Source: Shinella fusca
GTDB taxonomy: Bacteria; Pseudomonadota; Alphaproteobacteria; Rhizobiales; Rhizobiaceae
Assembly: GCF_014203155.1 (NCBI RefSeq)
Contig: NZ_JACHIK010000005.1
Span: 1 to 64,000, forward strand
Reading direction: 5' to 3'
Length of the DNA: 64,000 nt
In this document: one piece after another, positions 1-64,000 of the stretch
Layout: every line of letters starts with the position of its first letter
Numbering within the stretch: the stretch's first letter is position 1
Position numbers and translations under genes: made by a program
The notes under the pieces: model-generated
Database searches by the model: none
What the model saw: only the letters and a program-made list of their open reading frames with translations
Told to the model about the DNA's origin: nothing

Positions 1-117
<117 letters not shown>

Positions 118-130
118 CCACAAAGACAGT

Positions 131-247
131 CGCTCTCCCCGCAAGCGGGGCGAAGGGGGTATGCCGTGGTGTCTTCCCCAACCAATACCCGTTCGCAAGG
201 CACGTCCCCTCTCCCCGCTTGCGGGGAGAGGGTTAGGGTGAGGGGCA
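131..247. repeat. Palindromic repeat pair, family A (RIME-like)
   Basis: Two copies of a palindromic unit built on CTCCCCGC-NN-GCGGGGAG lie at about 131-160 and 203-247. The second carries the typical tail ending in ggttagggtgagggg. The same unit recurs at 7661-7824 and 43504-43640. It lies between the IS110 end and the rpoD terminator and is non-coding. Confidence 0.8.
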
Positions 248-257
248 CCCCCCACAA

Positions 258-297
258 ACAAAAAAGCCCCGCGGCCTTCAGGACCGCGGGGCTTTTC
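258..297 (-). terminator. Rho-independent terminator of rpoD
   Basis: A 13-bp perfect stem (262-274 pairing with 284-296, core GCCCCGCGG) is flanked on the plus strand by a run of A, which is a T-run on the minus strand. It lies 18 bp past the rpoD stop codon. Confidence 0.9.
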
Positions 298-314
298 CAA
301 TCGTATCGTCCGCC

Positions 315-2369
<2,055 letters not shown>

Positions 2370-2785
2370 TTATTTCGTCGCTTTCCTGAGCATCAGTTTC
2401 CAAGCGGTTAGGGGCTCGCAGCCAAACGCTTTCCAGCGTACCGCGACTTAGCGTCCCTGACCTAACGGATTGACAATTAAATCCAGATTAACCACGTCCC
2501 GGCCCTTGGAAGCGTGGAAATGTTGCCGCAGCAACACGATTGACATGACTTCCCGATCCGCCGTACCCATTCCTTCTCAGCCAACAATGGTGATTCCCAG
2601 AATTTTCGGTTCCGTCAAGCTCTTCCGGCAAAAAAGCCGCAAAAGCCGTCGATTCGGGCTCGCGGACGGGAAAGGGAGCGGATCCGGGCGATTGAGCCTT
2701 CATGTAGGCGTCTTTCTGCAAAAGACAAGAGCCGTCCACCTTCCCGGATTCCGCGCCGCGACGGCACCGATTCGCAGAGGCCCGT
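2370..2785. other. Intergenic region upstream of rpoD, no gene recognised
   Basis: These 416 bp separate rpoD from the GFA protein gene. Short open frames exist on both strands, but they have low-complexity, arginine-rich compositions typical of shadow frames and no convincing ribosome site. The rpoD promoter should lie here. No clear sigma-70 hexamer pair was found on the minus strand. Confidence 0.5.
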
Positions 2786-3133
2786 TCAGAACGAACGCCC
2801 GTCCACTTTCTTGATCGTCAATGTCTCAAGATCGATCGCCGGAATGCAGCGAAGGTTGATCGCCGCCATCCGGTTGCCCTTCGGATCCGAACCCTCGCCG
2901 TGGGTGGCGATGCCGCATTTGCCGCAGAAGTGATGCCGGATGACGTGGCGGTTGAACGTGTAGGTCGACACGTTCTCCTCCGGCGTGGTCAGCCGCAGGT
3001 TTTCCGCCGGCACGAAGGCGAGCAGGCCTCCCCGCCTGCGGCACATGGAACAGTTGCAGTCGAGCCCGGTATCGAATTCGCCCTCCACCTCGAAGGCGAC
3101 ATTGCCGCAGTGACAGCTTCCCTCGTACTTCAT
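2786..3133 (-). CDS. GFA/CENP-V family zinc protein (first copy)
   Basis: This 115-residue protein has the cysteine pattern of the GFA (glutathione-dependent formaldehyde-activating) family: C7 and C9 in SCHCG, C26/C28/C31 in DCNCSMC, and C70/C73 in FCGKC. These bind two zinc ions in the family fold. The family name comes from a formaldehyde-glutathione adduct activity, but many members have no proven substrate. The gene begins 12 bp after tdh and is probably the last gene of a kbl-tdh operon. A second GFA protein stands at the head of the same operon. The role is inferred from the family only. Confidence 0.85.
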   Translation of the reverse strand: MKYEGSCHCGNVAFEVEGEFDTGLDCNCSMCRRRGGLLAFVPAENLRLTTPEENVSTYTFNRHVIRHHFCGKCGIATHGEGSDPKGNRMAAINLRCIPAIDLETLTIKKVDGRSF

Positions 3134-3145
3134 GGCATGCTCCTC

Positions 3146-4183
<1,038 letters not shown>

Positions 4184-4216
4184 GACGAAAACTCCGCAAG
4201 GGATTCAGAAGACTCT

Positions 4217-5404
4217 TCAAATGACGCCAAGGTCCCGCCCGACGTCGGCGAAGACTTCAATCGCCTTGCGAACGTCGGCCTCGTCATGCGCCGCCGACAT
4301 CTGCGTGCGGATGCGCGCCTGCCCGCGCGGCACGACGGGGAAGGAGAAGCCGATGACGTAGACGCCCTTCTCCAGCATGCGCGCCGCCATCTCCTGCGCC
4401 AGCGCCGCCTCGCCCAGCATGACCGGGATGATCGGATGCCCCTTACCCGCAAGCGTGAAGCCGAGCTTCGTCATCTCGGCGCGGAAGAGGTCCGCATTGG
4501 CATAAAGGCGCTTGCGCAGCGCATCGCCGCTGTCGATGAGGTCGAAGACCTTCAGCGAGGCGGCCGCGATGACCGGGGCGAGCGTGTTGGAGAAGAGATA
4601 GGGCCGCGAGCGCTGGCGCAGCCACTCGACTACTTCGCGCCTGCCGGCCGTATAACCGCCCGAGGCGCCGCCGAGCGCCTTGCCGAGCGTGCCGGTGATG
4701 ATGTCGATGCGCCCTTCCACGCCGCAATGCTCGGCCGAGCCGCGGCCGTGTTTGCCGACGAAGCCGACCGCGTGGCTGTCGTCCACCATGACCATCGCGC
4801 CGTATTTCTCCGCAAGGTCGCAGACGCCCTGAAGATTGGCGATGATGCCGTCCATCGAGAAGACGCCGTCGGTGGCGATCAGCTTGAAGCGGCTGCCCTC
4901 GGCCTTCTTCAGTTCTTCCTCCAGGGCCGCCATGTCGTTGTTGGCGTAGCGGAAGCGCTTCGCCTTGGAGAGGCGCACGCCGTCGATGATCGAGGCGTGG
5001 TTCAGCGCGTCGGAGATGATCGCATCCTCTTCGGAAAGCAGCGTCTCGAAGAGCCCGCCATTGGCATCGAAGCAGGAGGAATAGAGGATCGTGTCCTCAA
5101 GCCCGAGGAAGGAAGAAATCCGCGCCTCGAGCTCTTTGTGCTCCTCCTGCGTGCCGCAGATGAAGCGCACGGAGGCCATGCCGTAGCCGTAGCGGTCGAG
5201 CGCCTTGCGGCCGGCCTCCTCAAGCTCCTCGTTGTCGGCAAGGCCGAGATAGTTGTTGGCGCAGAAGTTCAGCACGCGCTCGCCGGAAGCGACGGTGATC
5301 GCGCCGGCCTGCTTGGAGGTGATGACGCGCTCGGCCTTGTAGAGGCCGGCGGACTTGAGCGTGTCGAGTTCGGATCGAAGATGGTCGATGAAGGCGGCTG
5401 TCAT
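4217..5404 (-). CDS. kbl: Glycine C-acetyltransferase (2-amino-3-ketobutyrate CoA ligase)
   Basis: This PLP enzyme of the alpha-oxoamine synthase family cleaves 2-amino-3-ketobutyrate with CoA into glycine and acetyl-CoA. The start at 5404 gives 395 residues beginning [17 protein letters not shown], the usual length for Kbl. The open frame runs further upstream, but that stretch is arginine/proline-rich and overlaps the preceding gene. The PLP lysine lies in the motif [11 protein letters not shown] near residue 240, and SHAVGF is also present. It forms an operon with tdh and two GFA genes. Confidence 0.96.
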
Positions 5405-5450
5405 GGCATGCACTCGCTGGATGCGGGGAAAGGGCGGGATGGGCGGCGGC

Positions 5451-5906
5451 TTACGCCGCGCTCGCCCGGTAGGCGCCGACGAGCGTCTCGTAGTCTTCCA
5501 TCGGCGGGAAGCGCTCGTAGCTGTGCGCGGCGGGCGTCGTCGCCCAGGCGAGCTTCTCGCTCGTATAGGTCTCGATGAAGGGGCTGAACCAGCCGGTGTC
5601 GTCGAGCATGGTCGGCCGGACATTGACGAAGAAATCGACGCCCGGCGGCCGGGTGAACATCCAGGTCATGCAATCGGGGCAAAAGTGATGCCCGGCCTCC
5701 GGGCTTGCGCCCGCCACGACCGGCGCGCCCTCCGTCACGGCGAAGCCCTCCGCCGGAATGGCGGCGCTCAGCGAATAGGCGCTGCCCGACATGCGCTGGC
5801 AGCCGGTGCAATGGCAGGCCATGGTGAGCAGCGGCGGCGCGCTGATGCGGATTTTCACGCGCCCGCAACGGCAGGCGCCGTCGAGCGGCAGTTGAAGTCG
5901 TGTCAT
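5451..5906 (-). CDS. GFA/CENP-V family zinc protein (second copy)
   Basis: This 151-residue protein keeps the GFA zinc cysteines: C12/C14 in ACRCG, C31/C33/C36 in CHCTGC, and C76/C79 in FCPDC. It is only distantly similar to the 115-residue GFA protein at 2786-3133, so it is not a recent duplicate. The gene ends 46 bp before kbl on the same strand and probably opens the operon. The substrate is unknown. A role in handling aldehyde-thiol adducts made during threonine breakdown is an inference. Confidence 0.85.
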
Positions 5907-6033
5907 GGCCTTCGGCTTCCCTTCCGATTATCGCCGGCTTGTCGTTTTTATCGTGATGCCGGCCATTGGCTCCATGCATAGTTCTAGCGCAGCCGCAGGC
6001 GGCGTAAAGGCCCCCTTCCCATCTTTCGGCGCC

Positions 6034-6762
6034 TCAGGGGCGCGCGCAGGCGATCAGCAGGAACATCGGCCGGTTGAGCTCCGCCCGCCATTGCGGATGC
6101 TCGGCAAGCTGCTGTTCGCTCGGCCGCCACTCCTCGACATGACGAATGACAAAACCGGCCGCCACCAGCGCATTCAGCGTCGTGCCGAGCGTGCGGTGGT
6201 GCTTGACGACGCCCTTGGCGAGCCAGTCCGTCGTGCGCCGGCCCTCGACGAGATAATCGTCGAGCGGCCAGACCTGCCGGCCGCCGACCTCGGCCCAGTC
6301 CGGCTGCGACGGCGCCATGTAGATCGGGTGCTCGATGGTGAAGACGAAGGATGCGCCCGGCGTAAGCGCCGCATGGACGGTACGCACCAGCCGGTCGAAA
6401 TCCGCGATGTAGTGGAAGGCGAGCGAGGAATAGGCAAGGTCGAAGGCGCCTTGCGGCAGGTCGAGCGTGTCGAGGTCGGCGATCTCGTAGCGCACGGCGG
6501 GCGACGCCGTCTCGGCTTTCGCCCGCGCGATCATGTTCTCCGAAAGGTCGAGGCCGAGCACGCTCGCCGCTCCTTCTTCCGCCGCATACCGCGCGAACCA
6601 GCCGAAGCCGCAGCCGAGGTCGACGATGCGCCGGCCGGCAAGCGGCGGCAGCAGCGCGCGCACCGATTTCCACTCCGCCGCGCCGGCAAGCCCGTGCACG
6701 GAGCGCGGAAGGCCGCTGTAGCCCTCGAAAAAGGCAGGGTCGTCGTAGATGTTCTGCGCCAT
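6034..6762 (-). CDS. Class I SAM-dependent methyltransferase
   Basis: The 242-residue protein has a SAM-binding motif I, RRIVDLGCGFGWFARY, an acidic strand-2 end (GLDLSENM), and a motif corresponding to strand 4 (FDLAYSSLAFHYI). This matches the methyltransferase type 11 fold. The start at 6762 is chosen because AAGGAG stands just upstream. A longer frame reads through low-complexity sequence that overlaps the divergent SDR gene. The substrate is not known. It is transcribed divergently from the SDR gene, with 121 bp between the starts. Confidence 0.88.
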   Translation of the reverse strand: MAQNIYDDPAFFEGYSGLPRSVHGLAGAAEWKSVRALLPPLAGRRIVDLGCGFGWFARYAAEEGAASVLGLDLSENMIARAKAETASPAVRYEIADLDTLDLPQGAFDLAYSSLAFHYIADFDRLVRTVHAALTPGASFVFTIEHPIYMAPSQPDWAEVGGRQVWPLDDYLVEGRRTTDWLAKGVVKHHRTLGTTLNALVAAGFVIRHVEEWRPSEQQLAEHPQWRAELNRPMFLLIACARP

Positions 6763-6883
6763 GGGAAACTCCTTTGCGCCGGGCATAGCGCGTTTGCCGC
6801 CAGGGGCAAAGCCGTGCGATCCCGCCTTCGGGGTTGACAGCGGCGCCCCGCGCCTGTCCGTTGGCGGCCGAAAGGAAGCGGCC

Positions 6884-7654
6884 ATGACGATATTGGACAG
6901 GTTTTCCCAGAAGGGGCGCGTCGCCCTCGTCACCGGCGGCGGGCGCGGCCTCGGCTTCGAGATCGCCAGGGCGCTGGCCGAGGCCGGCGCGCATGTCGTG
7001 GTGACGGGCCGCACCGCCGCGACGCTCGACGAGGCCGTGGAAAAGATCGCCGCGGCGGGCGGAAGCGCCTCGGCCGCCGCCTTCGACATCGCCGACCGCG
7101 CCGCCCAGCGCGCGGCGCTTGCCGCCATCGAGGAACGGCACGGCCGGCTCGACGTGCTGGTCAACAATGTCGGCGCGCGCGACCGCCGGCCGCTCTCGCA
7201 GATGGACGACGAAGCAATAGACGAGCTCGTCCGCACCGACTTTTCCGCCGCCGCCAGCCTCTCGCGCGATGCGGCGGCGATCATGATGCGGCAGGCAAGC
7301 GGCCGGCTGATCGCCGTCACCTCCATCGGCGGCCATGTCGCCATGCCGAACGACGGCGTCTACCCCGCCGCCAAGCAGGCGCTGACCGGCCTGATGCGCA
7401 GCATGGCCGTGGAATACGGCCCCTACGGCATCACCAGCAACGCCATCGCGCCCGGCTGGTTCGCCACCGAGACCAACGCGGCGATGGCCGCCAACGCGGA
7501 GCTGATGCCCTTCGTGCGCCAGCGCATCCCCGTCCAGCGCTGGGCGCGCGCCGACGAGATCGCCGGCGCCGCCCTCTTCCTCGCCAGCGACGCCGCCTCC
7601 TTCGTCAACGGCCATGTGCTGGTGGTGGATGGCGGCATGACGGTGCGGATGTAG
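6884..7654 (+). CDS. Short-chain dehydrogenase/reductase (SDR)
   Basis: The 256-residue classical SDR has the nucleotide-binding motif TGGGRGLG at residues 17-24, an NNVG motif in place of NNAG, a catalytic serine in TSIGG, and the YPAAK catalytic Tyr-x3-Lys. The C-terminal VNGHVLVVDGG strand is typical. It resembles gluconate 5-dehydrogenase and 3-oxoacyl-ACP reductase-like enzymes, but the substrate cannot be told. The start at 6884 follows AAAGGAAG. A family A repeat pair lies just downstream. Confidence 0.9.
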   Translation: MTILDRFSQKGRVALVTGGGRGLGFEIARALAEAGAHVVVTGRTAATLDEAVEKIAAAGGSASAAAFDIADRAAQRAALAAIEERHGRLDVLVNNVGARDRRPLSQMDDEAIDELVRTDFSAAASLSRDAAAIMMRQASGRLIAVTSIGGHVAMPNDGVYPAAKQALTGLMRSMAVEYGPYGITSNAIAPGWFATETNAAMAANAELMPFVRQRIPVQRWARADEIAGAALFLASDAASFVNGHVLVVDGGMTVRM

Positions 7655-7660
7655 CAAAGG

Positions 7661-7824
7661 GCGCCCCTCATCCCCCTGCCGGGACCTTCTCCCCGCAAGC
7701 GGGGAGAAGGAAGGGATGCAAGCTCTTCCACGATCGGACAGCCTTGGAAATTCGGGAAACCCTATCCGCGTGCCCCTTCTCCCCGCTTGCGGGGAGAAGG
7801 TCGCGGCAGCGGGATGAGGGGCAG
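7661..7824. repeat. Palindromic repeat pair, family A, in inverted orientation
   Basis: A copy at about 7661-7713 and its reverse complement at about 7772-7824 share the palindromic core CTTCTCCCCGC/GCGGGGAGAAG and the flanking gcccctcatcc / gggatgagggg ends. Together they could form one long hairpin with a loop of about 58 nt. They fill the space between the convergent SDR and VOC genes. Confidence 0.85.
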
Positions 7825-7839
7825 CCGCCGCCGCGCCCC

Positions 7840-8313
7840 CTACTCCGCCGCCGCGGCCGCTTCCAGCGGGGCGATGTCGAGCTTGACCATCTTCAGCATC
7901 GCCTCGGCGACGCGCCTGACCTTCGCCTGGTCGGGATCGTTCATCAGCTCGCCGAGCCGCGCCGGGGCGATCTGCCAGGACAGGCCCCAGCGGTCCTTCA
8001 GCCAGCCGCATTGCTCCACCGAACCGCCCTCCTTCAGCGCGTTCCACAGCCGGTCGAGATCGCCCTGCGTCTCGCATTCGACCATGATGGAGAAGCTATG
8101 GTTGAACGGATCGAGCGGCCCTGCCTCGATCGCCATGTAGCGCTGGTCGCCGAGGGTGAAGCTGGCGATCTTCACACTGCCGGGCGGGCCGCTCGGGCTT
8201 TCGGCCGGCATCTTCGAGACCCAGTGCACCGACGAGCCGGGGATGAGCGAGGCATAGAAGCCGATGGCCGCCTCCATGTCCTTGGCGAACCAGAGATGCT
8301 GCGTGACCTTCAT
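7840..8313 (-). CDS. VOC family protein (PhnB/glyoxalase-like)
   Basis: A 157-residue protein of the vicinal oxygen chelate superfamily, closest in look to the PhnB / 3-demethylubiquinone-9 methyltransferase-like group. Features are an N-terminal TQHLWFAKDMEAAIGFY and the later VECETQGDLDRLWNAL and KDRWGLSWQI motifs. The start at 8313 follows an AAGGAGG site. The gene lies 71 bp downstream of recQ on the same strand. Function and substrate are unknown. Confidence 0.88.
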   Translation of the reverse strand: MKVTQHLWFAKDMEAAIGFYASLIPGSSVHWVSKMPAESPSGPPGSVKIASFTLGDQRYMAIEAGPLDPFNHSFSIMVECETQGDLDRLWNALKEGGSVEQCGWLKDRWGLSWQIAPARLGELMNDPDQAKVRRVAEAMLKMVKLDIAPLEAAAAAE

Positions 8314-8384
8314 CGTGGCGTCCTCCTTGACGATCCTGCACAAGGACGAAGGCGCACCCAACGTTCCGACAGCGCGTCAAAAAA

Positions 8385-10217
8385 TCAGCCGGAGAAATCC
8401 TCGATGACGGCAAGGAACGCCTCGCCGAAACGGTCGCGCTTGGAAACGCCGATGCCGGGGATGTCGAGCAGTTCCTCCAGGTCGCGCGGGCGCTCCTTGG
8501 CGAGCGCGATCAGCGTCGTATCCGGGAAGACCACATAGGGCGGCACGTCGAGGTCCTTGGCGATGGCAAGGCGCTCGGCGCGCAGCGCCTCGAAAAGCTC
8601 GCGGTCCGAGCCGGAAAGATTGGAACGCTCGCGCGCGGCGGGCGAGTTGCCCGCCTTCGCCCTGCGTCCCGCCTGCGGCCGGTCCTTGCGGAAGAACACC
8701 TCCCGCTCGTGGCGGAAGACGGCGCGCGCCTCCGGCTCCAGCTTCAATGCGCCATAGGCCGAATGGTCGACGCTGACGAGGCCCATGGCGAGCAATTGCC
8801 GGAAAATCGACTGCCAGACGCGCGGCGCGATGTCCTTGCCGGCGCCGAAGACCGGCATGTCCGTATGGCCGAAGCGCTGCGTCTTCTCGTTCTCGACCCC
8901 CATGAGGACATCGATGACATGGCCGGAGCCGAAGCGCTCGCCGGTGCGGTAGACGGCGGCGAGCGCCTTGATGGCCGCTTCCGTGCCGTCCCAGGTCTCG
9001 ACCGGGTTGCGGCAGGTGTCGCAATTGCCGCAGTTCCCGGCGTGGCTCTCGCCGAAATGGGCGAGGATCGCCTTGCGCCGGCAGCCGGCCGTCTCGCAGA
9101 TGGCGAGCAGCGCCGTCAGCTTGGCGCGCTCGATGCGTTTGATCTCGTCGGCCGCCCCGCCCTCGTCGATCATCCTGCGGCGCTGCACGACGTCGGCCAT
9201 GCCGTAGGCCATCCAGACGTCGGAGGGCAGGCCGTCGCGCCCGGCGCGGCCGGTCTCCTGGTAATAGGCCTCCACCGAGCCCGGCAGGTCGAGATGGGCG
9301 ACATAGCGCACATCCGGCTTGTCGATGCCCATGCCGAAGGCGACGGTGGCGACGAGGCAGAGGTTTTCTTCCTTGAGGAACGCATCCTGGTTGGCGTCGC
9401 GCACCGCCCGGTCGAACCCGGCATGGTAGGGCAGCGCGCGGATGCCCTGCGCGTTCAGCCACTCGGCCGTGTCCTCGACCTTTGCCCGCGACAGGCAATA
9501 GACGATGCCGCTCTCGCCCTGGTGCTTCGACAGGAAGCGCAGGAGCTGCTGGCGCGGCTGGTCGCGCTCGGCGATCTCGTAGGCGATGTTCGGCCGGTCG
9601 AAGCTGGTGGTGAAGATTTCCGCGTGCTGGAGCCCCAATCGCTCGACGATATCGTCGCGGGTATGCGGATCGGCCGTCGCCGTCAGCGCGACGCGCGGCA
9701 CGCCCGGATAGCGCTCGCCGAGCATGCCGAGCGCCCGGTATTCCGGCCGGAAATCGTGCCCCCATTGCGACACGCAATGCGCCTCGTCGATGGCGAAGAG
9801 CGAAATGCGGGCCTCGGCGACGAGGTCGGCAAAGCCCTCCGTGACGATGCGCTCGGGCGTCACATAGAGAAGGTCGAGATCGCCCGCGCGCATCGCATCG
9901 CGCACGGCAAAAAACTCGTCCCGCGTCAGCGAGGAATTGAGCGCCGCCGCCTTCACGCCGAGCTGCTTCAGCGCCTCCACCTGGTCGCGCATCAGCGCGA
10001 TCAGCGGCGAGATGACGATGCCCACACCATCGCGGCAGAGCGCCGGGATCTGGAAGCAGAGCGACTTTCCCGCCCCCGTCGGGAAGAGCACCACCGCGTC
10101 CCCGCCCGCCGTCACATGCTCCACCACCGCCTGCTGCTTGCCGCGAAAGGCGTCGTAGCCGTAGACGCGCTTGAGCACGTCGAGGGGGCGTGCGTTGTGG
10201 GTGGAAGTATCGAGCAT
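8385..10217 (-). CDS. recQ: ATP-dependent DNA helicase RecQ
   Basis: A 3'-5' superfamily 2 helicase acting in recombination and stalled fork repair. The 610 residues match the family. Walker A is FPTGAGKS near residues 45-52. The Walker B/aromatic loop is [14 protein letters not shown]. The helicase C domain has [11 protein letters not shown] zinc-binding RQC segment carries cysteines in CETAGCRRK and GNCGNCDTC. An HRDC domain closes the protein ([18 protein letters not shown]). Palindromic repeats separate it from dnaG upstream. Confidence 0.97.
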
Positions 10218-10300
10218 GCGATTCCGTCTTCGTTTGCGGCGACTATGGCGTCTGCGCCGCGGGGAGGCAACCCGCGAAGGGAATGGCGCGCGGTGTCACG

Positions 10301-10435
10301 TGGATCCTCGGGTCAAGCCCGAGGATGACGGAGAGGAGGAGAGGTCGAGCGGTCGTCAAACGGCGCGGCAAAGGGGAACATCGCTTTTCGCTCTTGCCCC
10401 TCTTCTGTCATCCTCGGGCTTGACCCGAGGATCCA
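10301..10435. repeat. Palindromic repeat pair, family C, inverted
   Basis: A unit reading tggatcctcgggtcaagccc onwards at 10301-10330 is mirrored by its reverse complement at 10407-10435. Each unit is itself palindromic (CCTCGGGTCAAGCCCGAGG). The pair lies in the 231-bp space between dnaG and recQ. The same family appears at 26886-26962 and 37080-37160. Confidence 0.85.
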
Positions 10436-10448
10436 CACCTCACGCCGC

Positions 10449-12404
10449 CTACTTCCCCGCCGGCCCCTTCACGCGGCCGGAGAGGACGCCGAAGCCTTCG
10501 ATGATCGCCTCCTGGTTCTCCATCCGCACGGTCTCCATCTGCACCTCCTGCAGCGCGCGCAGGATCTGCGGCACGCGCTCGTCGTCGCCCTCCTCCGTCG
10601 AGACGGCGAGTTCCCGCTCCAGCTCGCGGCGCTGCCAGAGGAGCGCGCGGGTGCGCTTGTGCAGAGCGAGCGCCTGGAGGTAGCCTTCGCGGGCATCCTC
10701 CGGCGCGGCCTCCGCCGTCGCGGTCCACAGGCGGGAATTGCGGATCTGCTGCTCCAGCCCCTTGAGCAGCGCGTCGAAGCCGGCCGCCTCCAGCTCCTCG
10801 AGCAGGCGGTCGCGCTCGAGCCGCGCGCCGACCGAGCCGGCAATGCCGAGGAGCGCCGACCAAAGGCGTTGGAGGTCGCGGTTCTCGTATTCGATGATGG
10901 CGATCTCGTCGTAATCGCTGAAGAGCAGGCCCGGATGGTTGACGACGGTGAGCGCCAGCACGCTTTCACGCAGCGCCGGCAGCTCCTGCGCGCCGCGCAC
11001 CAGCGCCGAGCGGGCGAGCCGGTCGGAGATGCCGGAGGGACCGGCATTGCCCTGCGGCGCCCCGCGCCCGCCGCCCCTGCCCTGGCGGTTGCCGGCAAAA
11101 GTGCCGCCCTGCCTTTGCGGCGGGCGGAAGAAGGCGTTCAGCCGGTCGCGCATGTCCTGCTGGTAGTGGCGGCGCACATCCTCGTCGGCAATGGCGGCCG
11201 TCACCTGGCGCAGGCGCGCCTCCAGCGCCGCACGGCTTTCCGGCGTCTCGAAATTGGCGCCCTGCACCTCCCGGTTCCAGATCATCTCGGCAAGCGGACG
11301 GGCGCCCGCCATCACCTTGTCGAAGGGCGCGCGGCCCTCGTGGCGCACGAGGTCGTCCGGGTCCTTGCCGTCCGGCAGCAGGGCGAAACGCACGGTGCGC
11401 TCGGGCTTGATGAAGGGGAGCGCAAGGTCGGCGGCGCGGTTGGCCGCGCGGATGCCCGCTCCGTCGCCGTCGAAGCACAGCACCGGCTGCGGCGTCATCC
11501 GCCAGAGAAGATCGAACTGGTTTTCGGTGAGCGCCGTGCCGAGCGGGGCGACGGCGTTTTCGATACCGGCCTGGTGCAGCGCGATCACGTCCATGTAGCC
11601 CTCGACCGCGATGACCGTGCCGGCGGTCTGGATGGCCTTGCGGGCGCGTGCGTGATTGTAGAGCACGCTGCCCTTGTGGAAGAGCTCCGTCTCGTTGGAA
11701 TTGAGGTATTTCGCCGGCGCGTCCGGCGACATGGCGCGCCCGCCGAAGGCAATGACCTTCTCGCGCAGCGAGAGGATGGGGAACATGATGCGGTCGCGGA
11801 AGCGGTCGTAGGAGACCGGGATATCCGGCCCGTGCACGACGAGACCGCAGGCCTCGATCGCCTCCTTCGGCACGCCCTTGCCGGCGAGATACTCCTTCAG
11901 CGCGTTGCGGCTCTCCGGCGCATAGCCGAGGCGGAAGGTCTCGATGGTGCGGCCCGTCAGCCCGCGGTCGCGCAGGTAGGCGCGCGCCTTGGCGCCGGCC
12001 GGCGTCTGGAGCTGGTCCTCGAAGAAGCGCGCCGCCATCTCCATGACCTCGACGAGGCCCATGCGCTCCTTCTCGCGCTGCTCGGCCTCGCGGTCGGGCT
12101 GGGGCATGGCGACGCCCGCAAGGTCGGCGATCTGCTGCACGGCCTCCGGGAAGGACAGCCCTTCAAGGTCGGTGAGGAAGCGGAAATGATCGCCCGAAAC
12201 GCCGCAGCCGAAGCAATGGTAGCGCCCCTTGCGGTCCTCGCAGTGGAAGGACGGCGACTTCTCGCCATGGAACGGGCAGCAGGCCCAGTAGTCGCCGCGC
12301 GAGACGTTGGTCTTCCGCCGGTCCCAGGTCACGCGTTTGCCAATCACGTCGGAAATCGAAACGCGGTCGCGGATCTCGTCTAGGAAGGCGTTGGAAAAGC
12401 GCAT
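10449..12404 (-). CDS. dnaG: DNA primase
   Basis: Synthesises RNA primers for replication and interacts with the DnaB helicase through its C-terminus. The start at 12404 gives 651 residues and follows a GAGG site; upstream in-frame codons are unlikely. The CHC2 zinc finger is near the N-terminus (CPFHGEK and YHCFGCG). The TOPRIM catalytic core has VIAVEGYMDVIAL followed by LCFDGDGAG. The C-terminal helicase-binding region is less conserved. A low-complexity Q/G/R linker (PPQRQGG... GRGGGRG) lies near residues 425-450. Confidence 0.97.
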   Translation of the reverse strand: MRFSNAFLDEIRDRVSISDVIGKRVTWDRRKTNVSRGDYWACCPFHGEKSPSFHCEDRKGRYHCFGCGVSGDHFRFLTDLEGLSFPEAVQQIADLAGVAMPQPDREAEQREKERMGLVEVMEMAARFFEDQLQTPAGAKARAYLRDRGLTGRTIETFRLGYAPESRNALKEYLAGKGVPKEAIEACGLVVHGPDIPVSYDRFRDRIMFPILSLREKVIAFGGRAMSPDAPAKYLNSNETELFHKGSVLYNHARARKAIQTAGTVIAVEGYMDVIALHQAGIENAVAPLGTALTENQFDLLWRMTPQPVLCFDGDGAGIRAANRAADLALPFIKPERTVRFALLPDGKDPDDLVRHEGRAPFDKVMAGARPLAEMIWNREVQGANFETPESRAALEARLRQVTAAIADEDVRRHYQQDMRDRLNAFFRPPQRQGGTFAGNRQGRGGGRGAPQGNAGPSGISDRLARSALVRGAQELPALRESVLALTVVNHPGLLFSDYDEIAIIEYENRDLQRLWSALLGIAGSVGARLERDRLLEELEAAGFDALLKGLEQQIRNSRLWTATAEAAPEDAREGYLQALALHKRTRALLWQRRELERELAVSTEEGDDERVPQILRALQEVQMETVRMENQEAIIEGFGVLSGRVKGPAGK

Positions 12405-12485
12405 GGTTACCTCGGTTCCCCGACCCATAGAGCCAAAAAGCCGGCATTGCTATGGTGCAGGATGGCGTTGCCCGCAATTCACAGA

Positions 12486-12513
12486 TTGACAGCATGACGA
12501 TTGTATATACACT
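12486..12513 (+). promoter_or_regulatory. Candidate promoter and operator of the brnTA pair
   Basis: TTGACA at 12486-12491 is followed after 16 bp by TACACT (12508-12513). The perfect 10-bp palindrome TGTATATACA (12502-12511) overlaps the -10. BrnA antitoxins are known to bind and repress their own promoter, so this is a plausible operator. It lies 56 bp upstream of brnT. Confidence 0.45.
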
Positions 12514-12568
12514 TGAAAACGACACCGCGCATGAGTGCTGGTCGGAAACCTAGAACAGGGTACGATTC

Positions 12569-12859
12569 ATGCGCGAAGAGCAGAGCTATTTTTCATCTTT
12601 CGAATGGGATGAGCTGAAAAGGGAAGCCAATCTCGCCAAACACGGCATCGATTTTCCGCGCGCGGCGTCCGCTCTCAATGGACCCCGGCTGGACAAACCG
12701 TCGGAACGCAACGGCGAAATCAGGACCCTTGCAATCTGCCCGCTGACGGATCGCCTCATCGCGGTCGTCTATACGATGCGGGGCGACATATGCAGGATCA
12801 TCTCAGCAAGGGCGGCACGTAAAAATGAGCAAAGACCGTATCGTCAGGTATACCTTTGA
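12569..12859 (+). CDS. brnT: BrnT family ribonuclease toxin
   Basis: A 96-residue protein with the BrnT signature FEWDELKREANLAKHGIDF near residues 11-29 and the C-terminal ISARAARKNEQ. BrnT is a RelE-like ribonuclease that stops translation and is neutralised by BrnA in a type II toxin-antitoxin system. The toxin gene precedes the antitoxin gene, the usual order for this family, and overlaps it by 35 bp. The pair sits between dnaG and the YqeY gene. Confidence 0.9.
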   Translation: MREEQSYFSSFEWDELKREANLAKHGIDFPRAASALNGPRLDKPSERNGEIRTLAICPLTDRLIAVVYTMRGDICRIISARAARKNEQRPYRQVYL

Positions 12860-13160
12860 GGAAATCGAGGAGAAGATCGCCAAGGGCGGAGACCGAAGCG
12901 ACTGGGCCCGCGTCGATGCGATGACGGACGAGGATATCCTCGCCAACATGCGCGACGACCCGGACTGGGCGGATTTCATCGACGTCGACTGGTCCAAGAC
13001 GAAGATCGTCGTTCCGGCACAGAAGACGTCGATCTCCATCCGGCTCGACGCCGATATCGTGGATTTCTTCAAGGCGACGGGAAAGGGCTACCAGACCCGC
13101 ATCAACGCCGTGCTGCGCCACTACATGGACGAGCAGGGCAAGGGCAAGAAGAGCGGCTGA
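12825..13160 (+). CDS. brnA: BrnA family antitoxin
   Basis: The 111-residue protein has a C-terminal ribbon-helix-helix-like DNA-binding segment, TSISIRLDADIVDFFKATGK, and the following GYQTRINAVLRHYM, which is the BrnA signature. It should bind BrnT and repress the operon. The start ATG lies inside the 3' end of brnT in another frame, suggesting translational coupling. Confidence 0.9.
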   Translation: MSKDRIVRYTFEEIEEKIAKGGDRSDWARVDAMTDEDILANMRDDPDWADFIDVDWSKTKIVVPAQKTSISIRLDADIVDFFKATGKGYQTRINAVLRHYMDEQGKGKKSG

Positions 13161-13171
13161 CGCCGCTCCCC

Positions 13172-13621
13172 TTACTTCAGCAGCTCCTTCACCACGCCGG
13201 AGGCCCTGGCGAAATCCATCTGGCCGGGGTAGCGCTCCTTGAGCACGGCCATGACCTTGCCCATGTCGCGCAGGCCCTGCGCGCCGATCTCGGCGATGAT
13301 CCCCGCGATGAGGTCCTTGACCTTCTCGTCGGAAAGCTGCTCGGGCAGGAAGCCCTTGATGACGGCGATTTCCTCGCGCTCCTGGGCGGCGAGCTCGGGG
13401 CGGCCGTTCTCGGCGAAGATCTTGGCGGATTCCTCGCGCTGCTTGATCATCTTGGCGAGGATCTGCAGCAGTTCGTCGGTCTCGACGGGGCCCTTGCCGG
13501 CACCGCGGTTGGCGATGTCGCGGTCCTTGAGCGTCGCCTGGATGAGGCGCAGCGTGGAGACACGGCAGGCATCCCTTGCCTTGAGCGCATCCTTGAGGGC
13601 GTTTGCGATGGTCTCGCGCAT
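13172..13621 (-). CDS. GatB/YqeY domain protein
   Basis: A 149-residue protein of the YqeY family, related to the tRNA-binding tail domain of the amidotransferase subunit GatB. Visible motifs are STLRLIQATLKDRDI, GFLPEQLSDEKVKDLI and the C-terminal GQMDFARASGVVKELL. The start at 13621 fits the usual length and has GGAG eight bases upstream. Methionines further upstream extend into poorly conserved sequence. It is divergent from carA and convergent with brnA (11 bp between the stops). Its cellular role is not established. Confidence 0.9.
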   Translation of the reverse strand: MRETIANALKDALKARDACRVSTLRLIQATLKDRDIANRGAGKGPVETDELLQILAKMIKQREESAKIFAENGRPELAAQEREEIAVIKGFLPEQLSDEKVKDLIAGIIAEIGAQGLRDMGKVMAVLKERYPGQMDFARASGVVKELLK

Positions 13622-13938
13622 TCTTTTCTCCATTGGAGGCCCCCGCGCGGAATGCGCGGCCAAGGCCTCGATCGTCGTTCGATTGTCGATGCTCATAGCC
13701 CGGCAGGCGGGCTGCGGGCAAACGGATTGCGCAAGTGCGTGAAATTACACGCTTTATAATTCCGCGCAATTCACAGGGCGACGGTTGACCCCGCCGCCCG
13801 CATTGTCTATTTTCCGGCACCTGCACGAAAATTGGCAATCAGGGCGCACCAACGCGGGTTTCCGCGCGCCTTTGCCTGCGATCTTAAATGGTGCCCGCCG
13901 CGAACCCTTTCAAGCGCGGCACCGGAAACGGGATACTC

Positions 13939-15147
13939 ATGACCTCGACCCCCGCATGGACCACCGAAAAGCCCACCGCCCTGCTCGTCCTTTCCGACGG
14001 CACGGTCATCGAGGGCAAGGGCATCGGCGCCACCGGCAAGGTGACCGCGGAAGTCTGCTTCAACACGGCGCTGACGGGCTACCAGGAAATCCTGACCGAC
14101 CCCTCCTATCTCGGCCAGATCGTCACCTTCACCTTCCCGCATATCGGCAATGTCGGCGCCAACGACGAGGACATCGAGGACCTGACGCCCGCCGCCCGCC
14201 ACGGCGCCGTCGGCACGATCTTCAAGGCCGACATCACCGAGCCGTCGAACTACCGCGCCGCAAAGCACCTCGACGCCTGGCTGAAGGCGCGCGGCATCAT
14301 CGGCCTTTCGGGCATCGACACGCGCGCGCTGACCGCCTGGATCCGCCAGAATGGCGCGCCGAACGCGGTGATCGCCCACGATCCGAACGGCGTCTTCGAC
14401 ATCGAGACGCTGAAGGCCGAAGCCAAAGCCTGGAGCGGCCTCGTCGGCCTCGACCTTGCCAAGGTCGCCTCCTCCGGCCAGTCCTCGCGCTGGAGCGAGA
14501 AGCCGTGGGTGTGGAACGAGGGCTACGAAGACCTCTCCGACGCGGACGTGAAGTATCACATCGTCGCGCTCGACTACGGCGTGAAGCGCAACATCCTGCG
14601 CCTCTTCACGGGGCTCGACTGCAAGGTCACCGTCATGCCGGCGACCTCCAGCGCCGAAGACGTGCTGGCCCAGAAGCCGGACGGCATCTTCCTTTCCAAC
14701 GGCCCGGGCGACCCGGCGGCCACCGGCGAATATGCCGTGCCGGTCATCCGCAAGCTGATCGAGACGGGCATTCCGATCTTCGGCATCTGCCTCGGCCACC
14801 AGATGCTCGGCCTTGCCGTCGGCGCCACGACCGAGAAGATGCACCAGGGCCACCACGGCGCGAACCATCCGGTGAAGGACCACACGACCGGCAAGGTCGA
14901 GATCGTCTCGATGAACCACGGCTTCGCCGTCGCCTCCGCCACCCTGCCGGAGGGCGTGGAGGAAACCCACGTCTCGCTGTTCGACGGCACGAATTGCGGC
15001 CTGCGCCTCGTCGGCAAGCCGGTCTTCTCCGTGCAGCATCACCCGGAGGCCTCCCCCGGCCCGCAGGACAGCCACTACCTCTTCCGCCGCTTCATCAACC
15101 TGGTGCGCGAAAAGAAGGGCGAGGAAGCCATTCCGGAACGGGCGTAA
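13939..15147 (+). CDS. carA: Carbamoyl-phosphate synthase small subunit
   Basis: The glutaminase subunit supplies ammonia to CarB for carbamoyl phosphate, the precursor of arginine and pyrimidines. The start at 13939 gives 402 residues, the family length. The N-terminal domain has LVLSDGTVIEGKGIG. The class I amidotransferase domain has the nucleophile cysteine in FGICLGHQMLG and the histidine/glutamate pair in VQHHPEASPGP. carB is about 8.2 kb downstream on the same strand, with unrelated genes in between. Confidence 0.97.
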   Translation: MTSTPAWTTEKPTALLVLSDGTVIEGKGIGATGKVTAEVCFNTALTGYQEILTDPSYLGQIVTFTFPHIGNVGANDEDIEDLTPAARHGAVGTIFKADITEPSNYRAAKHLDAWLKARGIIGLSGIDTRALTAWIRQNGAPNAVIAHDPNGVFDIETLKAEAKAWSGLVGLDLAKVASSGQSSRWSEKPWVWNEGYEDLSDADVKYHIVALDYGVKRNILRLFTGLDCKVTVMPATSSAEDVLAQKPDGIFLSNGPGDPAATGEYAVPVIRKLIETGIPIFGICLGHQMLGLAVGATTEKMHQGHHGANHPVKDHTTGKVEIVSMNHGFAVASATLPEGVEETHVSLFDGTNCGLRLVGKPVFSVQHHPEASPGPQDSHYLFRRFINLVREKKGEEAIPERA

Positions 15148-15170
15148 GCTCTTTTCCCTATCGAATGCAG

Positions 15171-15203
15171 AAAGGCCCCGGACGGCAGCGTCCGGGGCCT
15201 TTC
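15171..15203. terminator. Bidirectional terminator between carA and the MATE gene
   Basis: A perfect stem GGCCCCGGAC / GTCCGGGGCC with short A and T tails on the two sides lies between the convergent carA and MATE genes and can serve both. Confidence 0.85.
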
Positions 15204-15211
15204 CGTATTCG

Positions 15212-16579
15212 TCAGGCGGTGCGAACCAGCCGGTAGAAGCGCCAGTTGAGCAGCACGGCGGCCGCGGCAAGGCCGCTGAGGAAACCGAACCACACGCCGA
15301 TGCCGCCGAAGCCAGCCGGGAAGGCGAAGAACCAGGCGCAGAAGAAGCCGATCGGCCAATAGGAGATCAGCGCCAGGACCATCGGGATGCGCGTGTCCTT
15401 CAGCCCGCGCAGGAGCCCGGCGGCGATCGCCTGGAGCCCGTCGACGAGCTGGAAGATGCCGGCGATCACCACGAAGGGGCCGGCAATGGCAAGGACGGCC
15501 GCCGAATCCGCACCCGCCTTGTCGAGGAAGATCGAAGCGAGGGTCGTCGGCACGAGCGCGAAGAGGATGCCGCCGCTGACCGCGATGACCGCCGCGATCA
15601 TCAGCACCGCCAGCGCCGCGCGCACGACGCCGAGCCGGTCGCCCCGCCCGTGCGCCACGCCGACGCGCACCGTGCCGGCCTGCGCGAGCCCCAGCGGGAT
15701 CATGAAGGCGATGGAGGCGAGCTGGAGCGCGATGCCGTGGGCGGCGAGCTGCAGCGTGCCGATATTGCCCATCAGCAGCGAGGCGCCGGTGAAAAGCCCG
15801 ACTTCGGCGAGCATGGTGAGGCCGATCGGCAGGCCGAGGTGGACCACTTCGCGCAACGCGCCCCAGTCCGGCTTCCAGAACCGCACGAACAGCTCGTAAC
15901 GGCGCATGTCCGGCCGCGACTGGATATAGGCGGTGATGAGCAGGAAGCTGAGAAGGTTCACGCAGAAGGAGACGATGGCCGCCCCTTCCATGCCGAGGGC
16001 CGGAAAGCCGAAATGGCCGAGCACCAGCGCATAGGCGAAGAACGCGTTGACCGACAGGATGATGATCGTGACATAGAGCACGATGCCGGCGCGCCCGTGT
16101 GCGCTCACGAGGCCGCGCAGCGTCATGAAGAGCAGGCCCGGTGCCATGCCCCACTGGGCGATCTTGAGGTAGCTGCCGGCGAGCGCCGCCACTTCCGGCT
16201 TCTGGCCGGCATAGAGCAGGATCGCCTCGACATTGTAGAAGAGCGGGATCATCAGCGCCGAATAGGCGAGCGCCACCCACATGCCCATGCGCACGGCACG
16301 GCGCACGGAAACGGCATCGCCCCGCCCGTAGGCCTGCGCGACCATGGGCATGACGGCATTGGCAAAGCCCGAGCCGAGGATGAAGACGGTGAAGAAGAAC
16401 TGCGCCGACAGGACAATGGCCGCCAGATGCGCGGCGCCGAGCCGGCCGAGGATGACCACGTCCGTCGTGTGGATGCCGAGCTGGGCGAGCTGTGCGCCGA
16501 TCAGCGGGATACCGAGCGAAAAGGTCGCCCGGAAATGCGTTCCCCAGCCATTGTCCCCGCGTTGCGTTGCCGTGTACAT
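15212..16579 (-). CDS. MATE family efflux transporter
   Basis: The 455-residue polytopic membrane protein shows about twelve hydrophobic segments in two similar halves, as in MATE (NorM) multidrug/cation antiporters. The N-terminal half has GIPLIGAQLAQLGIHTTDVV and the repeated AHGIALQLASI segment in the second half. Substrates cannot be told; the family exports cationic drugs and metabolites with Na+ or H+ exchange. It is followed by a bidirectional terminator shared with carA. Confidence 0.93.
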   Translation of the reverse strand: MYTATQRGDNGWGTHFRATFSLGIPLIGAQLAQLGIHTTDVVILGRLGAAHLAAIVLSAQFFFTVFILGSGFANAVMPMVAQAYGRGDAVSVRRAVRMGMWVALAYSALMIPLFYNVEAILLYAGQKPEVAALAGSYLKIAQWGMAPGLLFMTLRGLVSAHGRAGIVLYVTIIILSVNAFFAYALVLGHFGFPALGMEGAAIVSFCVNLLSFLLITAYIQSRPDMRRYELFVRFWKPDWGALREVVHLGLPIGLTMLAEVGLFTGASLLMGNIGTLQLAAHGIALQLASIAFMIPLGLAQAGTVRVGVAHGRGDRLGVVRAALAVLMIAAVIAVSGGILFALVPTTLASIFLDKAGADSAAVLAIAGPFVVIAGIFQLVDGLQAIAAGLLRGLKDTRIPMVLALISYWPIGFFCAWFFAFPAGFGGIGVWFGFLSGLAAAAVLLNWRFYRLVRTA

Positions 16580-16727
16580 GATTTTCTCGCTTTCGACCGC
16601 TTGGGATCACAAGTTCCCGCCGCGATCAATCGAATAGGTGTGATCTTCTCATCAAACTTGCGCGAAACGGCGCCTTGCCGGCGTTTTCCGGGCGGATTTT
16701 CACCGGAATGTCACGCTTGAAAGCGCT

Positions 16728-17981
16728 TCAGGCCTTCTCCGCCGCAAGATCGGCCGTCGGGCCCGCCCCCGCCCCGCGCAGCTTGGTCACGAAGACGACG
16801 AGCCCCACGAGGAGGATCAGCGCGGCGACCGCGAAGGGCGCGCCGGCAAAGACGAACGGCGCGGAGGGCTGCGTGAAGCCGCTGAAGACCTGCGTAAAGA
16901 TCAAGGGGCCGATGATGGTCGTGATGCTGGAGACGCTGGTGAGCGCGCCCTGCAGCTCGCCCTGCGCGGAGGCCGGCACGCGCGCCGAGGCGATGGAGCG
17001 CAGCGGCGGATCGGCCAGCGCCTCCAGCGCCGTGAGCGCGATCACGGCATAGATCATCCAGCCCTCGACGGCCGCGGCATAGCCGGCAAGGCCGAGGACA
17101 GCGAAGGAAAGGCCGATGACCGCCGTGCGGTATTCGCCGAGCCGCGGCACGATGCGCGGCAGCACCAGCCCCATGACGAGCGCGCTGCCGACGCCGAAGA
17201 TGCCAAGCGAAAAGCCGATCTGCCCCTCGCTCCAGCCGTAGCGGTAGGCCGAGACGAAGGACCAGACGGCCGGATAGACGACATGCGCCAGCCCGTAGCA
17301 GAAGAAGACGAGGCCAACCCACAGCACGCCCGGATATTTGCGCATCTGCAGAAGCGCGCCGAGCGGATTGGCACGCACGAACTCGAACGGGCGGCGGTTC
17401 TTCGCCTCCAGGCTCTCGGGCAGCAGGATCCAGGCCGCGACGAAATTGAGGAAGGCGAGCGCCGCCGCGCCGTAGAAGGGAATGCGCGGCCCGAACTCGC
17501 CGAGAAAGCCGCCGATCACCGGCCCGAGCACGAAGCCCGTGCCGAAGGCGATGCCCATCAGGCCGAAGTTCTTCGAGCGCGTCTCGTCCGTCGAGACATC
17601 GGCGATATAGGCGGCAGCCGTGCTGAAGCTCGCCCCGCTGAGCCCCGCCAGCACGCGGCCGACGAAGAGCATCCAGTAGCTCGTCGCCAGCGCGCAGATG
17701 AGGTTGTCGAAGGCGAAGGTGAGGATGCACACGAGCAGCACCGGCCGGCGGCCGAAACGGTCGGAAAGATTGCCGACGAAGGGCGCGAAGAGGAACTGCA
17801 TGCCGGCATAGACGAGCAGCAGCCAGCCGCCGTCGACGGCCGCCTGGCCGATGTCGTCGCCCGTCAGCTCACGCAGATAGGTCGGCAGCACCGGCATGAT
17901 GATGGCGATGCCGATCACGTCGAGGAACATGATCATGAAGACGAGAAAGAGCCCCCGCCGGGCGGACCGGGCATCGACCAT
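16728..17981 (-). CDS. MFS drug exporter of the TetA type
   Basis: The 416-residue major facilitator has twelve predicted membrane helices. The conserved loop 2-3 motif A is [14 protein letters not shown] near residues 70-85, and the motif-like [16 protein letters not shown] occurs in the second half. [18 protein letters not shown] at the N-terminus is typical of TetA/TCR family exporters. Many chromosomal members of this group do not give tetracycline resistance. The start at 17981 follows GAGG. No TetR regulator lies next to it, so specific tetracycline function is not supported. Confidence 0.9.
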
Positions 17982-18149
17982 GGAACAGACCTCGAAAAAA
18001 TGAACGGTGCCCACGCGGGGGCAAAATGTCAGGCCGCGTGTTCTATTTCACTTTTCCGGGCGAAACAATCCATGAACATTGCAATTGTTTTGATACGTCC
18101 ATCAGCGAATGCGGGGATTTCCGCCGCATCCGCCGTGAGGGGCGATATC

Positions 18150-19088
18150 TCAGATATCGCCCTGGAAGGTGTTGCAGGCGTCGAGCCGGCCGCTGTCGAA
18201 GCCGCGCTTGAACCAGCGGCGGCGCTGCTCGGAGGTGCCGTGGTTGAAGCTTTCCGGCACGACATAGCCCTGCATGCGCTTCTGCAGCGTGTCGTCGCCG
18301 ATCTGCGTGGCGGCATTCAGCGCCTCCTCGAGGTCGCCGCTCTCCAGAAGCCCCTTCTGCTCGGTATACTTGCCCCAGATGCCGGCATAGCAGTCGGCCT
18401 GAAGCTCGACGCGCACGGACATCTGGTTGGCCTCGACCTCGCTCATGCGCTGGCGCTGCTGGTTGAAGCGCGGCAGGATGCCGGTGAGGTTCTGCACATG
18501 GTGGCCGACCTCGTGCGCCACGACATAGGCCTGCGCGAAATCGCCGGCCGCGTCGAACTTGTTGGCGAGCTCGTCGAAGAAGCTCATGTCGAGATAGAGC
18601 TTGTGGTCTCCCGGGCAGTAGAACGGGCCGGAAGCCGCCGAGGCGAAGCCGCAGGCCGATTTCACCGAGCCGGAGAAGAGCACCATCTTGGGCTCCTCGT
18701 AGGTCTCGCCGGCCGCCTTGAAGATGCCGCTCCAGGTGTCTTCCGTCTCGGCGAGCACCGTGGCCATGAAGGCCTTGGTCTCCTCCTCCTGCGCGGAGGA
18801 GCGACGGCTTGCGGTTTCCGTCTGCTCGAAGCCCGGCTGGGAGGTCTGGCCGCCCTCGCCCATCACCTGCAGGAGGTCGATGCCCATCATCTTCAGGACG
18901 AAGTAGATGACGACGAGGAAGATGATCGTGCCGATGCTCATGCCGCCGCCGGCCCGGCGCGCGCCACCCATCGGAATGCGGAAACCGCCGCCGCTGCCGC
19001 GCCCGAAGGGATTGCTCCCTCCCATCGAGGGCCCGGCTCCGCGCTGGTCCTCGATATTGTCCGACTGGCGACGACCTTTCCATTCCAT
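18150..19088 (-). CDS. Neutral zinc metallopeptidase, YpfJ family
   Basis: A 312-residue protein with a glycine-rich N-terminus, one membrane helix at about residues 50-70 (IGTIIFLVVIYFVLKMMGI) and a large C-terminal domain. The zinc-binding HEXXH motif is in VVAHEVGHHVQNL, and a later E-x-x-A-D (ELQADCYAGIW) may give the third ligand. This is the neutral zinc metallopeptidase / YpfJ family (predicted membrane-anchored proteases with unknown substrates). Confidence 0.93.
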   Translation of the reverse strand: MEWKGRRQSDNIEDQRGAGPSMGGSNPFGRGSGGGFRIPMGGARRAGGGMSIGTIIFLVVIYFVLKMMGIDLLQVMGEGGQTSQPGFEQTETASRRSSAQEEETKAFMATVLAETEDTWSGIFKAAGETYEEPKMVLFSGSVKSACGFASAASGPFYCPGDHKLYLDMSFFDELANKFDAAGDFAQAYVVAHEVGHHVQNLTGILPRFNQQRQRMSEVEANQMSVRVELQADCYAGIWGKYTEQKGLLESGDLEEALNAATQIGDDTLQKRMQGYVVPESFNHGTSEQRRRWFKRGFDSGRLDACNTFQGDI

Positions 19089-19197
19089 GGCGCATTTCCC
19101 CGCGTTGATGGCCGACGAACGCTTGTGGCGTAAATTCGTTCCTCAGCACCCGCTTATAGGGCCTGCGCATGCGCCTTGCAAAACGAAAAGCGGCCCG

Positions 19198-19719
19198 TCA
19201 ACGACGGCGAAGGACGGCGTTGAAACGCTCGGCCCAGCCGCCCTGGTGCAGCGCGAGCGAGCCCGCGCCGACGATGAGCAGCGTGATGACGGCGGCCGAA
19301 AGTCCGCCCTGGAGGCCGGAGGCGCCGCCAAAGATCATCGTGCTCATCAACCGGCCCGGCACCAGCGTGAAGAGGCCGGCGACGACGATGCCGCCGAAAT
19401 ACATGCCCGCGACATGGGCGCAGTGGGCACGGATATCGCGGCGGCGCGCGGCCGCAATCGCCTTGAAGCTGCCGGCGATGACATAGAGCGAGAGGATATG
19501 GATCGGGCTGAAGCCGAAGGCCATGTCGATGCCGTGGATGAAGAAGGTGGAAACGCTCGTCGCCACCATCAGCACCAGCCAGACCTTGCCGAGAAGGCGG
19601 TGGGCGGGCGTGCCCTTCGGCCGGGCGAGCAGGAAGGCGCCGAGGAGCGCGGCGGGCAGCACGGTCGCGACATGGAACTGGATGGCGAAGGGGGCGGCAA
19701 GAAGCGGCGCGAAGGTCAT
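19198..19719 (-). CDS. DUF2306 family membrane protein
   Basis: A 173-residue protein with four or five hydrophobic helices and the histidine-containing motifs FHVATVLPAALLGAF, GTPAHRLLGKVWL and CAHVAGMYFGG typical of DUF2306. The family is of unknown function; the conserved histidines suggest a ligand or cofactor in the membrane. It is divergently transcribed from the LytTR regulator, with 91 bp between the starts. Confidence 0.82.
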   Translation of the reverse strand: MTFAPLLAAPFAIQFHVATVLPAALLGAFLLARPKGTPAHRLLGKVWLVLMVATSVSTFFIHGIDMAFGFSPIHILSLYVIAGSFKAIAAARRRDIRAHCAHVAGMYFGGIVVAGLFTLVPGRLMSTMIFGGASGLQGGLSAAVITLLIVGAGSLALHQGGWAERFNAVLRRR

Positions 19720-19810
19720 GGAAGGGCTCCGGTGCGGTTGAATTCGCAGCCGGCTTGCGCCATTGATCGGTCCGCCTCAAACGCTTTGGCCCGAACGGAC
19801 GGAAAACTTC

Positions 19811-20602
19811 GTGAAAAGCCCCTTCCTGCAATCCGCGCTTCGTGAACTGCAGATCTTCCTGCGCTCGCCGCGCTTCTGGGCGACCTTTGCGGCGGTCGTG
19901 CTGATCTTCTGGGTGACGGGCCCCTACGGCACCGCCGAGCGGCTCGCCGCCGTGCCGCGCCTCGGCTTCTGGTTCGTGCTGCATGCCGTCGCCTGGAGCA
20001 TCGCGGTCGTCACTATCGTCCTCGTCGACACGGCGTTGCGGCCGCGCATGCCGAGCCTCCCTGGCCGCATGGCCGTGGGCACGGTCGTCGCGGGCGTTCC
20101 GGTGGGGCTGGCGACGGAGGCGATCAGCCTCTTCACCTTCGGCGGCGAACCGACGCTTTCCACGCTTGCCGGCGGCATCGTGAGCGGCCTCCTCCTCTCC
20201 GCGCTCTTCTGCGGCCTCACCTTCCTCACGATGAGCAGCCGGCAGGCCGCCGCCCTTGCCGCCGCGCCGCCGCCGTCTGCCGAGGCGCCGTCCGACGTGC
20301 CGCTGCTGCGCCGCCTCAAGCCCGAAAACCGCGGGCCCATCCTGCACATGACCGTCGCCGACCATTACACCGAGGTGACGACCAGCCGCGGGCGCGAACT
20401 CATCCTGCTGCGCTTTTCCGATGCGCTGGAGGAGGTCGGCGATACGCCCGGCCTCCAGGTGCACCGCTCGCATTTCGTGGCCGACGCCCATGTGGCAAGG
20501 CTCGTGCGCGCCGACGGGCGGCTTGCGGTCGTGCTCAGGGACGGCGCGGAAATCCCCGTCAGCCGCAGCCGCCTGGAGGCGGTGCGCTCCCGCTGGGACT
20601 GA
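19811..20602 (+). CDS. LytTR-domain regulator with N-terminal membrane segments
   Basis: The protein (263 residues from GTG 19811) has about four hydrophobic helices in the first 150 residues and a C-terminal LytTR DNA-binding domain. The motifs are PILHMTVADHYTEVTTSRG, LILLRFSDALEEV and VHRSHFVADAHVARL, then IPVSRSRLEAVR. LytTR proteins bind direct repeats upstream of their targets. The longer frame begins at a TTG and has no clear ribosome site, so GTG 19811 is preferred. The divergent DUF2306 gene is a likely target by position. Confidence 0.85.
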   Translation: MKSPFLQSALRELQIFLRSPRFWATFAAVVLIFWVTGPYGTAERLAAVPRLGFWFVLHAVAWSIAVVTIVLVDTALRPRMPSLPGRMAVGTVVAGVPVGLATEAISLFTFGGEPTLSTLAGGIVSGLLLSALFCGLTFLTMSSRQAAALAAAPPPSAEAPSDVPLLRRLKPENRGPILHMTVADHYTEVTTSRGRELILLRFSDALEEVGDTPGLQVHRSHFVADAHVARLVRADGRLAVVLRDGAEIPVSRSRLEAVRSRWD

Positions 20603-20681
20603 TTTTTTCGGGGCGCCTGTCGGATTGCCGTTCCGCCGCGCGTCTCTAGGTATCCTTCAACACCATGCCGGGAGAGACCCC

Positions 20682-21341
20682 ATGCGAAAGATCATTGTCG
20701 GCGCCTTCGTCAGCCTCGACGGCGTCATGCAGGCGCCGGGCGGGCCCGAGGAGGATCCCATCGGCGGCTTCCGCTTCGGCGGCTGGGTGGCCCCGTTCTT
20801 CGACGAGAAGATGGGCGAGTCCGTCGGCGAGACCTTTGCCAAACCCTTCGACCTGCTGCTCGGCCGCAAGACCTACGATATCTTCGCCGCCCACTGGCCC
20901 TATGCGGCGGCGGACGATCCCATCGGCCCGCTCTTCGACCGCATCGACAAATTTGTCGCAACGCGCAACCCGGCCTTCGCGCCCACCTGGCAGAACAGCC
21001 ATGTGCTCGGTCCGGACGCCGTCGCCGCCGTGCGCGCCCTCAAGGCGGGCGAGGGTCCCGACCTCCTCACACAGGGCTCCACCGAATTCCTGAAGGCGCT
21101 GTTCGAGAACGACCTCGTCGACGAGATCCACGTCTCGATCTTCCCGGTCATCCTCGGCAAGGGCAAGCGGCTCTTCGCGGACGCCTCCTTCCCGCGCGCG
21201 CTGACGCTGATCTCCTCGAAGACCAGCGACACGGGCGTGACGATGAACCAATATGCCCGCGCCGGCGAGGTCGCCACCGGCTCTTTCGAGTTCGACACGC
21301 CGACCGACGCCGAGCTGGAACGCCGCCGCAACCTCACCTGA
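20682..21341 (+). CDS. Dihydrofolate reductase-like protein (RibD C-terminal domain)
   Basis: A 219-residue protein beginning with KIIVGAFVSLDGVMQAPGG, followed by LLLGRKTYDIFAAHW and a C-terminal VDEIHVSIFPVILGKGKRLF. These mark the RibD_C/DHFR-like fold. Such stand-alone proteins are called dihydrofolate reductase family but their substrates are mostly unknown. The start at 20682 follows GGGAGAG. It is 79 bp after the LytTR gene on the same strand and convergent with the AmpR-like gene (4 bp between the stops). Confidence 0.88.
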   Translation: MRKIIVGAFVSLDGVMQAPGGPEEDPIGGFRFGGWVAPFFDEKMGESVGETFAKPFDLLLGRKTYDIFAAHWPYAAADDPIGPLFDRIDKFVATRNPAFAPTWQNSHVLGPDAVAAVRALKAGEGPDLLTQGSTEFLKALFENDLVDEIHVSIFPVILGKGKRLFADASFPRALTLISSKTSDTGVTMNQYARAGEVATGSFEFDTPTDAELERRRNLT

Positions 21342-21345
21342 CGGC

Positions 21346-22233
21346 TCAGGCGAGGCCCTCCCCCGCTACCGTCTCCTCCAGCCAGGCGGCGAAGGCGGAC
21401 ATGGCGGGGGTGACGCTGCGCGATTGCAGCCGCGTCAGCCAGTAGCTGCCGAGCGCGACGCTCGTCGCAAAGGGCTGGACGACAGCCCTGGAGGCGAGCA
21501 GGCGCGAAAACATCAGCGGCGGCGCGAGCCCGACGCCGACGCCCTGCAACACCGCTTCCATCATGGCGAGCGAGGTATCGAAGACGACCGCGTTCTGCGG
21601 CGGCGGCGTGCGCGGCAGGCCGGCGGCCTCGAACCAGCGCGTCCACTCGTCGCGCCGGTAGGAGCGCAGCAGCGTCAGGCAAAGAAGGTCCGCCGGCTCC
21701 TTCAGGTCCCTGGCGACCGCCGGCACGGCGAGAACGGAAAGCGGCGCCTCGAAGAGGCGGACGGCATCCGTGCCGTGCCATGCGCCCGTGCCGAAGCGGA
21801 TGGCGAAATCGAGGCCTTCGGCGGCAAGGTCGACCCGGTTGTTGTTGGTCGAAAGCCGCACCTCCACGTAAGGGTGGCGCTCGCGGAAGGCGGCAAGGCG
21901 CGGCAGCAGCCAGCCGACGGTGAAGGTGCCGACCGCACCCACCGTCAGGATCTCCCGCACATGCCCGCCGCGAAAACGCTCCAGCGCATCGGCCATGCGG
22001 TCGAAGCCGTCGCGCAGCACCGGCAAAAGGCTTTCGCCCTCCGCCGTGATCATCAGCCCGCGCGGCAGGCGCTTGAAGAGCGCGACCCCGAGCTGGTCTT
22101 CGAGGCTTTTGACCTGATGGCTGACGGCCGCCTGCGTCACGTTCAGCTCGATCGCCGCCCGCGTGAAGGAGAGATGCCGGGCGGAAGCCTCGAAGGCGCG
22201 GAAGGCGTTGAGCGGCAGATAAGGCCGAACCAT
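21346..22233 (-). CDS. LysR-type regulator, AmpR/GcvA subgroup
   Basis: A 295-residue LysR regulator. The N-terminal winged helix (PLNAFRAFEASARHLSFTRA, VTQAAVSHQVKSLE) has the wording seen in AmpR and GcvA. The co-inducer domain follows. AmpR senses muropeptides and controls a divergent beta-lactamase gene. Here a class D beta-lactamase gene lies exactly in that position, with 109 bp between the starts. The pairing supports an AmpR-like role, though known AmpR partners are mostly class A and C enzymes. Confidence 0.85.
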   Translation of the reverse strand: MVRPYLPLNAFRAFEASARHLSFTRAAIELNVTQAAVSHQVKSLEDQLGVALFKRLPRGLMITAEGESLLPVLRDGFDRMADALERFRGGHVREILTVGAVGTFTVGWLLPRLAAFRERHPYVEVRLSTNNNRVDLAAEGLDFAIRFGTGAWHGTDAVRLFEAPLSVLAVPAVARDLKEPADLLCLTLLRSYRRDEWTRWFEAAGLPRTPPPQNAVVFDTSLAMMEAVLQGVGVGLAPPLMFSRLLASRAVVQPFATSVALGSYWLTRLQSRSVTPAMSAFAAWLEETVAGEGLA

Positions 22234-22342
22234 GGCAATGCCCTAATTTTCCTAATGGCTGAGACCAGTATTCATCTTTTGTCAGGCCACAAGAGCACTG
22301 CTATCCATGGGATGCAAGCCATTCATATTTCGAGGAAACGCG
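22234..22342. promoter_or_regulatory. Divergent control region between the AmpR-like and beta-lactamase genes
   Basis: The 109-bp space holds two CTAAT pentamers at 22243-22247 and 22252-22256, close to the regulator start. CTAAT is part of GcvA-type boxes and is compatible with T-N11-A LysR sites. This would let one site control both directions. Evidence is motif-level only. Confidence 0.45.
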
Positions 22343-23149
22343 ATGGATTTTCGTCTTGTCGCGGCCAGCGCCCTGCTAGCCGCCGGCTTCTCCGCGCCCG
22401 CCGAAGCCCGTATTATTTGTACAATCGTCGCCGATGCGGCCAGCGACGACATCATCCTGGAGAAGGGCGACTGCAAGACGCGCGTCACGCCCGCCTCCAC
22501 CTTCAAGGTGCCCCTGGCGGTGATGGGCTACGATTCCGGTTTCCTGGAAAATGCCGAGGAGCCGGTGCTGCCCTTCATGGAAGGCTATCCCGACTGGGGC
22601 GGCGATGCCTGGCGCCAGCCGACGACGCCGAAGCGCTGGCTGGAATATTCCGTCGTCTGGTATTCGCAGCAGATCACCAGGTTCCTCGGCTACGAGCAGT
22701 TGCGCGACTATGCCGAGGCCTTCGACTACGGCAATGCCGACATGACGGGCGACCCCGGCAAGGACAACGGCCTCGAGCGTGCCTGGATCGCCTCCTCGCT
22801 GAAAATCTCGCCGCGCGAGCAGGTCGCCTTCCTGAGGAAGCTGGTCAACCACGAACTGCCCGTCTCCGCCGACGCGATGGATGCGGCCATGACGATCGTC
22901 GAGCGGCGCGACATCGCGGAGGGCTGGGGCGTGCAGGGCAAGACCGGCATGGCCTATTCGAAAAAGCCCGACGGAACGCCGAACTACGGCCGCCCCTACG
23001 GCTGGTATATCGGCTGGGCGAGCCGCGACGACCGCACCGTCGTCTTCGCCCGGCTGATCCAGGATGAAAGGAAGCAGACGTCCCGCACGAGCCTGCGGGC
23101 ACGCGACACCATTCTGCGGGAACTGCCGGCCATCCTGGCGGCGGAGTGA
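22343..23149 (+). CDS. Class D (OXA-type) beta-lactamase
   Basis: A 268-residue serine beta-lactamase exported to the periplasm. The signal peptide covers about residues 1-23 (LLAAGFSAPAEA). All four class D motifs are present: S52-T-F-K55 (active serine and carboxylatable lysine), S103-V-V105, Y129-G-N131 and K200-T-G202. Length fits OXA enzymes. The start at 22343 follows GAGG; an earlier in-frame ATG adds a stretch with no signal-peptide features. It is divergent from an AmpR-like regulator. The substrate range cannot be read from the sequence. Confidence 0.93.
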   Translation: MDFRLVAASALLAAGFSAPAEARIICTIVADAASDDIILEKGDCKTRVTPASTFKVPLAVMGYDSGFLENAEEPVLPFMEGYPDWGGDAWRQPTTPKRWLEYSVVWYSQQITRFLGYEQLRDYAEAFDYGNADMTGDPGKDNGLERAWIASSLKISPREQVAFLRKLVNHELPVSADAMDAAMTIVERRDIAEGWGVQGKTGMAYSKKPDGTPNYGRPYGWYIGWASRDDRTVVFARLIQDERKQTSRTSLRARDTILRELPAILAAE

Positions 23150-23357
23150 ACGGCGGCCTCGTGCGGCAGCCGCGCCGTAACGAGGCCCCGCATTTTCCTG
23201 TCGATTCGGCGATTTTCGGGGTTCCGCTCTCCTCCGCATTTGCCTATAAGCCGCTTCTAGCCTTGAAAGACCATTTTTGCGCGCCCGGCCCGGTGAACCC
23301 ATCGCCATGCCGGTTTTTTCGCGCACGCGGCCGAAGCGAACGAGAACGGATAGAGAG

Positions 23358-26840
<3,483 letters not shown>

Positions 26841-26885
26841 GAGAGAAAAGCCCGGGACTTTTAGACGCCCGGCCCTCTCCTCCTC

Positions 26886-26962
26886 CGTCATGCTCGGGCT
26901 TGACCCGAGCATCCACCCGACGGGGTGATATCTGGATCCTCGGCTCAAGGCCGAGGATGACG
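26886..26962. repeat. Palindromic repeat pair, family C, inverted
   Basis: A unit at 26886-26915 (core GCTCGGGCTTGACCCGAGC) and an inverted, partly diverged partner at 26933-26962 (core CCTCGGCTCAAGGCCGAGG) stand only 17 bp apart, after carB. The pair can fold as a long cruciform or as two separate hairpins. Confidence 0.85.
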
Positions 26963-26993
26963 CCTGAGGGCGGAGTGAGGTTCGTCATCAAGT

Positions 26994-27026
26994 CAGGCCG
27001 GGCGGTTCACCGCCCGGCCTTTTTCG
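26994..27026 (+). terminator. Rho-independent terminator of carB
   Basis: The stem AGGCCGGGCGGT / ACCGCCCGGCCT with a three-base loop is followed by TTTTT. It lies just before the stop of the convergent SDR gene. Confidence 0.88.
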
Positions 27027-27029
27027 TCC

Positions 27030-27995
27030 TCAATACCCGCCGATGATCGGCAGCACCTCTCCGGTGATGTAGCTGGAGCAGTGCGGCGAGGCGAGGAAGA
27101 CGTAGGCGGGGGCGAGTTCTTCCGGCTGGGCGGGGCGTTTCATCGGCGTCTTGGCGCCGAATTTCGCGACGTCCCCGGCCTCCTTGTCGGAGGGGTTGAG
27201 CGGGGTCCAGACCGGACCCGGCGCGACTGCGTTGACGCGGATGCCGCGCGGCACGAGCTGGCTGGCGAGCGAACGGGTGAAGGCGTGGATGCCGCCCTTC
27301 GTCATCGAATAGTCGAGGAGGTCCTTGGAGCCCTCGAGCCCGGTGACCGAGCCGGTGTTGACGATGGCCGAGCCCGGCTCCATGTGCGGCACCGCCGCCT
27401 GCGCCATGAAGAAATAGCCGTAGAGATTGGTCTTCAGCGTCTCGTCGAAATGCTCTTCCGAAAGGTCGAGAATATCCTTGCTATGCACCTGGAAGGCGGC
27501 GTTGTTGACGAGGACGTCGAGCCGGCCGAGGTCCTTCACCACGCACTTGACCGTCTGCGCGCAGAAAGCCTTGTCCTTGACGTCGCCGGCAAAGGCCATG
27601 CAGCGGCGTCCCTCCGCCTCGACGGCGGCAATCGTCTCCTTCGCATCCGCACCCTCGGCAAGGTGGACGATGGCGACATCGGCCCCCTCGCGCGCGAAAA
27701 ACACCGCGACGGCCCGGCCGATGCCGGAATCGCCGCCCGTGATGAGCGCCACCTTGTCCTTCAGCTTTTCCGAGCCCTTGTAGAAGGGCGCATCGTACAT
27801 CGGCGGCGGATCGAGCTTTGCCTCGTGGCCGGGCTTGGGCTGGTGCTGTTCGGGAAAGGGCGGAACGGGATAGGGCCGCGCGCCGGCCTGCATGGCCCCG
27901 GGCTTGCCGCCGCCTCCCTTGCGGTCGGCCTTCGCCACCTCCTCCTGGATATCGCGCTGCTTCTCCACGGTTCTCGCGGACTGGCTCGGGGTCAT
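27030..27995 (-). CDS. SDR oxidoreductase, YghA-like
   Basis: The 321-residue SDR has a 75-residue N-terminal extension rich in proline and glutamine (PYPVPPFPEQHQPKPG), as in E. coli YghA and related stress proteins. The Rossmann motif is TGGDSGIGR, followed by NNAA, the catalytic serine in NTGSVTG and YSMTK. In rhizobia this group is often under general stress control. It is the third gene of an operon headed by an EcfG-type promoter at 28866-28890, 10 bp after the preceding gene. Confidence 0.88.
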   Translation of the reverse strand: MTPSQSARTVEKQRDIQEEVAKADRKGGGGKPGAMQAGARPYPVPPFPEQHQPKPGHEAKLDPPPMYDAPFYKGSEKLKDKVALITGGDSGIGRAVAVFFAREGADVAIVHLAEGADAKETIAAVEAEGRRCMAFAGDVKDKAFCAQTVKCVVKDLGRLDVLVNNAAFQVHSKDILDLSEEHFDETLKTNLYGYFFMAQAAVPHMEPGSAIVNTGSVTGLEGSKDLLDYSMTKGGIHAFTRSLASQLVPRGIRVNAVAPGPVWTPLNPSDKEAGDVAKFGAKTPMKRPAQPEELAPAYVFLASPHCSSYITGEVLPIIGGY

Positions 27996-28005
27996 GACGG
28001 TCTCC

Positions 28006-28566
28006 TCAGAATTCGCTGGGGCGGATGTTGTCGACGCGGACGGTGCCGGCGACGACCTCGCGCGGCCCCTCCACCGGATAGGACGGGTCCGTCTCGTCGA
28101 TCACGGTGTAGAGCTTCTCGTTGCGGAAGGCGCTCGACGAGGTCGTGGAATTGCCGTCGGCGGGCAGCGCATCGATCTCCATGAAGTCGAGCTCGGCTTC
28201 CGCCGCCACGACGCGCGCATCGCCGCTGGAGCGGGCGCGCACCACGACCTCGCCCTGGTTCGGCGCATTGTCCCAGTTCGTGTCGTTCGCCGCGGCGACG
28301 GGAACGAGCCGGAAGAGTTTCAACTGCTCGACGTCGGAATAGTCGGCAACGGGCGCGGGCGTTTCCATGGCAGGCGTCACAGCACCCTCGCTGCCGGCGA
28401 GAACGCGCGGCACGGCGCCCGGAACACCGTTCTCACCGCGCTCTTCGAAGGAAGGCGCGTCCGAGGCGGCCGCCTGACGGCGTCCCTCGTCGTATTTCGC
28501 CTGATCACCGGTGACTTCACCGGAAAACTGCTTCCAGTAAGCGGAAATCTTCTCCATCACACCCAT
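28006..28566 (-). CDS. Hypothetical protein, probable general stress gene
   Basis: A 186-residue soluble protein with no recognised domain. The N-terminus [20 protein letters not shown] has the look of CsbD-like stress proteins, but the remainder is an acidic, possibly disordered middle followed by a C-terminal region rich in D/E and V. It lies between the 87-residue gene (10 bp upstream) and the YghA-like SDR (10 bp downstream), so the three are likely co-transcribed. Function unknown. Confidence 0.75.
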
Positions 28567-28576
28567 CGTTCAATCC

Positions 28577-28840
28577 TCACTGTTTGGTTTCGACGCGGGC
28601 CATCGCCGCCGCCAGGATGCCGCGAATCTCGTCGTCGGCGATCTGCTGGGCGGCAAAGGCTGGGTCGGGCTCGATGCCCGGATCCTCCTCATGGTCCATG
28701 ACCGTTTCCGTGCTTTGCGCCATGGCGACGAGCGCCGCGCGCGCCTCGGGGATGGCGGCGACCACGGAGATCAACTCCACCAGCAGGCGCCGATGCGCGT
28801 TGATCCTGCCTTCCAGATGCGCCGAATTGTCGATGGCCAT
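28577..28840 (-). CDS. Small hypothetical protein heading the stress operon
   Basis: An 87-residue soluble protein, mostly helical by composition, with an acidic stretch ([11 protein letters not shown]) in the middle. No domain is recognised. It starts 26 bp after the -10 element of an EcfG-type promoter. By position it is the first gene of a three-gene stress operon. Confidence 0.72.
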
Positions 28841-28865
28841 GCCTTGCTCCCGCGTTCTTCCGGCT

Positions 28866-28890
28866 AACGGAGGCGCCGGGGGATTGTTCC
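28866..28890 (-). promoter_or_regulatory. EcfG (general stress response) promoter
   Basis: Read on the minus strand, GGAAC (28890-28886) is followed by exactly 16 bp and then CGTT (28869-28866). This is the consensus of the alphaproteobacterial EcfG/RpoE2 sigma factor (GGAAC-N16/17-CGTT). It lies 25 bp before the start codon of the 87-residue gene. Confidence 0.8.
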
Positions 28891-28927
28891 GGCGGCTGTG
28901 GGCAGCAGGAGCCGGCCGGCGAAATAA

Positions 28928-28958
28928 CTGGCCTTCGGGACGGGCGATCTGCTATAAG
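28928..28958 (+). promoter_or_regulatory. Candidate greA promoter
   Basis: A good -10 (CTATAA, 28952-28957) stands upstream of the leader hairpin. The -35 is poor (around ctggcc, 28928-28933). Transcription would begin near 28965, leaving a leader of about 105 nt before greA. Confidence 0.4.
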
Positions 28959-28977
28959 GGGTGTTCAAATGCTTTCG

Positions 28978-29017
28978 ACGGTTCCGGGGAAAACTCTCCG
29001 GAGACCGTTTTCTTTTT
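28978..29017 (+). terminator. Terminator-like hairpin in the greA leader (attenuator)
   Basis: The arm ACGGTTCCGG (28978-28987) pairs with CCGGAGACCGT (28998-29008) over ten base pairs with a single bulged G. A T-rich tail (ttttcttttt) follows. It lies after the greA promoter and before its start codon, so it can end transcription early. In E. coli the greA leader also contains a terminator that yields short RNAs (GraL). Confidence 0.7.
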
Positions 29018-29069
29018 GCGTTCGCGCGGGTCCTTTGCCCGGGCGGCGCGGTATGAAGGACGGGAAAAA

Positions 29070-29546
29070 ATGGTTGAAAAGGTACCGATGACTCAGGACG
29101 GGTTCGTCAAGCTGCAGGAAGAACTGCGCTGGCGCCAGCAGGAAGAGCGTCCGCGAATCATCGAGGCGATCGCCGAAGCGCGCGCCCATGGCGACCTTTC
29201 GGAAAATGCCGAATACCATGCCGCCAAGGAAGCGCAGAGCCACAACGAAGGCCGCATCACGGAGCTGGAAGACTTCGTCGCGCGCGCCGAGGTCATCGAC
29301 CTGTCCAAGATGTCCGGCTCCAAGATCAAGTTCGGCGCCCGCGTCAAGCTCGTCGACGAGGACACCGAGGAGGAGAAGGTCTACCAGATCGTCGGCGACC
29401 AGGAAGCCGACGTGAAGGCCGGCCGCATCTCCATCTCCTCGCCCATCGCCCGCGCGCTGATCGGCAAGGAAGTCGGCGATTCGATCGAGGTCAACGCGCC
29501 CGGCGGCTCCAAGGCCTACGAAATCCTCGCCGTCACCTGGGGCTGA
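29070..29546 (+). CDS. greA: Transcription elongation factor GreA
   Basis: GreA enters the secondary channel of RNA polymerase and stimulates cleavage of backtracked transcripts. The 158 residues from ATG 29070 match the family exactly. The N-terminal coiled coil carries the acidic tip D42/E45 in [11 protein letters not shown]. The C-terminal FKBP-like domain has [18 protein letters not shown]. The longer open frame upstream runs through the promoter and leader and is not real coding. The next gene starts 25 bp downstream. Confidence 0.97.
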
Positions 29547-29571
29547 GGCCCGCTTGCCGGGGGCCGGGGCG

Positions 29572-30621
29572 GTGGCCGACATCAAGGACGTGGACGTGAT
29601 CGCGCCGAACTTCAAGCGCCGGCTCTCCGGCGTGACGTCGACGATCGTCCAGCTCGTGCCCTTCCAGGCGAAGCTCGGCACGCGCATCGCCGTGATCGGT
29701 CCGGGGCTGCCGGACAATGCCGGCCTGCCGAAGATCGGCTTTGCCGCGCTTCTCGGCCTCTGGCGCGCGCCCAGGGGGCGCAGGCACCGCATCTGGCACG
29801 CACGGCGCAACAACGAGATGGGCTTCGGCCTTTTCCTGCGCGATGTGCTGCGCATGCCGCTGAAGCTCGTCTTCACCTCGGCCGCGCAGCGTCGGCACAG
29901 CGCCTATACGCGCTTCCTCATCCGCCGGATGGACGCGGTGATCGCCACCAGCGACCGTTCCGCCTCCTTCCTCAAGGTGCCTTTCCGCGTCATCCACCAC
30001 GGCGTCGATCTCGATGCCTTCCACCCGCCGCGCGGCGCGGACGACACCATCGCGGCCTCGGGCCTGCCGGGCCGCCATCTCGTCGGCTGCTTCGGCCGCA
30101 TCCGCCACCAGAAGGGCACCGACCTCTTCGTACGGGCGATGATCGAGCTTCTGCCGCACCATCCGGACTGGACCGCCATCGTCTGCGGCCGCGCGACGGC
30201 GAGCCATACGGCCTTCGCCGACGGCCTCAGGGCCGAGATCGCCGCGGCCGGCCTTTCCGACCGCATCCTCTTCCTCGGCGAAGTGCCGGACGTGAAGGTC
30301 TGGTATCGCCGCCTCTCGCTCTACGTCGCCCCCTCGCGCAACGAGGGCTTCGGCCTGACGCCGCTCGAAGCCATGGCCTCGCAGACCGCCGTCGTCGCCA
30401 GCGATGCCGGCGCCTATGCCGAGATGATCACGCCCGGCAAGACCGGCGCCGTGGTACCGGCCGGCGACTACGAAGCGCTGCGCGAGGCCATCCGCCCCTA
30501 TCTCGCCGACCCCGACATGACGGAACGCCACGCCGCGGCGGGCCTTGCCGAGGTGCGGGAGAATTTCGCGCTGGAGAACGAGGCGAAGGCGGTCAACGCA
30601 GTCTATGCGGGCTTGCTGTAA
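29572..30621 (+). CDS. lpsB: GT4 glycosyltransferase of LPS core (LpsB/LpcC type)
   Basis: A 349-residue GT-B fold glycosyltransferase of family 4. Visible features are the N-terminal IAPNFKRRLSGVTSTIVQL, the central GCFGRIRHQKGTDLFVRAM, and the donor-binding motif NEGFGLTPLEAMA. It resembles rhizobial LpsB/LpcC, which add mannose or glucose to the inner LPS core. The position next to greA and close to lrp, trxB and the lsrB-like gene matches that locus. The start is GTG 29572; the frame also opens with a TTG six codons earlier. Confidence 0.85.
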   Translation: MADIKDVDVIAPNFKRRLSGVTSTIVQLVPFQAKLGTRIAVIGPGLPDNAGLPKIGFAALLGLWRAPRGRRHRIWHARRNNEMGFGLFLRDVLRMPLKLVFTSAAQRRHSAYTRFLIRRMDAVIATSDRSASFLKVPFRVIHHGVDLDAFHPPRGADDTIAASGLPGRHLVGCFGRIRHQKGTDLFVRAMIELLPHHPDWTAIVCGRATASHTAFADGLRAEIAAAGLSDRILFLGEVPDVKVWYRRLSLYVAPSRNEGFGLTPLEAMASQTAVVASDAGAYAEMITPGKTGAVVPAGDYEALREAIRPYLADPDMTERHAAAGLAEVRENFALENEAKAVNAVYAGLL

Positions 30622-30643
30622 CGGCCGGCGGCAAGCTACCCTC

Positions 30644-31111
30644 TTAAAGCTCCACCAGTCCCACCTTCTTCACCTGCCGGATCGTCAGCATGGTGCGCAC
30701 AGTATCGACCTGCGGGTTGGCGGTCAGCTCTTCGATGACGAAGTCCTGGAAGCGCGTCAGGTTCTCGGCCACGCAATGCAGCAGGAAATCGCTGTCGCCG
30801 GAGACCATCCAGGCCTGGCGCACCATCGGCCAGGCGCTGGTCGCCAGCGCGAAGGCCTTGAGGTTCGCCTCCGACTGGTGCTTGAGGCCCACCATGCAGA
30901 AGGCGACGAGGTCGTAGCCGAGCGCGGGCGCGTTCAGCATCGCCGTATAGCCCTCGATGATGCCGGCCTCCTCCAGCTTGCGCACCCGCCGCAGGCACGG
31001 CGGGGCGGAGATGCCGGCGCGCGCGGCCAGCTCTACATTGGTCATCCGCCCGTCGGCCTGGAGCTCTTTCAGGATGCGGATGTCGATGGCGTCGAGTTCG
31101 GCACGAAACAT
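30644..31111 (-). CDS. Lrp/AsnC family regulator
   Basis: A 155-residue regulator with an N-terminal helix-turn-helix (ELDAIDIRILKELQADGR, ISAPPCLRRVRKLEEAG) and a C-terminal RAM/AsnC ligand domain. It is divergent from trxB, with 248 bp between the starts. In Sinorhizobium an Lrp gene in this place (lrp3) is part of the LsrB/LPS region. The ligand is unknown. It converges with the glycosyltransferase gene (22 bp between the stops). The start at 31111 gives the usual Lrp length. Confidence 0.9.
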   Translation of the reverse strand: MFRAELDAIDIRILKELQADGRMTNVELAARAGISAPPCLRRVRKLEEAGIIEGYTAMLNAPALGYDLVAFCMVGLKHQSEANLKAFALATSAWPMVRQAWMVSGDSDFLLHCVAENLTRFQDFVIEELTANPQVDTVRTMLTIRQVKKVGLVEL

Positions 31112-31242
31112 GGGAATGGAAAGACCTTTCGGGAAGACGACCGGAAGTAACCCGAATCGCGTCATCGGCGCAAGATTGTTACTGGAAGAGGCACAAATAT
31201 GTCACGCGCCGTCGCTTGCCTGTTGGCAAAGCGCCGCACGCA

Positions 31243-31271
31243 CTTGAAACTGCCGGCAGTCCCCTCATAAA
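31243..31271 (+). promoter_or_regulatory. Candidate trxB promoter
   Basis: CTTGAA (31243-31248), 17 bp, then CATAAA (31266-31271) match the alphaproteobacterial sigma-70 pattern in part. It lies 88 bp upstream of trxB. Confidence 0.4.
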
Positions 31272-31359
31272 TGAGGATCGAACAAAGACACGCTGGCCCG
31301 TGCCCTACGCGAGACCGCGCGGGCGGGCCGATTGGGCCACGTGCCCGGAAGGAACGACC

Positions 31360-32349
31360 ATGTCCGCCCGCCCCGCTTCCTCGCGTCACGTCAAGGTGCT
31401 GATCATCGGCTCCGGCCCGGCCGGCTATACCGCCGCGATCTATACCGCCCGCGCCATGCTGGAGCCCGTGCTGATCGCCGGCATGGAACAGGGCGGCCAG
31501 CTCATGATCACCACGGATGTGGAGAACTATCCGGGCTATGCCGATCCGGTGCAGGGTCCGTGGATGATGGAGCAGATGCTCAAGCAGGCGAGCCATGTCG
31601 GCGCCGAGATCGTCAACGACCTCGTGACGAATGTCGATCTCGACGTGCGTCCCTTCCGCATCTCCACCGACAGCGGCACCGAATGGACCGCGGACGCGCT
31701 CATCATCGCGACGGGCGCCAAGGCCAAGTGGCTCGGCATCGAGACCGAGCACACGTTCATGGGCTTCGGCGTCTCGGCCTGCGCGACCTGCGACGGCTTC
31801 TTCTACCGCAACAAGGACGTCATCGTGGTCGGCGGCGGCAATTCGGCGGTGGAAGAGGCGCTCTACCTTTCCAACCTCGCAAAGACGGTCACCGTCGTGC
31901 ATCGCCGCGATTCCTTCCGCGCGGAAAGAATCCTGCAGGAACGCCTGTTCGCCAAGGAGAACGTCAAGGTCGTCTGGGACCATGAGGTCGTCGAATATCT
32001 CGGCGCCGAGGCAAAGCCCCCGATGCCGGCCTCCGTCAACGGCGTGAAGCTGCGCAACGTCAAGACCGGCGAGACGCGCGACATGGTCACGGACGGCGTC
32101 TTCGTCGCCATCGGCCATGCACCGGCGGTCGAGCTCTTCAAGGGCAAGCTGCGCCAGAAGCCGAACGGCTACCTCTGGACCGCGCCCGATTCCACCGCGA
32201 CCGACGTGCCGGGCGTTTTTGCCGCAGGCGACGTCACGGACGACATCTATCGCCAGGCGGTCACGGCCGCCGGCATGGGCTGCATGGCGGCCCTTGAAAC
32301 CGAAAAATACCTTGCAGGTCATATGCCTGTCGCAATTGCGGCCGAGTAG
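31360..32349 (+). CDS. trxB: Thioredoxin reductase
   Basis: An NADPH-dependent flavoenzyme that reduces thioredoxin. The 329 residues from ATG 31360 follow an AAGGAACG site. FAD binding is at GSGPAGYTAAIYTARA, the redox disulfide at ACATCDG, NADPH binding at VVGGGNSAVEEA, and the C-terminal FAD segment at GVFAAGDVTDDIYRQ. An lsrB-like LysR gene follows 113 bp downstream. Confidence 0.97.
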   Translation: MSARPASSRHVKVLIIGSGPAGYTAAIYTARAMLEPVLIAGMEQGGQLMITTDVENYPGYADPVQGPWMMEQMLKQASHVGAEIVNDLVTNVDLDVRPFRISTDSGTEWTADALIIATGAKAKWLGIETEHTFMGFGVSACATCDGFFYRNKDVIVVGGGNSAVEEALYLSNLAKTVTVVHRRDSFRAERILQERLFAKENVKVVWDHEVVEYLGAEAKPPMPASVNGVKLRNVKTGETRDMVTDGVFVAIGHAPAVELFKGKLRQKPNGYLWTAPDSTATDVPGVFAAGDVTDDIYRQAVTAAGMGCMAALETEKYLAGHMPVAIAAE

Positions 32350-32462
32350 AAGCCGCCAACAAAGGGCGGCGGACCCGGTCCGACCGCCCGTGTGGGAACA
32401 GTTCAATCAGCGACCGGGCGGGAAGCGTGCGCTCCCCGCCTCACAGACATATGGGGGATAGA

Positions 32463-33359
32463 ATGGCGCTCGACTGGGACAAGCTGCGGATTTTCCACGC
32501 CGCGGCCGAGGCCGGCTCCTTCACGCATGCGGCCGACAAGCTGCACCTTTCGCAATCGGCCATCAGCCGCCAGGTGAGCGCCCTGGAGCAGGATGTCGGC
32601 ATCAAGCTGTTCCACCGCCATGCCCGCGGCCTCATCCTCACCGAGCAGGGCGAAATCCTCTACCGCACCGCGCACGACGTGCTGATGAAGCTCGAAAGCG
32701 TGCGCGTGCAGCTCACGGAGAACACCGAGAAGCCGAGCGGCAAGCTGCGCATCACCACCACGGTCGGCCTCGGCCAGGGCTGGCTGACCGACAAGGTGCA
32801 GGAATTCCTCGCGCTCTATCCCGACATGCAGGTGCAGCTCATCCTCGACAACGAGGAGCTGGACGTGAACATGCGCCATGCCGACTGCGCCATCCGCCTG
32901 CGCGAGCCGCAGCAGTCCGACCTCATCCAGCGCCGGCTCTTCACCGTGCACATGCACATCTACGCCGCGCCCTCCTACATCAACCGCTACGGCGAGCCGC
33001 AGTCCATCGACGACCTCGACGGCCACAAGATCATCACCTTCGGGGAGCCGGCGCCGAGCTACCTGCTCGACGTCAACTGGCTGGAGATCGCCGGACGCGA
33101 TTCCGACAATCCCCGCCCCTCGGTGCTGCAGATCAACAGCCAGACCTCGATCAAGCGGGCCTGCCTACTCGGCATCGGCATCGCGATGCTGCCGGACTAT
33201 ATTGTCGGGCGCGATCCGGGACTTATCCAGCTCCCCGTCAGCGCCGACATTCCTTCGTTCGATACCTATTTCTGCTATCCCGGCGAGATGAAGAACTCGG
33301 CGAAACTGAAGGTCTTCCGCGACTTCATCGTCGCCAAGGCACGCAACTGGAACTTCTGA
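32463..33359 (+). CDS. lsrB: LysR-type regulator, LsrB/VtlR-like
   Basis: A 298-residue LysR regulator with the winged helix ALDWDKLRIFHAAAEAGSFT and LSQSAISRQVSALE at its N-terminus. Its place directly downstream of trxB and upstream of two AbcR-like small RNAs matches LsrB of Sinorhizobium and VtlR of Brucella/Agrobacterium. Those proteins activate abcR2 and affect LPS and host interaction. The start at 32463 follows GGGGGATAGA. The symbol is assigned from similarity and gene order, not from a database hit. Confidence 0.82.
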   Translation: MALDWDKLRIFHAAAEAGSFTHAADKLHLSQSAISRQVSALEQDVGIKLFHRHARGLILTEQGEILYRTAHDVLMKLESVRVQLTENTEKPSGKLRITTTVGLGQGWLTDKVQEFLALYPDMQVQLILDNEELDVNMRHADCAIRLREPQQSDLIQRRLFTVHMHIYAAPSYINRYGEPQSIDDLDGHKIITFGEPAPSYLLDVNWLEIAGRDSDNPRPSVLQINSQTSIKRACLLGIGIAMLPDYIVGRDPGLIQLPVSADIPSFDTYFCYPGEMKNSAKLKVFRDFIVAKARNWNF

Positions 33360-33415
33360 CGGGCGGCTTTGCACAGTCCTGCGCCATGCGCATGGCTGGC
33401 ATGCGCATTAAATGA

Positions 33416-33444
33416 TTGCCATATGCCCGCGAAAGCATCATATC
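33416..33444 (+). promoter_or_regulatory. Promoter of the first AbcR-like sRNA
   Basis: TTGCCA (33416-33421), 17 bp, CATATC (33439-33444). The same CATATC -10 stands at the equivalent place before the second sRNA. Confidence 0.5.
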
Positions 33445-33449
33445 GCCCG

Positions 33450-33571
33450 CAGCTGATGCATTTTGGTGGCTTTTTCCTCCCAGTGCCACCGCAGCAGCTG
33501 TTCCCCTCTGGAGGTTTTATTACCTTCAAAACTATAAAGGGCCCAAGTTGATCTTGCGGCCCTCTTTTTTT
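33450..33571 (+). ncRNA. AbcR-like small RNA, first copy (alpha-r15 family)
   Basis: The segment contains cctcccagtgcc, then gttcccctctggaggtt, then a terminator whose stem (AGGGCC / GGCCCT, inner CAAG / CTTG) is followed by seven T at 33565-33571. The same three blocks recur in the same order 214 bp downstream. Tandem AbcR1/AbcR2 sRNAs of this build lie in the Agrobacterium and Sinorhizobium lsrB/vtlR region and repress ABC transporter mRNAs through a motif that pairs near ribosome sites. No protein reading frame with a ribosome site fits. The 5' end is estimated from the -10. Which copy is AbcR1 or AbcR2 is not assigned. Confidence 0.82.
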
Positions 33572-33630
33572 GCCTTCCGTTGACCGGAACGAAATTTTCA
33601 CCATTCCGGCAAAACACGGCAAACCCATCC

Positions 33631-33660
33631 CTTGAAGACACGCCCTTGCTTGCCCATATC
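33631..33660 (+). promoter_or_regulatory. Promoter of the second AbcR-like sRNA
   Basis: CTTGAA (33631-33636), 18 bp, CATATC (33655-33660), placing the start near 33667. Confidence 0.5.
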
Positions 33661-33666
33661 TAGGAC

Positions 33667-33786
33667 AGCCAGCGCAGTGCGGTCTTTCTCCTCCCAGTGC
33701 CGCGCGTTGGCTGTTCCCCTCTGGAGGTTCTTTAGCCTTCAACCTAGCAGGGCCCAGGCTTTCGCTTGTGGCCCTCTTTTTTTGCC
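33667..33786 (+). ncRNA. AbcR-like small RNA, second copy (alpha-r15 family)
   Basis: About 120 nt with the same modules as the copy at 33450-33571: ctcctcccagtgcc, ctgttcccctctggaggttc, and a terminator AGGGCC / GGCCCT (33749-33754 with 33770-33775) followed by T at 33777-33783. The regions between the modules differ, as expected for paralogous sRNAs with conserved target-pairing loops. The 5' end is estimated. Confidence 0.82.
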
Positions 33787-33818
33787 CATGCCCCTTGCAT
33801 CGGCAAGCGTCGATCCCA

Positions 33819-33838
33819 ATATCGCTATCTAACGATAT
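33819..33838 (+). promoter_or_regulatory. Inverted-repeat operator before the ArsR-type gene
   Basis: ATATCG (33819-33824) and CGATAT (33833-33838) form a perfect 6-6 dyad with an 8-bp spacer. A -10-like TATACT (33836-33841) overlaps its right arm, and the regulator starts 24 bp after the dyad. This fits autorepression by the dimeric ArsR-type protein. Confidence 0.6.
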
Positions 33839-33862
33839 ACTCATCGCCGGATCACGATAAAC

Positions 33863-34168
33863 ATGAGCCCGACCGACACCGACGAAATCCTCAAAGCCCT
33901 CGCCCATCCCAGGCGGATGGAAATCCTCGCCTGGCTGAAGGAGCCCGAGCGGCATTTCGCCGGTCAGGAGCATCCCCTGGAATTCGGCGTGTGCGCCGGA
34001 CAGATCGAAAAGCGCTGCGACCTCTCGCAGTCGACCGTTTCCGCCCATCTCGCCACCCTCCAGCGCGCCGGCCTCGTGACGACGCGCAAGGTCGGCCAAT
34101 GGGTGTTCTTCAAGCGTGACGAGGAAGCGATCGCCGCCTTCCTCCAGCACATCAACGGCGCCCTCTAG
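33863..34168 (+). CDS. ArsR-family winged-helix regulator
   Basis: A 101-residue regulator with ILKALAHPRRMEILAWL and the recognition helix CDLSQSTVSAHLATLQRAGLV. Two cysteines, C44 (FGVCAGQ) and C52 (EKRC), lie just before and at the start of the DNA-reading helices. There is no classical ELCVC arsenic site. It starts 34 bp before the OYE reductase gene and is preceded by a dyad operator. The two cysteines could sense electrophiles or oxidants; this is an inference from position and the OYE partner. Confidence 0.87.
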   Translation: MSPTDTDEILKALAHPRRMEILAWLKEPERHFAGQEHPLEFGVCAGQIEKRCDLSQSTVSAHLATLQRAGLVTTRKVGQWVFFKRDEEAIAAFLQHINGAL

Positions 34169-34202
34169 GCGCCCCTCCTCCCAGCCAGAAGAAGGACCAT
34201 CC

Positions 34203-35324
34203 ATGACCTCGCTCTTCGATCCCATCGTCATCGGCGACATCCAGCTCGCCAACCGCATCGTCATGGCGCCGCTGACGCGCAACCGCTCCCCGGGCGCCGT
34301 GCCGAACACGCTGAACGCCGCCTATTACGAGCAACGCGCCTCGGCCGGCCTCATCATCACGGAAGGCACGCCCATCACCCAGCAGGGCCAGGGCTATGCC
34401 GACGTGCCGGGCCTCTATACGCCGGAAGCGCTCGCCGGCTGGAAGCAGGTCACAGACGCCGTCCACAGGGCCGGCGGCAAGATCGTCACGCAGATGTGGC
34501 ATGTCGGCCGCATCTCGCACGAGAGCCTGCAGCCGAACGGCGGCAAGCCGGTCGCCCCGTCCGCCATCCGCGCCCAGTCCAAGACCTACCTCATCAACGC
34601 CGACGGCAGCGGCGCCTTCGCGGAAACCTCCGAGCCCCGCGCCCTCGAGCGTGACGAGCTTGCCGGTATCGTCGGGGATTACCGCCGCGCCGCCCGCGCC
34701 GCCATCGAGGCCGGCTTCGACGGCATCGAGATCCACGCCGCCAACGGCTACCTCATCGACCAGTTCCTGCGCTCGGGCAGCAACCGGCGCACCGACGACT
34801 ACGGCGGCTCCATCGAGAACCGCGCCCGCTTCCTCTTCGAGGTCGTCGAGGCGATCACGAAGGAAATCGGCGCCGGCCGCACGGCGATCCGCATCTCGCC
34901 CGTCACGCCCGCCAACGACGCCTTCGACCCCGATCCGCAGCCGCTCTTTACCCATGTGGTCGAGGGCCTTGCCCGCTACGGCCTTTCCTATGTCCACGTC
35001 ATCGAAGGCGCGACGGGCGGGCCCCGCGACTACCAGCAGGGCGACAAGCCCTTCGACTATGCCGCCCTTCACGCCGCCTATCGCGCGGCCGGCGGCAAGG
35101 CGGGCTGGATGGTCAACAACGGCTACGACCGAGACCTCGCCCTCGATGCCGTTTCCAGCGGCAGGGCCGACCTCGTCGCCTTCGGCAAGCTCTTCATCGC
35201 CAACCCCGACCTGGTGAAGCGCCTGAAGGAGGACCTGCCGCTCAACACGCCGGACAAGGACACCTTCTACGGCGGCGGCGCCAAGGGCTATACCGACTAT
35301 CCGGCGCTGGAGAATGTGGCCTGA
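34203..35324 (+). CDS. nemA: Old yellow enzyme family alkene reductase
   Basis: A 373-residue FMN-dependent, NAD(P)H-using ene-reductase of the NemA/OYE type. The TIM barrel starts with LFDPIVIGDIQLANRIVMAPLTR. The substrate-binding area has HAANGYLIDQFLRSGSN, followed by RTDDYGGSIENRARF. The C-terminal GRADLVAFGKLFIANPDLV binds FMN phosphate. Such enzymes reduce activated alkenes, maleimides and nitro-esters. The gene is co-transcribed with the ArsR-type regulator, which probably controls it. Confidence 0.93.
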   Translation: MTSLFDPIVIGDIQLANRIVMAPLTRNRSPGAVPNTLNAAYYEQRASAGLIITEGTPITQQGQGYADVPGLYTPEALAGWKQVTDAVHRAGGKIVTQMWHVGRISHESLQPNGGKPVAPSAIRAQSKTYLINADGSGAFAETSEPRALERDELAGIVGDYRRAARAAIEAGFDGIEIHAANGYLIDQFLRSGSNRRTDDYGGSIENRARFLFEVVEAITKEIGAGRTAIRISPVTPANDAFDPDPQPLFTHVVEGLARYGLSYVHVIEGATGGPRDYQQGDKPFDYAALHAAYRAAGGKAGWMVNNGYDRDLALDAVSSGRADLVAFGKLFIANPDLVKRLKEDLPLNTPDKDTFYGGGAKGYTDYPALENVA

Positions 35325-35348
35325 GAGCACATCTCAAGGCGGGCATTG

Positions 35349-35510
35349 CAACACCCCCCTCTGCCCTGCCGGGCATCTCCCCCACAAGGGGGGAGATTGG
35401 ATGGGGGAACGTCTCGCCCTTCGTAGACGTCGCAGATTGAGCAAGCACATGCCCCTTGCCGATCTCCCCCCCTGTGGGGGAGATGCCCGGTAGGGCAGAG
35501 GGGGGTGTTG
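35349..35510. repeat. Palindromic repeat pair, family B, inverted
   Basis: A unit at about 35349-35402 (caacacccccctctgccctg... cccacaaggggggagattgg) is mirrored by its reverse complement at about 35461-35510. Both carry the inner palindrome GCCCTGCCGGGC or a close variant. The pair fills the space between the OYE reductase and the antiporter gene, before the terminator. The same family lies at 48331-48450 and 50239-50372. Confidence 0.85.
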
Positions 35511-35536
35511 CGGCATACTCGGCCTCGACATCACAA

Positions 35537-35574
35537 AACGCCCGCGGATTTCTGTTCCGCGGGCGTTTCCTTTT
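35537..35574 (+). terminator. Rho-independent terminator after the OYE reductase
   Basis: The stem AACGCCCGCGG / CCGCGGGCGTT with an eight-base loop is followed by tccttttc. It lies about 210 bp after the nemA stop, past a family B repeat. Confidence 0.75.
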
Positions 35575-35629
35575 CACCAGCCTCGGCTACATCTAGCCTA
35601 ACTGCACCTGCCGAGGAGTCCCGCCGCCC

Positions 35630-36724
35630 ATGCTGTCCAGCCTGCTGAAGGAACGTTTCCTGTTCATCGGCCTTGCCGTCGCGGTCATCGCTTACGCGAG
35701 CGAGCACACCCTTCTGGACATGGGCCGGCTGCCGGTGCTGATTGCCGCCTTCGCGCTCATCGTGGCGATCATCCTCGTCTCCACCCGCATTGCCCACCAT
35801 GCCGAGATCCTCGCCTCGAAGGTCGGCGATCCCTACGGCACGATGATCCTGACGCTGTCGGCGGTGATGGTGGAGGTCGTCGTGCTTGCCATCATGATGC
35901 AGGGCGAGACCTCGCCGACGCTGGTGCGCGACACGATCTACGCGGCCGTGATGCTGGACATCAACGGCATCCTCGGCCTTGCCGCCCTTCTCGGCGGCAT
36001 CCGCCACGGCGAGCAGCCCTACAACGACGATTCGGGCAAGACCTACGGCGTGATGATCCTGACGGCCATGGGCATTTCCATGGTGGTGCCGGAATTCGTG
36101 CCGCGCGAGAGCTGGCACCTCTACTCCGCCTTCACCATCGGCGCGATGATTGCGCTCTATGCCCTGTTCCTGCGCATGCAGGTGGGCGCGCACAGCTATT
36201 TCTTCAGCTACGCCTATCCGCGCGCCGAGCGCAGGGAGGGCCTGCCGAGCAAGGCGCCGGAGGAGAACGAGCCGGCCACCCTTTCCATCGTCGTCATCGT
36301 CGTGGGCGTGGTGCTGATCGGTACGCTCGCCGAAGCGATGTCCGTGCTGCTGACGGCGGGCCTCAAGGGCTCGGGCGCACCGCAGGCGCTGATGGCCGTC
36401 GTCGTCGCCGCCATCTCGGCCGCGCCGGAAATCCTGACGGCGCTGCGGGCGGCGCTCGCCAACCGCATGCAGTCGGTCGTCAACATCGCCATGGGCGCCT
36501 CGCTCTCCACCGTCATCCTCACGGTGCCGGTGATGGAGGCGATCGCCCTCTACACGGGCCAACCCTTCGTCATGGCCATGTCGCCGACCCAGACGGTGAT
36601 GGTGACGATCACGCTGATCGCCGCCGCCATCAACCTCAACGACGGCGAGACGAACGCCATCGAGGGCATGACGCATTTCATCCTCTTCGCCACCTTCGTC
36701 ATGCTGACGCTGATCGGGCTGTGA
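35630..36724 (+). CDS. chaA: Ca2+/H+ antiporter (ChaA/CAX type)
   Basis: A 364-residue membrane protein with about eleven helices in two halves of the CaCA superfamily. The alpha-repeats are EILASKVGDPYGTMILTLSAV and, in the second half, AISAAPEILTALRAA with the preceding segment. An acidic loop (PEENEPA) separates the halves. The family exports Ca2+ (and Na+/K+ in some members) in exchange for protons. Confidence 0.88.
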   Translation: MLSSLLKERFLFIGLAVAVIAYASEHTLLDMGRLPVLIAAFALIVAIILVSTRIAHHAEILASKVGDPYGTMILTLSAVMVEVVVLAIMMQGETSPTLVRDTIYAAVMLDINGILGLAALLGGIRHGEQPYNDDSGKTYGVMILTAMGISMVVPEFVPRESWHLYSAFTIGAMIALYALFLRMQVGAHSYFFSYAYPRAERREGLPSKAPEENEPATLSIVVIVVGVVLIGTLAEAMSVLLTAGLKGSGAPQALMAVVVAAISAAPEILTALRAALANRMQSVVNIAMGASLSTVILTVPVMEAIALYTGQPFVMAMSPTQTVMVTITLIAAAINLNDGETNAIEGMTHFILFATFVMLTLIGL

Positions 36725-36730
36725 GGACGG

Positions 36731-36964
36731 TCAGGGGCGTTCGATGCCCCGGTAGTATTCGCCGGGACCGTTGCGCATGGTGCGGTACTTTTCCGGGTTG
36801 TGGAAGAAATAGTCCCAGACCGTCATCATGGTCGGATGCTCGCCGACGACGACCTTGCCGTGCGACGCCTTCTCGCTCCGCTCGTCGTAGCGGTCCGCAG
36901 CAAGCGCGGACGTCGCGGCAGCCAGCGCCAGCAGGGCGGCGAGAAAAAGGGATGTGGCTTTCAT
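36731..36964 (-). CDS. Small exported hypothetical protein
   Basis: A 77-residue precursor with a clear signal peptide (LFLAALLALAAATSALA, cleavage near residue 22) and a mature part of about 55 residues, rich in Y, R and H (VWDYFFHNPEKYRTMRNGPG). No domain is recognised. It converges with the antiporter gene (6 bp between the stops). Confidence 0.72.
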   Translation of the reverse strand: MKATSLFLAALLALAAATSALAADRYDERSEKASHGKVVVGEHPTMMTVWDYFFHNPEKYRTMRNGPGEYYRGIERP

Positions 36965-37079
36965 GATGCTGCTCCGGTGTTTCCGTATCGCTTCCTTATA
37001 TCGGTGACGAAGGCGAAAATTTCACCGATCGACGGGAAAAAAGCATCGCACGATGACGCCCATGCCACGCCCTCTCCTC

Positions 37080-37160
37080 CGTCATGCTCGAGCTTGACCC
37101 GAGCATCCATTCCCCGCCGCAGGGGACGCGTGGAACCTCGGCTCAAGGCCGAGGATGACG
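37080..37160. repeat. Palindromic repeat pair, family C, inverted
   Basis: A unit at 37080-37110 (core GCTCGAGCTTGACCCGAGC) and a diverged inverted partner at 37131-37160 (core CCTCGGCTCAAGGCCGAGG) with a spacer of 20 bp. It lies upstream of the small exported protein gene and downstream of the aminotransferase terminator. Confidence 0.85.
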
Positions 37161-37183
37161 CAGAGCGTGGGGCAGGCGCGGCA

Positions 37184-37212
37184 AAAAACCCGCCGTCTCC
37201 GGCGGGTTTCTC
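37184..37212 (-). terminator. Rho-independent terminator of the aspartate aminotransferase gene
   Basis: The stem AAACCCGCCG / CGGCGGGTTT with loop tctc has an A-run on its left on the plus strand, so it terminates minus-strand transcription. It lies 18 bp past the stop. Confidence 0.88.
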
Positions 37213-37230
37213 ATTGCGAAGCGAAATGGC

Positions 37231-38746
<1,516 letters not shown>

Positions 38747-39655
38747 ATGAGCGAGAAAAGCATCTTCTCCAATCTCGTCCGCCAGCCCGATGGCGCGTTC
38801 AGCGCGGCCTACGGCGCCTATCGTCTGCAATCGGCCCTGCAGCCGATCTTCATCGAGCGCCCGGACGGCGCCCTCGGCATCGCCGCCTTCAAGGGGCTCG
38901 TGCGGGCGGGCATGGGCGACATGCCCTGCTCGCCGGCGGAATTCTTCCAGGAGGTGCCGGAGGAAGAGCGCGCGGCGGTGGACGGCCTCTGCCGGAGCCT
39001 GCACATCCTCAATGCCGGCCCGCTCGCCCGGCCGGATACGGCCCTCATCGTCAACATGCAGGCGGGCCTGCACCTGACGGCGCAGGCGATGCGGCAGGAG
39101 ATGGAGCGCCTGCGCCTTGCCGCCCACGAGGCCGGCATGGCGCCGGAGCGCATCGCCTGCGAGATCCGCGAGCACCCGGGCGATTCCCCCGAAGACCTTG
39201 CCCGCCTTGCCGCGCGCCTGCACGAGGCCGGCTTTTCCGTCGCCATCGACGAGTATACCGGCGATGACCGCGACCTCGACCGCATGGAACGGCTGAAACC
39301 GCAATTCGTGACCTTCGACACGGCCTGGCTGCGCGGTTTTGCGGAAAACTCCGCCGGCCTTGCGCTCCTTCGCGTCGTCGTCGGCCAGTTCGCGCAGAAA
39401 GGCATCCGCGCCATCGTCGCCGGCATCGAGGATCAGCAGACCATCTCCCTTTGCCGCGGCATGGGCGGCCCGCTGATGCAGGGCTATCTCCTCGCGCGGC
39501 CGGAACTCGCCCCGACGGGCTTTGCCGCCGCCTTTCCCGAGCCCGCCGGCGAGCCTGCGCCGGCCTCCGGCGAGGCCCTGCCGGCCGGCGGCGTCATGCC
39601 CCTCGAAAGCCGCATCGCAAGACCCCTCCGCCAGTTCGGCAAACGAGGCGTCTAG
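38747..39655 (+). CDS. EAL-domain-like protein with degenerate active site
   Basis: A 302-residue protein with the outline of an EAL phosphodiesterase domain: LQPIFIER at residues 31-38, a later IVNMQ and CEIRE, then IDEYTGDD. Key catalytic positions differ from active EAL enzymes. EALLR reads KGLVR (49-53). DDFG reads DEYT. The K-x-D lysine is replaced in VTFD, and EGVE reads AGIE. It is probably not a c-di-GMP hydrolase but may bind the nucleotide or another partner. The C-terminus is proline/alanine-rich. ATG 38747 is preferred over GTG 38735. Confidence 0.82.
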   Translation: MSEKSIFSNLVRQPDGAFSAAYGAYRLQSALQPIFIERPDGALGIAAFKGLVRAGMGDMPCSPAEFFQEVPEEERAAVDGLCRSLHILNAGPLARPDTALIVNMQAGLHLTAQAMRQEMERLRLAAHEAGMAPERIACEIREHPGDSPEDLARLAARLHEAGFSVAIDEYTGDDRDLDRMERLKPQFVTFDTAWLRGFAENSAGLALLRVVVGQFAQKGIRAIVAGIEDQQTISLCRGMGGPLMQGYLLARPELAPTGFAAAFPEPAGEPAPASGEALPAGGVMPLESRIARPLRQFGKRGV

Positions 39656-39826
39656 AACGAGCGGGGAACGGTCTATTCGGCGGAAGACGCTGAAAACCAT
39701 GCTTTTTCGCCCTGCCATCTTTTCGCCGCAATAAATGTCGGGCCTTGCCGCAATTCCGTCCTTGTCGTGCCGATTTCGGCGGGCCTTTTGGCTGTCGTAG
39801 CGAGGACGAAAGCACGGGGGACGACG

Positions 39827-40015
39827 ATGTTTCTGGATGACGACAAGATCGGCAGGAAGCCCAAGGCACGGGAGTCGCGCGCCCTGTTCCTGATGGCCAT
39901 GATGGCGCTGGCCGCCTGCGTGGCGATGGTCGTCGGCCTCATGTCGCCGCCCGCCATCGCGGTCGATACGATCCAGACCTCCGGCATCCAGCAGACGGTG
40001 CCGGCGCAAAAGTAA
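39827..40015 (+). CDS. Small membrane protein, hypothetical
   Basis: A 62-residue protein with a charged N-terminus (MFLDDDKIGRKPKARESR), one membrane helix (ALFLMAMMALAACVAMVVGLM) and a short polar tail. The start at 39827 follows GGGGGACG. No family is recognised. Confidence 0.65.
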   Translation: MFLDDDKIGRKPKARESRALFLMAMMALAACVAMVVGLMSPPAIAVDTIQTSGIQQTVPAQK

Positions 40016-40087
40016 TGCCCGCTGCCGCCCGCCGCTCTTGAAAGCGCCCGCGACCTGGGCCAGTTAACGGCGGGACGGGAGACAGCG

Positions 40088-41257
40088 ATGCGCCACAGCA
40101 AGCATTTGAACGGGATCATCACGGGCACGGCAGCAGCCGGCCTTGCCGCCCTCCTCTCCGCCGCCTCGCCCGCTTCGGCGGAACCCCGCGAATTCTCCAG
40201 CAAGAAGGCGCCGCTCTCCGTGGAAACGGTGGTGGAAGGCCTCGACCAGCCCTGGTCGGTCGAGGTGCTGCCGGACGGCCGCTACATCGTCTCGGAAAAG
40301 GGCGGCACGCTGCGCATCGTTTCCGGCGGCAAGCTCTCCGCTCCCATCCGCGGCGTGCCGGAAGTGGCGACCAACGGCCAGGGCGGCCTTCTCGACATCG
40401 CCCTCGCCCCCGATTTTACAACGAGCCGCACGCTCTACCTCACCTATGCCGCCCGCGGCGAAGGCGGCGAGGGCACGGCCGTCGCAAGGGCGCGCCTTTC
40501 CGACGACGGCACCGCGCTGGAAGACACGACGCGCATCTTCCTGATGAACGGCCTGACGGCGAGCGACCATCACTTCGGCTCGCGCATCGCGATCGCAAAG
40601 GACGGCAGCCTGTTCTTCGGCATCGGCGACCGCGGCGAGGACATGCGCGCGCAGGACCCGCGCGACGATGCCGGCTCCATCCTGCACATCAACCCGGACG
40701 GCAGCCCGCACGCCCGCAATCCGTTCCTCGGCACCTCGGACGGGCGGCCGGAAATCTGGTCGAAGGGCCACCGCAACCCGCAGGGCCTCACCATCGACCC
40801 GAAGGACGGCACGCTGATCTCCGTCGAGCACGGCGCGCGCGGCGGCGACGAGGTGAACCTGCCGCAGCCGGGCAGGAACTACGGCTGGCCGCTGGTCTCC
40901 TACGGCCGGCATTATTCCGGCGCGGAATTCGACCTCGGCTCGTCCGCCAGGGGCTACGAGCAGCCGCTTTATTATTGGGACCCTTCCATCGCGCCAAGCG
41001 CCATCGCGGTCTATCACGGCGCGATGTTCCCCGAATGGGACGGCAACCTCATCGTGACTGCCCTGAAATACCAGCTCGTCGCCCGGCTGGAGCGCGACGA
41101 GAGCGGGGCGGTCGTCGCCGAGGAACGGCTGTTCGACGGCGAGTTCGGCCGCCTGCGCGATGTCGTCGTGGCGCCCGACGGCGCGCTGCTGCTCCTCGTC
41201 GACGGCGAGGACGGCGCGCTGCTGCGGGTCTCCCGCACCGCCGCCACGACGGATTAG
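40088..41257 (+). CDS. PQQ-dependent sugar dehydrogenase, YliI type
   Basis: A 389-residue periplasmic protein with a signal peptide (residues 1-31, ending SPASA) and a six-bladed propeller of the soluble glucose dehydrogenase fold. Typical motifs are VVEGLDQPWSVEVLPDGR, GQGGLLDIALAPDF, HHFGSRIAI, SKGHRNPQGL and NYGWPLVSYGRHY. In E. coli the homologue YliI/Asd uses PQQ and oxidises aldose sugars. No PQQ synthesis genes are in this window. Confidence 0.92.
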   Translation: MRHSKHLNGIITGTAAAGLAALLSAASPASAEPREFSSKKAPLSVETVVEGLDQPWSVEVLPDGRYIVSEKGGTLRIVSGGKLSAPIRGVPEVATNGQGGLLDIALAPDFTTSRTLYLTYAARGEGGEGTAVARARLSDDGTALEDTTRIFLMNGLTASDHHFGSRIAIAKDGSLFFGIGDRGEDMRAQDPRDDAGSILHINPDGSPHARNPFLGTSDGRPEIWSKGHRNPQGLTIDPKDGTLISVEHGARGGDEVNLPQPGRNYGWPLVSYGRHYSGAEFDLGSSARGYEQPLYYWDPSIAPSAIAVYHGAMFPEWDGNLIVTALKYQLVARLERDESGAVVAEERLFDGEFGRLRDVVVAPDGALLLLVDGEDGALLRVSRTAATTD

Positions 41258-41340
41258 GACCGGCTTGCCTTGCAACGGCCGCCCTGCTAGCACGAAGCAA
41301 GGCGCGACCGCGCCGGTTTCCTCCATCCGGGACGATAGGC

Positions 41341-42243
41341 ATGACGCGCGTTCAGGCGAACCTTCTGCTGTTGCTGGCCGGCGCCATCTGGGGCGCGGGC
41401 TTCATCGCGCAGTCGACGGCGATGGATGCGCTGGGGCCGATCTGGTTCATCGGCCTGCGCTTCGCCATGGCGACCGTCGTCGCCCTGCCCTTCGCGCTCT
41501 GGGAGAAAGCCCGCGCCACCGGCCCCGTCCGGCGGGCCGATATCGGCGGCTTCGTCGTCACGGGCATCGCGCTCTTTGCCGCCGCCGCCTTCCAGCAGGT
41601 GGGGCTTCTCACCACCACCGTCACCAATTCGGGCTTCCTTACCGGGCTCTACGTCGTCTTCACGCCGATCCTCACCGTGCTGGTGCTGCGCCGGCTGCCG
41701 CACTGGATCGTCTGGCCCGCCGCCTTCATGGCCTGCCTCGGCATCTTCCTGCTTTCGGGCGGCACGCTCGCCGCCCTGACGGTCGGGGATTTCCTCACCA
41801 TCGTCTGCGCGCTGCTCTGGTCCGTGCAGATGATCTGCGTCGGCGTCTTCGGCGGCCGCTCGGGCCGGCCGCTGGGGCTTTCCGTCGTGCAGTTCGCCGT
41901 CTGCGCCGTGCTCGGCTGCGTGGCCGGGGCCCTCTTCGAGCCCATCAGCCTTGCGGCGATCAAGGGCGCGCTGCCGGAAATCCTCTATGCCGGCCTCTTC
42001 TCCAGCGGCCTTGCCTTCATCTTCCAGAACGTCGCCCAGCGCTACACGACCGCCCCGCAGGCGGCCATCTTCCTGTCCAGCGAGGCGCTGTTCGCCGCCC
42101 TTTTCGGCGTGCTCCTGCTCGGCGAGACGATCAGCCCGGCCGGCTATGCCGGCTGCGCCATCATCTTCCTCGCCATGCTGGCCGTGGAACTGGTGCCGGA
42201 ACTCCTGCGCGGTCGCAGGCAGGGCGCTTCCGTCGAAGTATGA
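41341..42243 (+). CDS. EamA/DMT family transporter
   Basis: A 300-residue membrane protein with ten helices in two EamA repeats. The first repeat includes LAGAIWGAGFIAQSTAMDALGP. The second includes VGDFLTIVCALLWSVQMICVGV and the C-terminal TAPQAAIFLSSEALFAALFG. The drug/metabolite transporters of this family export amino acids or other metabolites; the substrate is unknown. Its start is 83 bp after the sugar dehydrogenase. Confidence 0.93.
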   Translation: MTRVQANLLLLLAGAIWGAGFIAQSTAMDALGPIWFIGLRFAMATVVALPFALWEKARATGPVRRADIGGFVVTGIALFAAAAFQQVGLLTTTVTNSGFLTGLYVVFTPILTVLVLRRLPHWIVWPAAFMACLGIFLLSGGTLAALTVGDFLTIVCALLWSVQMICVGVFGGRSGRPLGLSVVQFAVCAVLGCVAGALFEPISLAAIKGALPEILYAGLFSSGLAFIFQNVAQRYTTAPQAAIFLSSEALFAALFGVLLLGETISPAGYAGCAIIFLAMLAVELVPELLRGRRQGASVEV

Positions 42244-42304
42244 CGGCGACTGCCGGCGCCACCCTTCTTTCGCATCGCAATATAAATCATACCATAACCT
42301 CAAG

Positions 42305-42331
42305 AAACCCGGCGAATGCTGCGGGTTTTTT
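42305..42331 (+). terminator. Rho-independent terminator of the EamA gene
   Basis: AACCCG (42306-42311) pairs with CGGGTT (42322-42327), with an inner GC/GC. Together with the last two bases of the right arm, six T run from 42326 to 42331. Confidence 0.7.
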
Positions 42332-42588
42332 CGGCAATCGCCCGCAATTTGACCAAAGTGAGGCGTGTGGAAGAGCTTGCAAAACTTTTGCTTGCCAATT
42401 TGAAGCAAACACATCACTCTTGCGCCGTTCGGGCAATTTGCGAACATGGGAAGACCTTGAATAAAAGCGCGCCGGAGACGCGAAACAATTCCGGGCGGCC
42501 AACATCTGGATGGTCCAAGGACCAAGCGGTTGGCTGGCTGCGGTGAAAACAGGACCCTTTCCTCAACCTCGAGAACTGCCTGCCTAAC

Positions 42589-42656
42589 GCCCTTCGGGGC
42601 AAAACTGATATGCTGCCCGCCGCCAATATACGGGCAGAGAGAAAAGGACCTGACGC
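42589..42656 (+). promoter_or_regulatory. cspA leader with two hairpins before the ribosome site
   Basis: GCCC-TTCG-GGGC (42589-42600) is a UUCG-tetraloop hairpin. CTGCCCG (42613-42619) pairs with CGGGCAG (42631-42637) around an 11-nt loop. The AAAAGGA ribosome site follows at once. Cold-shock genes often have structured leaders that control translation; the role here is inferred. Confidence 0.55.
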
Positions 42657-42872
42657 ATGGCCGAAACTGGCACCGTAAAATTCTTCAACACCGAGAAGGG
42701 CTTCGGCTTCATCAAGCCCGACAACGGTGGTGCGGATATCTTCGTACACATCTCCGCTGTGCAGGCCTCCGGCCTGAACGGCCTTTCCGAGAACCAGAAG
42801 GTAAGCTTCGACACGGAACCCGATCGCCGCGGCAAGGGCCCGAAGGCGGTCAACCTGCAGATCGCCGGCTGA
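42657..42872 (+). CDS. cspA: Cold shock protein (CspA family)
   Basis: A 71-residue single cold-shock domain that binds single-stranded RNA/DNA. RNP1 is KGFGFIKPD and RNP2 is DIFVHISAV. The C-terminus KGPKAVNLQ is typical. A structured leader precedes it and a terminator follows. Confidence 0.96.
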   Translation: MAETGTVKFFNTEKGFGFIKPDNGGADIFVHISAVQASGLNGLSENQKVSFDTEPDRRGKGPKAVNLQIAG

Positions 42873-42896
42873 CCGGCGCTTTCAGGATTTCAAGTT

Positions 42897-42926
42897 GGAG
42901 CCCGGCAGAGATGCCGGGTTTTTTCG
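42897..42926 (+). terminator. Rho-independent terminator of cspA
   Basis: CCCGGCA (42901-42907) pairs with TGCCGGG (42912-42918), followed by six T. Confidence 0.9.
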
Positions 42927-42959
42927 TTCAGCCTCCATTCAGCCTCGTTCTCCTAGTTT

Positions 42960-42971
42960 GATGACGTCATC
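42960..42971. promoter_or_regulatory. 12-bp palindrome before the BA14K gene
   Basis: GATGACGTCATC is perfectly palindromic. GACGTCAT occurs again at 43000-43007, overlapping the start codon, 37 bp away. It may be a regulator binding site. Confidence 0.4.
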
Positions 42972-43005
42972 GACCGGCATGAGCCGGATTTAAAGGAACG
43001 ACGTC

Positions 43006-43431
43006 ATGAACAAAGTCATCAAGACACTCGTGCTGTCCGCTGCCGTCGCCGCGACGACGCTCACCGCCACGGCCGGCGTCGTCGAAGCGCGCGACCGCCA
43101 CGGCTACTGGCGCGACGGCGGCGACTATCGCCCCTATCGCCGCCACCACAACCGCGACGCCCTCGTCGGCGGCGCGATCGGCCTTGCCACCGGCATGATC
43201 ATCGGCGGCGCCATCGCCTCCCAGCCGCGCTACGTCGAACGCCGCGTCTACGTGGAGCCGGAACCCGAATACTACCCCGAGCGCCGCGTGATCTACCGCC
43301 CGGCCCCGAGCTACGAGCCCTGGACGCAGTCCTGGTACGATTACTGCTCGCAGCGCTACCGCACGTTCAACCCGAACAGCGGCACCTTCGTCGGCTACGA
43401 CGGCCGCGAGCACTTCTGCACCGCCGGCTGA
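43006..43431 (+). CDS. BA14K family exported protein
   Basis: A 141-residue protein with a signal peptide (ending GVVEA near residue 28), an R/H/Y-rich segment, a glycine-rich membrane-like stretch (ALVGGAIGLATGMIIGGAIA) and the C-terminal BA14K motif WYDYCSQRYRTFNPNSGTFVGYDG. The Brucella BA14k antigen is lectin-like and affects LPS/cell surface and inflammation. Its role here is not known. A terminator follows. Confidence 0.88.
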   Translation: MNKVIKTLVLSAAVAATTLTATAGVVEARDRHGYWRDGGDYRPYRRHHNRDALVGGAIGLATGMIIGGAIASQPRYVERRVYVEPEPEYYPERRVIYRPAPSYEPWTQSWYDYCSQRYRTFNPNSGTFVGYDGREHFCTAG

Positions 43432-43451
43432 CAGCGGGACGGCATGAAATG

Positions 43452-43485
43452 AAAAAGGCGGGTGCTGAGAGGCACCCGCCTTTTT
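43452..43485 (+). terminator. Rho-independent terminator of the BA14K gene
   Basis: GGCGGGTGC (43457-43465) pairs with GCACCCGCC (43472-43480), flanked by A and T runs. Confidence 0.9.
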
Positions 43486-43503
43486 GTTGCCCTGGAGAGG
43501 ATT

Positions 43504-43640
43504 GCCCCTCATCCCGCTACCGCGACCTTCTCCCCGCAAGCGGGGAGAAGGAATATGCCGCGCCGGTTTCCTCAAGCAATCCGGTTCCTGGGGCAAGTCC
43601 CCTCTCCCCGCCTGCGGGGAGAGGGTTAGGGTGAGGGGCA
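43504..43640. repeat. Palindromic repeat pair, family A, inverted
   Basis: A unit at about 43504-43552 and a diverged inverted unit at about 43597-43640 share the CTCCCCGC / GCGGGGAG core and the cccctcat / ggtgagggg ends. The pair separates the BA14K terminator from the convergent hydrolase gene. Confidence 0.82.
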
Positions 43641-43669
43641 AAGCCGCCTGCCGGCACGTCGGTAAAAAA

Positions 43670-44317
43670 TCAAAGCCCGCGCAAATACGGATTGCTGCGC
43701 CGCTCTTCGCCGATCCTTCCTCCCGGTCCGTGGCCGCAGAGGAAGCCGACCTCGTCGCCGAGCGGGAGCACCTTGTCGCGGATCGAATCCAGGAGTTGCT
43801 GGTGGTTGCCGCCGGGCAGGTCCGTGCGGCCGATGGAGCCCTGGAAAAGCACATCGCCGAGATGGGCGAAGCCCTGCTTGCGGTTGAAGTAGATCACATG
43901 CCCCGGCGCATGGCCCGGCGTGTGGTAGACCTCGAAGTCGTGATCGCCGAAGGAGACGGTGTCGCCGTCCTCCAGCCAGCGGTCCGGTACCACGTTGGCG
44001 ACCTTCATCGGCACGCCGAACATCGAAGCCTGCGCCTCCAGCCGCTGGAGCAGCGAAAGGTCGTCCTTGTGGGGGCCGACGATGTCGACGCCGAGCGCCT
44101 CCTTCAGTTCCTTCGCGCCGCCGGCATGGTCGATATGGCCGTGCGTCAGCCAGATCGCCTTCACGGTGATGCCGTTGTTCTTCAGCGTCTCCAGGATCGT
44201 GTCGACGTCGCCGCCGGGATCGACGACCACGCCTTCCTTCGTTTCGCTGTCGAAGAGAATGGTGCAGTTCTGCTGGAAGGGGGTGACGGGAATGATGCCC
44301 GCCTGAAGCATGCCCAT
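43670..44317 (-). CDS. Metallo-beta-lactamase-fold hydrolase (glyoxalase II-like)
   Basis: A 215-residue MBL-fold protein with the zinc motif THGHIDHAGG, a second ligand in HTPGHAPGHV, GDVLFQGSIGRTDLPGG and FLCGHGPGG. It resembles the YcbL-type group of single-domain glyoxalase II-like thioester hydrolases. The substrate is unknown. It begins 70 bp after a small membrane protein on the same strand. Confidence 0.9.
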   Translation of the reverse strand: MGMLQAGIIPVTPFQQNCTILFDSETKEGVVVDPGGDVDTILETLKNNGITVKAIWLTHGHIDHAGGAKELKEALGVDIVGPHKDDLSLLQRLEAQASMFGVPMKVANVVPDRWLEDGDTVSFGDHDFEVYHTPGHAPGHVIYFNRKQGFAHLGDVLFQGSIGRTDLPGGNHQQLLDSIRDKVLPLGDEVGFLCGHGPGGRIGEERRSNPYLRGL

Positions 44318-44387
44318 GGGGCCCTCGCTCGGTTGCCGCTCGTTTCCTCCCTATAGCCGCAAGCGTGGGCTGGCACCAAGCCTGAAG

Positions 44388-44552
44388 TCAGCGCAGGCTC
44401 GCCATTTCCGAGGCGGGGCCGGTGGCGAAGGTCGGCGAGACGGTGGAAAAGAGCAGCGCCGCGACCGCGATGTTGAGCGCGGCATAGAGATAGACCACCG
44501 GGCGGAGCCGGGCGGCAACAGGGTTCTGCGGCTTTTCGGGTTCGGGGCGCAT
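44388..44552 (-). CDS. Small membrane protein, hypothetical
   Basis: A 54-residue protein with a proline/glutamate-rich N-terminus (MRPEPEKPQNP) and one membrane helix (VVYLYAALNIAVAALLFSTV). The start at 44552 follows AAGGGAA. It may be co-transcribed with the MBL-fold gene. Family unknown. Confidence 0.65.
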   Translation of the reverse strand: MRPEPEKPQNPVAARLRPVVYLYAALNIAVAALLFSTVSPTFATGPASEMASLR

Positions 44553-44684
44553 CGTCGGTTCCCTTCGGTTTCGGCCGTCGCGGCCTTTCCTCGTTGTCGT
44601 TCGGTTGTACAACGGCGCGGGATTCCCTCCTGTTCCGCGGGGAACACGCGCGGAGCGGGAAGTGTTGCGCCGGCGCCACAGGGT

Positions 44685-45143
44685 TCAGAGCGGCAGCGCC
44701 GTCGTCTCCTTCAGCGTATCGAGCACGATGGCGGTCTTCACATGCGAGACGGATTCGTGCGGCAGCAGCACGTCGTTGACGAAGGCCGAGAGCGCCTTGA
44801 GGTTCGGCACGACGACCTTGATGATGTAGTCCATCTCCCCCGTCAGCGAATAGGCTTCCAGCACCTCCGGCAGGCGGGAGATGAGCCGCGCGAAGCGCAG
44901 CGCATTGTCGCGGTTGTGCGTGGAAAGCGTCACCGTCACCACGATGACGATGCCGAGATCGAGCTTTTCCCGGTCGAGCTCGGCCCTGTAGGCGCGGATG
45001 ATCCCCTCCTCCTCCAACCGGATGCGCCGGCGCGAGCATTGCGAGGGCGACAGGTTGATGCGCTCGGAAAGCTCGTTGTTCGTCAGGCGCGCATCTTCCT
45101 GCAAATGCGCGAGCAGTTTTCGGTCGAAGTCGTCCAGTTGCAC
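44685..45143 (-). CDS. Lrp/AsnC family regulator, divergent from hpd
   Basis: A 152-residue Lrp-type regulator: QLDDFDRKLLAHLQEDARL and the helix-turn-helix INLSPSQCSRRRIRLEEEG, then the RAM domain with SLTGEMDYIIKVVV. The start is taken as GTG 45143 because a near-perfect GGAGGG site lies just before it. It is divergent from hpd (129 bp between the starts), suggesting control of aromatic amino acid breakdown. Confidence 0.88.
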   Translation of the reverse strand: MQLDDFDRKLLAHLQEDARLTNNELSERINLSPSQCSRRRIRLEEEGIIRAYRAELDREKLDLGIVIVVTVTLSTHNRDNALRFARLISRLPEVLEAYSLTGEMDYIIKVVVPNLKALSAFVNDVLLPHESVSHVKTAIVLDTLKETTALPL

Positions 45144-45190
45144 GGATTGCCCTCCATTACGCCAATTCACGCACGAACATCGCATGGATT

Positions 45191-45229
45191 TGCCAAAGCG
45201 CAAGCACTATGCATGCACATTGCATGGCA
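45191..45229. promoter_or_regulatory. Dyad-rich region between the Lrp gene and hpd
   Basis: TGCCA (45191-45195) and TGGCA (45225-45229) flank the perfect palindrome TGCATGCA (45210-45217), and a further TGCAT follows at 45221-45225. Lrp proteins bind several degenerate dyads, so this is a plausible control region for both genes. Confidence 0.4.
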
Positions 45230-45272
45230 ACGGCGCCATACTTGCCTCACATCAATTTCGAGGAGGACGAAG

Positions 45273-46376
45273 ATGGGCCCTTTCCCGCACGACGCACCGC
45301 CGGCTGAGATCACCGCGGAGAACCCGGCCGGCACGGACGGCTTCGAGTTCGTCGAGTTCGCCCATCCCGAGCCGGAAAAGCTCGAAGACCTCTTCACCCG
45401 CATGGGCTACAGCAAGGTCGCAACGCACCGCAGCAAGGCGATCTCCGTCTGGCGCCAGGGCGACATCAACTATGTGCTGAATGCCGAGCCCGGCTCCCAC
45501 GCGATGAAGTTCACCGAGGAGCACGGCCCCTGCGCCGCCTCCATGGCCTGGCGCGTGGTCGATGCGAAGCACGCCTTCGAGCATGCCGTCGCCAAGGGCG
45601 CGACGCCCTATGAGGGCGACGACAAGGCGCTCGACGTGCCCGCCATCGTCGGCATCGGCGGCTCGCTCCTCTACTTCGTGGAAAAATACGGCGCGAAGGG
45701 CTCGGCCTACGATGCCGAGTTCGAATGGACCGGCGCGCGCGATCCCAAGCCCCAGGGCGTCGGCTTCTACTATCTCGACCACCTCACCCACAACGTCTAT
45801 CGCGGCAACATGGACAAGTGGTGGGACTTCTACCGTGAGCTCTTCGGTTTCCGGCAGATCCACTTCTTCGACATCGACGGCCGCATCACGGGGCTCGTGT
45901 CGCGCGCCATCACCTCGCCCTGCGGCAAGATCCGCATTCCGCTGAACGAATCGAAGGACGAGACGAGCCAGATCGTCGAATACCTGAAGAAGTACAAGGG
46001 CGAAGGGATCCAGCATATCGCCGTCGGCACGGATGCGATCTACGACGCGACCGACCGCCTTGCCGAAAACGGCCTGAAATTCATGCCCGGCCCGCCGGAC
46101 AACTACTACGACCGCTCCTATGTGCGCGTCGTCGGCCATGAGGAGCCTGTCGAGCGCATGAAGAAGCACGGCATCCTCATCGACGGCGAGGGCGTCGTCG
46201 ACGGCGGCATGACGAAGATCCTCCTCCAGATCTTCTCCAGGACCGTGATCGGCCCGATCTTCTTCGAGTTCATCCAGCGGAAGGGCGACGAGGGGTTCGG
46301 CGAGGGCAATTTCCGCGCGCTCTTCGAGAGCATCGAGGAAGACCAGATCCGCCGGGGCGTCATCGCAGCAGAATAA
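45273..46376 (+). CDS. hpd: 4-hydroxyphenylpyruvate dioxygenase
   Basis: A non-heme iron dioxygenase converting 4-hydroxyphenylpyruvate to homogentisate in tyrosine breakdown. The start at 45273 gives 367 residues and follows AGGAGG. The N-terminal domain starts with ENPAGTDGFEFVEFAHPEP. The C-terminal VOC domain has the iron ligands in LDHLTHNV, GIQHIAV and FFEFIQR. The maiA/hmgA genes of the same pathway are not in the window. Confidence 0.96.
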   Translation: MGPFPHDAPPAEITAENPAGTDGFEFVEFAHPEPEKLEDLFTRMGYSKVATHRSKAISVWRQGDINYVLNAEPGSHAMKFTEEHGPCAASMAWRVVDAKHAFEHAVAKGATPYEGDDKALDVPAIVGIGGSLLYFVEKYGAKGSAYDAEFEWTGARDPKPQGVGFYYLDHLTHNVYRGNMDKWWDFYRELFGFRQIHFFDIDGRITGLVSRAITSPCGKIRIPLNESKDETSQIVEYLKKYKGEGIQHIAVGTDAIYDATDRLAENGLKFMPGPPDNYYDRSYVRVVGHEEPVERMKKHGILIDGEGVVDGGMTKILLQIFSRTVIGPIFFEFIQRKGDEGFGEGNFRALFESIEEDQIRRGVIAAE

Positions 46377-46408
46377 CAACCGCGGCAACCAAGCCATGCG
46401 GGGAAGGA

Positions 46409-46436
46409 AGAGGCGGCCGCTTGCGGCCGCCTCTTT
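46409..46436 (+). terminator. Rho-independent terminator of hpd
   Basis: AGAGGCGGCCG / CGGCCGCCTCT with a short loop and a few T downstream. The stem can be read in both directions. Confidence 0.7.
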
Positions 46437-46614
46437 ACGTCGAAGAACCCGGTGCAGCGTGCCTCGGGCCAAATTGACATCTCCCAAAATTATCCGCAGG
46501 TTGCAGATGCCGACCTTTCGGCACCGGAGTTGCGGGCTCCAGACCGCGCCCCGGCAGCAAGGCAACCTGTCCGGCCGGGCACTCCTTTCCGGCGGACCAT
46601 TGGAGGGGAAGTCC

Positions 46615-46878
46615 ATGGAAGCATTGATGCCTATCATCACGCAGCTCATCGCCGGCGCCATCGGGGGCAACGTCGCCGGTGCGGCCCTCAAGCAGGCCGC
46701 CGTGAGCGCGATCGTCCGCACCATCGTCGGCGCCATCGGCGGTGTCGGCGGCGGCCTTCTCCTGCAGATGCTCGGCGGTGAAGCCGGCCTCAGCGGCCTC
46801 GTTGCCGATGGCATCGGCGGCCTCGTCGGCGGCGGCGTGCTGACCGCCATCGTCGGCGCCGTGCTCGGCAAGAAATAG
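46615..46878 (+). CDS. Small glycine-rich hydrophobic protein
   Basis: An 87-residue protein made of alternating hydrophobic and glycine-rich stretches (AGAIGGNVAGAALKQA, VGAIGGVGGGLLLQML, DGIGGLVGGGVLTAIVGAVLG). These look like glycine-zipper membrane segments. The start at 46615 follows TTGGAGGGG. A terminator follows. Function unknown. Confidence 0.72.
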   Translation: MEALMPIITQLIAGAIGGNVAGAALKQAAVSAIVRTIVGAIGGVGGGLLLQMLGGEAGLSGLVADGIGGLVGGGVLTAIVGAVLGKK

Positions 46879-46901
46879 GCAGCGCCCGTTCGCTGAAAGG
46901 G

Positions 46902-46928
46902 AAAGGCGGCCCGAAAGGCCGCCTTTGT
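46902..46928 (+). terminator. Rho-independent terminator of the glycine-rich gene
   Basis: AAAGGCGGCC (46902-46911) pairs with GGCCGCCTTT (46917-46926). Confidence 0.82.
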
Positions 46929-47069
46929 CTTGTGGCGGCGCCCTGTCCCCCCCATTCTTTCAAGTTGATTGTTCCGCCTGTTACGGTCTAACCAGAAAAC
47001 GGGCAGGATCGCCGCTGGACTGGCGCCATCGGGGACCTGGAACGAAAAAGCACGCGGGGACGGCAGCGC

Positions 47070-47576
47070 ATGAAAGGAAATGACAACGTGGCCCGACAGA
47101 TGCCGGACAAGAACGGCATGGGCGAGTTGCACGAAGATGCCATGACGGGCGATGGCCGCATCGATTTCGAGATCATCGAAGGCCTGTTCTTCGCCTATCG
47201 CGACTTCATTTCCGATCCCGACGCGATCCTGGAAAAGAGCGGCTTCGGCCGCGCGCACCACCGGGTCGTGCACTTCGTCAACCGCGAGCCCGGCATGACG
47301 GTCGCCGACCTCCTCGACACGCTGAAGATCACCAAGCAGAGCCTCGCCCGCGTCTTGAAGCAGCTCATCGATTCCGGCTATATCCAGCAGGTGGCCGGCC
47401 CCGAGGACCGCCGCCAGCGCAAGCTCTATCCCACGCGCACGGGACGGGAACTGGCGCTCGCGCTCGCAGAGCCGCAATCCCGCCGCATCGCCCGTGCATT
47501 CGAGGACATGGATGCGGACGACCGCCGGGCGGTGGTCCGCTTCCTGAGCGGCATGCAGAACGCCAAGAGCGAGTAA
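47070..47576 (+). CDS. petP: MarR family regulator, PetP-like
   Basis: A 168-residue MarR-type winged-helix regulator with VVHFVNREPGMTVADLLDTL, the recognition part ITKQSLARVLKQLIDSGYI, and the wing GPEDRRQRKLYPT. It is followed 20 bp later by an OmpR-type response regulator. That pairing matches petP-petR of Rhodobacter, which is the basis for the symbol. There is no petABC cluster in the window. Confidence 0.82.
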   Translation: MKGNDNVARQMPDKNGMGELHEDAMTGDGRIDFEIIEGLFFAYRDFISDPDAILEKSGFGRAHHRVVHFVNREPGMTVADLLDTLKITKQSLARVLKQLIDSGYIQQVAGPEDRRQRKLYPTRTGRELALALAEPQSRRIARAFEDMDADDRRAVVRFLSGMQNAKSE

Positions 47577-47596
47577 GGTTCGAGGAGGCCGAGACG

Positions 47597-48304
47597 ATGA
47601 CCGCTGCCGGCACGCCCAACGACGACGCATCCCATCTCCTCGTCGTCGACGACGACACCCGCATCCGCGATCTCCTGAACCGCTACCTGAAGGACCAGGG
47701 TTTTCGCGTGACCGTCGCGGGCGACGCCGACGAGGCGCGGCGCAAGCTGCGCGGCCTCGATTTCGACCTCATCATCATGGACGTGATGATGCCCGGCGAA
47801 AGCGGCCTGTCGCTGACGAAGAGCCTGCGCGAGATCCGCCCCGTGCCCATCCTCATGCTGACGGCGCTCGCCGAATCCAAAGCCCGCATCGAGGGCCTGG
47901 AGGCCGGCGCCGACGACTATCTCTCCAAGCCCTTCGAGCCGCGCGAACTGGTGCTGCGCATCAACAACATCCTCAAGCGCAACGCCTCGCCCGCCGCCCC
48001 GAAGATCGAGCAGGTCATGTTCGGCCCCTATACCTTCTCCATCGTGCGCAAGGAGCTGAAGCGCGGCGCCGAGCCGATCCGCCTCACCGACCGCGAGCAG
48101 GACATCATGCTGCTCTTCGCCCAGCGCGCCGGCGAGACCATTCCGCGCCACGAGCTGATCGGCGAGGAGACCGAGGTCGGCGAACGCACCATCGACGTGC
48201 AGATCAACCGCCTGCGCCGAAAGATCGAGGACGACCCCTCCAATCCCGTCTGGCTGCAGACGGTGCGCGGCATCGGCTACCGCCTCAGCGTGGAACAGGG
48301 GTGA
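47597..48304 (+). CDS. petR: OmpR-family response regulator, PetR-like
   Basis: A 235-residue response regulator. The receiver has acidic residues in VVDDD, the phosphorylation site D62 in MDVMMPG, and the conserved lysine in LSKPF. The C-terminal winged helix has RLTDREQDIMLLFA, VGERTIDVQINRLRRKIEDDP and VWLQTVRGIGYRL. A histidine kinase gene starts 178 bp downstream, past a family B repeat pair. Confidence 0.92.
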   Translation: MTAAGTPNDDASHLLVVDDDTRIRDLLNRYLKDQGFRVTVAGDADEARRKLRGLDFDLIIMDVMMPGESGLSLTKSLREIRPVPILMLTALAESKARIEGLEAGADDYLSKPFEPRELVLRINNILKRNASPAAPKIEQVMFGPYTFSIVRKELKRGAEPIRLTDREQDIMLLFAQRAGETIPRHELIGEETEVGERTIDVQINRLRRKIEDDPSNPVWLQTVRGIGYRLSVEQG

Positions 48305-48330
48305 GCGTGGAGCGGGGCGGCATGCGGGGA

Positions 48331-48450
48331 CACCCCCCTCTGCCCTGCCGGGCATCTCCCCCACAAGGGGGGAGATTGATCGTGACACCGCCTTGCCCCA
48401 AGCCGATCTCCCCCCTTGTGGGGGAGATGCCCGGCAGGGCAGAGGGGGGT
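48331..48450. repeat. Palindromic repeat pair, family B, inverted, inside a two-component operon
   Basis: A unit at about 48331-48378 and its inverted partner at about 48405-48450 (cores GCCCTGCCGGGCATCTCCCCC and its complement) fill nearly the whole space between the response regulator and the kinase. The pair may influence mRNA stability or the ratio of the two proteins. Confidence 0.85.
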
Positions 48451-48482
48451 AAGCCTCCACACATTATCCCGGAACCCCGCCG

Positions 48483-49865
48483 ATGAGCCTCTTCTCCACC
48501 TTCCGCCGCGACATCGAGCGTGCGCCGCGGGCCGGCTGGAAACGGTTCACCCGCTGGCTGCGCCACCAGATGCCGACGGGGCTCTATGCGCGCTCGCTGC
48601 TCATCATCATCCTGCCGATGGTGCTGCTGCAGGCGGTGGTGGCCTTCGTCTTCATGGAGCGGCACTGGCAGCTCGTCACGCAGCGCCTGTCCATGGCCGT
48701 CACGCGCGACATCGCCGCCATCATCGACCTCATCGAGACCTACCCGCAGGACGCCAACTACACCGAGATCACCCGCATCGCCCGCGAGCGGCTGGAGCTC
48801 ATCATCTCCATCGAGCCGGGCAAGGACCTGCCGCCGCCGCGCAGCAAGCCCTTCTTCAACATCCTCGACGAGATCCTGAGCGAAGAGATCGTCCGCCAGA
48901 TCCGCCGCCCGTTCTGGATCGACACGGTGGGCGAAAGCAATCTCGTCGAGATCCGCATCCTGCTCGACAACAAGATCCTGCGCGTCTACGCCCGCCGCAA
49001 CCAGGCCTATGCCTCGAACACCCATATCTTCATCCTGTGGATGGTCGGCGCGTCGCTGGTGCTGATCGGCATATCGATCCTGTTCCTGCGCGGCCAGATC
49101 CGCCCGATCCTCACGCTGGCGCAGGCGGCCGAGAGCTTCGGCAAGGGCCAGAAGATGCCGGACAACTTCGCGCCGCGCGGCGCCGACGAGGTCCGTCGCG
49201 CCGGCCTTGCCTTCATCCTGATGCGCGAGCGCATCGAGCGGCAGATGGAGCAGCGCACGGCGATGCTCACCGGCGTCAGCCACGACCTTCGCACCATCCT
49301 CACCCGCTTCAAGCTGCAGCTTGCGCTCGCCGGCAACAATCCCGACCTGCAGGGGCTCAACAAGGATGTCGAGGACATGCAGACCATGCTGGAGGGCTAT
49401 CTGTCTTTCGCGCGGGGGGATGCCGAGGAAGACGTCGGCGAAGTGCGCCTTTCCGATCTCTTCGACCGGCTGGCGATGGAGGCCGAGCTGCACGAGCGCG
49501 CCTTCTCCTACGGGATCGACGGCGAGGATGCGGTTCTGGTGCGTCCGAATGCCTTCCGCCGCCTCGTCGGCAACCTCGTCTCCAATGCGCTGCGCTATGC
49601 GAAGACCGTGCGGGTGGAGGCGCGCCACCGCGCCAAGTGGCTGACGATCACCATCGACGACGACGGCCCCGGCATTCCGGAAAAGGCGCGCGAGGACGTC
49701 TTCAAGCCCTTCTTCCGGCTCGACGAGGCGCGCAACCTCGATGCCTCCGGCACCGGCCTTGGCCTTGCCATCGCCCTCGACATCGCCCGCAGCCACGGCG
49801 GCGACGTCACGCTTTCCGATAGTCCGATGGGGGGCCTGCGCGCGACGATCCGCGTGCCGGCCTGA
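48483..49865 (+). CDS. Sensor histidine kinase (EnvZ type)
   Basis: A 460-residue membrane kinase. Membrane helices are at about residues 37-57 and 182-203, with a periplasmic domain of about 125 residues between them. A HAMP domain follows. The phospho-acceptor is H267 in GVSHDLRT. The ATPase domain has N-box NLVSNALRYA, G1 DDDGPGIP, F-box FKPFFRLD and G2 GTGLGLAIA. By position it is the partner of the PetR-like regulator. Its stop touches the convergent csaA stop. Confidence 0.92.
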   Translation: MSLFSTFRRDIERAPRAGWKRFTRWLRHQMPTGLYARSLLIIILPMVLLQAVVAFVFMERHWQLVTQRLSMAVTRDIAAIIDLIETYPQDANYTEITRIARERLELIISIEPGKDLPPPRSKPFFNILDEILSEEIVRQIRRPFWIDTVGESNLVEIRILLDNKILRVYARRNQAYASNTHIFILWMVGASLVLIGISILFLRGQIRPILTLAQAAESFGKGQKMPDNFAPRGADEVRRAGLAFILMRERIERQMEQRTAMLTGVSHDLRTILTRFKLQLALAGNNPDLQGLNKDVEDMQTMLEGYLSFARGDAEEDVGEVRLSDLFDRLAMEAELHERAFSYGIDGEDAVLVRPNAFRRLVGNLVSNALRYAKTVRVEARHRAKWLTITIDDDGPGIPEKAREDVFKPFFRLDEARNLDASGTGLGLAIALDIARSHGGDVTLSDSPMGGLRATIRVPA

Positions 49866-50207
49866 TCAGCACATCTTCCTGCCGTTCGGCACGGTCTGGC
49901 CGACGCCGGCCAGGACGATCGCGCCCGTCTCGTCCTCGAAGCCGAGCGTCAGCACTTCCGAGCGCACCGGGCCGATCTGCCGCGGCGGGAAGTTGACGAC
50001 CGCCAGCACCTGCCGCCCGACAAGCTCCTCCAGCGTATAGTGCACGGTGATCTGCGCGGAGGATTTCTTCGTGCCGATCTCGGGGCCGAAATCGATCAGC
50101 AACTTGTAAGCGGGCTTGCGCGCCTCGGGAAAGGGCAGCGCCTCGACGATGGTGCCGACGCGGATGTCGACCCGCTCGAAATCGGCGTAGGTGATGGTGT
50201 CGGTCAT
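49866..50207 (-). CDS. csaA: tRNA-binding domain protein CsaA
   Basis: A 113-residue OB-fold (EMAP-like) tRNA-binding domain protein. Motifs: FERVDIRVGTIVEALPFPEARKP, LTLGFEDE and the C-terminal VGQTVPNGRKM. CsaA has been linked to protein export chaperoning and tRNA binding. The start at 50207 is taken after an upstream frame that runs into repeat sequence. Confidence 0.92.
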   Translation of the reverse strand: MTDTITYADFERVDIRVGTIVEALPFPEARKPAYKLLIDFGPEIGTKKSSAQITVHYTLEELVGRQVLAVVNFPPRQIGPVRSEVLTLGFEDETGAIVLAGVGQTVPNGRKMC

Positions 50208-50238
50208 GAAAACGGTCCTCGTATGAAAAGGGCAAAGA

Positions 50239-50372
50239 CCCTCTCTGCCTGCCGGCATCTCCCCCACAAGGGGGGGGAGAACGCTAGGGGCTTGCTCTTC
50301 CGTCCCATTTACCCGCTGCGGGTGCCGCAGGTTAAGTCCCTCCCCCTTGTGGGGAGGGGTTGGGGAGGGGTC
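50239..50372. repeat. Degenerate palindromic repeat pair, family B
   Basis: Partial family B units at about 50239-50281 and 50337-50372 (tcccccttgtggggagggg part) separate proC and csaA. They are more eroded than the copies at 35349-35510 and 48331-48450. Confidence 0.7.
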
Positions 50373-50373
50373 T

Positions 50374-51192
50374 TCAGCCCGCCAGTTCCTCGGCGCGCTT
50401 GCGCGCAGCCGCGATGGCCTTGTCGAAGAGCGGCTGCATGCCGTCCTCGGCCATCAGCACGGAAAGCGCAGCGGCGGTGGTGCCGCCGGGCGAGGTCACG
50501 TTCTGGCGCAGCCGGCTGGCGGCGTCGGGGGACTGGTGAAGCAGTTCACCAGCCCCCGCGACGGTTTCCCGTGCGAGTCGCATGGCGAGGTCCGCCGGCA
50601 GGCCCGCTTTGCGTCCTGCCTCTGCCATGCACTCGACGAGATAAAAGACATAAGCCGGGCCGCTGCCCGAGACCGCCGTGACGGCGTCGATGTCCCCCTC
50701 GGTCGCAACCCATTCGACCGGGCCGCTCACCTTGAGCAGGGAATGCACGAAATCGCGCTGCCCTTCGGAAACGCGTTCGTTGGCGAAAGCGCCCGTGACG
50801 CCGCGGCCGATCATGGCCGGCGTGTTCGGCATGGCGCGCACGACGGCGGCCGGACCGAGATGGCTTTCGAGATTGGCGACGGTCTTGCCGGCGGCGACCG
50901 AGACGACCACCGTCTCCGGCCCGACGAGCCCCTTCAGCGGCGGCAGGACCTGGTCCATCACCTGCGGCTTGACCGCGAGGAAGAGGACGCCGGCCTTGAG
51001 GCCTTCCGGTGCCGCCGTCTCATGGCGCGCGCCGTTGCCGGAGATCAGCTCGGCCATGGCCGGCGACGGGCCGGGATCGATGACGAGGACGGAGGAGCCG
51101 GAAATGCCGTTCTTCAGCCAACCGGCGAGCATCGCGCCGCCCATGTTCCCGGCACCGATGAGGACGATGGGACCCGAACCAGCAGCCGCCAT
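50374..51192 (-). CDS. proC: Pyrroline-5-carboxylate reductase
   Basis: The last step of proline synthesis: reduction of pyrroline-5-carboxylate with NAD(P)H. The 272 residues fit. The N-terminal Rossmann motif is LIGAGNMGGAMLAGWL, with VKPQVMDQVL and RAMPNTPAMIG after it. The C-terminal dimerisation domain has VSGSGPAYVF and LRQNVTSPGGTTAAAL. It starts 2 bp after the YbjN-like gene, so the two are co-translated. Confidence 0.96.
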   Translation of the reverse strand: MAAAGSGPIVLIGAGNMGGAMLAGWLKNGISGSSVLVIDPGPSPAMAELISGNGARHETAAPEGLKAGVLFLAVKPQVMDQVLPPLKGLVGPETVVVSVAAGKTVANLESHLGPAAVVRAMPNTPAMIGRGVTGAFANERVSEGQRDFVHSLLKVSGPVEWVATEGDIDAVTAVSGSGPAYVFYLVECMAEAGRKAGLPADLAMRLARETVAGAGELLHQSPDAASRLRQNVTSPGGTTAAALSVLMAEDGMQPLFDKAIAAARKRAEELAG

Positions 51193-51194
51193 GC

Positions 51195-51695
51195 TTACGC
51201 CTCTCCGACCGTTTCGAACAGCACCGCGTCGACCGCGGCTTGCGCATCCATGCCGGACCAGACGACGAACTGGAACGCCTGGAAATAGGCCTCGCAGGTT
51301 TCGAGCGCGCTCGAAAGCAGCACCTCGACCTGCCGGTTGGTGGGCTCCGCCCCGCCTGCCAGCAGCAGCGACTGGCGGAAGATCACGACGTCCTCGCGGC
51401 GCCAGAGGTCGAAATGCCCCATGAGCACCTGGCCGTTCACATGCGAGAGCAGGCTGTGCACCTCGTTGACGCGGCTTTCGGGGACCTTGATGTCGAAGGC
51501 GCAGGCAAGGTGCAGCGCCTCGAACTCTTCCATCCAGGAGAAGGAGACATGGTAGTCCGTCCACTTGCCCTCGACGGTCATCGCGATTTCGTCTTCGCCC
51601 GCGCGCTCGAACGCCCAGTCGTTATTGGCCGCGACGAACTCGATCATGTCGACCGGGTTGGACTGACGCCCGATATCCAATTCCATAAGGCTCAT
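51195..51695 (-). CDS. YbjN domain protein
   Basis: A 166-residue acidic soluble protein of the YbjN (DUF1790) family, similar in fold to type III secretion chaperones. Motifs include VDMIEFVAANNDWAFERAG and MEEFEALHLACAFD. E. coli YbjN overexpression affects motility and stress. The gene overlaps nothing and lies 2 bp before proC; it is commonly paired with proC in rhizobia. Exact role unknown. Confidence 0.88.
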   Translation of the reverse strand: MSLMELDIGRQSNPVDMIEFVAANNDWAFERAGEDEIAMTVEGKWTDYHVSFSWMEEFEALHLACAFDIKVPESRVNEVHSLLSHVNGQVLMGHFDLWRREDVVIFRQSLLLAGGAEPTNRQVEVLLSSALETCEAYFQAFQFVVWSGMDAQAAVDAVLFETVGEA

Positions 51696-51921
51696 GCATC
51701 ACCTTCAAGGCCGGAAGGCATGCGCCATCGCGCTCACACACGCGACGCGGCAAACCATACTCCGGATACAACACTGAATGATTGCTCGGCACTTGGCGCA
51801 ATCTGGACGACTTACCCTGCCCGAACCTTGCGCTGCCCGTCTCGAATCATCATTTAAAATCAGTGTATAACGGCGGAGTCATGACGCCAGCCCCCGCCCC
51901 GGTGTTTTCCCCGGCCGGTTG

Positions 51922-51937
51922 TGGAAAGCGCTTTGCA
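51922..51937. promoter_or_regulatory. LacI/GalR-type operator-like palindrome
   Basis: TGGAAAGCGCTTTGCA is palindromic except for one pair. The AAAGCGCTTT core resembles operators of LacI/GalR-family sugar regulators. No such regulator lies nearby. Confidence 0.3.
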
Positions 51938-52015
51938 AAAAGATTCAGGTCGGACGCTTAAGAGACTCTGCGCAAAGGGCTTTTCGGAAGTGTCCACAGG
52001 GGTAAAAATTTTATT

Positions 52016-52053
52016 AAAAAAAACGGTTGGCGCGATGTGAATCACGCCAACCG
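52016..52053 (-). terminator. Rho-independent terminator of the UbiK gene
   Basis: CGGTTGGCG (52024-52032) pairs with CGCCAACCG (52045-52053). The A-run at 52016-52023 is a T-run on the minus strand. It lies 33 bp past the stop. Confidence 0.88.
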
Positions 52054-52086
52054 AGTCCTGTCGGGGCAAAGGCGTGCCGGAACGGC

Positions 52087-52344
52087 TCAATCCTTGCCGG
52101 CAAGGCGCGCTTCCAGCGCCTCGATGCGCTTCAAAAGCGCCTCGTTCTCGTCGCGCGCCTTGATCGCCATTTCGCGCACCGCCTCGAATTCCTCGCGCTT
52201 GACGAGGTCCATGCCGTTGAAGAAGCGCTCGGCCTGCGCGCGAAACATGGTCTCGGCCTCCTTGCGCACGCCCTGGGCTGCGCCGGCGGCATCGGTCATC
52301 AGCTTGGCGAAGTCGTCGAGAATGCGGTTCGCGCCGGTGGTCAT
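52087..52344 (-). CDS. ubiK: UbiK family ubiquinone accessory factor (BMFP domain)
   Basis: An 85-residue protein with an amphipathic N-terminus (ANRILDDFAKLMTDAAGAAQ) and a C-terminal coiled coil (AIKARDENEALLKRIEALEARL). This is the BMFP/UbiK family, trimeric membrane-associated proteins that help ubiquinone synthesis in E. coli. The start at 52344 follows AGGAGGG. It is divergent from lgt. Confidence 0.85.
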   Translation of the reverse strand: MTTGANRILDDFAKLMTDAAGAAQGVRKEAETMFRAQAERFFNGMDLVKREEFEAVREMAIKARDENEALLKRIEALEARLAGKD

Positions 52345-52550
52345 GGTCTGCCCTCCTGGGGTCTGGATGCCTCTTTCGGGCCTTTCGCCCGCGTCCTGAA
52401 CCTGAGGTAGGGTCTTGCAGCCCCGCTTGCAAGCGGATTCCGGTGGATCGTTCCCGCTTGCGGGCGGGCACATCGGCGCTCGGCGATTTATCGCCTTGAC
52501 CCTGCCGTAAGCCATCGCCATCTTCCGCGCGAAAAAGGAATATCCCGATC

Positions 52551-53393
52551 TTGACGAACATCGCCCAGCTTTTCGCCATCATGCCCTATCCCGAGATCGA
52601 CCCGATCGCCTTTTCGGTCGGTCCCGTCGACGTCCACTGGTACGGCATCGCCTATGTCGTCGGCATCATGCTCGGCTGGTTCTATGCCCGGCGCCTGATC
52701 GAGACGCCGCGGCTGTGGGCGGGCGAAGCGCCGATGAGCCGCGTGCAGCTCGACGATTTCCTCGTCTGGGCCGCCGTCGGCATCATCCTCGGCGGGCGCA
52801 TCGGCTATATCCTCTTCTACGATTTCCCGAACGTCGCGGCCGAGCCGCTCCGCGCGATCCAGATCTGGAACGGCGGCATGTCCTTCCACGGCGGCTTCGC
52901 CGGCACGACGCTCGCCATGCTGCTCTTCGCGCGGCGCCACCGCATCCCCGTCTGGAGCCTGTTCGACATCGTCGCCGCCGTCGTGCCGATCGGCCTCTTC
53001 TTCGGCCGCATCGCCAATTTCGTGAACGGCGAGCTGTGGGGCCGCCTTTCCGATGCGCCCTGGGCGGTGGTCTTCCCGCAGGCCGGCCCCTTCGCGCGCC
53101 ACCCGAGCCAGCTCTACGAAGCCGGCCTCGAAGGCATCGTGCTTCTGGCGGTGCTGGCGCTCGCCATCTGGCGCTTCGGCGCGCTGAAGCGTCCCGGCCT
53201 CGTCACGGGCCTCTTCGTCTGCGGCTATGCGCTCTCGCGCATCACGGTGGAGTTCTTCCGCGAGCCGGACGCGCAGCTCGGCTATCTCTACGGCGGCTGG
53301 CTGACCATGGGCATGCTCCTGTCGCTGCCGATGCTCGCCGTCGGCGTCTGGGCGATCGTCCGCGCCCGTGCGGCTGCGTCGAAGAACGCCTGA
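52551..53393 (+). CDS. lgt: Prolipoprotein diacylglyceryl transferase
   Basis: Transfers diacylglycerol from phosphatidylglycerol to the lipobox cysteine of prolipoproteins, in the inner membrane. The 280 residues fit. Motifs: [46 protein letters not shown] (the Lgt signature) and a C-terminal [15 protein letters not shown]. The start is TTG 52551 after AAGGAA; ATG 52581 is an alternative. Two lipoprotein genes in this window (56668 and 58659) would be its substrates. Confidence 0.93.
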
Positions 53394-53401
53394 GCCCGCC
53401 C

Positions 53402-54502
53402 ATGCCGACGCCCCTCGCCCGCAAGATCAAGGCGCTGATCCGCACCAACGGCCCGATCAGCCTCACCGACTATTTCGCGCTTTGCCTGGCCGATCCCGAA
53501 TACGGCTATTACCGCACGCGCGATCCCTTCGGCACGGCCGGCGACTTCGTCACCGCCCCGGAGGTGAGCCAGCTCTTCGGCGAGATGCTCGGCGTCTTCC
53601 TCGTCCACGCCTGGCAGAAGCACGGCGGGCCGGCGGAGGTGCGCATCGCCGAGATCGGCCCCGGCCGCGGCACGATGATGGCCGACATGCTGCGCGTCAT
53701 ATCGAAGCTGGCTCCGCAGCTCTACGAGAGCGCGACCTTCCACCTCGTCGAGACGAGCCCGAAGCTGCGCGCCGTCCAGCACGAGACGCTCGGCACCCAC
53801 GCCTCCCGCGTCGCCTGGCACGACAGTTTCGAGGAACTGCCGGACGGCTTCGTGCTGCTCGCCGCAAACGAGCTCTTCGACGCCATTCCCATCCGCCAGT
53901 TCGTCAAGACCGCCTCCGGCTTCCGCGAGCGCATGGTCGGCCTCGATGCGGATGACGAGCTGACTTTCGCCGCGGGCGTCGCCGGCATCGACCCGGCGCT
54001 CCTGCCGGAAAACCACAAGGCCGTGGCGAACGGCACGATCTTCGAGATCGCCCCGGCCCGCGAGGCGGTCATGGCGACGATCGGCGAGCGCATCGCCCGC
54101 TTCGGCGGCACGGCGGTGATCATCGACTACGGCCATTTCGTCACCGGCTTCGGCGATACGCTCCAGGCGGTGCTGAAACACGACTTCGACCCGCCGCTCG
54201 CCCATCCAGGCGAAGCGGACCTGACGAGCCATGTCGATTTCGAGCGCCTTGCCGGCGCGGCCGCCGCCGCCGGGCTCCATGTCCACGGCATGCTGCACCA
54301 GGGCGATTTCCTCGTCGGCCTCGGCATCGGCGAGCGGGCCTCCGCGCTCGGGCGCCACCGCGACGAGGCGACGCAGGCCGCCATCCTTGCCGACGTCGAC
54401 CGGCTCGCCGGTTCCGGCGCGGGCAAAATGGGCGATCTTTTCAAGGTCTTGGCCGTCGGCAGCGCGCCGCTTGCGCTCTTTCCCTTCCGCCAGCCGGATT
54501 GA
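53402..54502 (+). CDS. Class I SAM-dependent methyltransferase, NDUFAF7/MidA-like
   Basis: A 366-residue protein of the DUF185/MidA family. Motifs: GPISLTDYFALCLADPEYGYY, DPFGTAGDFVTAPEVSQLFGE, IAEIGPGRGTMMADMLR (SAM binding), and AANELFDAIPIRQF. The human homologue NDUFAF7 methylates an arginine in a complex I subunit; the bacterial substrate may be NuoD-like but is unproven. It starts 8 bp after lgt. Confidence 0.92.
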   Translation: MPTPLARKIKALIRTNGPISLTDYFALCLADPEYGYYRTRDPFGTAGDFVTAPEVSQLFGEMLGVFLVHAWQKHGGPAEVRIAEIGPGRGTMMADMLRVISKLAPQLYESATFHLVETSPKLRAVQHETLGTHASRVAWHDSFEELPDGFVLLAANELFDAIPIRQFVKTASGFRERMVGLDADDELTFAAGVAGIDPALLPENHKAVANGTIFEIAPAREAVMATIGERIARFGGTAVIIDYGHFVTGFGDTLQAVLKHDFDPPLAHPGEADLTSHVDFERLAGAAAAAGLHVHGMLHQGDFLVGLGIGERASALGRHRDEATQAAILADVDRLAGSGAGKMGDLFKVLAVGSAPLALFPFRQPD

Positions 54503-54600
54503 CACGCCCGAAAAGGCCGGACAACATCCGGCCCGATTTGCACCCGCATGCCCCGGCGACATCCTTGCCCGGCGGCCCGTTCCAAGCCAGCCGAGAGACC

Positions 54601-55392
54601 ATGACCGACCAGGCGCTCCCCTCCCCGATCGAAAGCCCGCTTCTGGCGGAGCGCGCCGGCCATGCGGCGCGCCACGGCTTCTTCACCCGCGCGGGCGGCG
54701 TCTCGGAAGGCATCTACCGCGGGCTCAATGTCGGCCTCGGCTCGAAGGACGAGCGCGAAAGGGTCGAGGAGAACCGTGCCCGGGTCGCCCGCTGGTTCTC
54801 CGTCACACCGGACCGGCTTGCGACCGTCCATCAGGTCCATTCGCCGGACGTCGTGCTGGTCGACGAAAACTACGACGGCGCACGCCCTCAGGCCGATGCC
54901 ATGGTAAGCGCCACGCCCGGCATGGTGCTCGGCGTTCTTTCGGCCGATTGCGGCCCGATCCTCTTCTGCGACCCCGAGGCCCGCGTCGCGGGCGCCGCCC
55001 ATGCCGGCTGGAAGGGCGCGCTCTACGGCGTGCTTGAAAGCACCGTCGCCGCCATGGAACGGCTCGGCGCGAAGCGGGAAAACATCCTCGCCAGCCTCGG
55101 CCCCTCCATCGGCCGGCACAATTACGAGGTCGGCCCGGAATTCGTGGAGCGATTCCTGTCGGTCGACAAGGACTACGGGCGCTATTTCACGCTATCCGAC
55201 AAGCCCGGCCATGCCATGTTCGACCTGCCGGGCCTGACGACGCAGCGCCTTGCGGATGCCGGGGTGACGGCCGAGAACCTCGACATCTGCACCTATCCGG
55301 ACGAGGACCGCTTCTTCTCCTACCGGCGCACCGTGCACCGGCAGGAACCCGACTACGGCCGCCAGATTTCGGCGATCATGATAAGGGGCTGA
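54601..55392 (+). CDS. pgeF: Peptidoglycan editing factor PgeF (laccase-domain protein)
   Basis: A 263-residue protein of the DUF152/YfiH family. PgeF removes L-serine wrongly placed in peptidoglycan peptides and was once called a polyphenol oxidoreductase. Motifs: HGFFTRAGGVSEGIYRGLN, TVHQVHSPDVV, GVLSADCGPILF, AAHAGWKGAL and IGRHNYEVGPEF, with the conserved H, C and H residues. The start at 54601 is chosen because the upstream part is proline-rich and overlaps the previous gene. Confidence 0.93.
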   Translation: MTDQALPSPIESPLLAERAGHAARHGFFTRAGGVSEGIYRGLNVGLGSKDERERVEENRARVARWFSVTPDRLATVHQVHSPDVVLVDENYDGARPQADAMVSATPGMVLGVLSADCGPILFCDPEARVAGAAHAGWKGALYGVLESTVAAMERLGAKRENILASLGPSIGRHNYEVGPEFVERFLSVDKDYGRYFTLSDKPGHAMFDLPGLTTQRLADAGVTAENLDICTYPDEDRFFSYRRTVHRQEPDYGRQISAIMIRG

Positions 55393-55419
55393 ATGCCCGA
55401 AAAGACGAGGGAGACACCC

Positions 55420-56571
55420 ATGGCCTTTCACTTCGACAGCGAGGAATATGCCAACCGGCTCCAGCGCCTGACCTCCCGGATGCGGGAGGAGAAGATCGAC
55501 GCCATGCTGCTCTTCTCGCAGGAGAGCATGTACTGGCTGACCGGCTACGATACCTTCGGCTACTGCTTCTTCCAGACGCTGGTGGTCAAGGCGAATGGCG
55601 AGATGGTTCTGCTCACGCGCTCGGCGGACCTGCGCCAGGCCCGGCGCACCTCCACTATCGAGAAGATCGAGATCTGGATCGACCGCGTCAACGCGGACCC
55701 GACCATGGACCTCAAAAACCTTCTCTCCGATCTCGACCTCCTCGGCTGCCGCATCGGCGTCGAATACGACACGCACGGCCTCACCGGCCGCAACGCCCGC
55801 CTCCTCGACAACCAGTTGCAGAGCTTCGGCGAGATCGTCGACGCCTCCGCCCTCGTCAGCCGCCTGCGCCTCATCAAGAGCCCGGCGGAGATCGCCTATG
55901 TCGAGCGCGCCGCCGCGCTCTCCGACGACGCGCTCGACGCCGCCCTGCCGCTGATCGTGCCCGGCGGCGACGAGGCGGCGATCCTCGCCGCGCTGCAGAA
56001 TGCCGTGCTTGCCGGCGGCGGCGACTACGCGGCCAACGAATTCGTCATCGGCTCGGGGGCCGACGCCCTGCTCTGCCGTTCGAAATCCGGCCGGCGGCGG
56101 CTCGATGCGAACGACCAGCTCACCCTCGAATGGTCCGGCGTCTGCGCGCGCTACCATGCGCCGATGATGCGCACCGCCCTCATCGGCGAGGTGAGCAACC
56201 GTCACCGCGAACTCTACAGCGCCTGCCGCGAGGCCATGCAGGCGATGGAGATGGTGCTGCGCCCCGGCAACACGTTCGGCACCGTCTTCGAGACCTTCGC
56301 CCGCATCGTCGACGAGCGCGGCCTTGCCCGCCACCGGCTCAACACCTGCGGCTATTCCGTCGGCGCGCGCTTTGCCCCGTCCTGGATGGACCCGCAGATG
56401 TTCCTGATGGGCAATCCGCAGGAGATCGAGCCGAACATGGCGCTCTTCGTCCACACGATCCTGCTCGATTCCGACAGCAACACCGCCATGACGCTCGGCC
56501 AGACCTACCTCACCACCACCGATACGCCCCGCCCGCTCTCGCGCTACGGGCTGGATTTCATCGAGGCCTGA
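55420..56571 (+). CDS. M24-fold (creatinase/aminopeptidase P-like) protein
   Basis: A 383-residue pita-bread fold protein. The N-terminal creatinase-like domain has LLFSQESMYWLTGYDTFGY. The C-terminal domain aligns with M24 peptidases, but the metal-binding positions do not match. The D-x-(S/T)-R-T stretch reads PMMRT (after RYHA), the first aspartate position reads LEWSG, and the GHGIG histidine region reads CGYSVGARF. Members without metals include creatinase. A peptidase activity is therefore doubtful. An alternative start at 55393 adds nine residues and abuts pgeF. Confidence 0.85.
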   Translation: MAFHFDSEEYANRLQRLTSRMREEKIDAMLLFSQESMYWLTGYDTFGYCFFQTLVVKANGEMVLLTRSADLRQARRTSTIEKIEIWIDRVNADPTMDLKNLLSDLDLLGCRIGVEYDTHGLTGRNARLLDNQLQSFGEIVDASALVSRLRLIKSPAEIAYVERAAALSDDALDAALPLIVPGGDEAAILAALQNAVLAGGGDYAANEFVIGSGADALLCRSKSGRRRLDANDQLTLEWSGVCARYHAPMMRTALIGEVSNRHRELYSACREAMQAMEMVLRPGNTFGTVFETFARIVDERGLARHRLNTCGYSVGARFAPSWMDPQMFLMGNPQEIEPNMALFVHTILLDSDSNTAMTLGQTYLTTTDTPRPLSRYGLDFIEA

Positions 56572-56587
56572 CCCCAACATCCTGTAA

Positions 56588-56616
56588 TTGACAGGGGCCG
56601 GCCGGGCACCCATAAA
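56588..56616 (+). promoter_or_regulatory. Promoter of the lipoprotein gene
   Basis: TTGACA (56588-56593), 17 bp, CATAAA (56611-56616). A consensus -35 with ideal spacing, 51 bp before the start codon. Confidence 0.55.
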
Positions 56617-56667
56617 TCGTTGCGGGGAACGGAGGAGGCGAAAATGCCTCCCTGAGGACACGGGACG

Positions 56668-57465
56668 ATGACGATGCACACGCTGATGAAGCGGCTGGCG
56701 CTGGTCGGCCTCATCGCCACACTCGCCGGCTGCAACAGCACGGATGCGCTGATCCCGCGCGTCGATGTCGGCAGCAGCAGTTTCAACTCGCCGCCGGTCA
56801 CGCAGGGCGATCTCGACCAGATGAGCGCGGAGACGAGCCCGGTCACCACCATGCCGGTGGCGACCGCCCAGCAGACCGCCTTTGCCGATACGTCCGGCCT
56901 CGACGGCGCCGGCGGCTCGACGGGCCGCGACACGGCGGGCACGCTGCAGGGCCAGGCCGACGCGCTCGCGCGCAACCGGGCAGCGGCAAATACCGATACC
57001 GAAATGGCGAGCACCGCGACCCGGCGCTCGCTGGCCGCCGAGGAAGCCTCCGAAGGCGCGTCGGACGTCGCCGCGCTGCCGCGCGCCTCCGCGACGGGCG
57101 GCGAGACGATCCGCTTCCTGCCGATCATCGGCGCGCCGGTTGAGGCCGTCACACCGCTTTCCAGGCGGCTCGGCGCGGAAGCCCGCTCGAGCGGGCTGAC
57201 AATCCGCAGCGCCTCGGACACCTCCGCGAAATACATCCTGAAAGGCTATTTCTCGGCCATGAACGATAGCGGCAAGACCACCGTCGTCTATGTCTGGGAC
57301 GTGCTCGACGGCAGCGGCGCGCGCCTGCACCGCATCCAGGGCCAGGAGACCGTGTCCGGAACGGCGGCCGATCCATGGGCGGCCGTGCCGGCCGGAACGA
57401 TGGAGGGCATCGCCCGCAAGACCATCCGCCAATATCTCGACTGGCGCGGTTCGCTGCCCGGTTAG
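56668..57465 (+). CDS. Exported lipoprotein, hypothetical
   Basis: A 265-residue protein with a lipoprotein signal peptide (lipobox LAGC, Cys22). The region to about residue 145 is alanine/threonine/serine-rich and likely disordered. The C-terminal 120 residues look folded (RFLPIIGAPVEAVTPLSRRL, AKYILKGYFSAMNDSGKTTVVYVWDVL). No family is assigned. It is probably outer-membrane or periplasm-facing. It has its own promoter. Confidence 0.82.
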   Translation: MTMHTLMKRLALVGLIATLAGCNSTDALIPRVDVGSSSFNSPPVTQGDLDQMSAETSPVTTMPVATAQQTAFADTSGLDGAGGSTGRDTAGTLQGQADALARNRAAANTDTEMASTATRRSLAAEEASEGASDVAALPRASATGGETIRFLPIIGAPVEAVTPLSRRLGAEARSSGLTIRSASDTSAKYILKGYFSAMNDSGKTTVVYVWDVLDGSGARLHRIQGQETVSGTAADPWAAVPAGTMEGIARKTIRQYLDWRGSLPG

Positions 57466-57528
57466 CGAAGGGGAAACGGTAAATCGCGGAGAAATGCGAA
57501 GAATCGCTTTTTCGAACCGGCAAAGCCC

Positions 57529-57557
57529 TTGCATTCGCGGATTGAGCCGCTTAAACG
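57529..57557 (+). promoter_or_regulatory. Candidate prs promoter
   Basis: CTTGCA (57529-57534), 17 bp, TTAAAC (57552-57557), 34 bp before prs. Confidence 0.4.
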
Positions 57558-57591
57558 CCCCCCTATCAGCATAATCACAGGCGGACCATAG

Positions 57592-58524
<933 letters not shown>

Positions 58525-58658
58525 CCCCCTTTCGGGCCTGCGCATGCCTTCCGGCCGCGCAGGCTCTCCCTCCGCCATCCCCTGCTTTTTGCCCGCGCCC
58601 CGATATCGGGGCCTTTGTTTTTACGCTAGGGTCGACGCGGTTTGATCAGGAGAGCCCC

Positions 58659-59267
58659 ATGATTTCGATATCGCCCTTCCTATGCCGGATGGCGGGACGC
58701 ATCGCCATCCTCCTTGCCGCCGGCGCCGCGCTGGCGGCCTGCTCCGTCGAGGTCGACGAAGGGGGCGGCGGCTATCGCCCGCGTCCGCGCCCGCAGGCCT
58801 GCACGATGGAATATCTTCCCGTGTGCGGCGCGCGCGACCATGACCAGCAGACCTTCGCCAATGCCTGCGAGGCGCGTTCGAGCGGCTACCGGGTCGTCGG
58901 GCGCGGTGAGTGCCGCGGCGGCGGACGGCCGGATCCCTATCCGGGAGAAGGCCGCGCCTGCACGCGGGAATATGCGCCGGTCTGCGGCGCGAACGGCCGC
59001 GACCGGCAGACGTTCGCCAATGCCTGCGAAGCGCGCAAGAGCGGCTACGACGTCATCGGCAACGGCGAATGCCAGGCACGCCGGCCGGACGGCGACCGCC
59101 CGGATTGGCGCGACCGTGACCGCGACCGCGGTGGCCAGAAGGTCTGCACGATGGAATACCGGCCTGTCTGCGGCCAGCGCGGCCGCGATATCCGGACGTT
59201 CGGCAATGCCTGCTCGGCGGATGCCGAGGGTTACCGGGTCGTCAGCCCCGGCGAATGCCGCGGCTGA
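58659..59267 (+). CDS. Lipoprotein with three Kazal-type inhibitor domains
   Basis: A 202-residue lipoprotein (lipobox LAAC, Cys28) with three repeats. Each has C-x-(M/R)-E-Y-x-P-V-C-G, then a cysteine in NAC and another in GEC, so four cysteines per repeat. The pattern matches bacterial Kazal-type serine protease inhibitor domains, which are shorter than animal ones. Linkers are rich in R, D and P. It is likely outer-surface exposed and could inhibit proteases, but target and activity are unknown. Start at 58659 follows an AGGAGAG site. Confidence 0.85.
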   Translation: MISISPFLCRMAGRIAILLAAGAALAACSVEVDEGGGGYRPRPRPQACTMEYLPVCGARDHDQQTFANACEARSSGYRVVGRGECRGGGRPDPYPGEGRACTREYAPVCGANGRDRQTFANACEARKSGYDVIGNGECQARRPDGDRPDWRDRDRDRGGQKVCTMEYRPVCGQRGRDIRTFGNACSADAEGYRVVSPGECRG

Positions 59268-59291
59268 CGGGCGATACACGGCCTGAAGCTC

Positions 59292-59324
59292 GAAACCCCG
59301 CCGCGCACACGGCGGGGTTTTTCT
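59292..59324 (+). terminator. Rho-independent terminator of the Kazal lipoprotein gene
   Basis: AAACCCCGCCG pairs with CGGCGGGGTTT around a short loop, followed by T. Confidence 0.9.
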
Positions 59325-59418
59325 TTGGCCGCCCGCCGCGATGAAACGGGAAAACCCTGTTCCCAAGCCCGATGCGGCCTGTTACGACTGCGCATCCCTT
59401 TCCAGTATCGATCCTGTC

Positions 59419-60603
59419 ATGCTTCGTGATTTTTCCGCCCAAGCCCTTTTCATGGGCCTGCTCACCGCCTTTGTCGGTTTCGCCAGCTCCTTCGCCGTCG
59501 TGCTGCACGGCCTCGCCGGCGTCGGGGCGAGCGAGGCGCAGGCCGCCTCCGGCCTGATGGCCCTTTCCGTCTCCATGGGCATCTGCGCCATCGTCCTCAG
59601 CACGGTCACGCGCCTGCCCGTCTCCATCGCCTGGTCGACGCCGGGCGCGGCGCTGCTGGCAAGCTCCGGCGCGGTGGAAGGCGGCTTTGCGACGGCGGTG
59701 GGCGGGTTCCTCGTCTGCGCGGCGCTGATCGTCGTCGCGGGCCTGTGGAAGCCGCTCGGCCGCATGGTCGCCGCCATCCCGGCGACGCTCGCCAACGCCA
59801 TGCTCTCCGGCGTGCTGATCGGCCTGTGCTTCGCGCCGGTCAAGGCCGTCGCCTTCGACCCGAGGCTGGGCCTTCCCATCGTGCTCGCCTGGGCGCTCGT
59901 CGGCAGCATCAACCGGCTCTATGCGGTGCCGGCGGCGCTCCTCGCCTTCATCGGCGTGCTCGCCTTCGGCGTCGACATTCCGGCGGGCGCGCTCGCCGGC
60001 CTTGCGGATTCCCTGCTGCCGAGGCCCGAATTCGTGACACCCGCCTTCACCGTGGCCGGCCTCGTCGGCATCGCGCTGCCGCTCTTCATCGTCACCATGG
60101 CCTCGCAGAACATTCCCGGCATCGCCGTGCTGAAGGTCAACGACTATACGCCCAATCCCGGCCCGCTCTTCGCCACGACCGGCCTCTTCTCGCTGTTCTC
60201 CGCGCCCTTCGGCGGCCATGCCGTCAACCTTGCGGCCATCACCGCCGCCATGTGCGCCGGTTCCGACGCTCATCCCGATCCCGCCAAGCGCTACTGGGCG
60301 GCGATCAATGCGGGCATCTTCTACGTGATCTTCGGCCTTGCCGCCGGCGCCGTCACGGCCTTCGTCAGCCTCGCCCCGCCGATCCTCATCGAGGCGGTGG
60401 CGGGCCTTGCGCTGATCAGCGCCTTCGCCGCCTCCGCGCTCAATGCCTTCCGCGAGCCGGAAAGCCGCGAGGCGGCGGCGGTGACCTTCCTCGTCACCGC
60501 CTCGGGCGTGTCGCTCGCCGGCATTTCCGGCGCATTCTGGGGACTGGTCGCCGGCGGACTGATGCTGGCGCTCGCCCGCTTCACGGCCAGGCGCCGCGCC
60601 TGA
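59419..60603 (+). CDS. benE: BenE family benzoate transporter
   Basis: A 394-residue membrane protein with about twelve helices. It starts with LRDFSAQALFMGLLTAFVGF and shows STVTRLPVSIAWSTPGAALL and LFSAPFGGHAVNLAAITAAM, the BenE signature. BenE proteins are benzoate/H+ symporters or related carriers (E. coli YdcO). The start at 59419 gives the usual length and leaves room for a promoter after the upstream terminator; ATG 59341 gives 420 residues. No benzoate-degradation genes are nearby, so the substrate is uncertain. Confidence 0.88.
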   Translation: MLRDFSAQALFMGLLTAFVGFASSFAVVLHGLAGVGASEAQAASGLMALSVSMGICAIVLSTVTRLPVSIAWSTPGAALLASSGAVEGGFATAVGGFLVCAALIVVAGLWKPLGRMVAAIPATLANAMLSGVLIGLCFAPVKAVAFDPRLGLPIVLAWALVGSINRLYAVPAALLAFIGVLAFGVDIPAGALAGLADSLLPRPEFVTPAFTVAGLVGIALPLFIVTMASQNIPGIAVLKVNDYTPNPGPLFATTGLFSLFSAPFGGHAVNLAAITAAMCAGSDAHPDPAKRYWAAINAGIFYVIFGLAAGAVTAFVSLAPPILIEAVAGLALISAFAASALNAFREPESREAAAVTFLVTASGVSLAGISGAFWGLVAGGLMLALARFTARRRA

Positions 60604-60606
60604 AAG

Positions 60607-62061
60607 CTATTGCTGGAAGGGCAGCGGCTGGCCGTTGATCAGCACCTTGCCGTCCTCGCCGACCGCCACATCCCAGACCTGCGCGCCGCCGCCGCCATCG
60701 CGCGCCAGCCCCTTCATCATCAGGAGCACGAAGGACGCCTGCCCGAATTCCGGCACGGTGGCGGCGTTCTTCTGGAGATAGGCGACCGTCTTGTCGAAGT
60801 CGCGCATGGTGATCGTCACCGCGGCGCTGTGGCGGTCCTTGTCGTCGGGATAGACCAGCATCTTGCCGGTAAGATGCACATCGTAGATCGGCGAGACGGC
60901 GGAGACGTCCTCGAATTCCACCGTCATCTTTCCGTCCGGCAGGACGATCCGGCCGATCTCCCGGCTCTGTTCGTCGGTCAGCGGCTGCGCCCTGGTGAAA
61001 TCCGCATGGTCGACGAAGTAGTCGACGGCGCCGGCAAGGTCGAGATCGGTGACGGCGACCTTGAAGGAGGCCCGCTCCGGCACCGCCTCCGCGAAGGCGG
61101 CGGGCAGGATGCCGGCCGGCGGCTTCGGCTTCTCCACGCCGACGCCGAAGCCGAGGCGGGTGGAATGGGCGATGCCGTTCATGGCGATATCGTAGGTGAT
61201 GGCGTCGGCGCCGAACGTGCCCTTCTCCGTGCCGACCGTGACGTTCGAGGCGCGGATATTCTCCGTCAGGTTGTCGAAGACCGGCAGGGCGTCACGCAGC
61301 AATCCCTTCAGCCGCTCGGCATCGGCCGCCTCCAGCCGCTCGGCCTTCAGGTGGTCGAGCACGAAGAAGGTGAGGTCCTGCACCACCTTGTAGCGCGCGC
61401 CGTCCATGCTCACGTCGATATCGACGGTGTCGGCGCCGATATCGACCCGGCCGCCCTGCCCGCCGGTGACCGTCTCGGCGAAGGCCTTCATCACGCCGGT
61501 GCTCGTCACGTCGAGCAGGCCTTCGGCCTTCTTCTCGGCCGCAACGCGCATGGCCGTCTCGCCGAAGCTCGCCGTGACGCTCTCCTGCGGCGAGGTGCTG
61601 GTGAAGGTGAGCCTGCGCGCCGCCCAGTCGGCGGAGGTGAAGTAGAGGATTTCCGGATCGTAGATCCCGTCGAGCTTCATCGAATCGATGACATAGGAGA
61701 ACGTGTTCTTCCCGGGCGCGGCATCGACCGTGCCCTTGATGTCGAAACTGTCGTTCGCCTCGACATGGTAGGTGCCCTCCGGCATCGGCCTCAGATAGGC
61801 CGTCATCGGCTTCAGGCCGTCGATCGTCATCGGCCCCGCCTTCGCCTTGTCGAGAAGGATGGCCGGATCGAAGCGCAATTCGTAGAAGGAGGTCGCCGCC
61901 CGCACCGTCACGAGGCCGGCATCGACCATCTCCTTCGGCAGGTAGCGGGTGAGCTTCTGCTGGAGGCTTTCGGCCTCGGACGACGTGACCTGCTGGGAGA
62001 AGGCCGGGCTTGCGGAAAGAAGGGCAAGGGCGGCCGAGGCCATCAGGATCTGTCGTCTCAT
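60607..62061 (-). CDS. Large exported protein, hypothetical
   Basis: A 484-residue protein with a signal peptide (MASAALALLSASPAFS, cleavage near residue 22) and a long mature domain of alternating polar/hydrophobic strands, as in beta-rich periplasmic proteins. It may belong to the DUF2125-type group, but this is not certain. The C-terminus reads VLINGQPLPFQQ. The start at 62061 follows GGAGG. It converges with benE (3 bp between the stops) and is divergent from rplY. Confidence 0.82.
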   Translation of the reverse strand: MRRQILMASAALALLSASPAFSQQVTSSEAESLQQKLTRYLPKEMVDAGLVTVRAATSFYELRFDPAILLDKAKAGPMTIDGLKPMTAYLRPMPEGTYHVEANDSFDIKGTVDAAPGKNTFSYVIDSMKLDGIYDPEILYFTSADWAARRLTFTSTSPQESVTASFGETAMRVAAEKKAEGLLDVTSTGVMKAFAETVTGGQGGRVDIGADTVDIDVSMDGARYKVVQDLTFFVLDHLKAERLEAADAERLKGLLRDALPVFDNLTENIRASNVTVGTEKGTFGADAITYDIAMNGIAHSTRLGFGVGVEKPKPPAGILPAAFAEAVPERASFKVAVTDLDLAGAVDYFVDHADFTRAQPLTDEQSREIGRIVLPDGKMTVEFEDVSAVSPIYDVHLTGKMLVYPDDKDRHSAAVTITMRDFDKTVAYLQKNAATVPEFGQASFVLLMMKGLARDGGGGAQVWDVAVGEDGKVLINGQPLPFQQ

Positions 62062-62291
62062 TCTATGGCCTCCATTGCCGAACCGAAGCATACGAGCATC
62101 CAATCGCAGGGCCGCCGTGTCAATCCGGCGGCGGGCCTTGCATTTTCGGGCGTTCTCGGTTATCGAGCCCCCGTCCGCGTAGACACCCTTGGAGGCACCG
62201 CGGATGAGGCTTTCCAAAATCCTCACGTTTTGCGCGGCCGGCGAATGCCGATCCGTGAAGAACGCTCCAGTAACAGACGAAAGAAAAAGCC

Positions 62292-62900
62292 ATGAGCCAC
62301 GATACCTACGAACTCAAGGCCGAAACGCGCGAACGGGTTGGTAAGGGGTCCTCCCGTGAACTTCGCCGCAACGGTCTTATTCCCGCAGTCATTTACGGCG
62401 ACAAGCAGGCCCCCCTCGCCATCGCCATCTCCACCAAGGAAGTGACCCAGCGCATCCACGCCGGCGGCTTCAAGACGACCGTCGCCACGATCGACGTCAA
62501 CGGCGAGAAGATCCGCGTCCTGCCGAAGGACTACCAGCTGGATCCGGTCCGCGACTTCACGATGCATGTCGACTTCCTGCGCGTTTCGGGCAACACCCAC
62601 GTCGTGGTCGAAGTTCCGGTTCACTTCGTCAACGAAGAGAAGTCCCCGGGCATCAAGGCCGGCGGCGTCCTGAACGTCGTTCGCCACGCTGTCGAGCTGC
62701 ACGCCCTTGCCGGCGACATCCCGGAATTCATCACGGCTGACCTCGCAGGCCTCAAGGTCGGCGACGGCGTCCACATCTCGCACGTCAAGCTGCCGAAGGG
62801 CACGAGCCCGGTCATCGCCGACCGTGACTTCACGATCGCCACGATCGCCGTCCCGGCTGCCGGCGTGAAGGAAGAAGAAGCGGAAGCGACCGAGGAATAA
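62292..62900 (+). CDS. rplY: 50S ribosomal protein L25/general stress protein Ctc
   Basis: The 5S rRNA-binding protein bL25 of the large subunit, in the long (Ctc) form with a C-terminal domain. The 202 residues start [23 protein letters not shown], with [11 protein letters not shown] in the L25 part. The C-terminal TL5 domain has [18 protein letters not shown] and ends in an acidic tail. A terminator follows. Confidence 0.97.
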
Positions 62901-62924
62901 TCCTCCTCGCAGCGCAGTTCCCGG

Positions 62925-62955
62925 AAAACCCCGCATCCCCGGATGCGGGGTTTTT
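62925..62955 (+). terminator. Rho-independent terminator of rplY
   Basis: AAAACCCCGCATCC pairs with GGATGCGGGGTTTT, followed by T. Confidence 0.92.
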
Positions 62956-63127
62956 CTTTGCCCGCCGTCCGCCACTACCGTTGCGGGAGGCTTGAATCAC
63001 CAACACTTTTCCGGATCGGTATTTCAGCAACATTTAAGACTTTGGTGAAAGGCTGTGCGCTTGAAATGACGAAAGCCAAGAGGGGCGTCATGGGCAGGCT
63101 TTGCATGCAGGCAGAAGGGCAACCGGC

Positions 63128-64000
63128 ATGAAAGTGCATTCGGTGGAAAGCCGCTTCATCGCCATCGTCATCGGCGCCCTGCTCGTCTTCGTCGCGCCGC
63201 TGTTCGTGCTCTTCCTCATCCTGTCCTCCGACCGCGTGGCCCGCGAGCGGCTGGAAAACACCGACGTTCTGCTGAAAGCCAATGTCCAGGCGCTCGGCAA
63301 GCCGCTGTGGGATTTCGACAAGGAGAGCATCGAACAGATCGTCACCGCGCTGCAGGCCGATGCCGACATCGGCTTCGTGCGCGTGCAGGACACGTCGGAC
63401 GTCATCGACATCCGCCAGCCCGACACGCCGCCCGATCCGGACGAAGCCCGCTCCATCGTCACCACCGATATCTTCCACCGCACGAGCGACGGCCTCCAGA
63501 AGGTGGGCACCGCGGAGATCTGGCTAAAGAAGCAGGGCATCTTCTCGCGCTTCTCCAAGGACGAGATGACGATCTTCGCCATCTTCTTCTTCGCCGTGGC
63601 GACGCTCTTCATCGCCGCGCTCATCGGCAACCGCATCACCATCATCCGGCCGCTGATGCGCCTGACCGCGGCAATCGAGGCGACTCGCAGGCTCGGCTCG
63701 CGCCACCACGTCGACTGGACCTCGAACGACGAGATGGGCGCGCTCGCCCATAACTTCAACGAGATGCAAAGCAAGCTGGAGCGCGAGGAGAACGAGCTGA
63801 AACGCGCGCATGCCCGCGCCACCGACATCTACAACCTCACGCCGGCCATGCTGTTCTCCATCGACGCTGAGAACCGCATCACCGCCGTCAGCGACTACTG
63901 GCTGAAGGCGACCGGCTACGAGCGCAGCCGGGTGATCGGCCGGGACTTCACCGATTTCGTCGACGAGGGTTGCCGCGAGACCTATCGCAGCCGCCATGCG
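63128..64000 (+). CDS. Membrane sensor protein with HAMP and PAS domains (cut by window edge)
   Basis: An open frame of 291 codons runs to the edge with no stop. Helix 1 is at about residues 9-33 (IAIVIGALLVFVAPLFVLFLIL). A periplasmic domain of about 100 residues follows, then helix 2 at about residues 144-165 (IFAIFFFAVATLFIAALIG). A HAMP-like segment (PLMRLTAAIEATRRLG, then EMGALAHNFNEMQSKLE) and the beginning of a PAS domain follow. The output domain is outside the window; GGDEF/EAL would be common for this build. ATG 63128 is the likely start. Confidence 0.85.
   Translation, partial: MKVHSVESRFIAIVIGALLVFVAPLFVLFLILSSDRVARERLENTDVLLKANVQALGKPLWDFDKESIEQIVTALQADADIGFVRVQDTSDVIDIRQPDTPPDPDEARSIVTTDIFHRTSDGLQKVGTAEIWLKKQGIFSRFSKDEMTIFAIFFFAVATLFIAALIGNRITIIRPLMRLTAAIEATRRLGSRHHVDWTSNDEMGALAHNFNEMQSKLEREENELKRAHARATDIYNLTPAMLFSIDAENRITAVSDYWLKATGYERSRVIGRDFTDFVDEGCRETYRSRHA

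Follow-up and report, generated by a model that had tools for sequence, protein, structure and literature searches.

A tandem pair of AbcR-type small RNAs with differing predicted promoters beside an LsrB/VtlR-like regulator in a Shinella-like genome

The stretch of DNA analysed here, 64,000 nucleotides from Shinella fusca that we call the window, contains the gene order trxB-lsrB-abcR1-abcR2-arsR (Table 1). The lsrB gene lies directly downstream of trxB, and downstream of the sRNA pair there is, besides arsR, a gene for an old-yellow-enzyme-type reductase (PF00724) that scores just below the cut-off of the N-ethylmaleimide reductase model. An earlier note, made from the sequence alone, had placed two repeated segments next to an LsrB/VtlR-like regulator: Both ar15-type segments are indeed found there, and their T-runs end at 33571 and 33783 as that note gave. 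The tandem repeat thus stands, but the repeat spacing of 214 bp does not, since the starts of the shared block, 33500 and 33713, lie 213 bp apart; the AGGGCC of the terminator begins at 33538 in the first and at 33749 in the second copy. An open reading frame of 344 codons on the minus strand (33275-34309) spans both segments; this protein-coding reading was set aside because the ar15 model accounts for the full length of each segment.

Table 1. Features of the trxB-lsrB-abcR1-abcR2-arsR locus in the window.
Feature	Position	Strand	Basis
trxB, thioredoxin-disulfide reductase	31354..32349	+	TIGR01292, 392.6 bits, above cut-off
start region of lsrB translation; contains ATGGGGGATAGAATG, which is complementary to AbcR aSD2; predicted feedback site	32433..32468	+	duplex -17.9 kcal/mol
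lsrB/vtlR, LysR-type regulator, 298 aa	32463..33359	+	PF00126 and PF03466
LsrB/VtlR box GCATGGCTGGCAT (GCAT-N3-TG-N3-T), -61 to -49 of AbcR1	33390..33402	+	sequence; consensus from PMC7486931 and PMC8844928
AbcR1 sigma-70-type promoter: TTGCCA (33416-33421), N17, CATATC (33439-33444)	33416..33444	+	by eye
AbcR1 (ar15) sRNA gene	33451..33571	+	RF02345, 103 bits; start from the Rfam model, end from the T-run
AbcR1 aSD1 seed TTCCTCCC, loop of stem-loop 1	33474..33481	+	mean unpaired probability 0.97
AbcR1 aSD2 seed TTCCCCTC, linker of stem-loops 1 and 2	33501..33508	+	mean unpaired probability 0.99
AbcR1 intrinsic terminator (AGGGCC...GGCCCT, T-run)	33538..33571	+	sequence, predicted fold
AbcR2 RpoH1-type promoter CTTGAA-N16-CCCATAT	33631..33659	+	1 mismatch to published consensus
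AbcR2 (ar15) sRNA gene	33667..33783	+	RF02345, 80.5 bits; start from the Rfam model, end from the T-run
AbcR2 aSD1 seed CTCCTCCC	33688..33695	+	mean unpaired probability 0.91
AbcR2 aSD2 seed TTCCCCTC	33714..33721	+	mean unpaired probability 0.98
AbcR2 intrinsic terminator	33749..33783	+	sequence, predicted fold
ArsR-family regulator flanking the sRNA pair, as in Agrobacterium and S. meliloti	33863..34168	+	NF033788, 70.4 bits, above cut-off

The assignment of both segments to the AbcR RNAs, which the earlier note had made dependent on a match to the AbcR model, is borne out by a covariance search with the Rfam family ar15 (RF02345): Both match over the full model length and far above the gathering cut-off of 40 bits, with 103 bits for copy 1 and 80.5 bits for copy 2 (E-values over the whole window 1.6e-20 and 7e-15, respectively). 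For each RNA three stem-loops are predicted, including the intrinsic terminator, and none of 200 shuffles of either RNA folds as well (z -4.63 for AbcR1 and -4.26 for AbcR2). Given these E-values and folds better than those of all shuffles, the segments are not due to chance. Moreover, compensatory changes (one or more) occur at 6 of the 26 consensus pairs in an alignment of 12 ar15 copies. Two segments, aSD1 in the 5' loop, which we take to be the same site as the motif called M1, and aSD2 in the linker, are predicted to be single-stranded in both RNAs (mean unpaired probability 0.91-0.99). The two RNAs have the same aSD2 segment, their aSD1 segments show a single base difference, and 94 of the 124 aligned columns are identical overall. 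In a tree of 191 ar15 copies, support is weak and the history of the copies is not resolved; the window AbcR2 falls into a clade of 11 second copies, AbcR1 and the third copy of this genome (see below) into the large remainder. The pair is of the known AbcR1/AbcR2 type, and it extends a well-studied module to a Shinella-like genome.

The neighbouring regulator had been taken for an LsrB/VtlR-like protein, and three features agree with this: its identity to Sinorhizobium proteins, trxB upstream, and a published cysteine pair. The protein shares 99% of its residues with the Shinella kummerowiae counterpart, and its identity to the proteins encoded at this position in loci named Sinorhizobium is 90-92%; 80 named LsrB relatives with 89-99% identity were kept for comparison. 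Its cysteines 142, 234 and 271 have the same spacing as C144, C236 and C273 of A. tumefaciens LsrB, with an inferred numbering offset of two, and C144 and C273 have been described as a pair in that protein (PMC11975290). The corresponding pair C142/C271 is present in all 80 loci, including four in which the match begins at residue 3. Based on the identity, the place downstream of trxB and the cysteine spacing, we take the neighbour to be an lsrB/vtlR orthologue and the genome to be Shinella-like.

The two RNA genes differ in what lies in front of them. The earlier note had assigned a CATATC -10 element to both copies: The element is present before both, but there is no single promoter type, as the spaced elements of copy 2 are of the RpoH1 type. 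AbcR1 is preceded by an exact LsrB box, and AbcR2 by CTTGAA-N16-CCCATAT, one mismatch away from the RpoH1 consensus CTTGAA-N16-CCTATAT (PMC8844928). In S. meliloti, the LsrB box (GCAT-N3-TG-N3-T) of the abcR1 promoter is reported to span -61 to -49, and the abcR2 promoter to be of the RpoH1 type (PMC8844928). To see how common this arrangement is, ar15 cores were sought by an exact-core rule within about 3 kb downstream of lsrB in the 80 named loci: At least two cores follow lsrB in 76 loci, one in three, and none in one. Among first copies, 41 of 76 have an exact LsrB box in the expected position, as compared to 9 of 76 second copies (chance 29/15,200; the second-copy count leaves out L065 and L102, where box matches lie outside the expected place). 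An RpoH1-type promoter with at most three mismatches precedes 64/76 second copies versus 7/76 first copies (chance 99/3,000). If all 79 first copies are considered, the box is exact in 44 and has one mismatch in 35, with the chance rate covering the exact rule only. In the 12 loci named Shinella, the exact box is found at every first copy, and all 11 second copies have an RpoH1 match with one or two mismatches. As judged from these motifs, the split between an LsrB box at the first and an RpoH1-type promoter at the second copy is widespread among the named lsrB loci, and the two-promoter design of the module is thus widely kept.

Some loci depart from this scheme. The nine box-bearing second copies all belong to Rhizobium-type loci (L099, L101, L105, L109-L113 and L115). 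None of them has an RpoH1 match within five mismatches; in the same loci the first copy also carries an exact box in eight of nine cases, and the seven first copies that have a three-mismatch RpoH1 match all come from these nine loci. It is possible, from the motifs, that the second copy has switched its promoter class in Rhizobium-type loci. In Ferirhizobium litorale (L097:4050-4700), four ar15 cores follow lsrB in a row, three of them with an exact LsrB box. In another genome (G010 C7; L126, L127), the pair is split in an insertion-like manner, with abcR1 next to lsrB and abcR2 next to arsR about 2.8 kb apart.

Our work makes it very probable that the locus encodes two tandem trans-acting AbcR/alpha-r15 sRNAs, each with its own promoter and terminator, which would silence alike under different conditions. 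We infer that both are transcribed in this organism: LsrB, encoded just upstream, would activate AbcR1 via the box at -61 to -49, and transcription of AbcR2 would depend on RpoH1, a sigma factor of the heat-shock type. Nearly the same pair of CU-rich seeds is predicted to lie open in each RNA, and these most likely pair with the ribosome-binding sites of mRNAs for ABC transporters and metabolic proteins, so that translation would be blocked; Hfq probably takes part. As the seeds are nearly the same and the promoters differ, the two RNAs would exert much the same silencing under different conditions. In S. meliloti, the AbcR mechanism has been shown experimentally and Hfq binding has been reported (PMC8844928). 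The control of S. meliloti AbcR1 by LsrB is disputed, however: One study reports dependence on LsrB (PMC8844928), whereas northern blots in another were unchanged (PMC7486931). For A. tumefaciens, VtlR is reported to control AbcR1 but not AbcR2 (PMC7486931).

Candidate targets in this genome were sought among transporter genes. The starts of 32 genes for substrate-binding proteins were compared with 59 control starts, taken from 41 dehydrogenase and 52 LysR matches by keeping the best 30 of each (59 of 60 gave a usable start); for PF13458, the 6 of 17 matches below the cut-off were left out. With aSD2 of AbcR1, the mean pairing energy was -11.41 versus -8.73 kcal/mol (p=1e-3), for start codons that were chosen by a script favouring Shine-Dalgarno-like sites; with aSD1 of AbcR1, the substrate-binding-protein starts again paired better (p=3e-4). 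For either seed, none of 50 permuted seeds reached the difference between the two groups. Against dehydrogenases alone the effect is weaker (p=0.03 for aSD2 and aSD1 of AbcR1, 0.057 for aSD1 of AbcR2). In addition, a perfect-seed target pattern gave six matches versus none for the reversed control. By eye, three of them belong to an ABC-permease-like start (L138), an L,D-transpeptidase-like gene (L136) and a membrane protein (L141), and the other three are followed by short frames (24 to 68 residues). Because of the gene calls by eye and the three short frames, this pattern is not our main evidence.

Pairing of this kind also hints at an addition to the explanation just given, i.e. that the AbcR RNAs silence lsrB itself in a negative feedback loop, a prediction that we regard as rather doubtful. 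Across the 80 loci, the lsrB start region pairs with aSD2 at a mean of -14.72 kcal/mol as compared to -7.70 for trxB, with trxB starts picked by a script and with an assumed lsrB start two codons late in four loci, since the match begins there at residue 3. Relative to the 16S tail the values are -4.93 for lsrB and -0.02 for trxB (Wilcoxon p=4e-12, which overstates independence because the loci are related). One of 43 other genes of the window pairs better than lsrB, which is unsurpassed when the 16S tail is the reference; among the 91 starts compared in this genome, lsrB, which is one of the control genes, ranks third for aSD2. On the other hand, the G-run of lsrB may be a plain Shine-Dalgarno sequence, it is predicted to be 0.39 unpaired in leader folds versus 0.53 for the trxB site (77 loci each), and in the window leader, folded by itself, it is paired with a C-run further upstream (z 0.34). 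As to pairing in cis as a reason for the conservation of the G-run, the fold of the window leader alone pairs the two runs, and the covarying hairpin found in 15 leaders lies upstream and excludes the G-run. Located at 32416-32440, in front of the lsrB start, this hairpin has compensatory changes among the 15 related leaders, and it is unlike an ordinary terminator because no T-run follows. In the literature searched, a feedback between LsrB and AbcR1 was not found, and neither "feedback" nor "lsrB mRNA" occurs in the main text of the paper on S. meliloti targets. Two candidates for a prior report were set aside: By its title and passages, PMC10746234 deals with feedback between NtrBC and NfeR1, and the sole use of the word in PMC7143759 is in a reference title.

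A further question is how AbcR1 and AbcR2 divide their work. The earlier note had suggested overlapping but distinct targets, with diverged flanks giving each RNA its own set of mRNAs. The one-base difference in aSD1 and the roughly one quarter of aligned columns that differ in the rest of the RNAs (94/124 identical) speak for such a division, as does livK of S. meliloti, reported as a target specific for AbcR1 (PMC7143759). However, aSD2 is the same in the two RNAs, and it is their promoter types that differ, as they do in many other loci; moreover, the target sets in S. meliloti are described as large and overlapping, and specificity there has been argued to come largely from differential expression (PMC8844928). 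The two promoter types of the window fit this expression-based specificity, and we consider a division mainly by targets improbable. Even less credible is the idea that AbcR1 alone is functional and AbcR2 a decaying duplicate: The lower family score (80.5 vs 103 bits) and an A. tumefaciens abcR2 deletion that altered only eight genes (PMC7486931) would suit it, but AbcR2 has kept its fold, both seeds, the terminator and a promoter with one mismatch to the RpoH1 consensus, 76 of the 80 loci keep at least two copies, and the weak A. tumefaciens AbcR2 has tentatively been blamed on a missing M1 (PMC7486931), whereas the window AbcR2 carries CTCCTCCC.

Two similar silencers under separate control, the reading that we prefer, do not exhaust the family in this genome. 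The earlier note saw two ar15 genes, but the genome holds three in total. The third (C2:205162-205273; L006:6163-6278) scores 113.3 bits and is preceded, at -61 to -49, by an exact LsrB box. It lies on a 477-kb contig, and its neighbours resemble, by eye, a Rieske-type dioxygenase gene on one side and pncB on the other; about 2.4 kb further on there is a gene for a LivK-like binding protein (PF13458, L148). Third ar15 copies are not new, since a review counts three in S. meliloti (PMC7143759). In 21 genomes of the genus we found 3 to 6 ar15 matches each, 73 in total, 31 of them dispersed. Thirty of these were examined (L128, with 47.7 bits and without an exact core, was dropped, and L021 and L033 are not among the 30 as they come from other genera): The LsrB box is exact in 26, has one mismatch in three and two mismatches in one, and an RpoH1-type promoter with at most three mismatches precedes none of the 30. 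Their upstream flanks of about 1.4 kb form 16 groups by DNA similarity (again without L021 and L033), a number that diverged flanks could inflate; the dispersed copies are therefore not all in one conserved place. Among 151 genomes of the family, 114 have an ar15 match, 99 of them above the cut-off, and box plus core at the right distance occur in 77 versus one for the reversed pattern.

In the genome studied here, the pattern GCATRGCTGNNNTGC occurs five times versus once for the reversed control. Two of the five sites belong to AbcR1 and the third copy, one to an ar14 (NfeR1-family) RNA, and two have no RNA family next to them. The ar14 RNA (L135:1501-1720; C24:3387 in the genome) scores 97.3 bits with the LsrB box in front, as expected from the control of NfeR1 by LsrB demonstrated in S. 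meliloti (PMC10746234). The box matches at C3:96283 and C9:7733, which precede protein-like genes and show no RNA family at an E-value of 0.1, were discarded as probably due to chance. Control of the extra ar15 copies by LsrB is a prediction from the motif. In the portions of the literature searched, no description of an LsrB box on extra ar15 copies was found, and a search for "AbcR3" returned papers that by title concern SARS-CoV-2. A published survey of the alpha-r families may cover the plasmid copies.

Plasmids carry the same arrangement. With the third ar15 copy and its promoter as query, 398 of 72,556 plasmid records match at least part of the cassette, at 422 places in all. The match covers 80% or more of the query in 331 records, and conjugative plasmids account for 275 of the 398 by their typing. 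Of 12 examined among 25 listed plasmid records, all with at least 94% cover, 11 have the exact LsrB box and the remaining one a box with a single mismatch. The ar15 gene on pSymA of S. meliloti 1021 scores 94.2 bits, with GCATAGCTGTATT at -60. On R. tropici pRtrCIAT899a and R. rhizogenes pRiA4 (L241, L245), ar15 is located between genes of the DEAD/DEAH helicase family and of the ParB type. A 5.1-kb phage-labelled record from human faecal samples (MT838570.1:1641-1727) is 80% identical over 22% of the ar15 query and may be a bacterial fragment. It is tempting to propose, tentatively and as an idea that we think somewhat more apt to fail than to hold, that box, promoter, AbcR gene and terminator form a cassette of less than 200 bp that spreads as a unit and is borne by rhizobial plasmids, many of them conjugative. 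An arriving plasmid would then add a further copy of a host sRNA, controlled by the redox regulator LsrB of the host, and raise the dose of nutrient-uptake silencing. LsrB would command scattered siblings (AbcR1, the third copy, the plasmid copies and the ar14 RNA), AbcR2 would have been handed to RpoH1, and the shared seed would possibly feed back on lsrB translation. If the plasmid copies are transcribed, plasmids would adjust the nutrient uptake of their host via the host's own regulator, and the copy on pSymA of S. meliloti 1021 makes this idea testable in a model strain. The picture that emerges is a testable one: sibling sRNAs in multiple copies, which occur on hundreds of plasmids as well and, in most of the cases examined, carry the box of a single transcription factor.

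Several known systems resemble the one described here. NfeR1 (alpha-r14) is also an sRNA with aSD motifs that is activated by LsrB via a related box (PMC10746234, PMC8844928), but it differs in its Rfam family (RF02344), in having three identical aSD motifs and in being reported without Hfq interaction. In Brucella abortus, AbcR1 and AbcR2 are sibling RNAs that control ABC-transporter genes, as proposed here; VtlR is described to activate abcR2, and the two genes reside on different chromosomes, unlike the tandem of the window (PMC7486931, PMC4211561, PMC5461406). A. tumefaciens shares the order trxB-vtlR-abcR1-abcR2-arsR with the window, but its AbcR2 is described without motif M1, whereas both window copies have the aSD1 core (PMC7486931). 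The AbcR1/AbcR2 pair (alpha-r15) of S. meliloti is likewise a tandem beside lsrB and arsR (PMC3712013, PMC8844928), with three stem-loops, aSD1 and aSD2, the same box position and the same RpoH1-type AbcR2 promoter as in the window. The two organisms belong to different genera, and their additional ar15 copies are placed differently: on pSymA in S. meliloti 1021, and on the 477-kb contig with its dioxygenase-like and pncB-like neighbours in the genome of the window.
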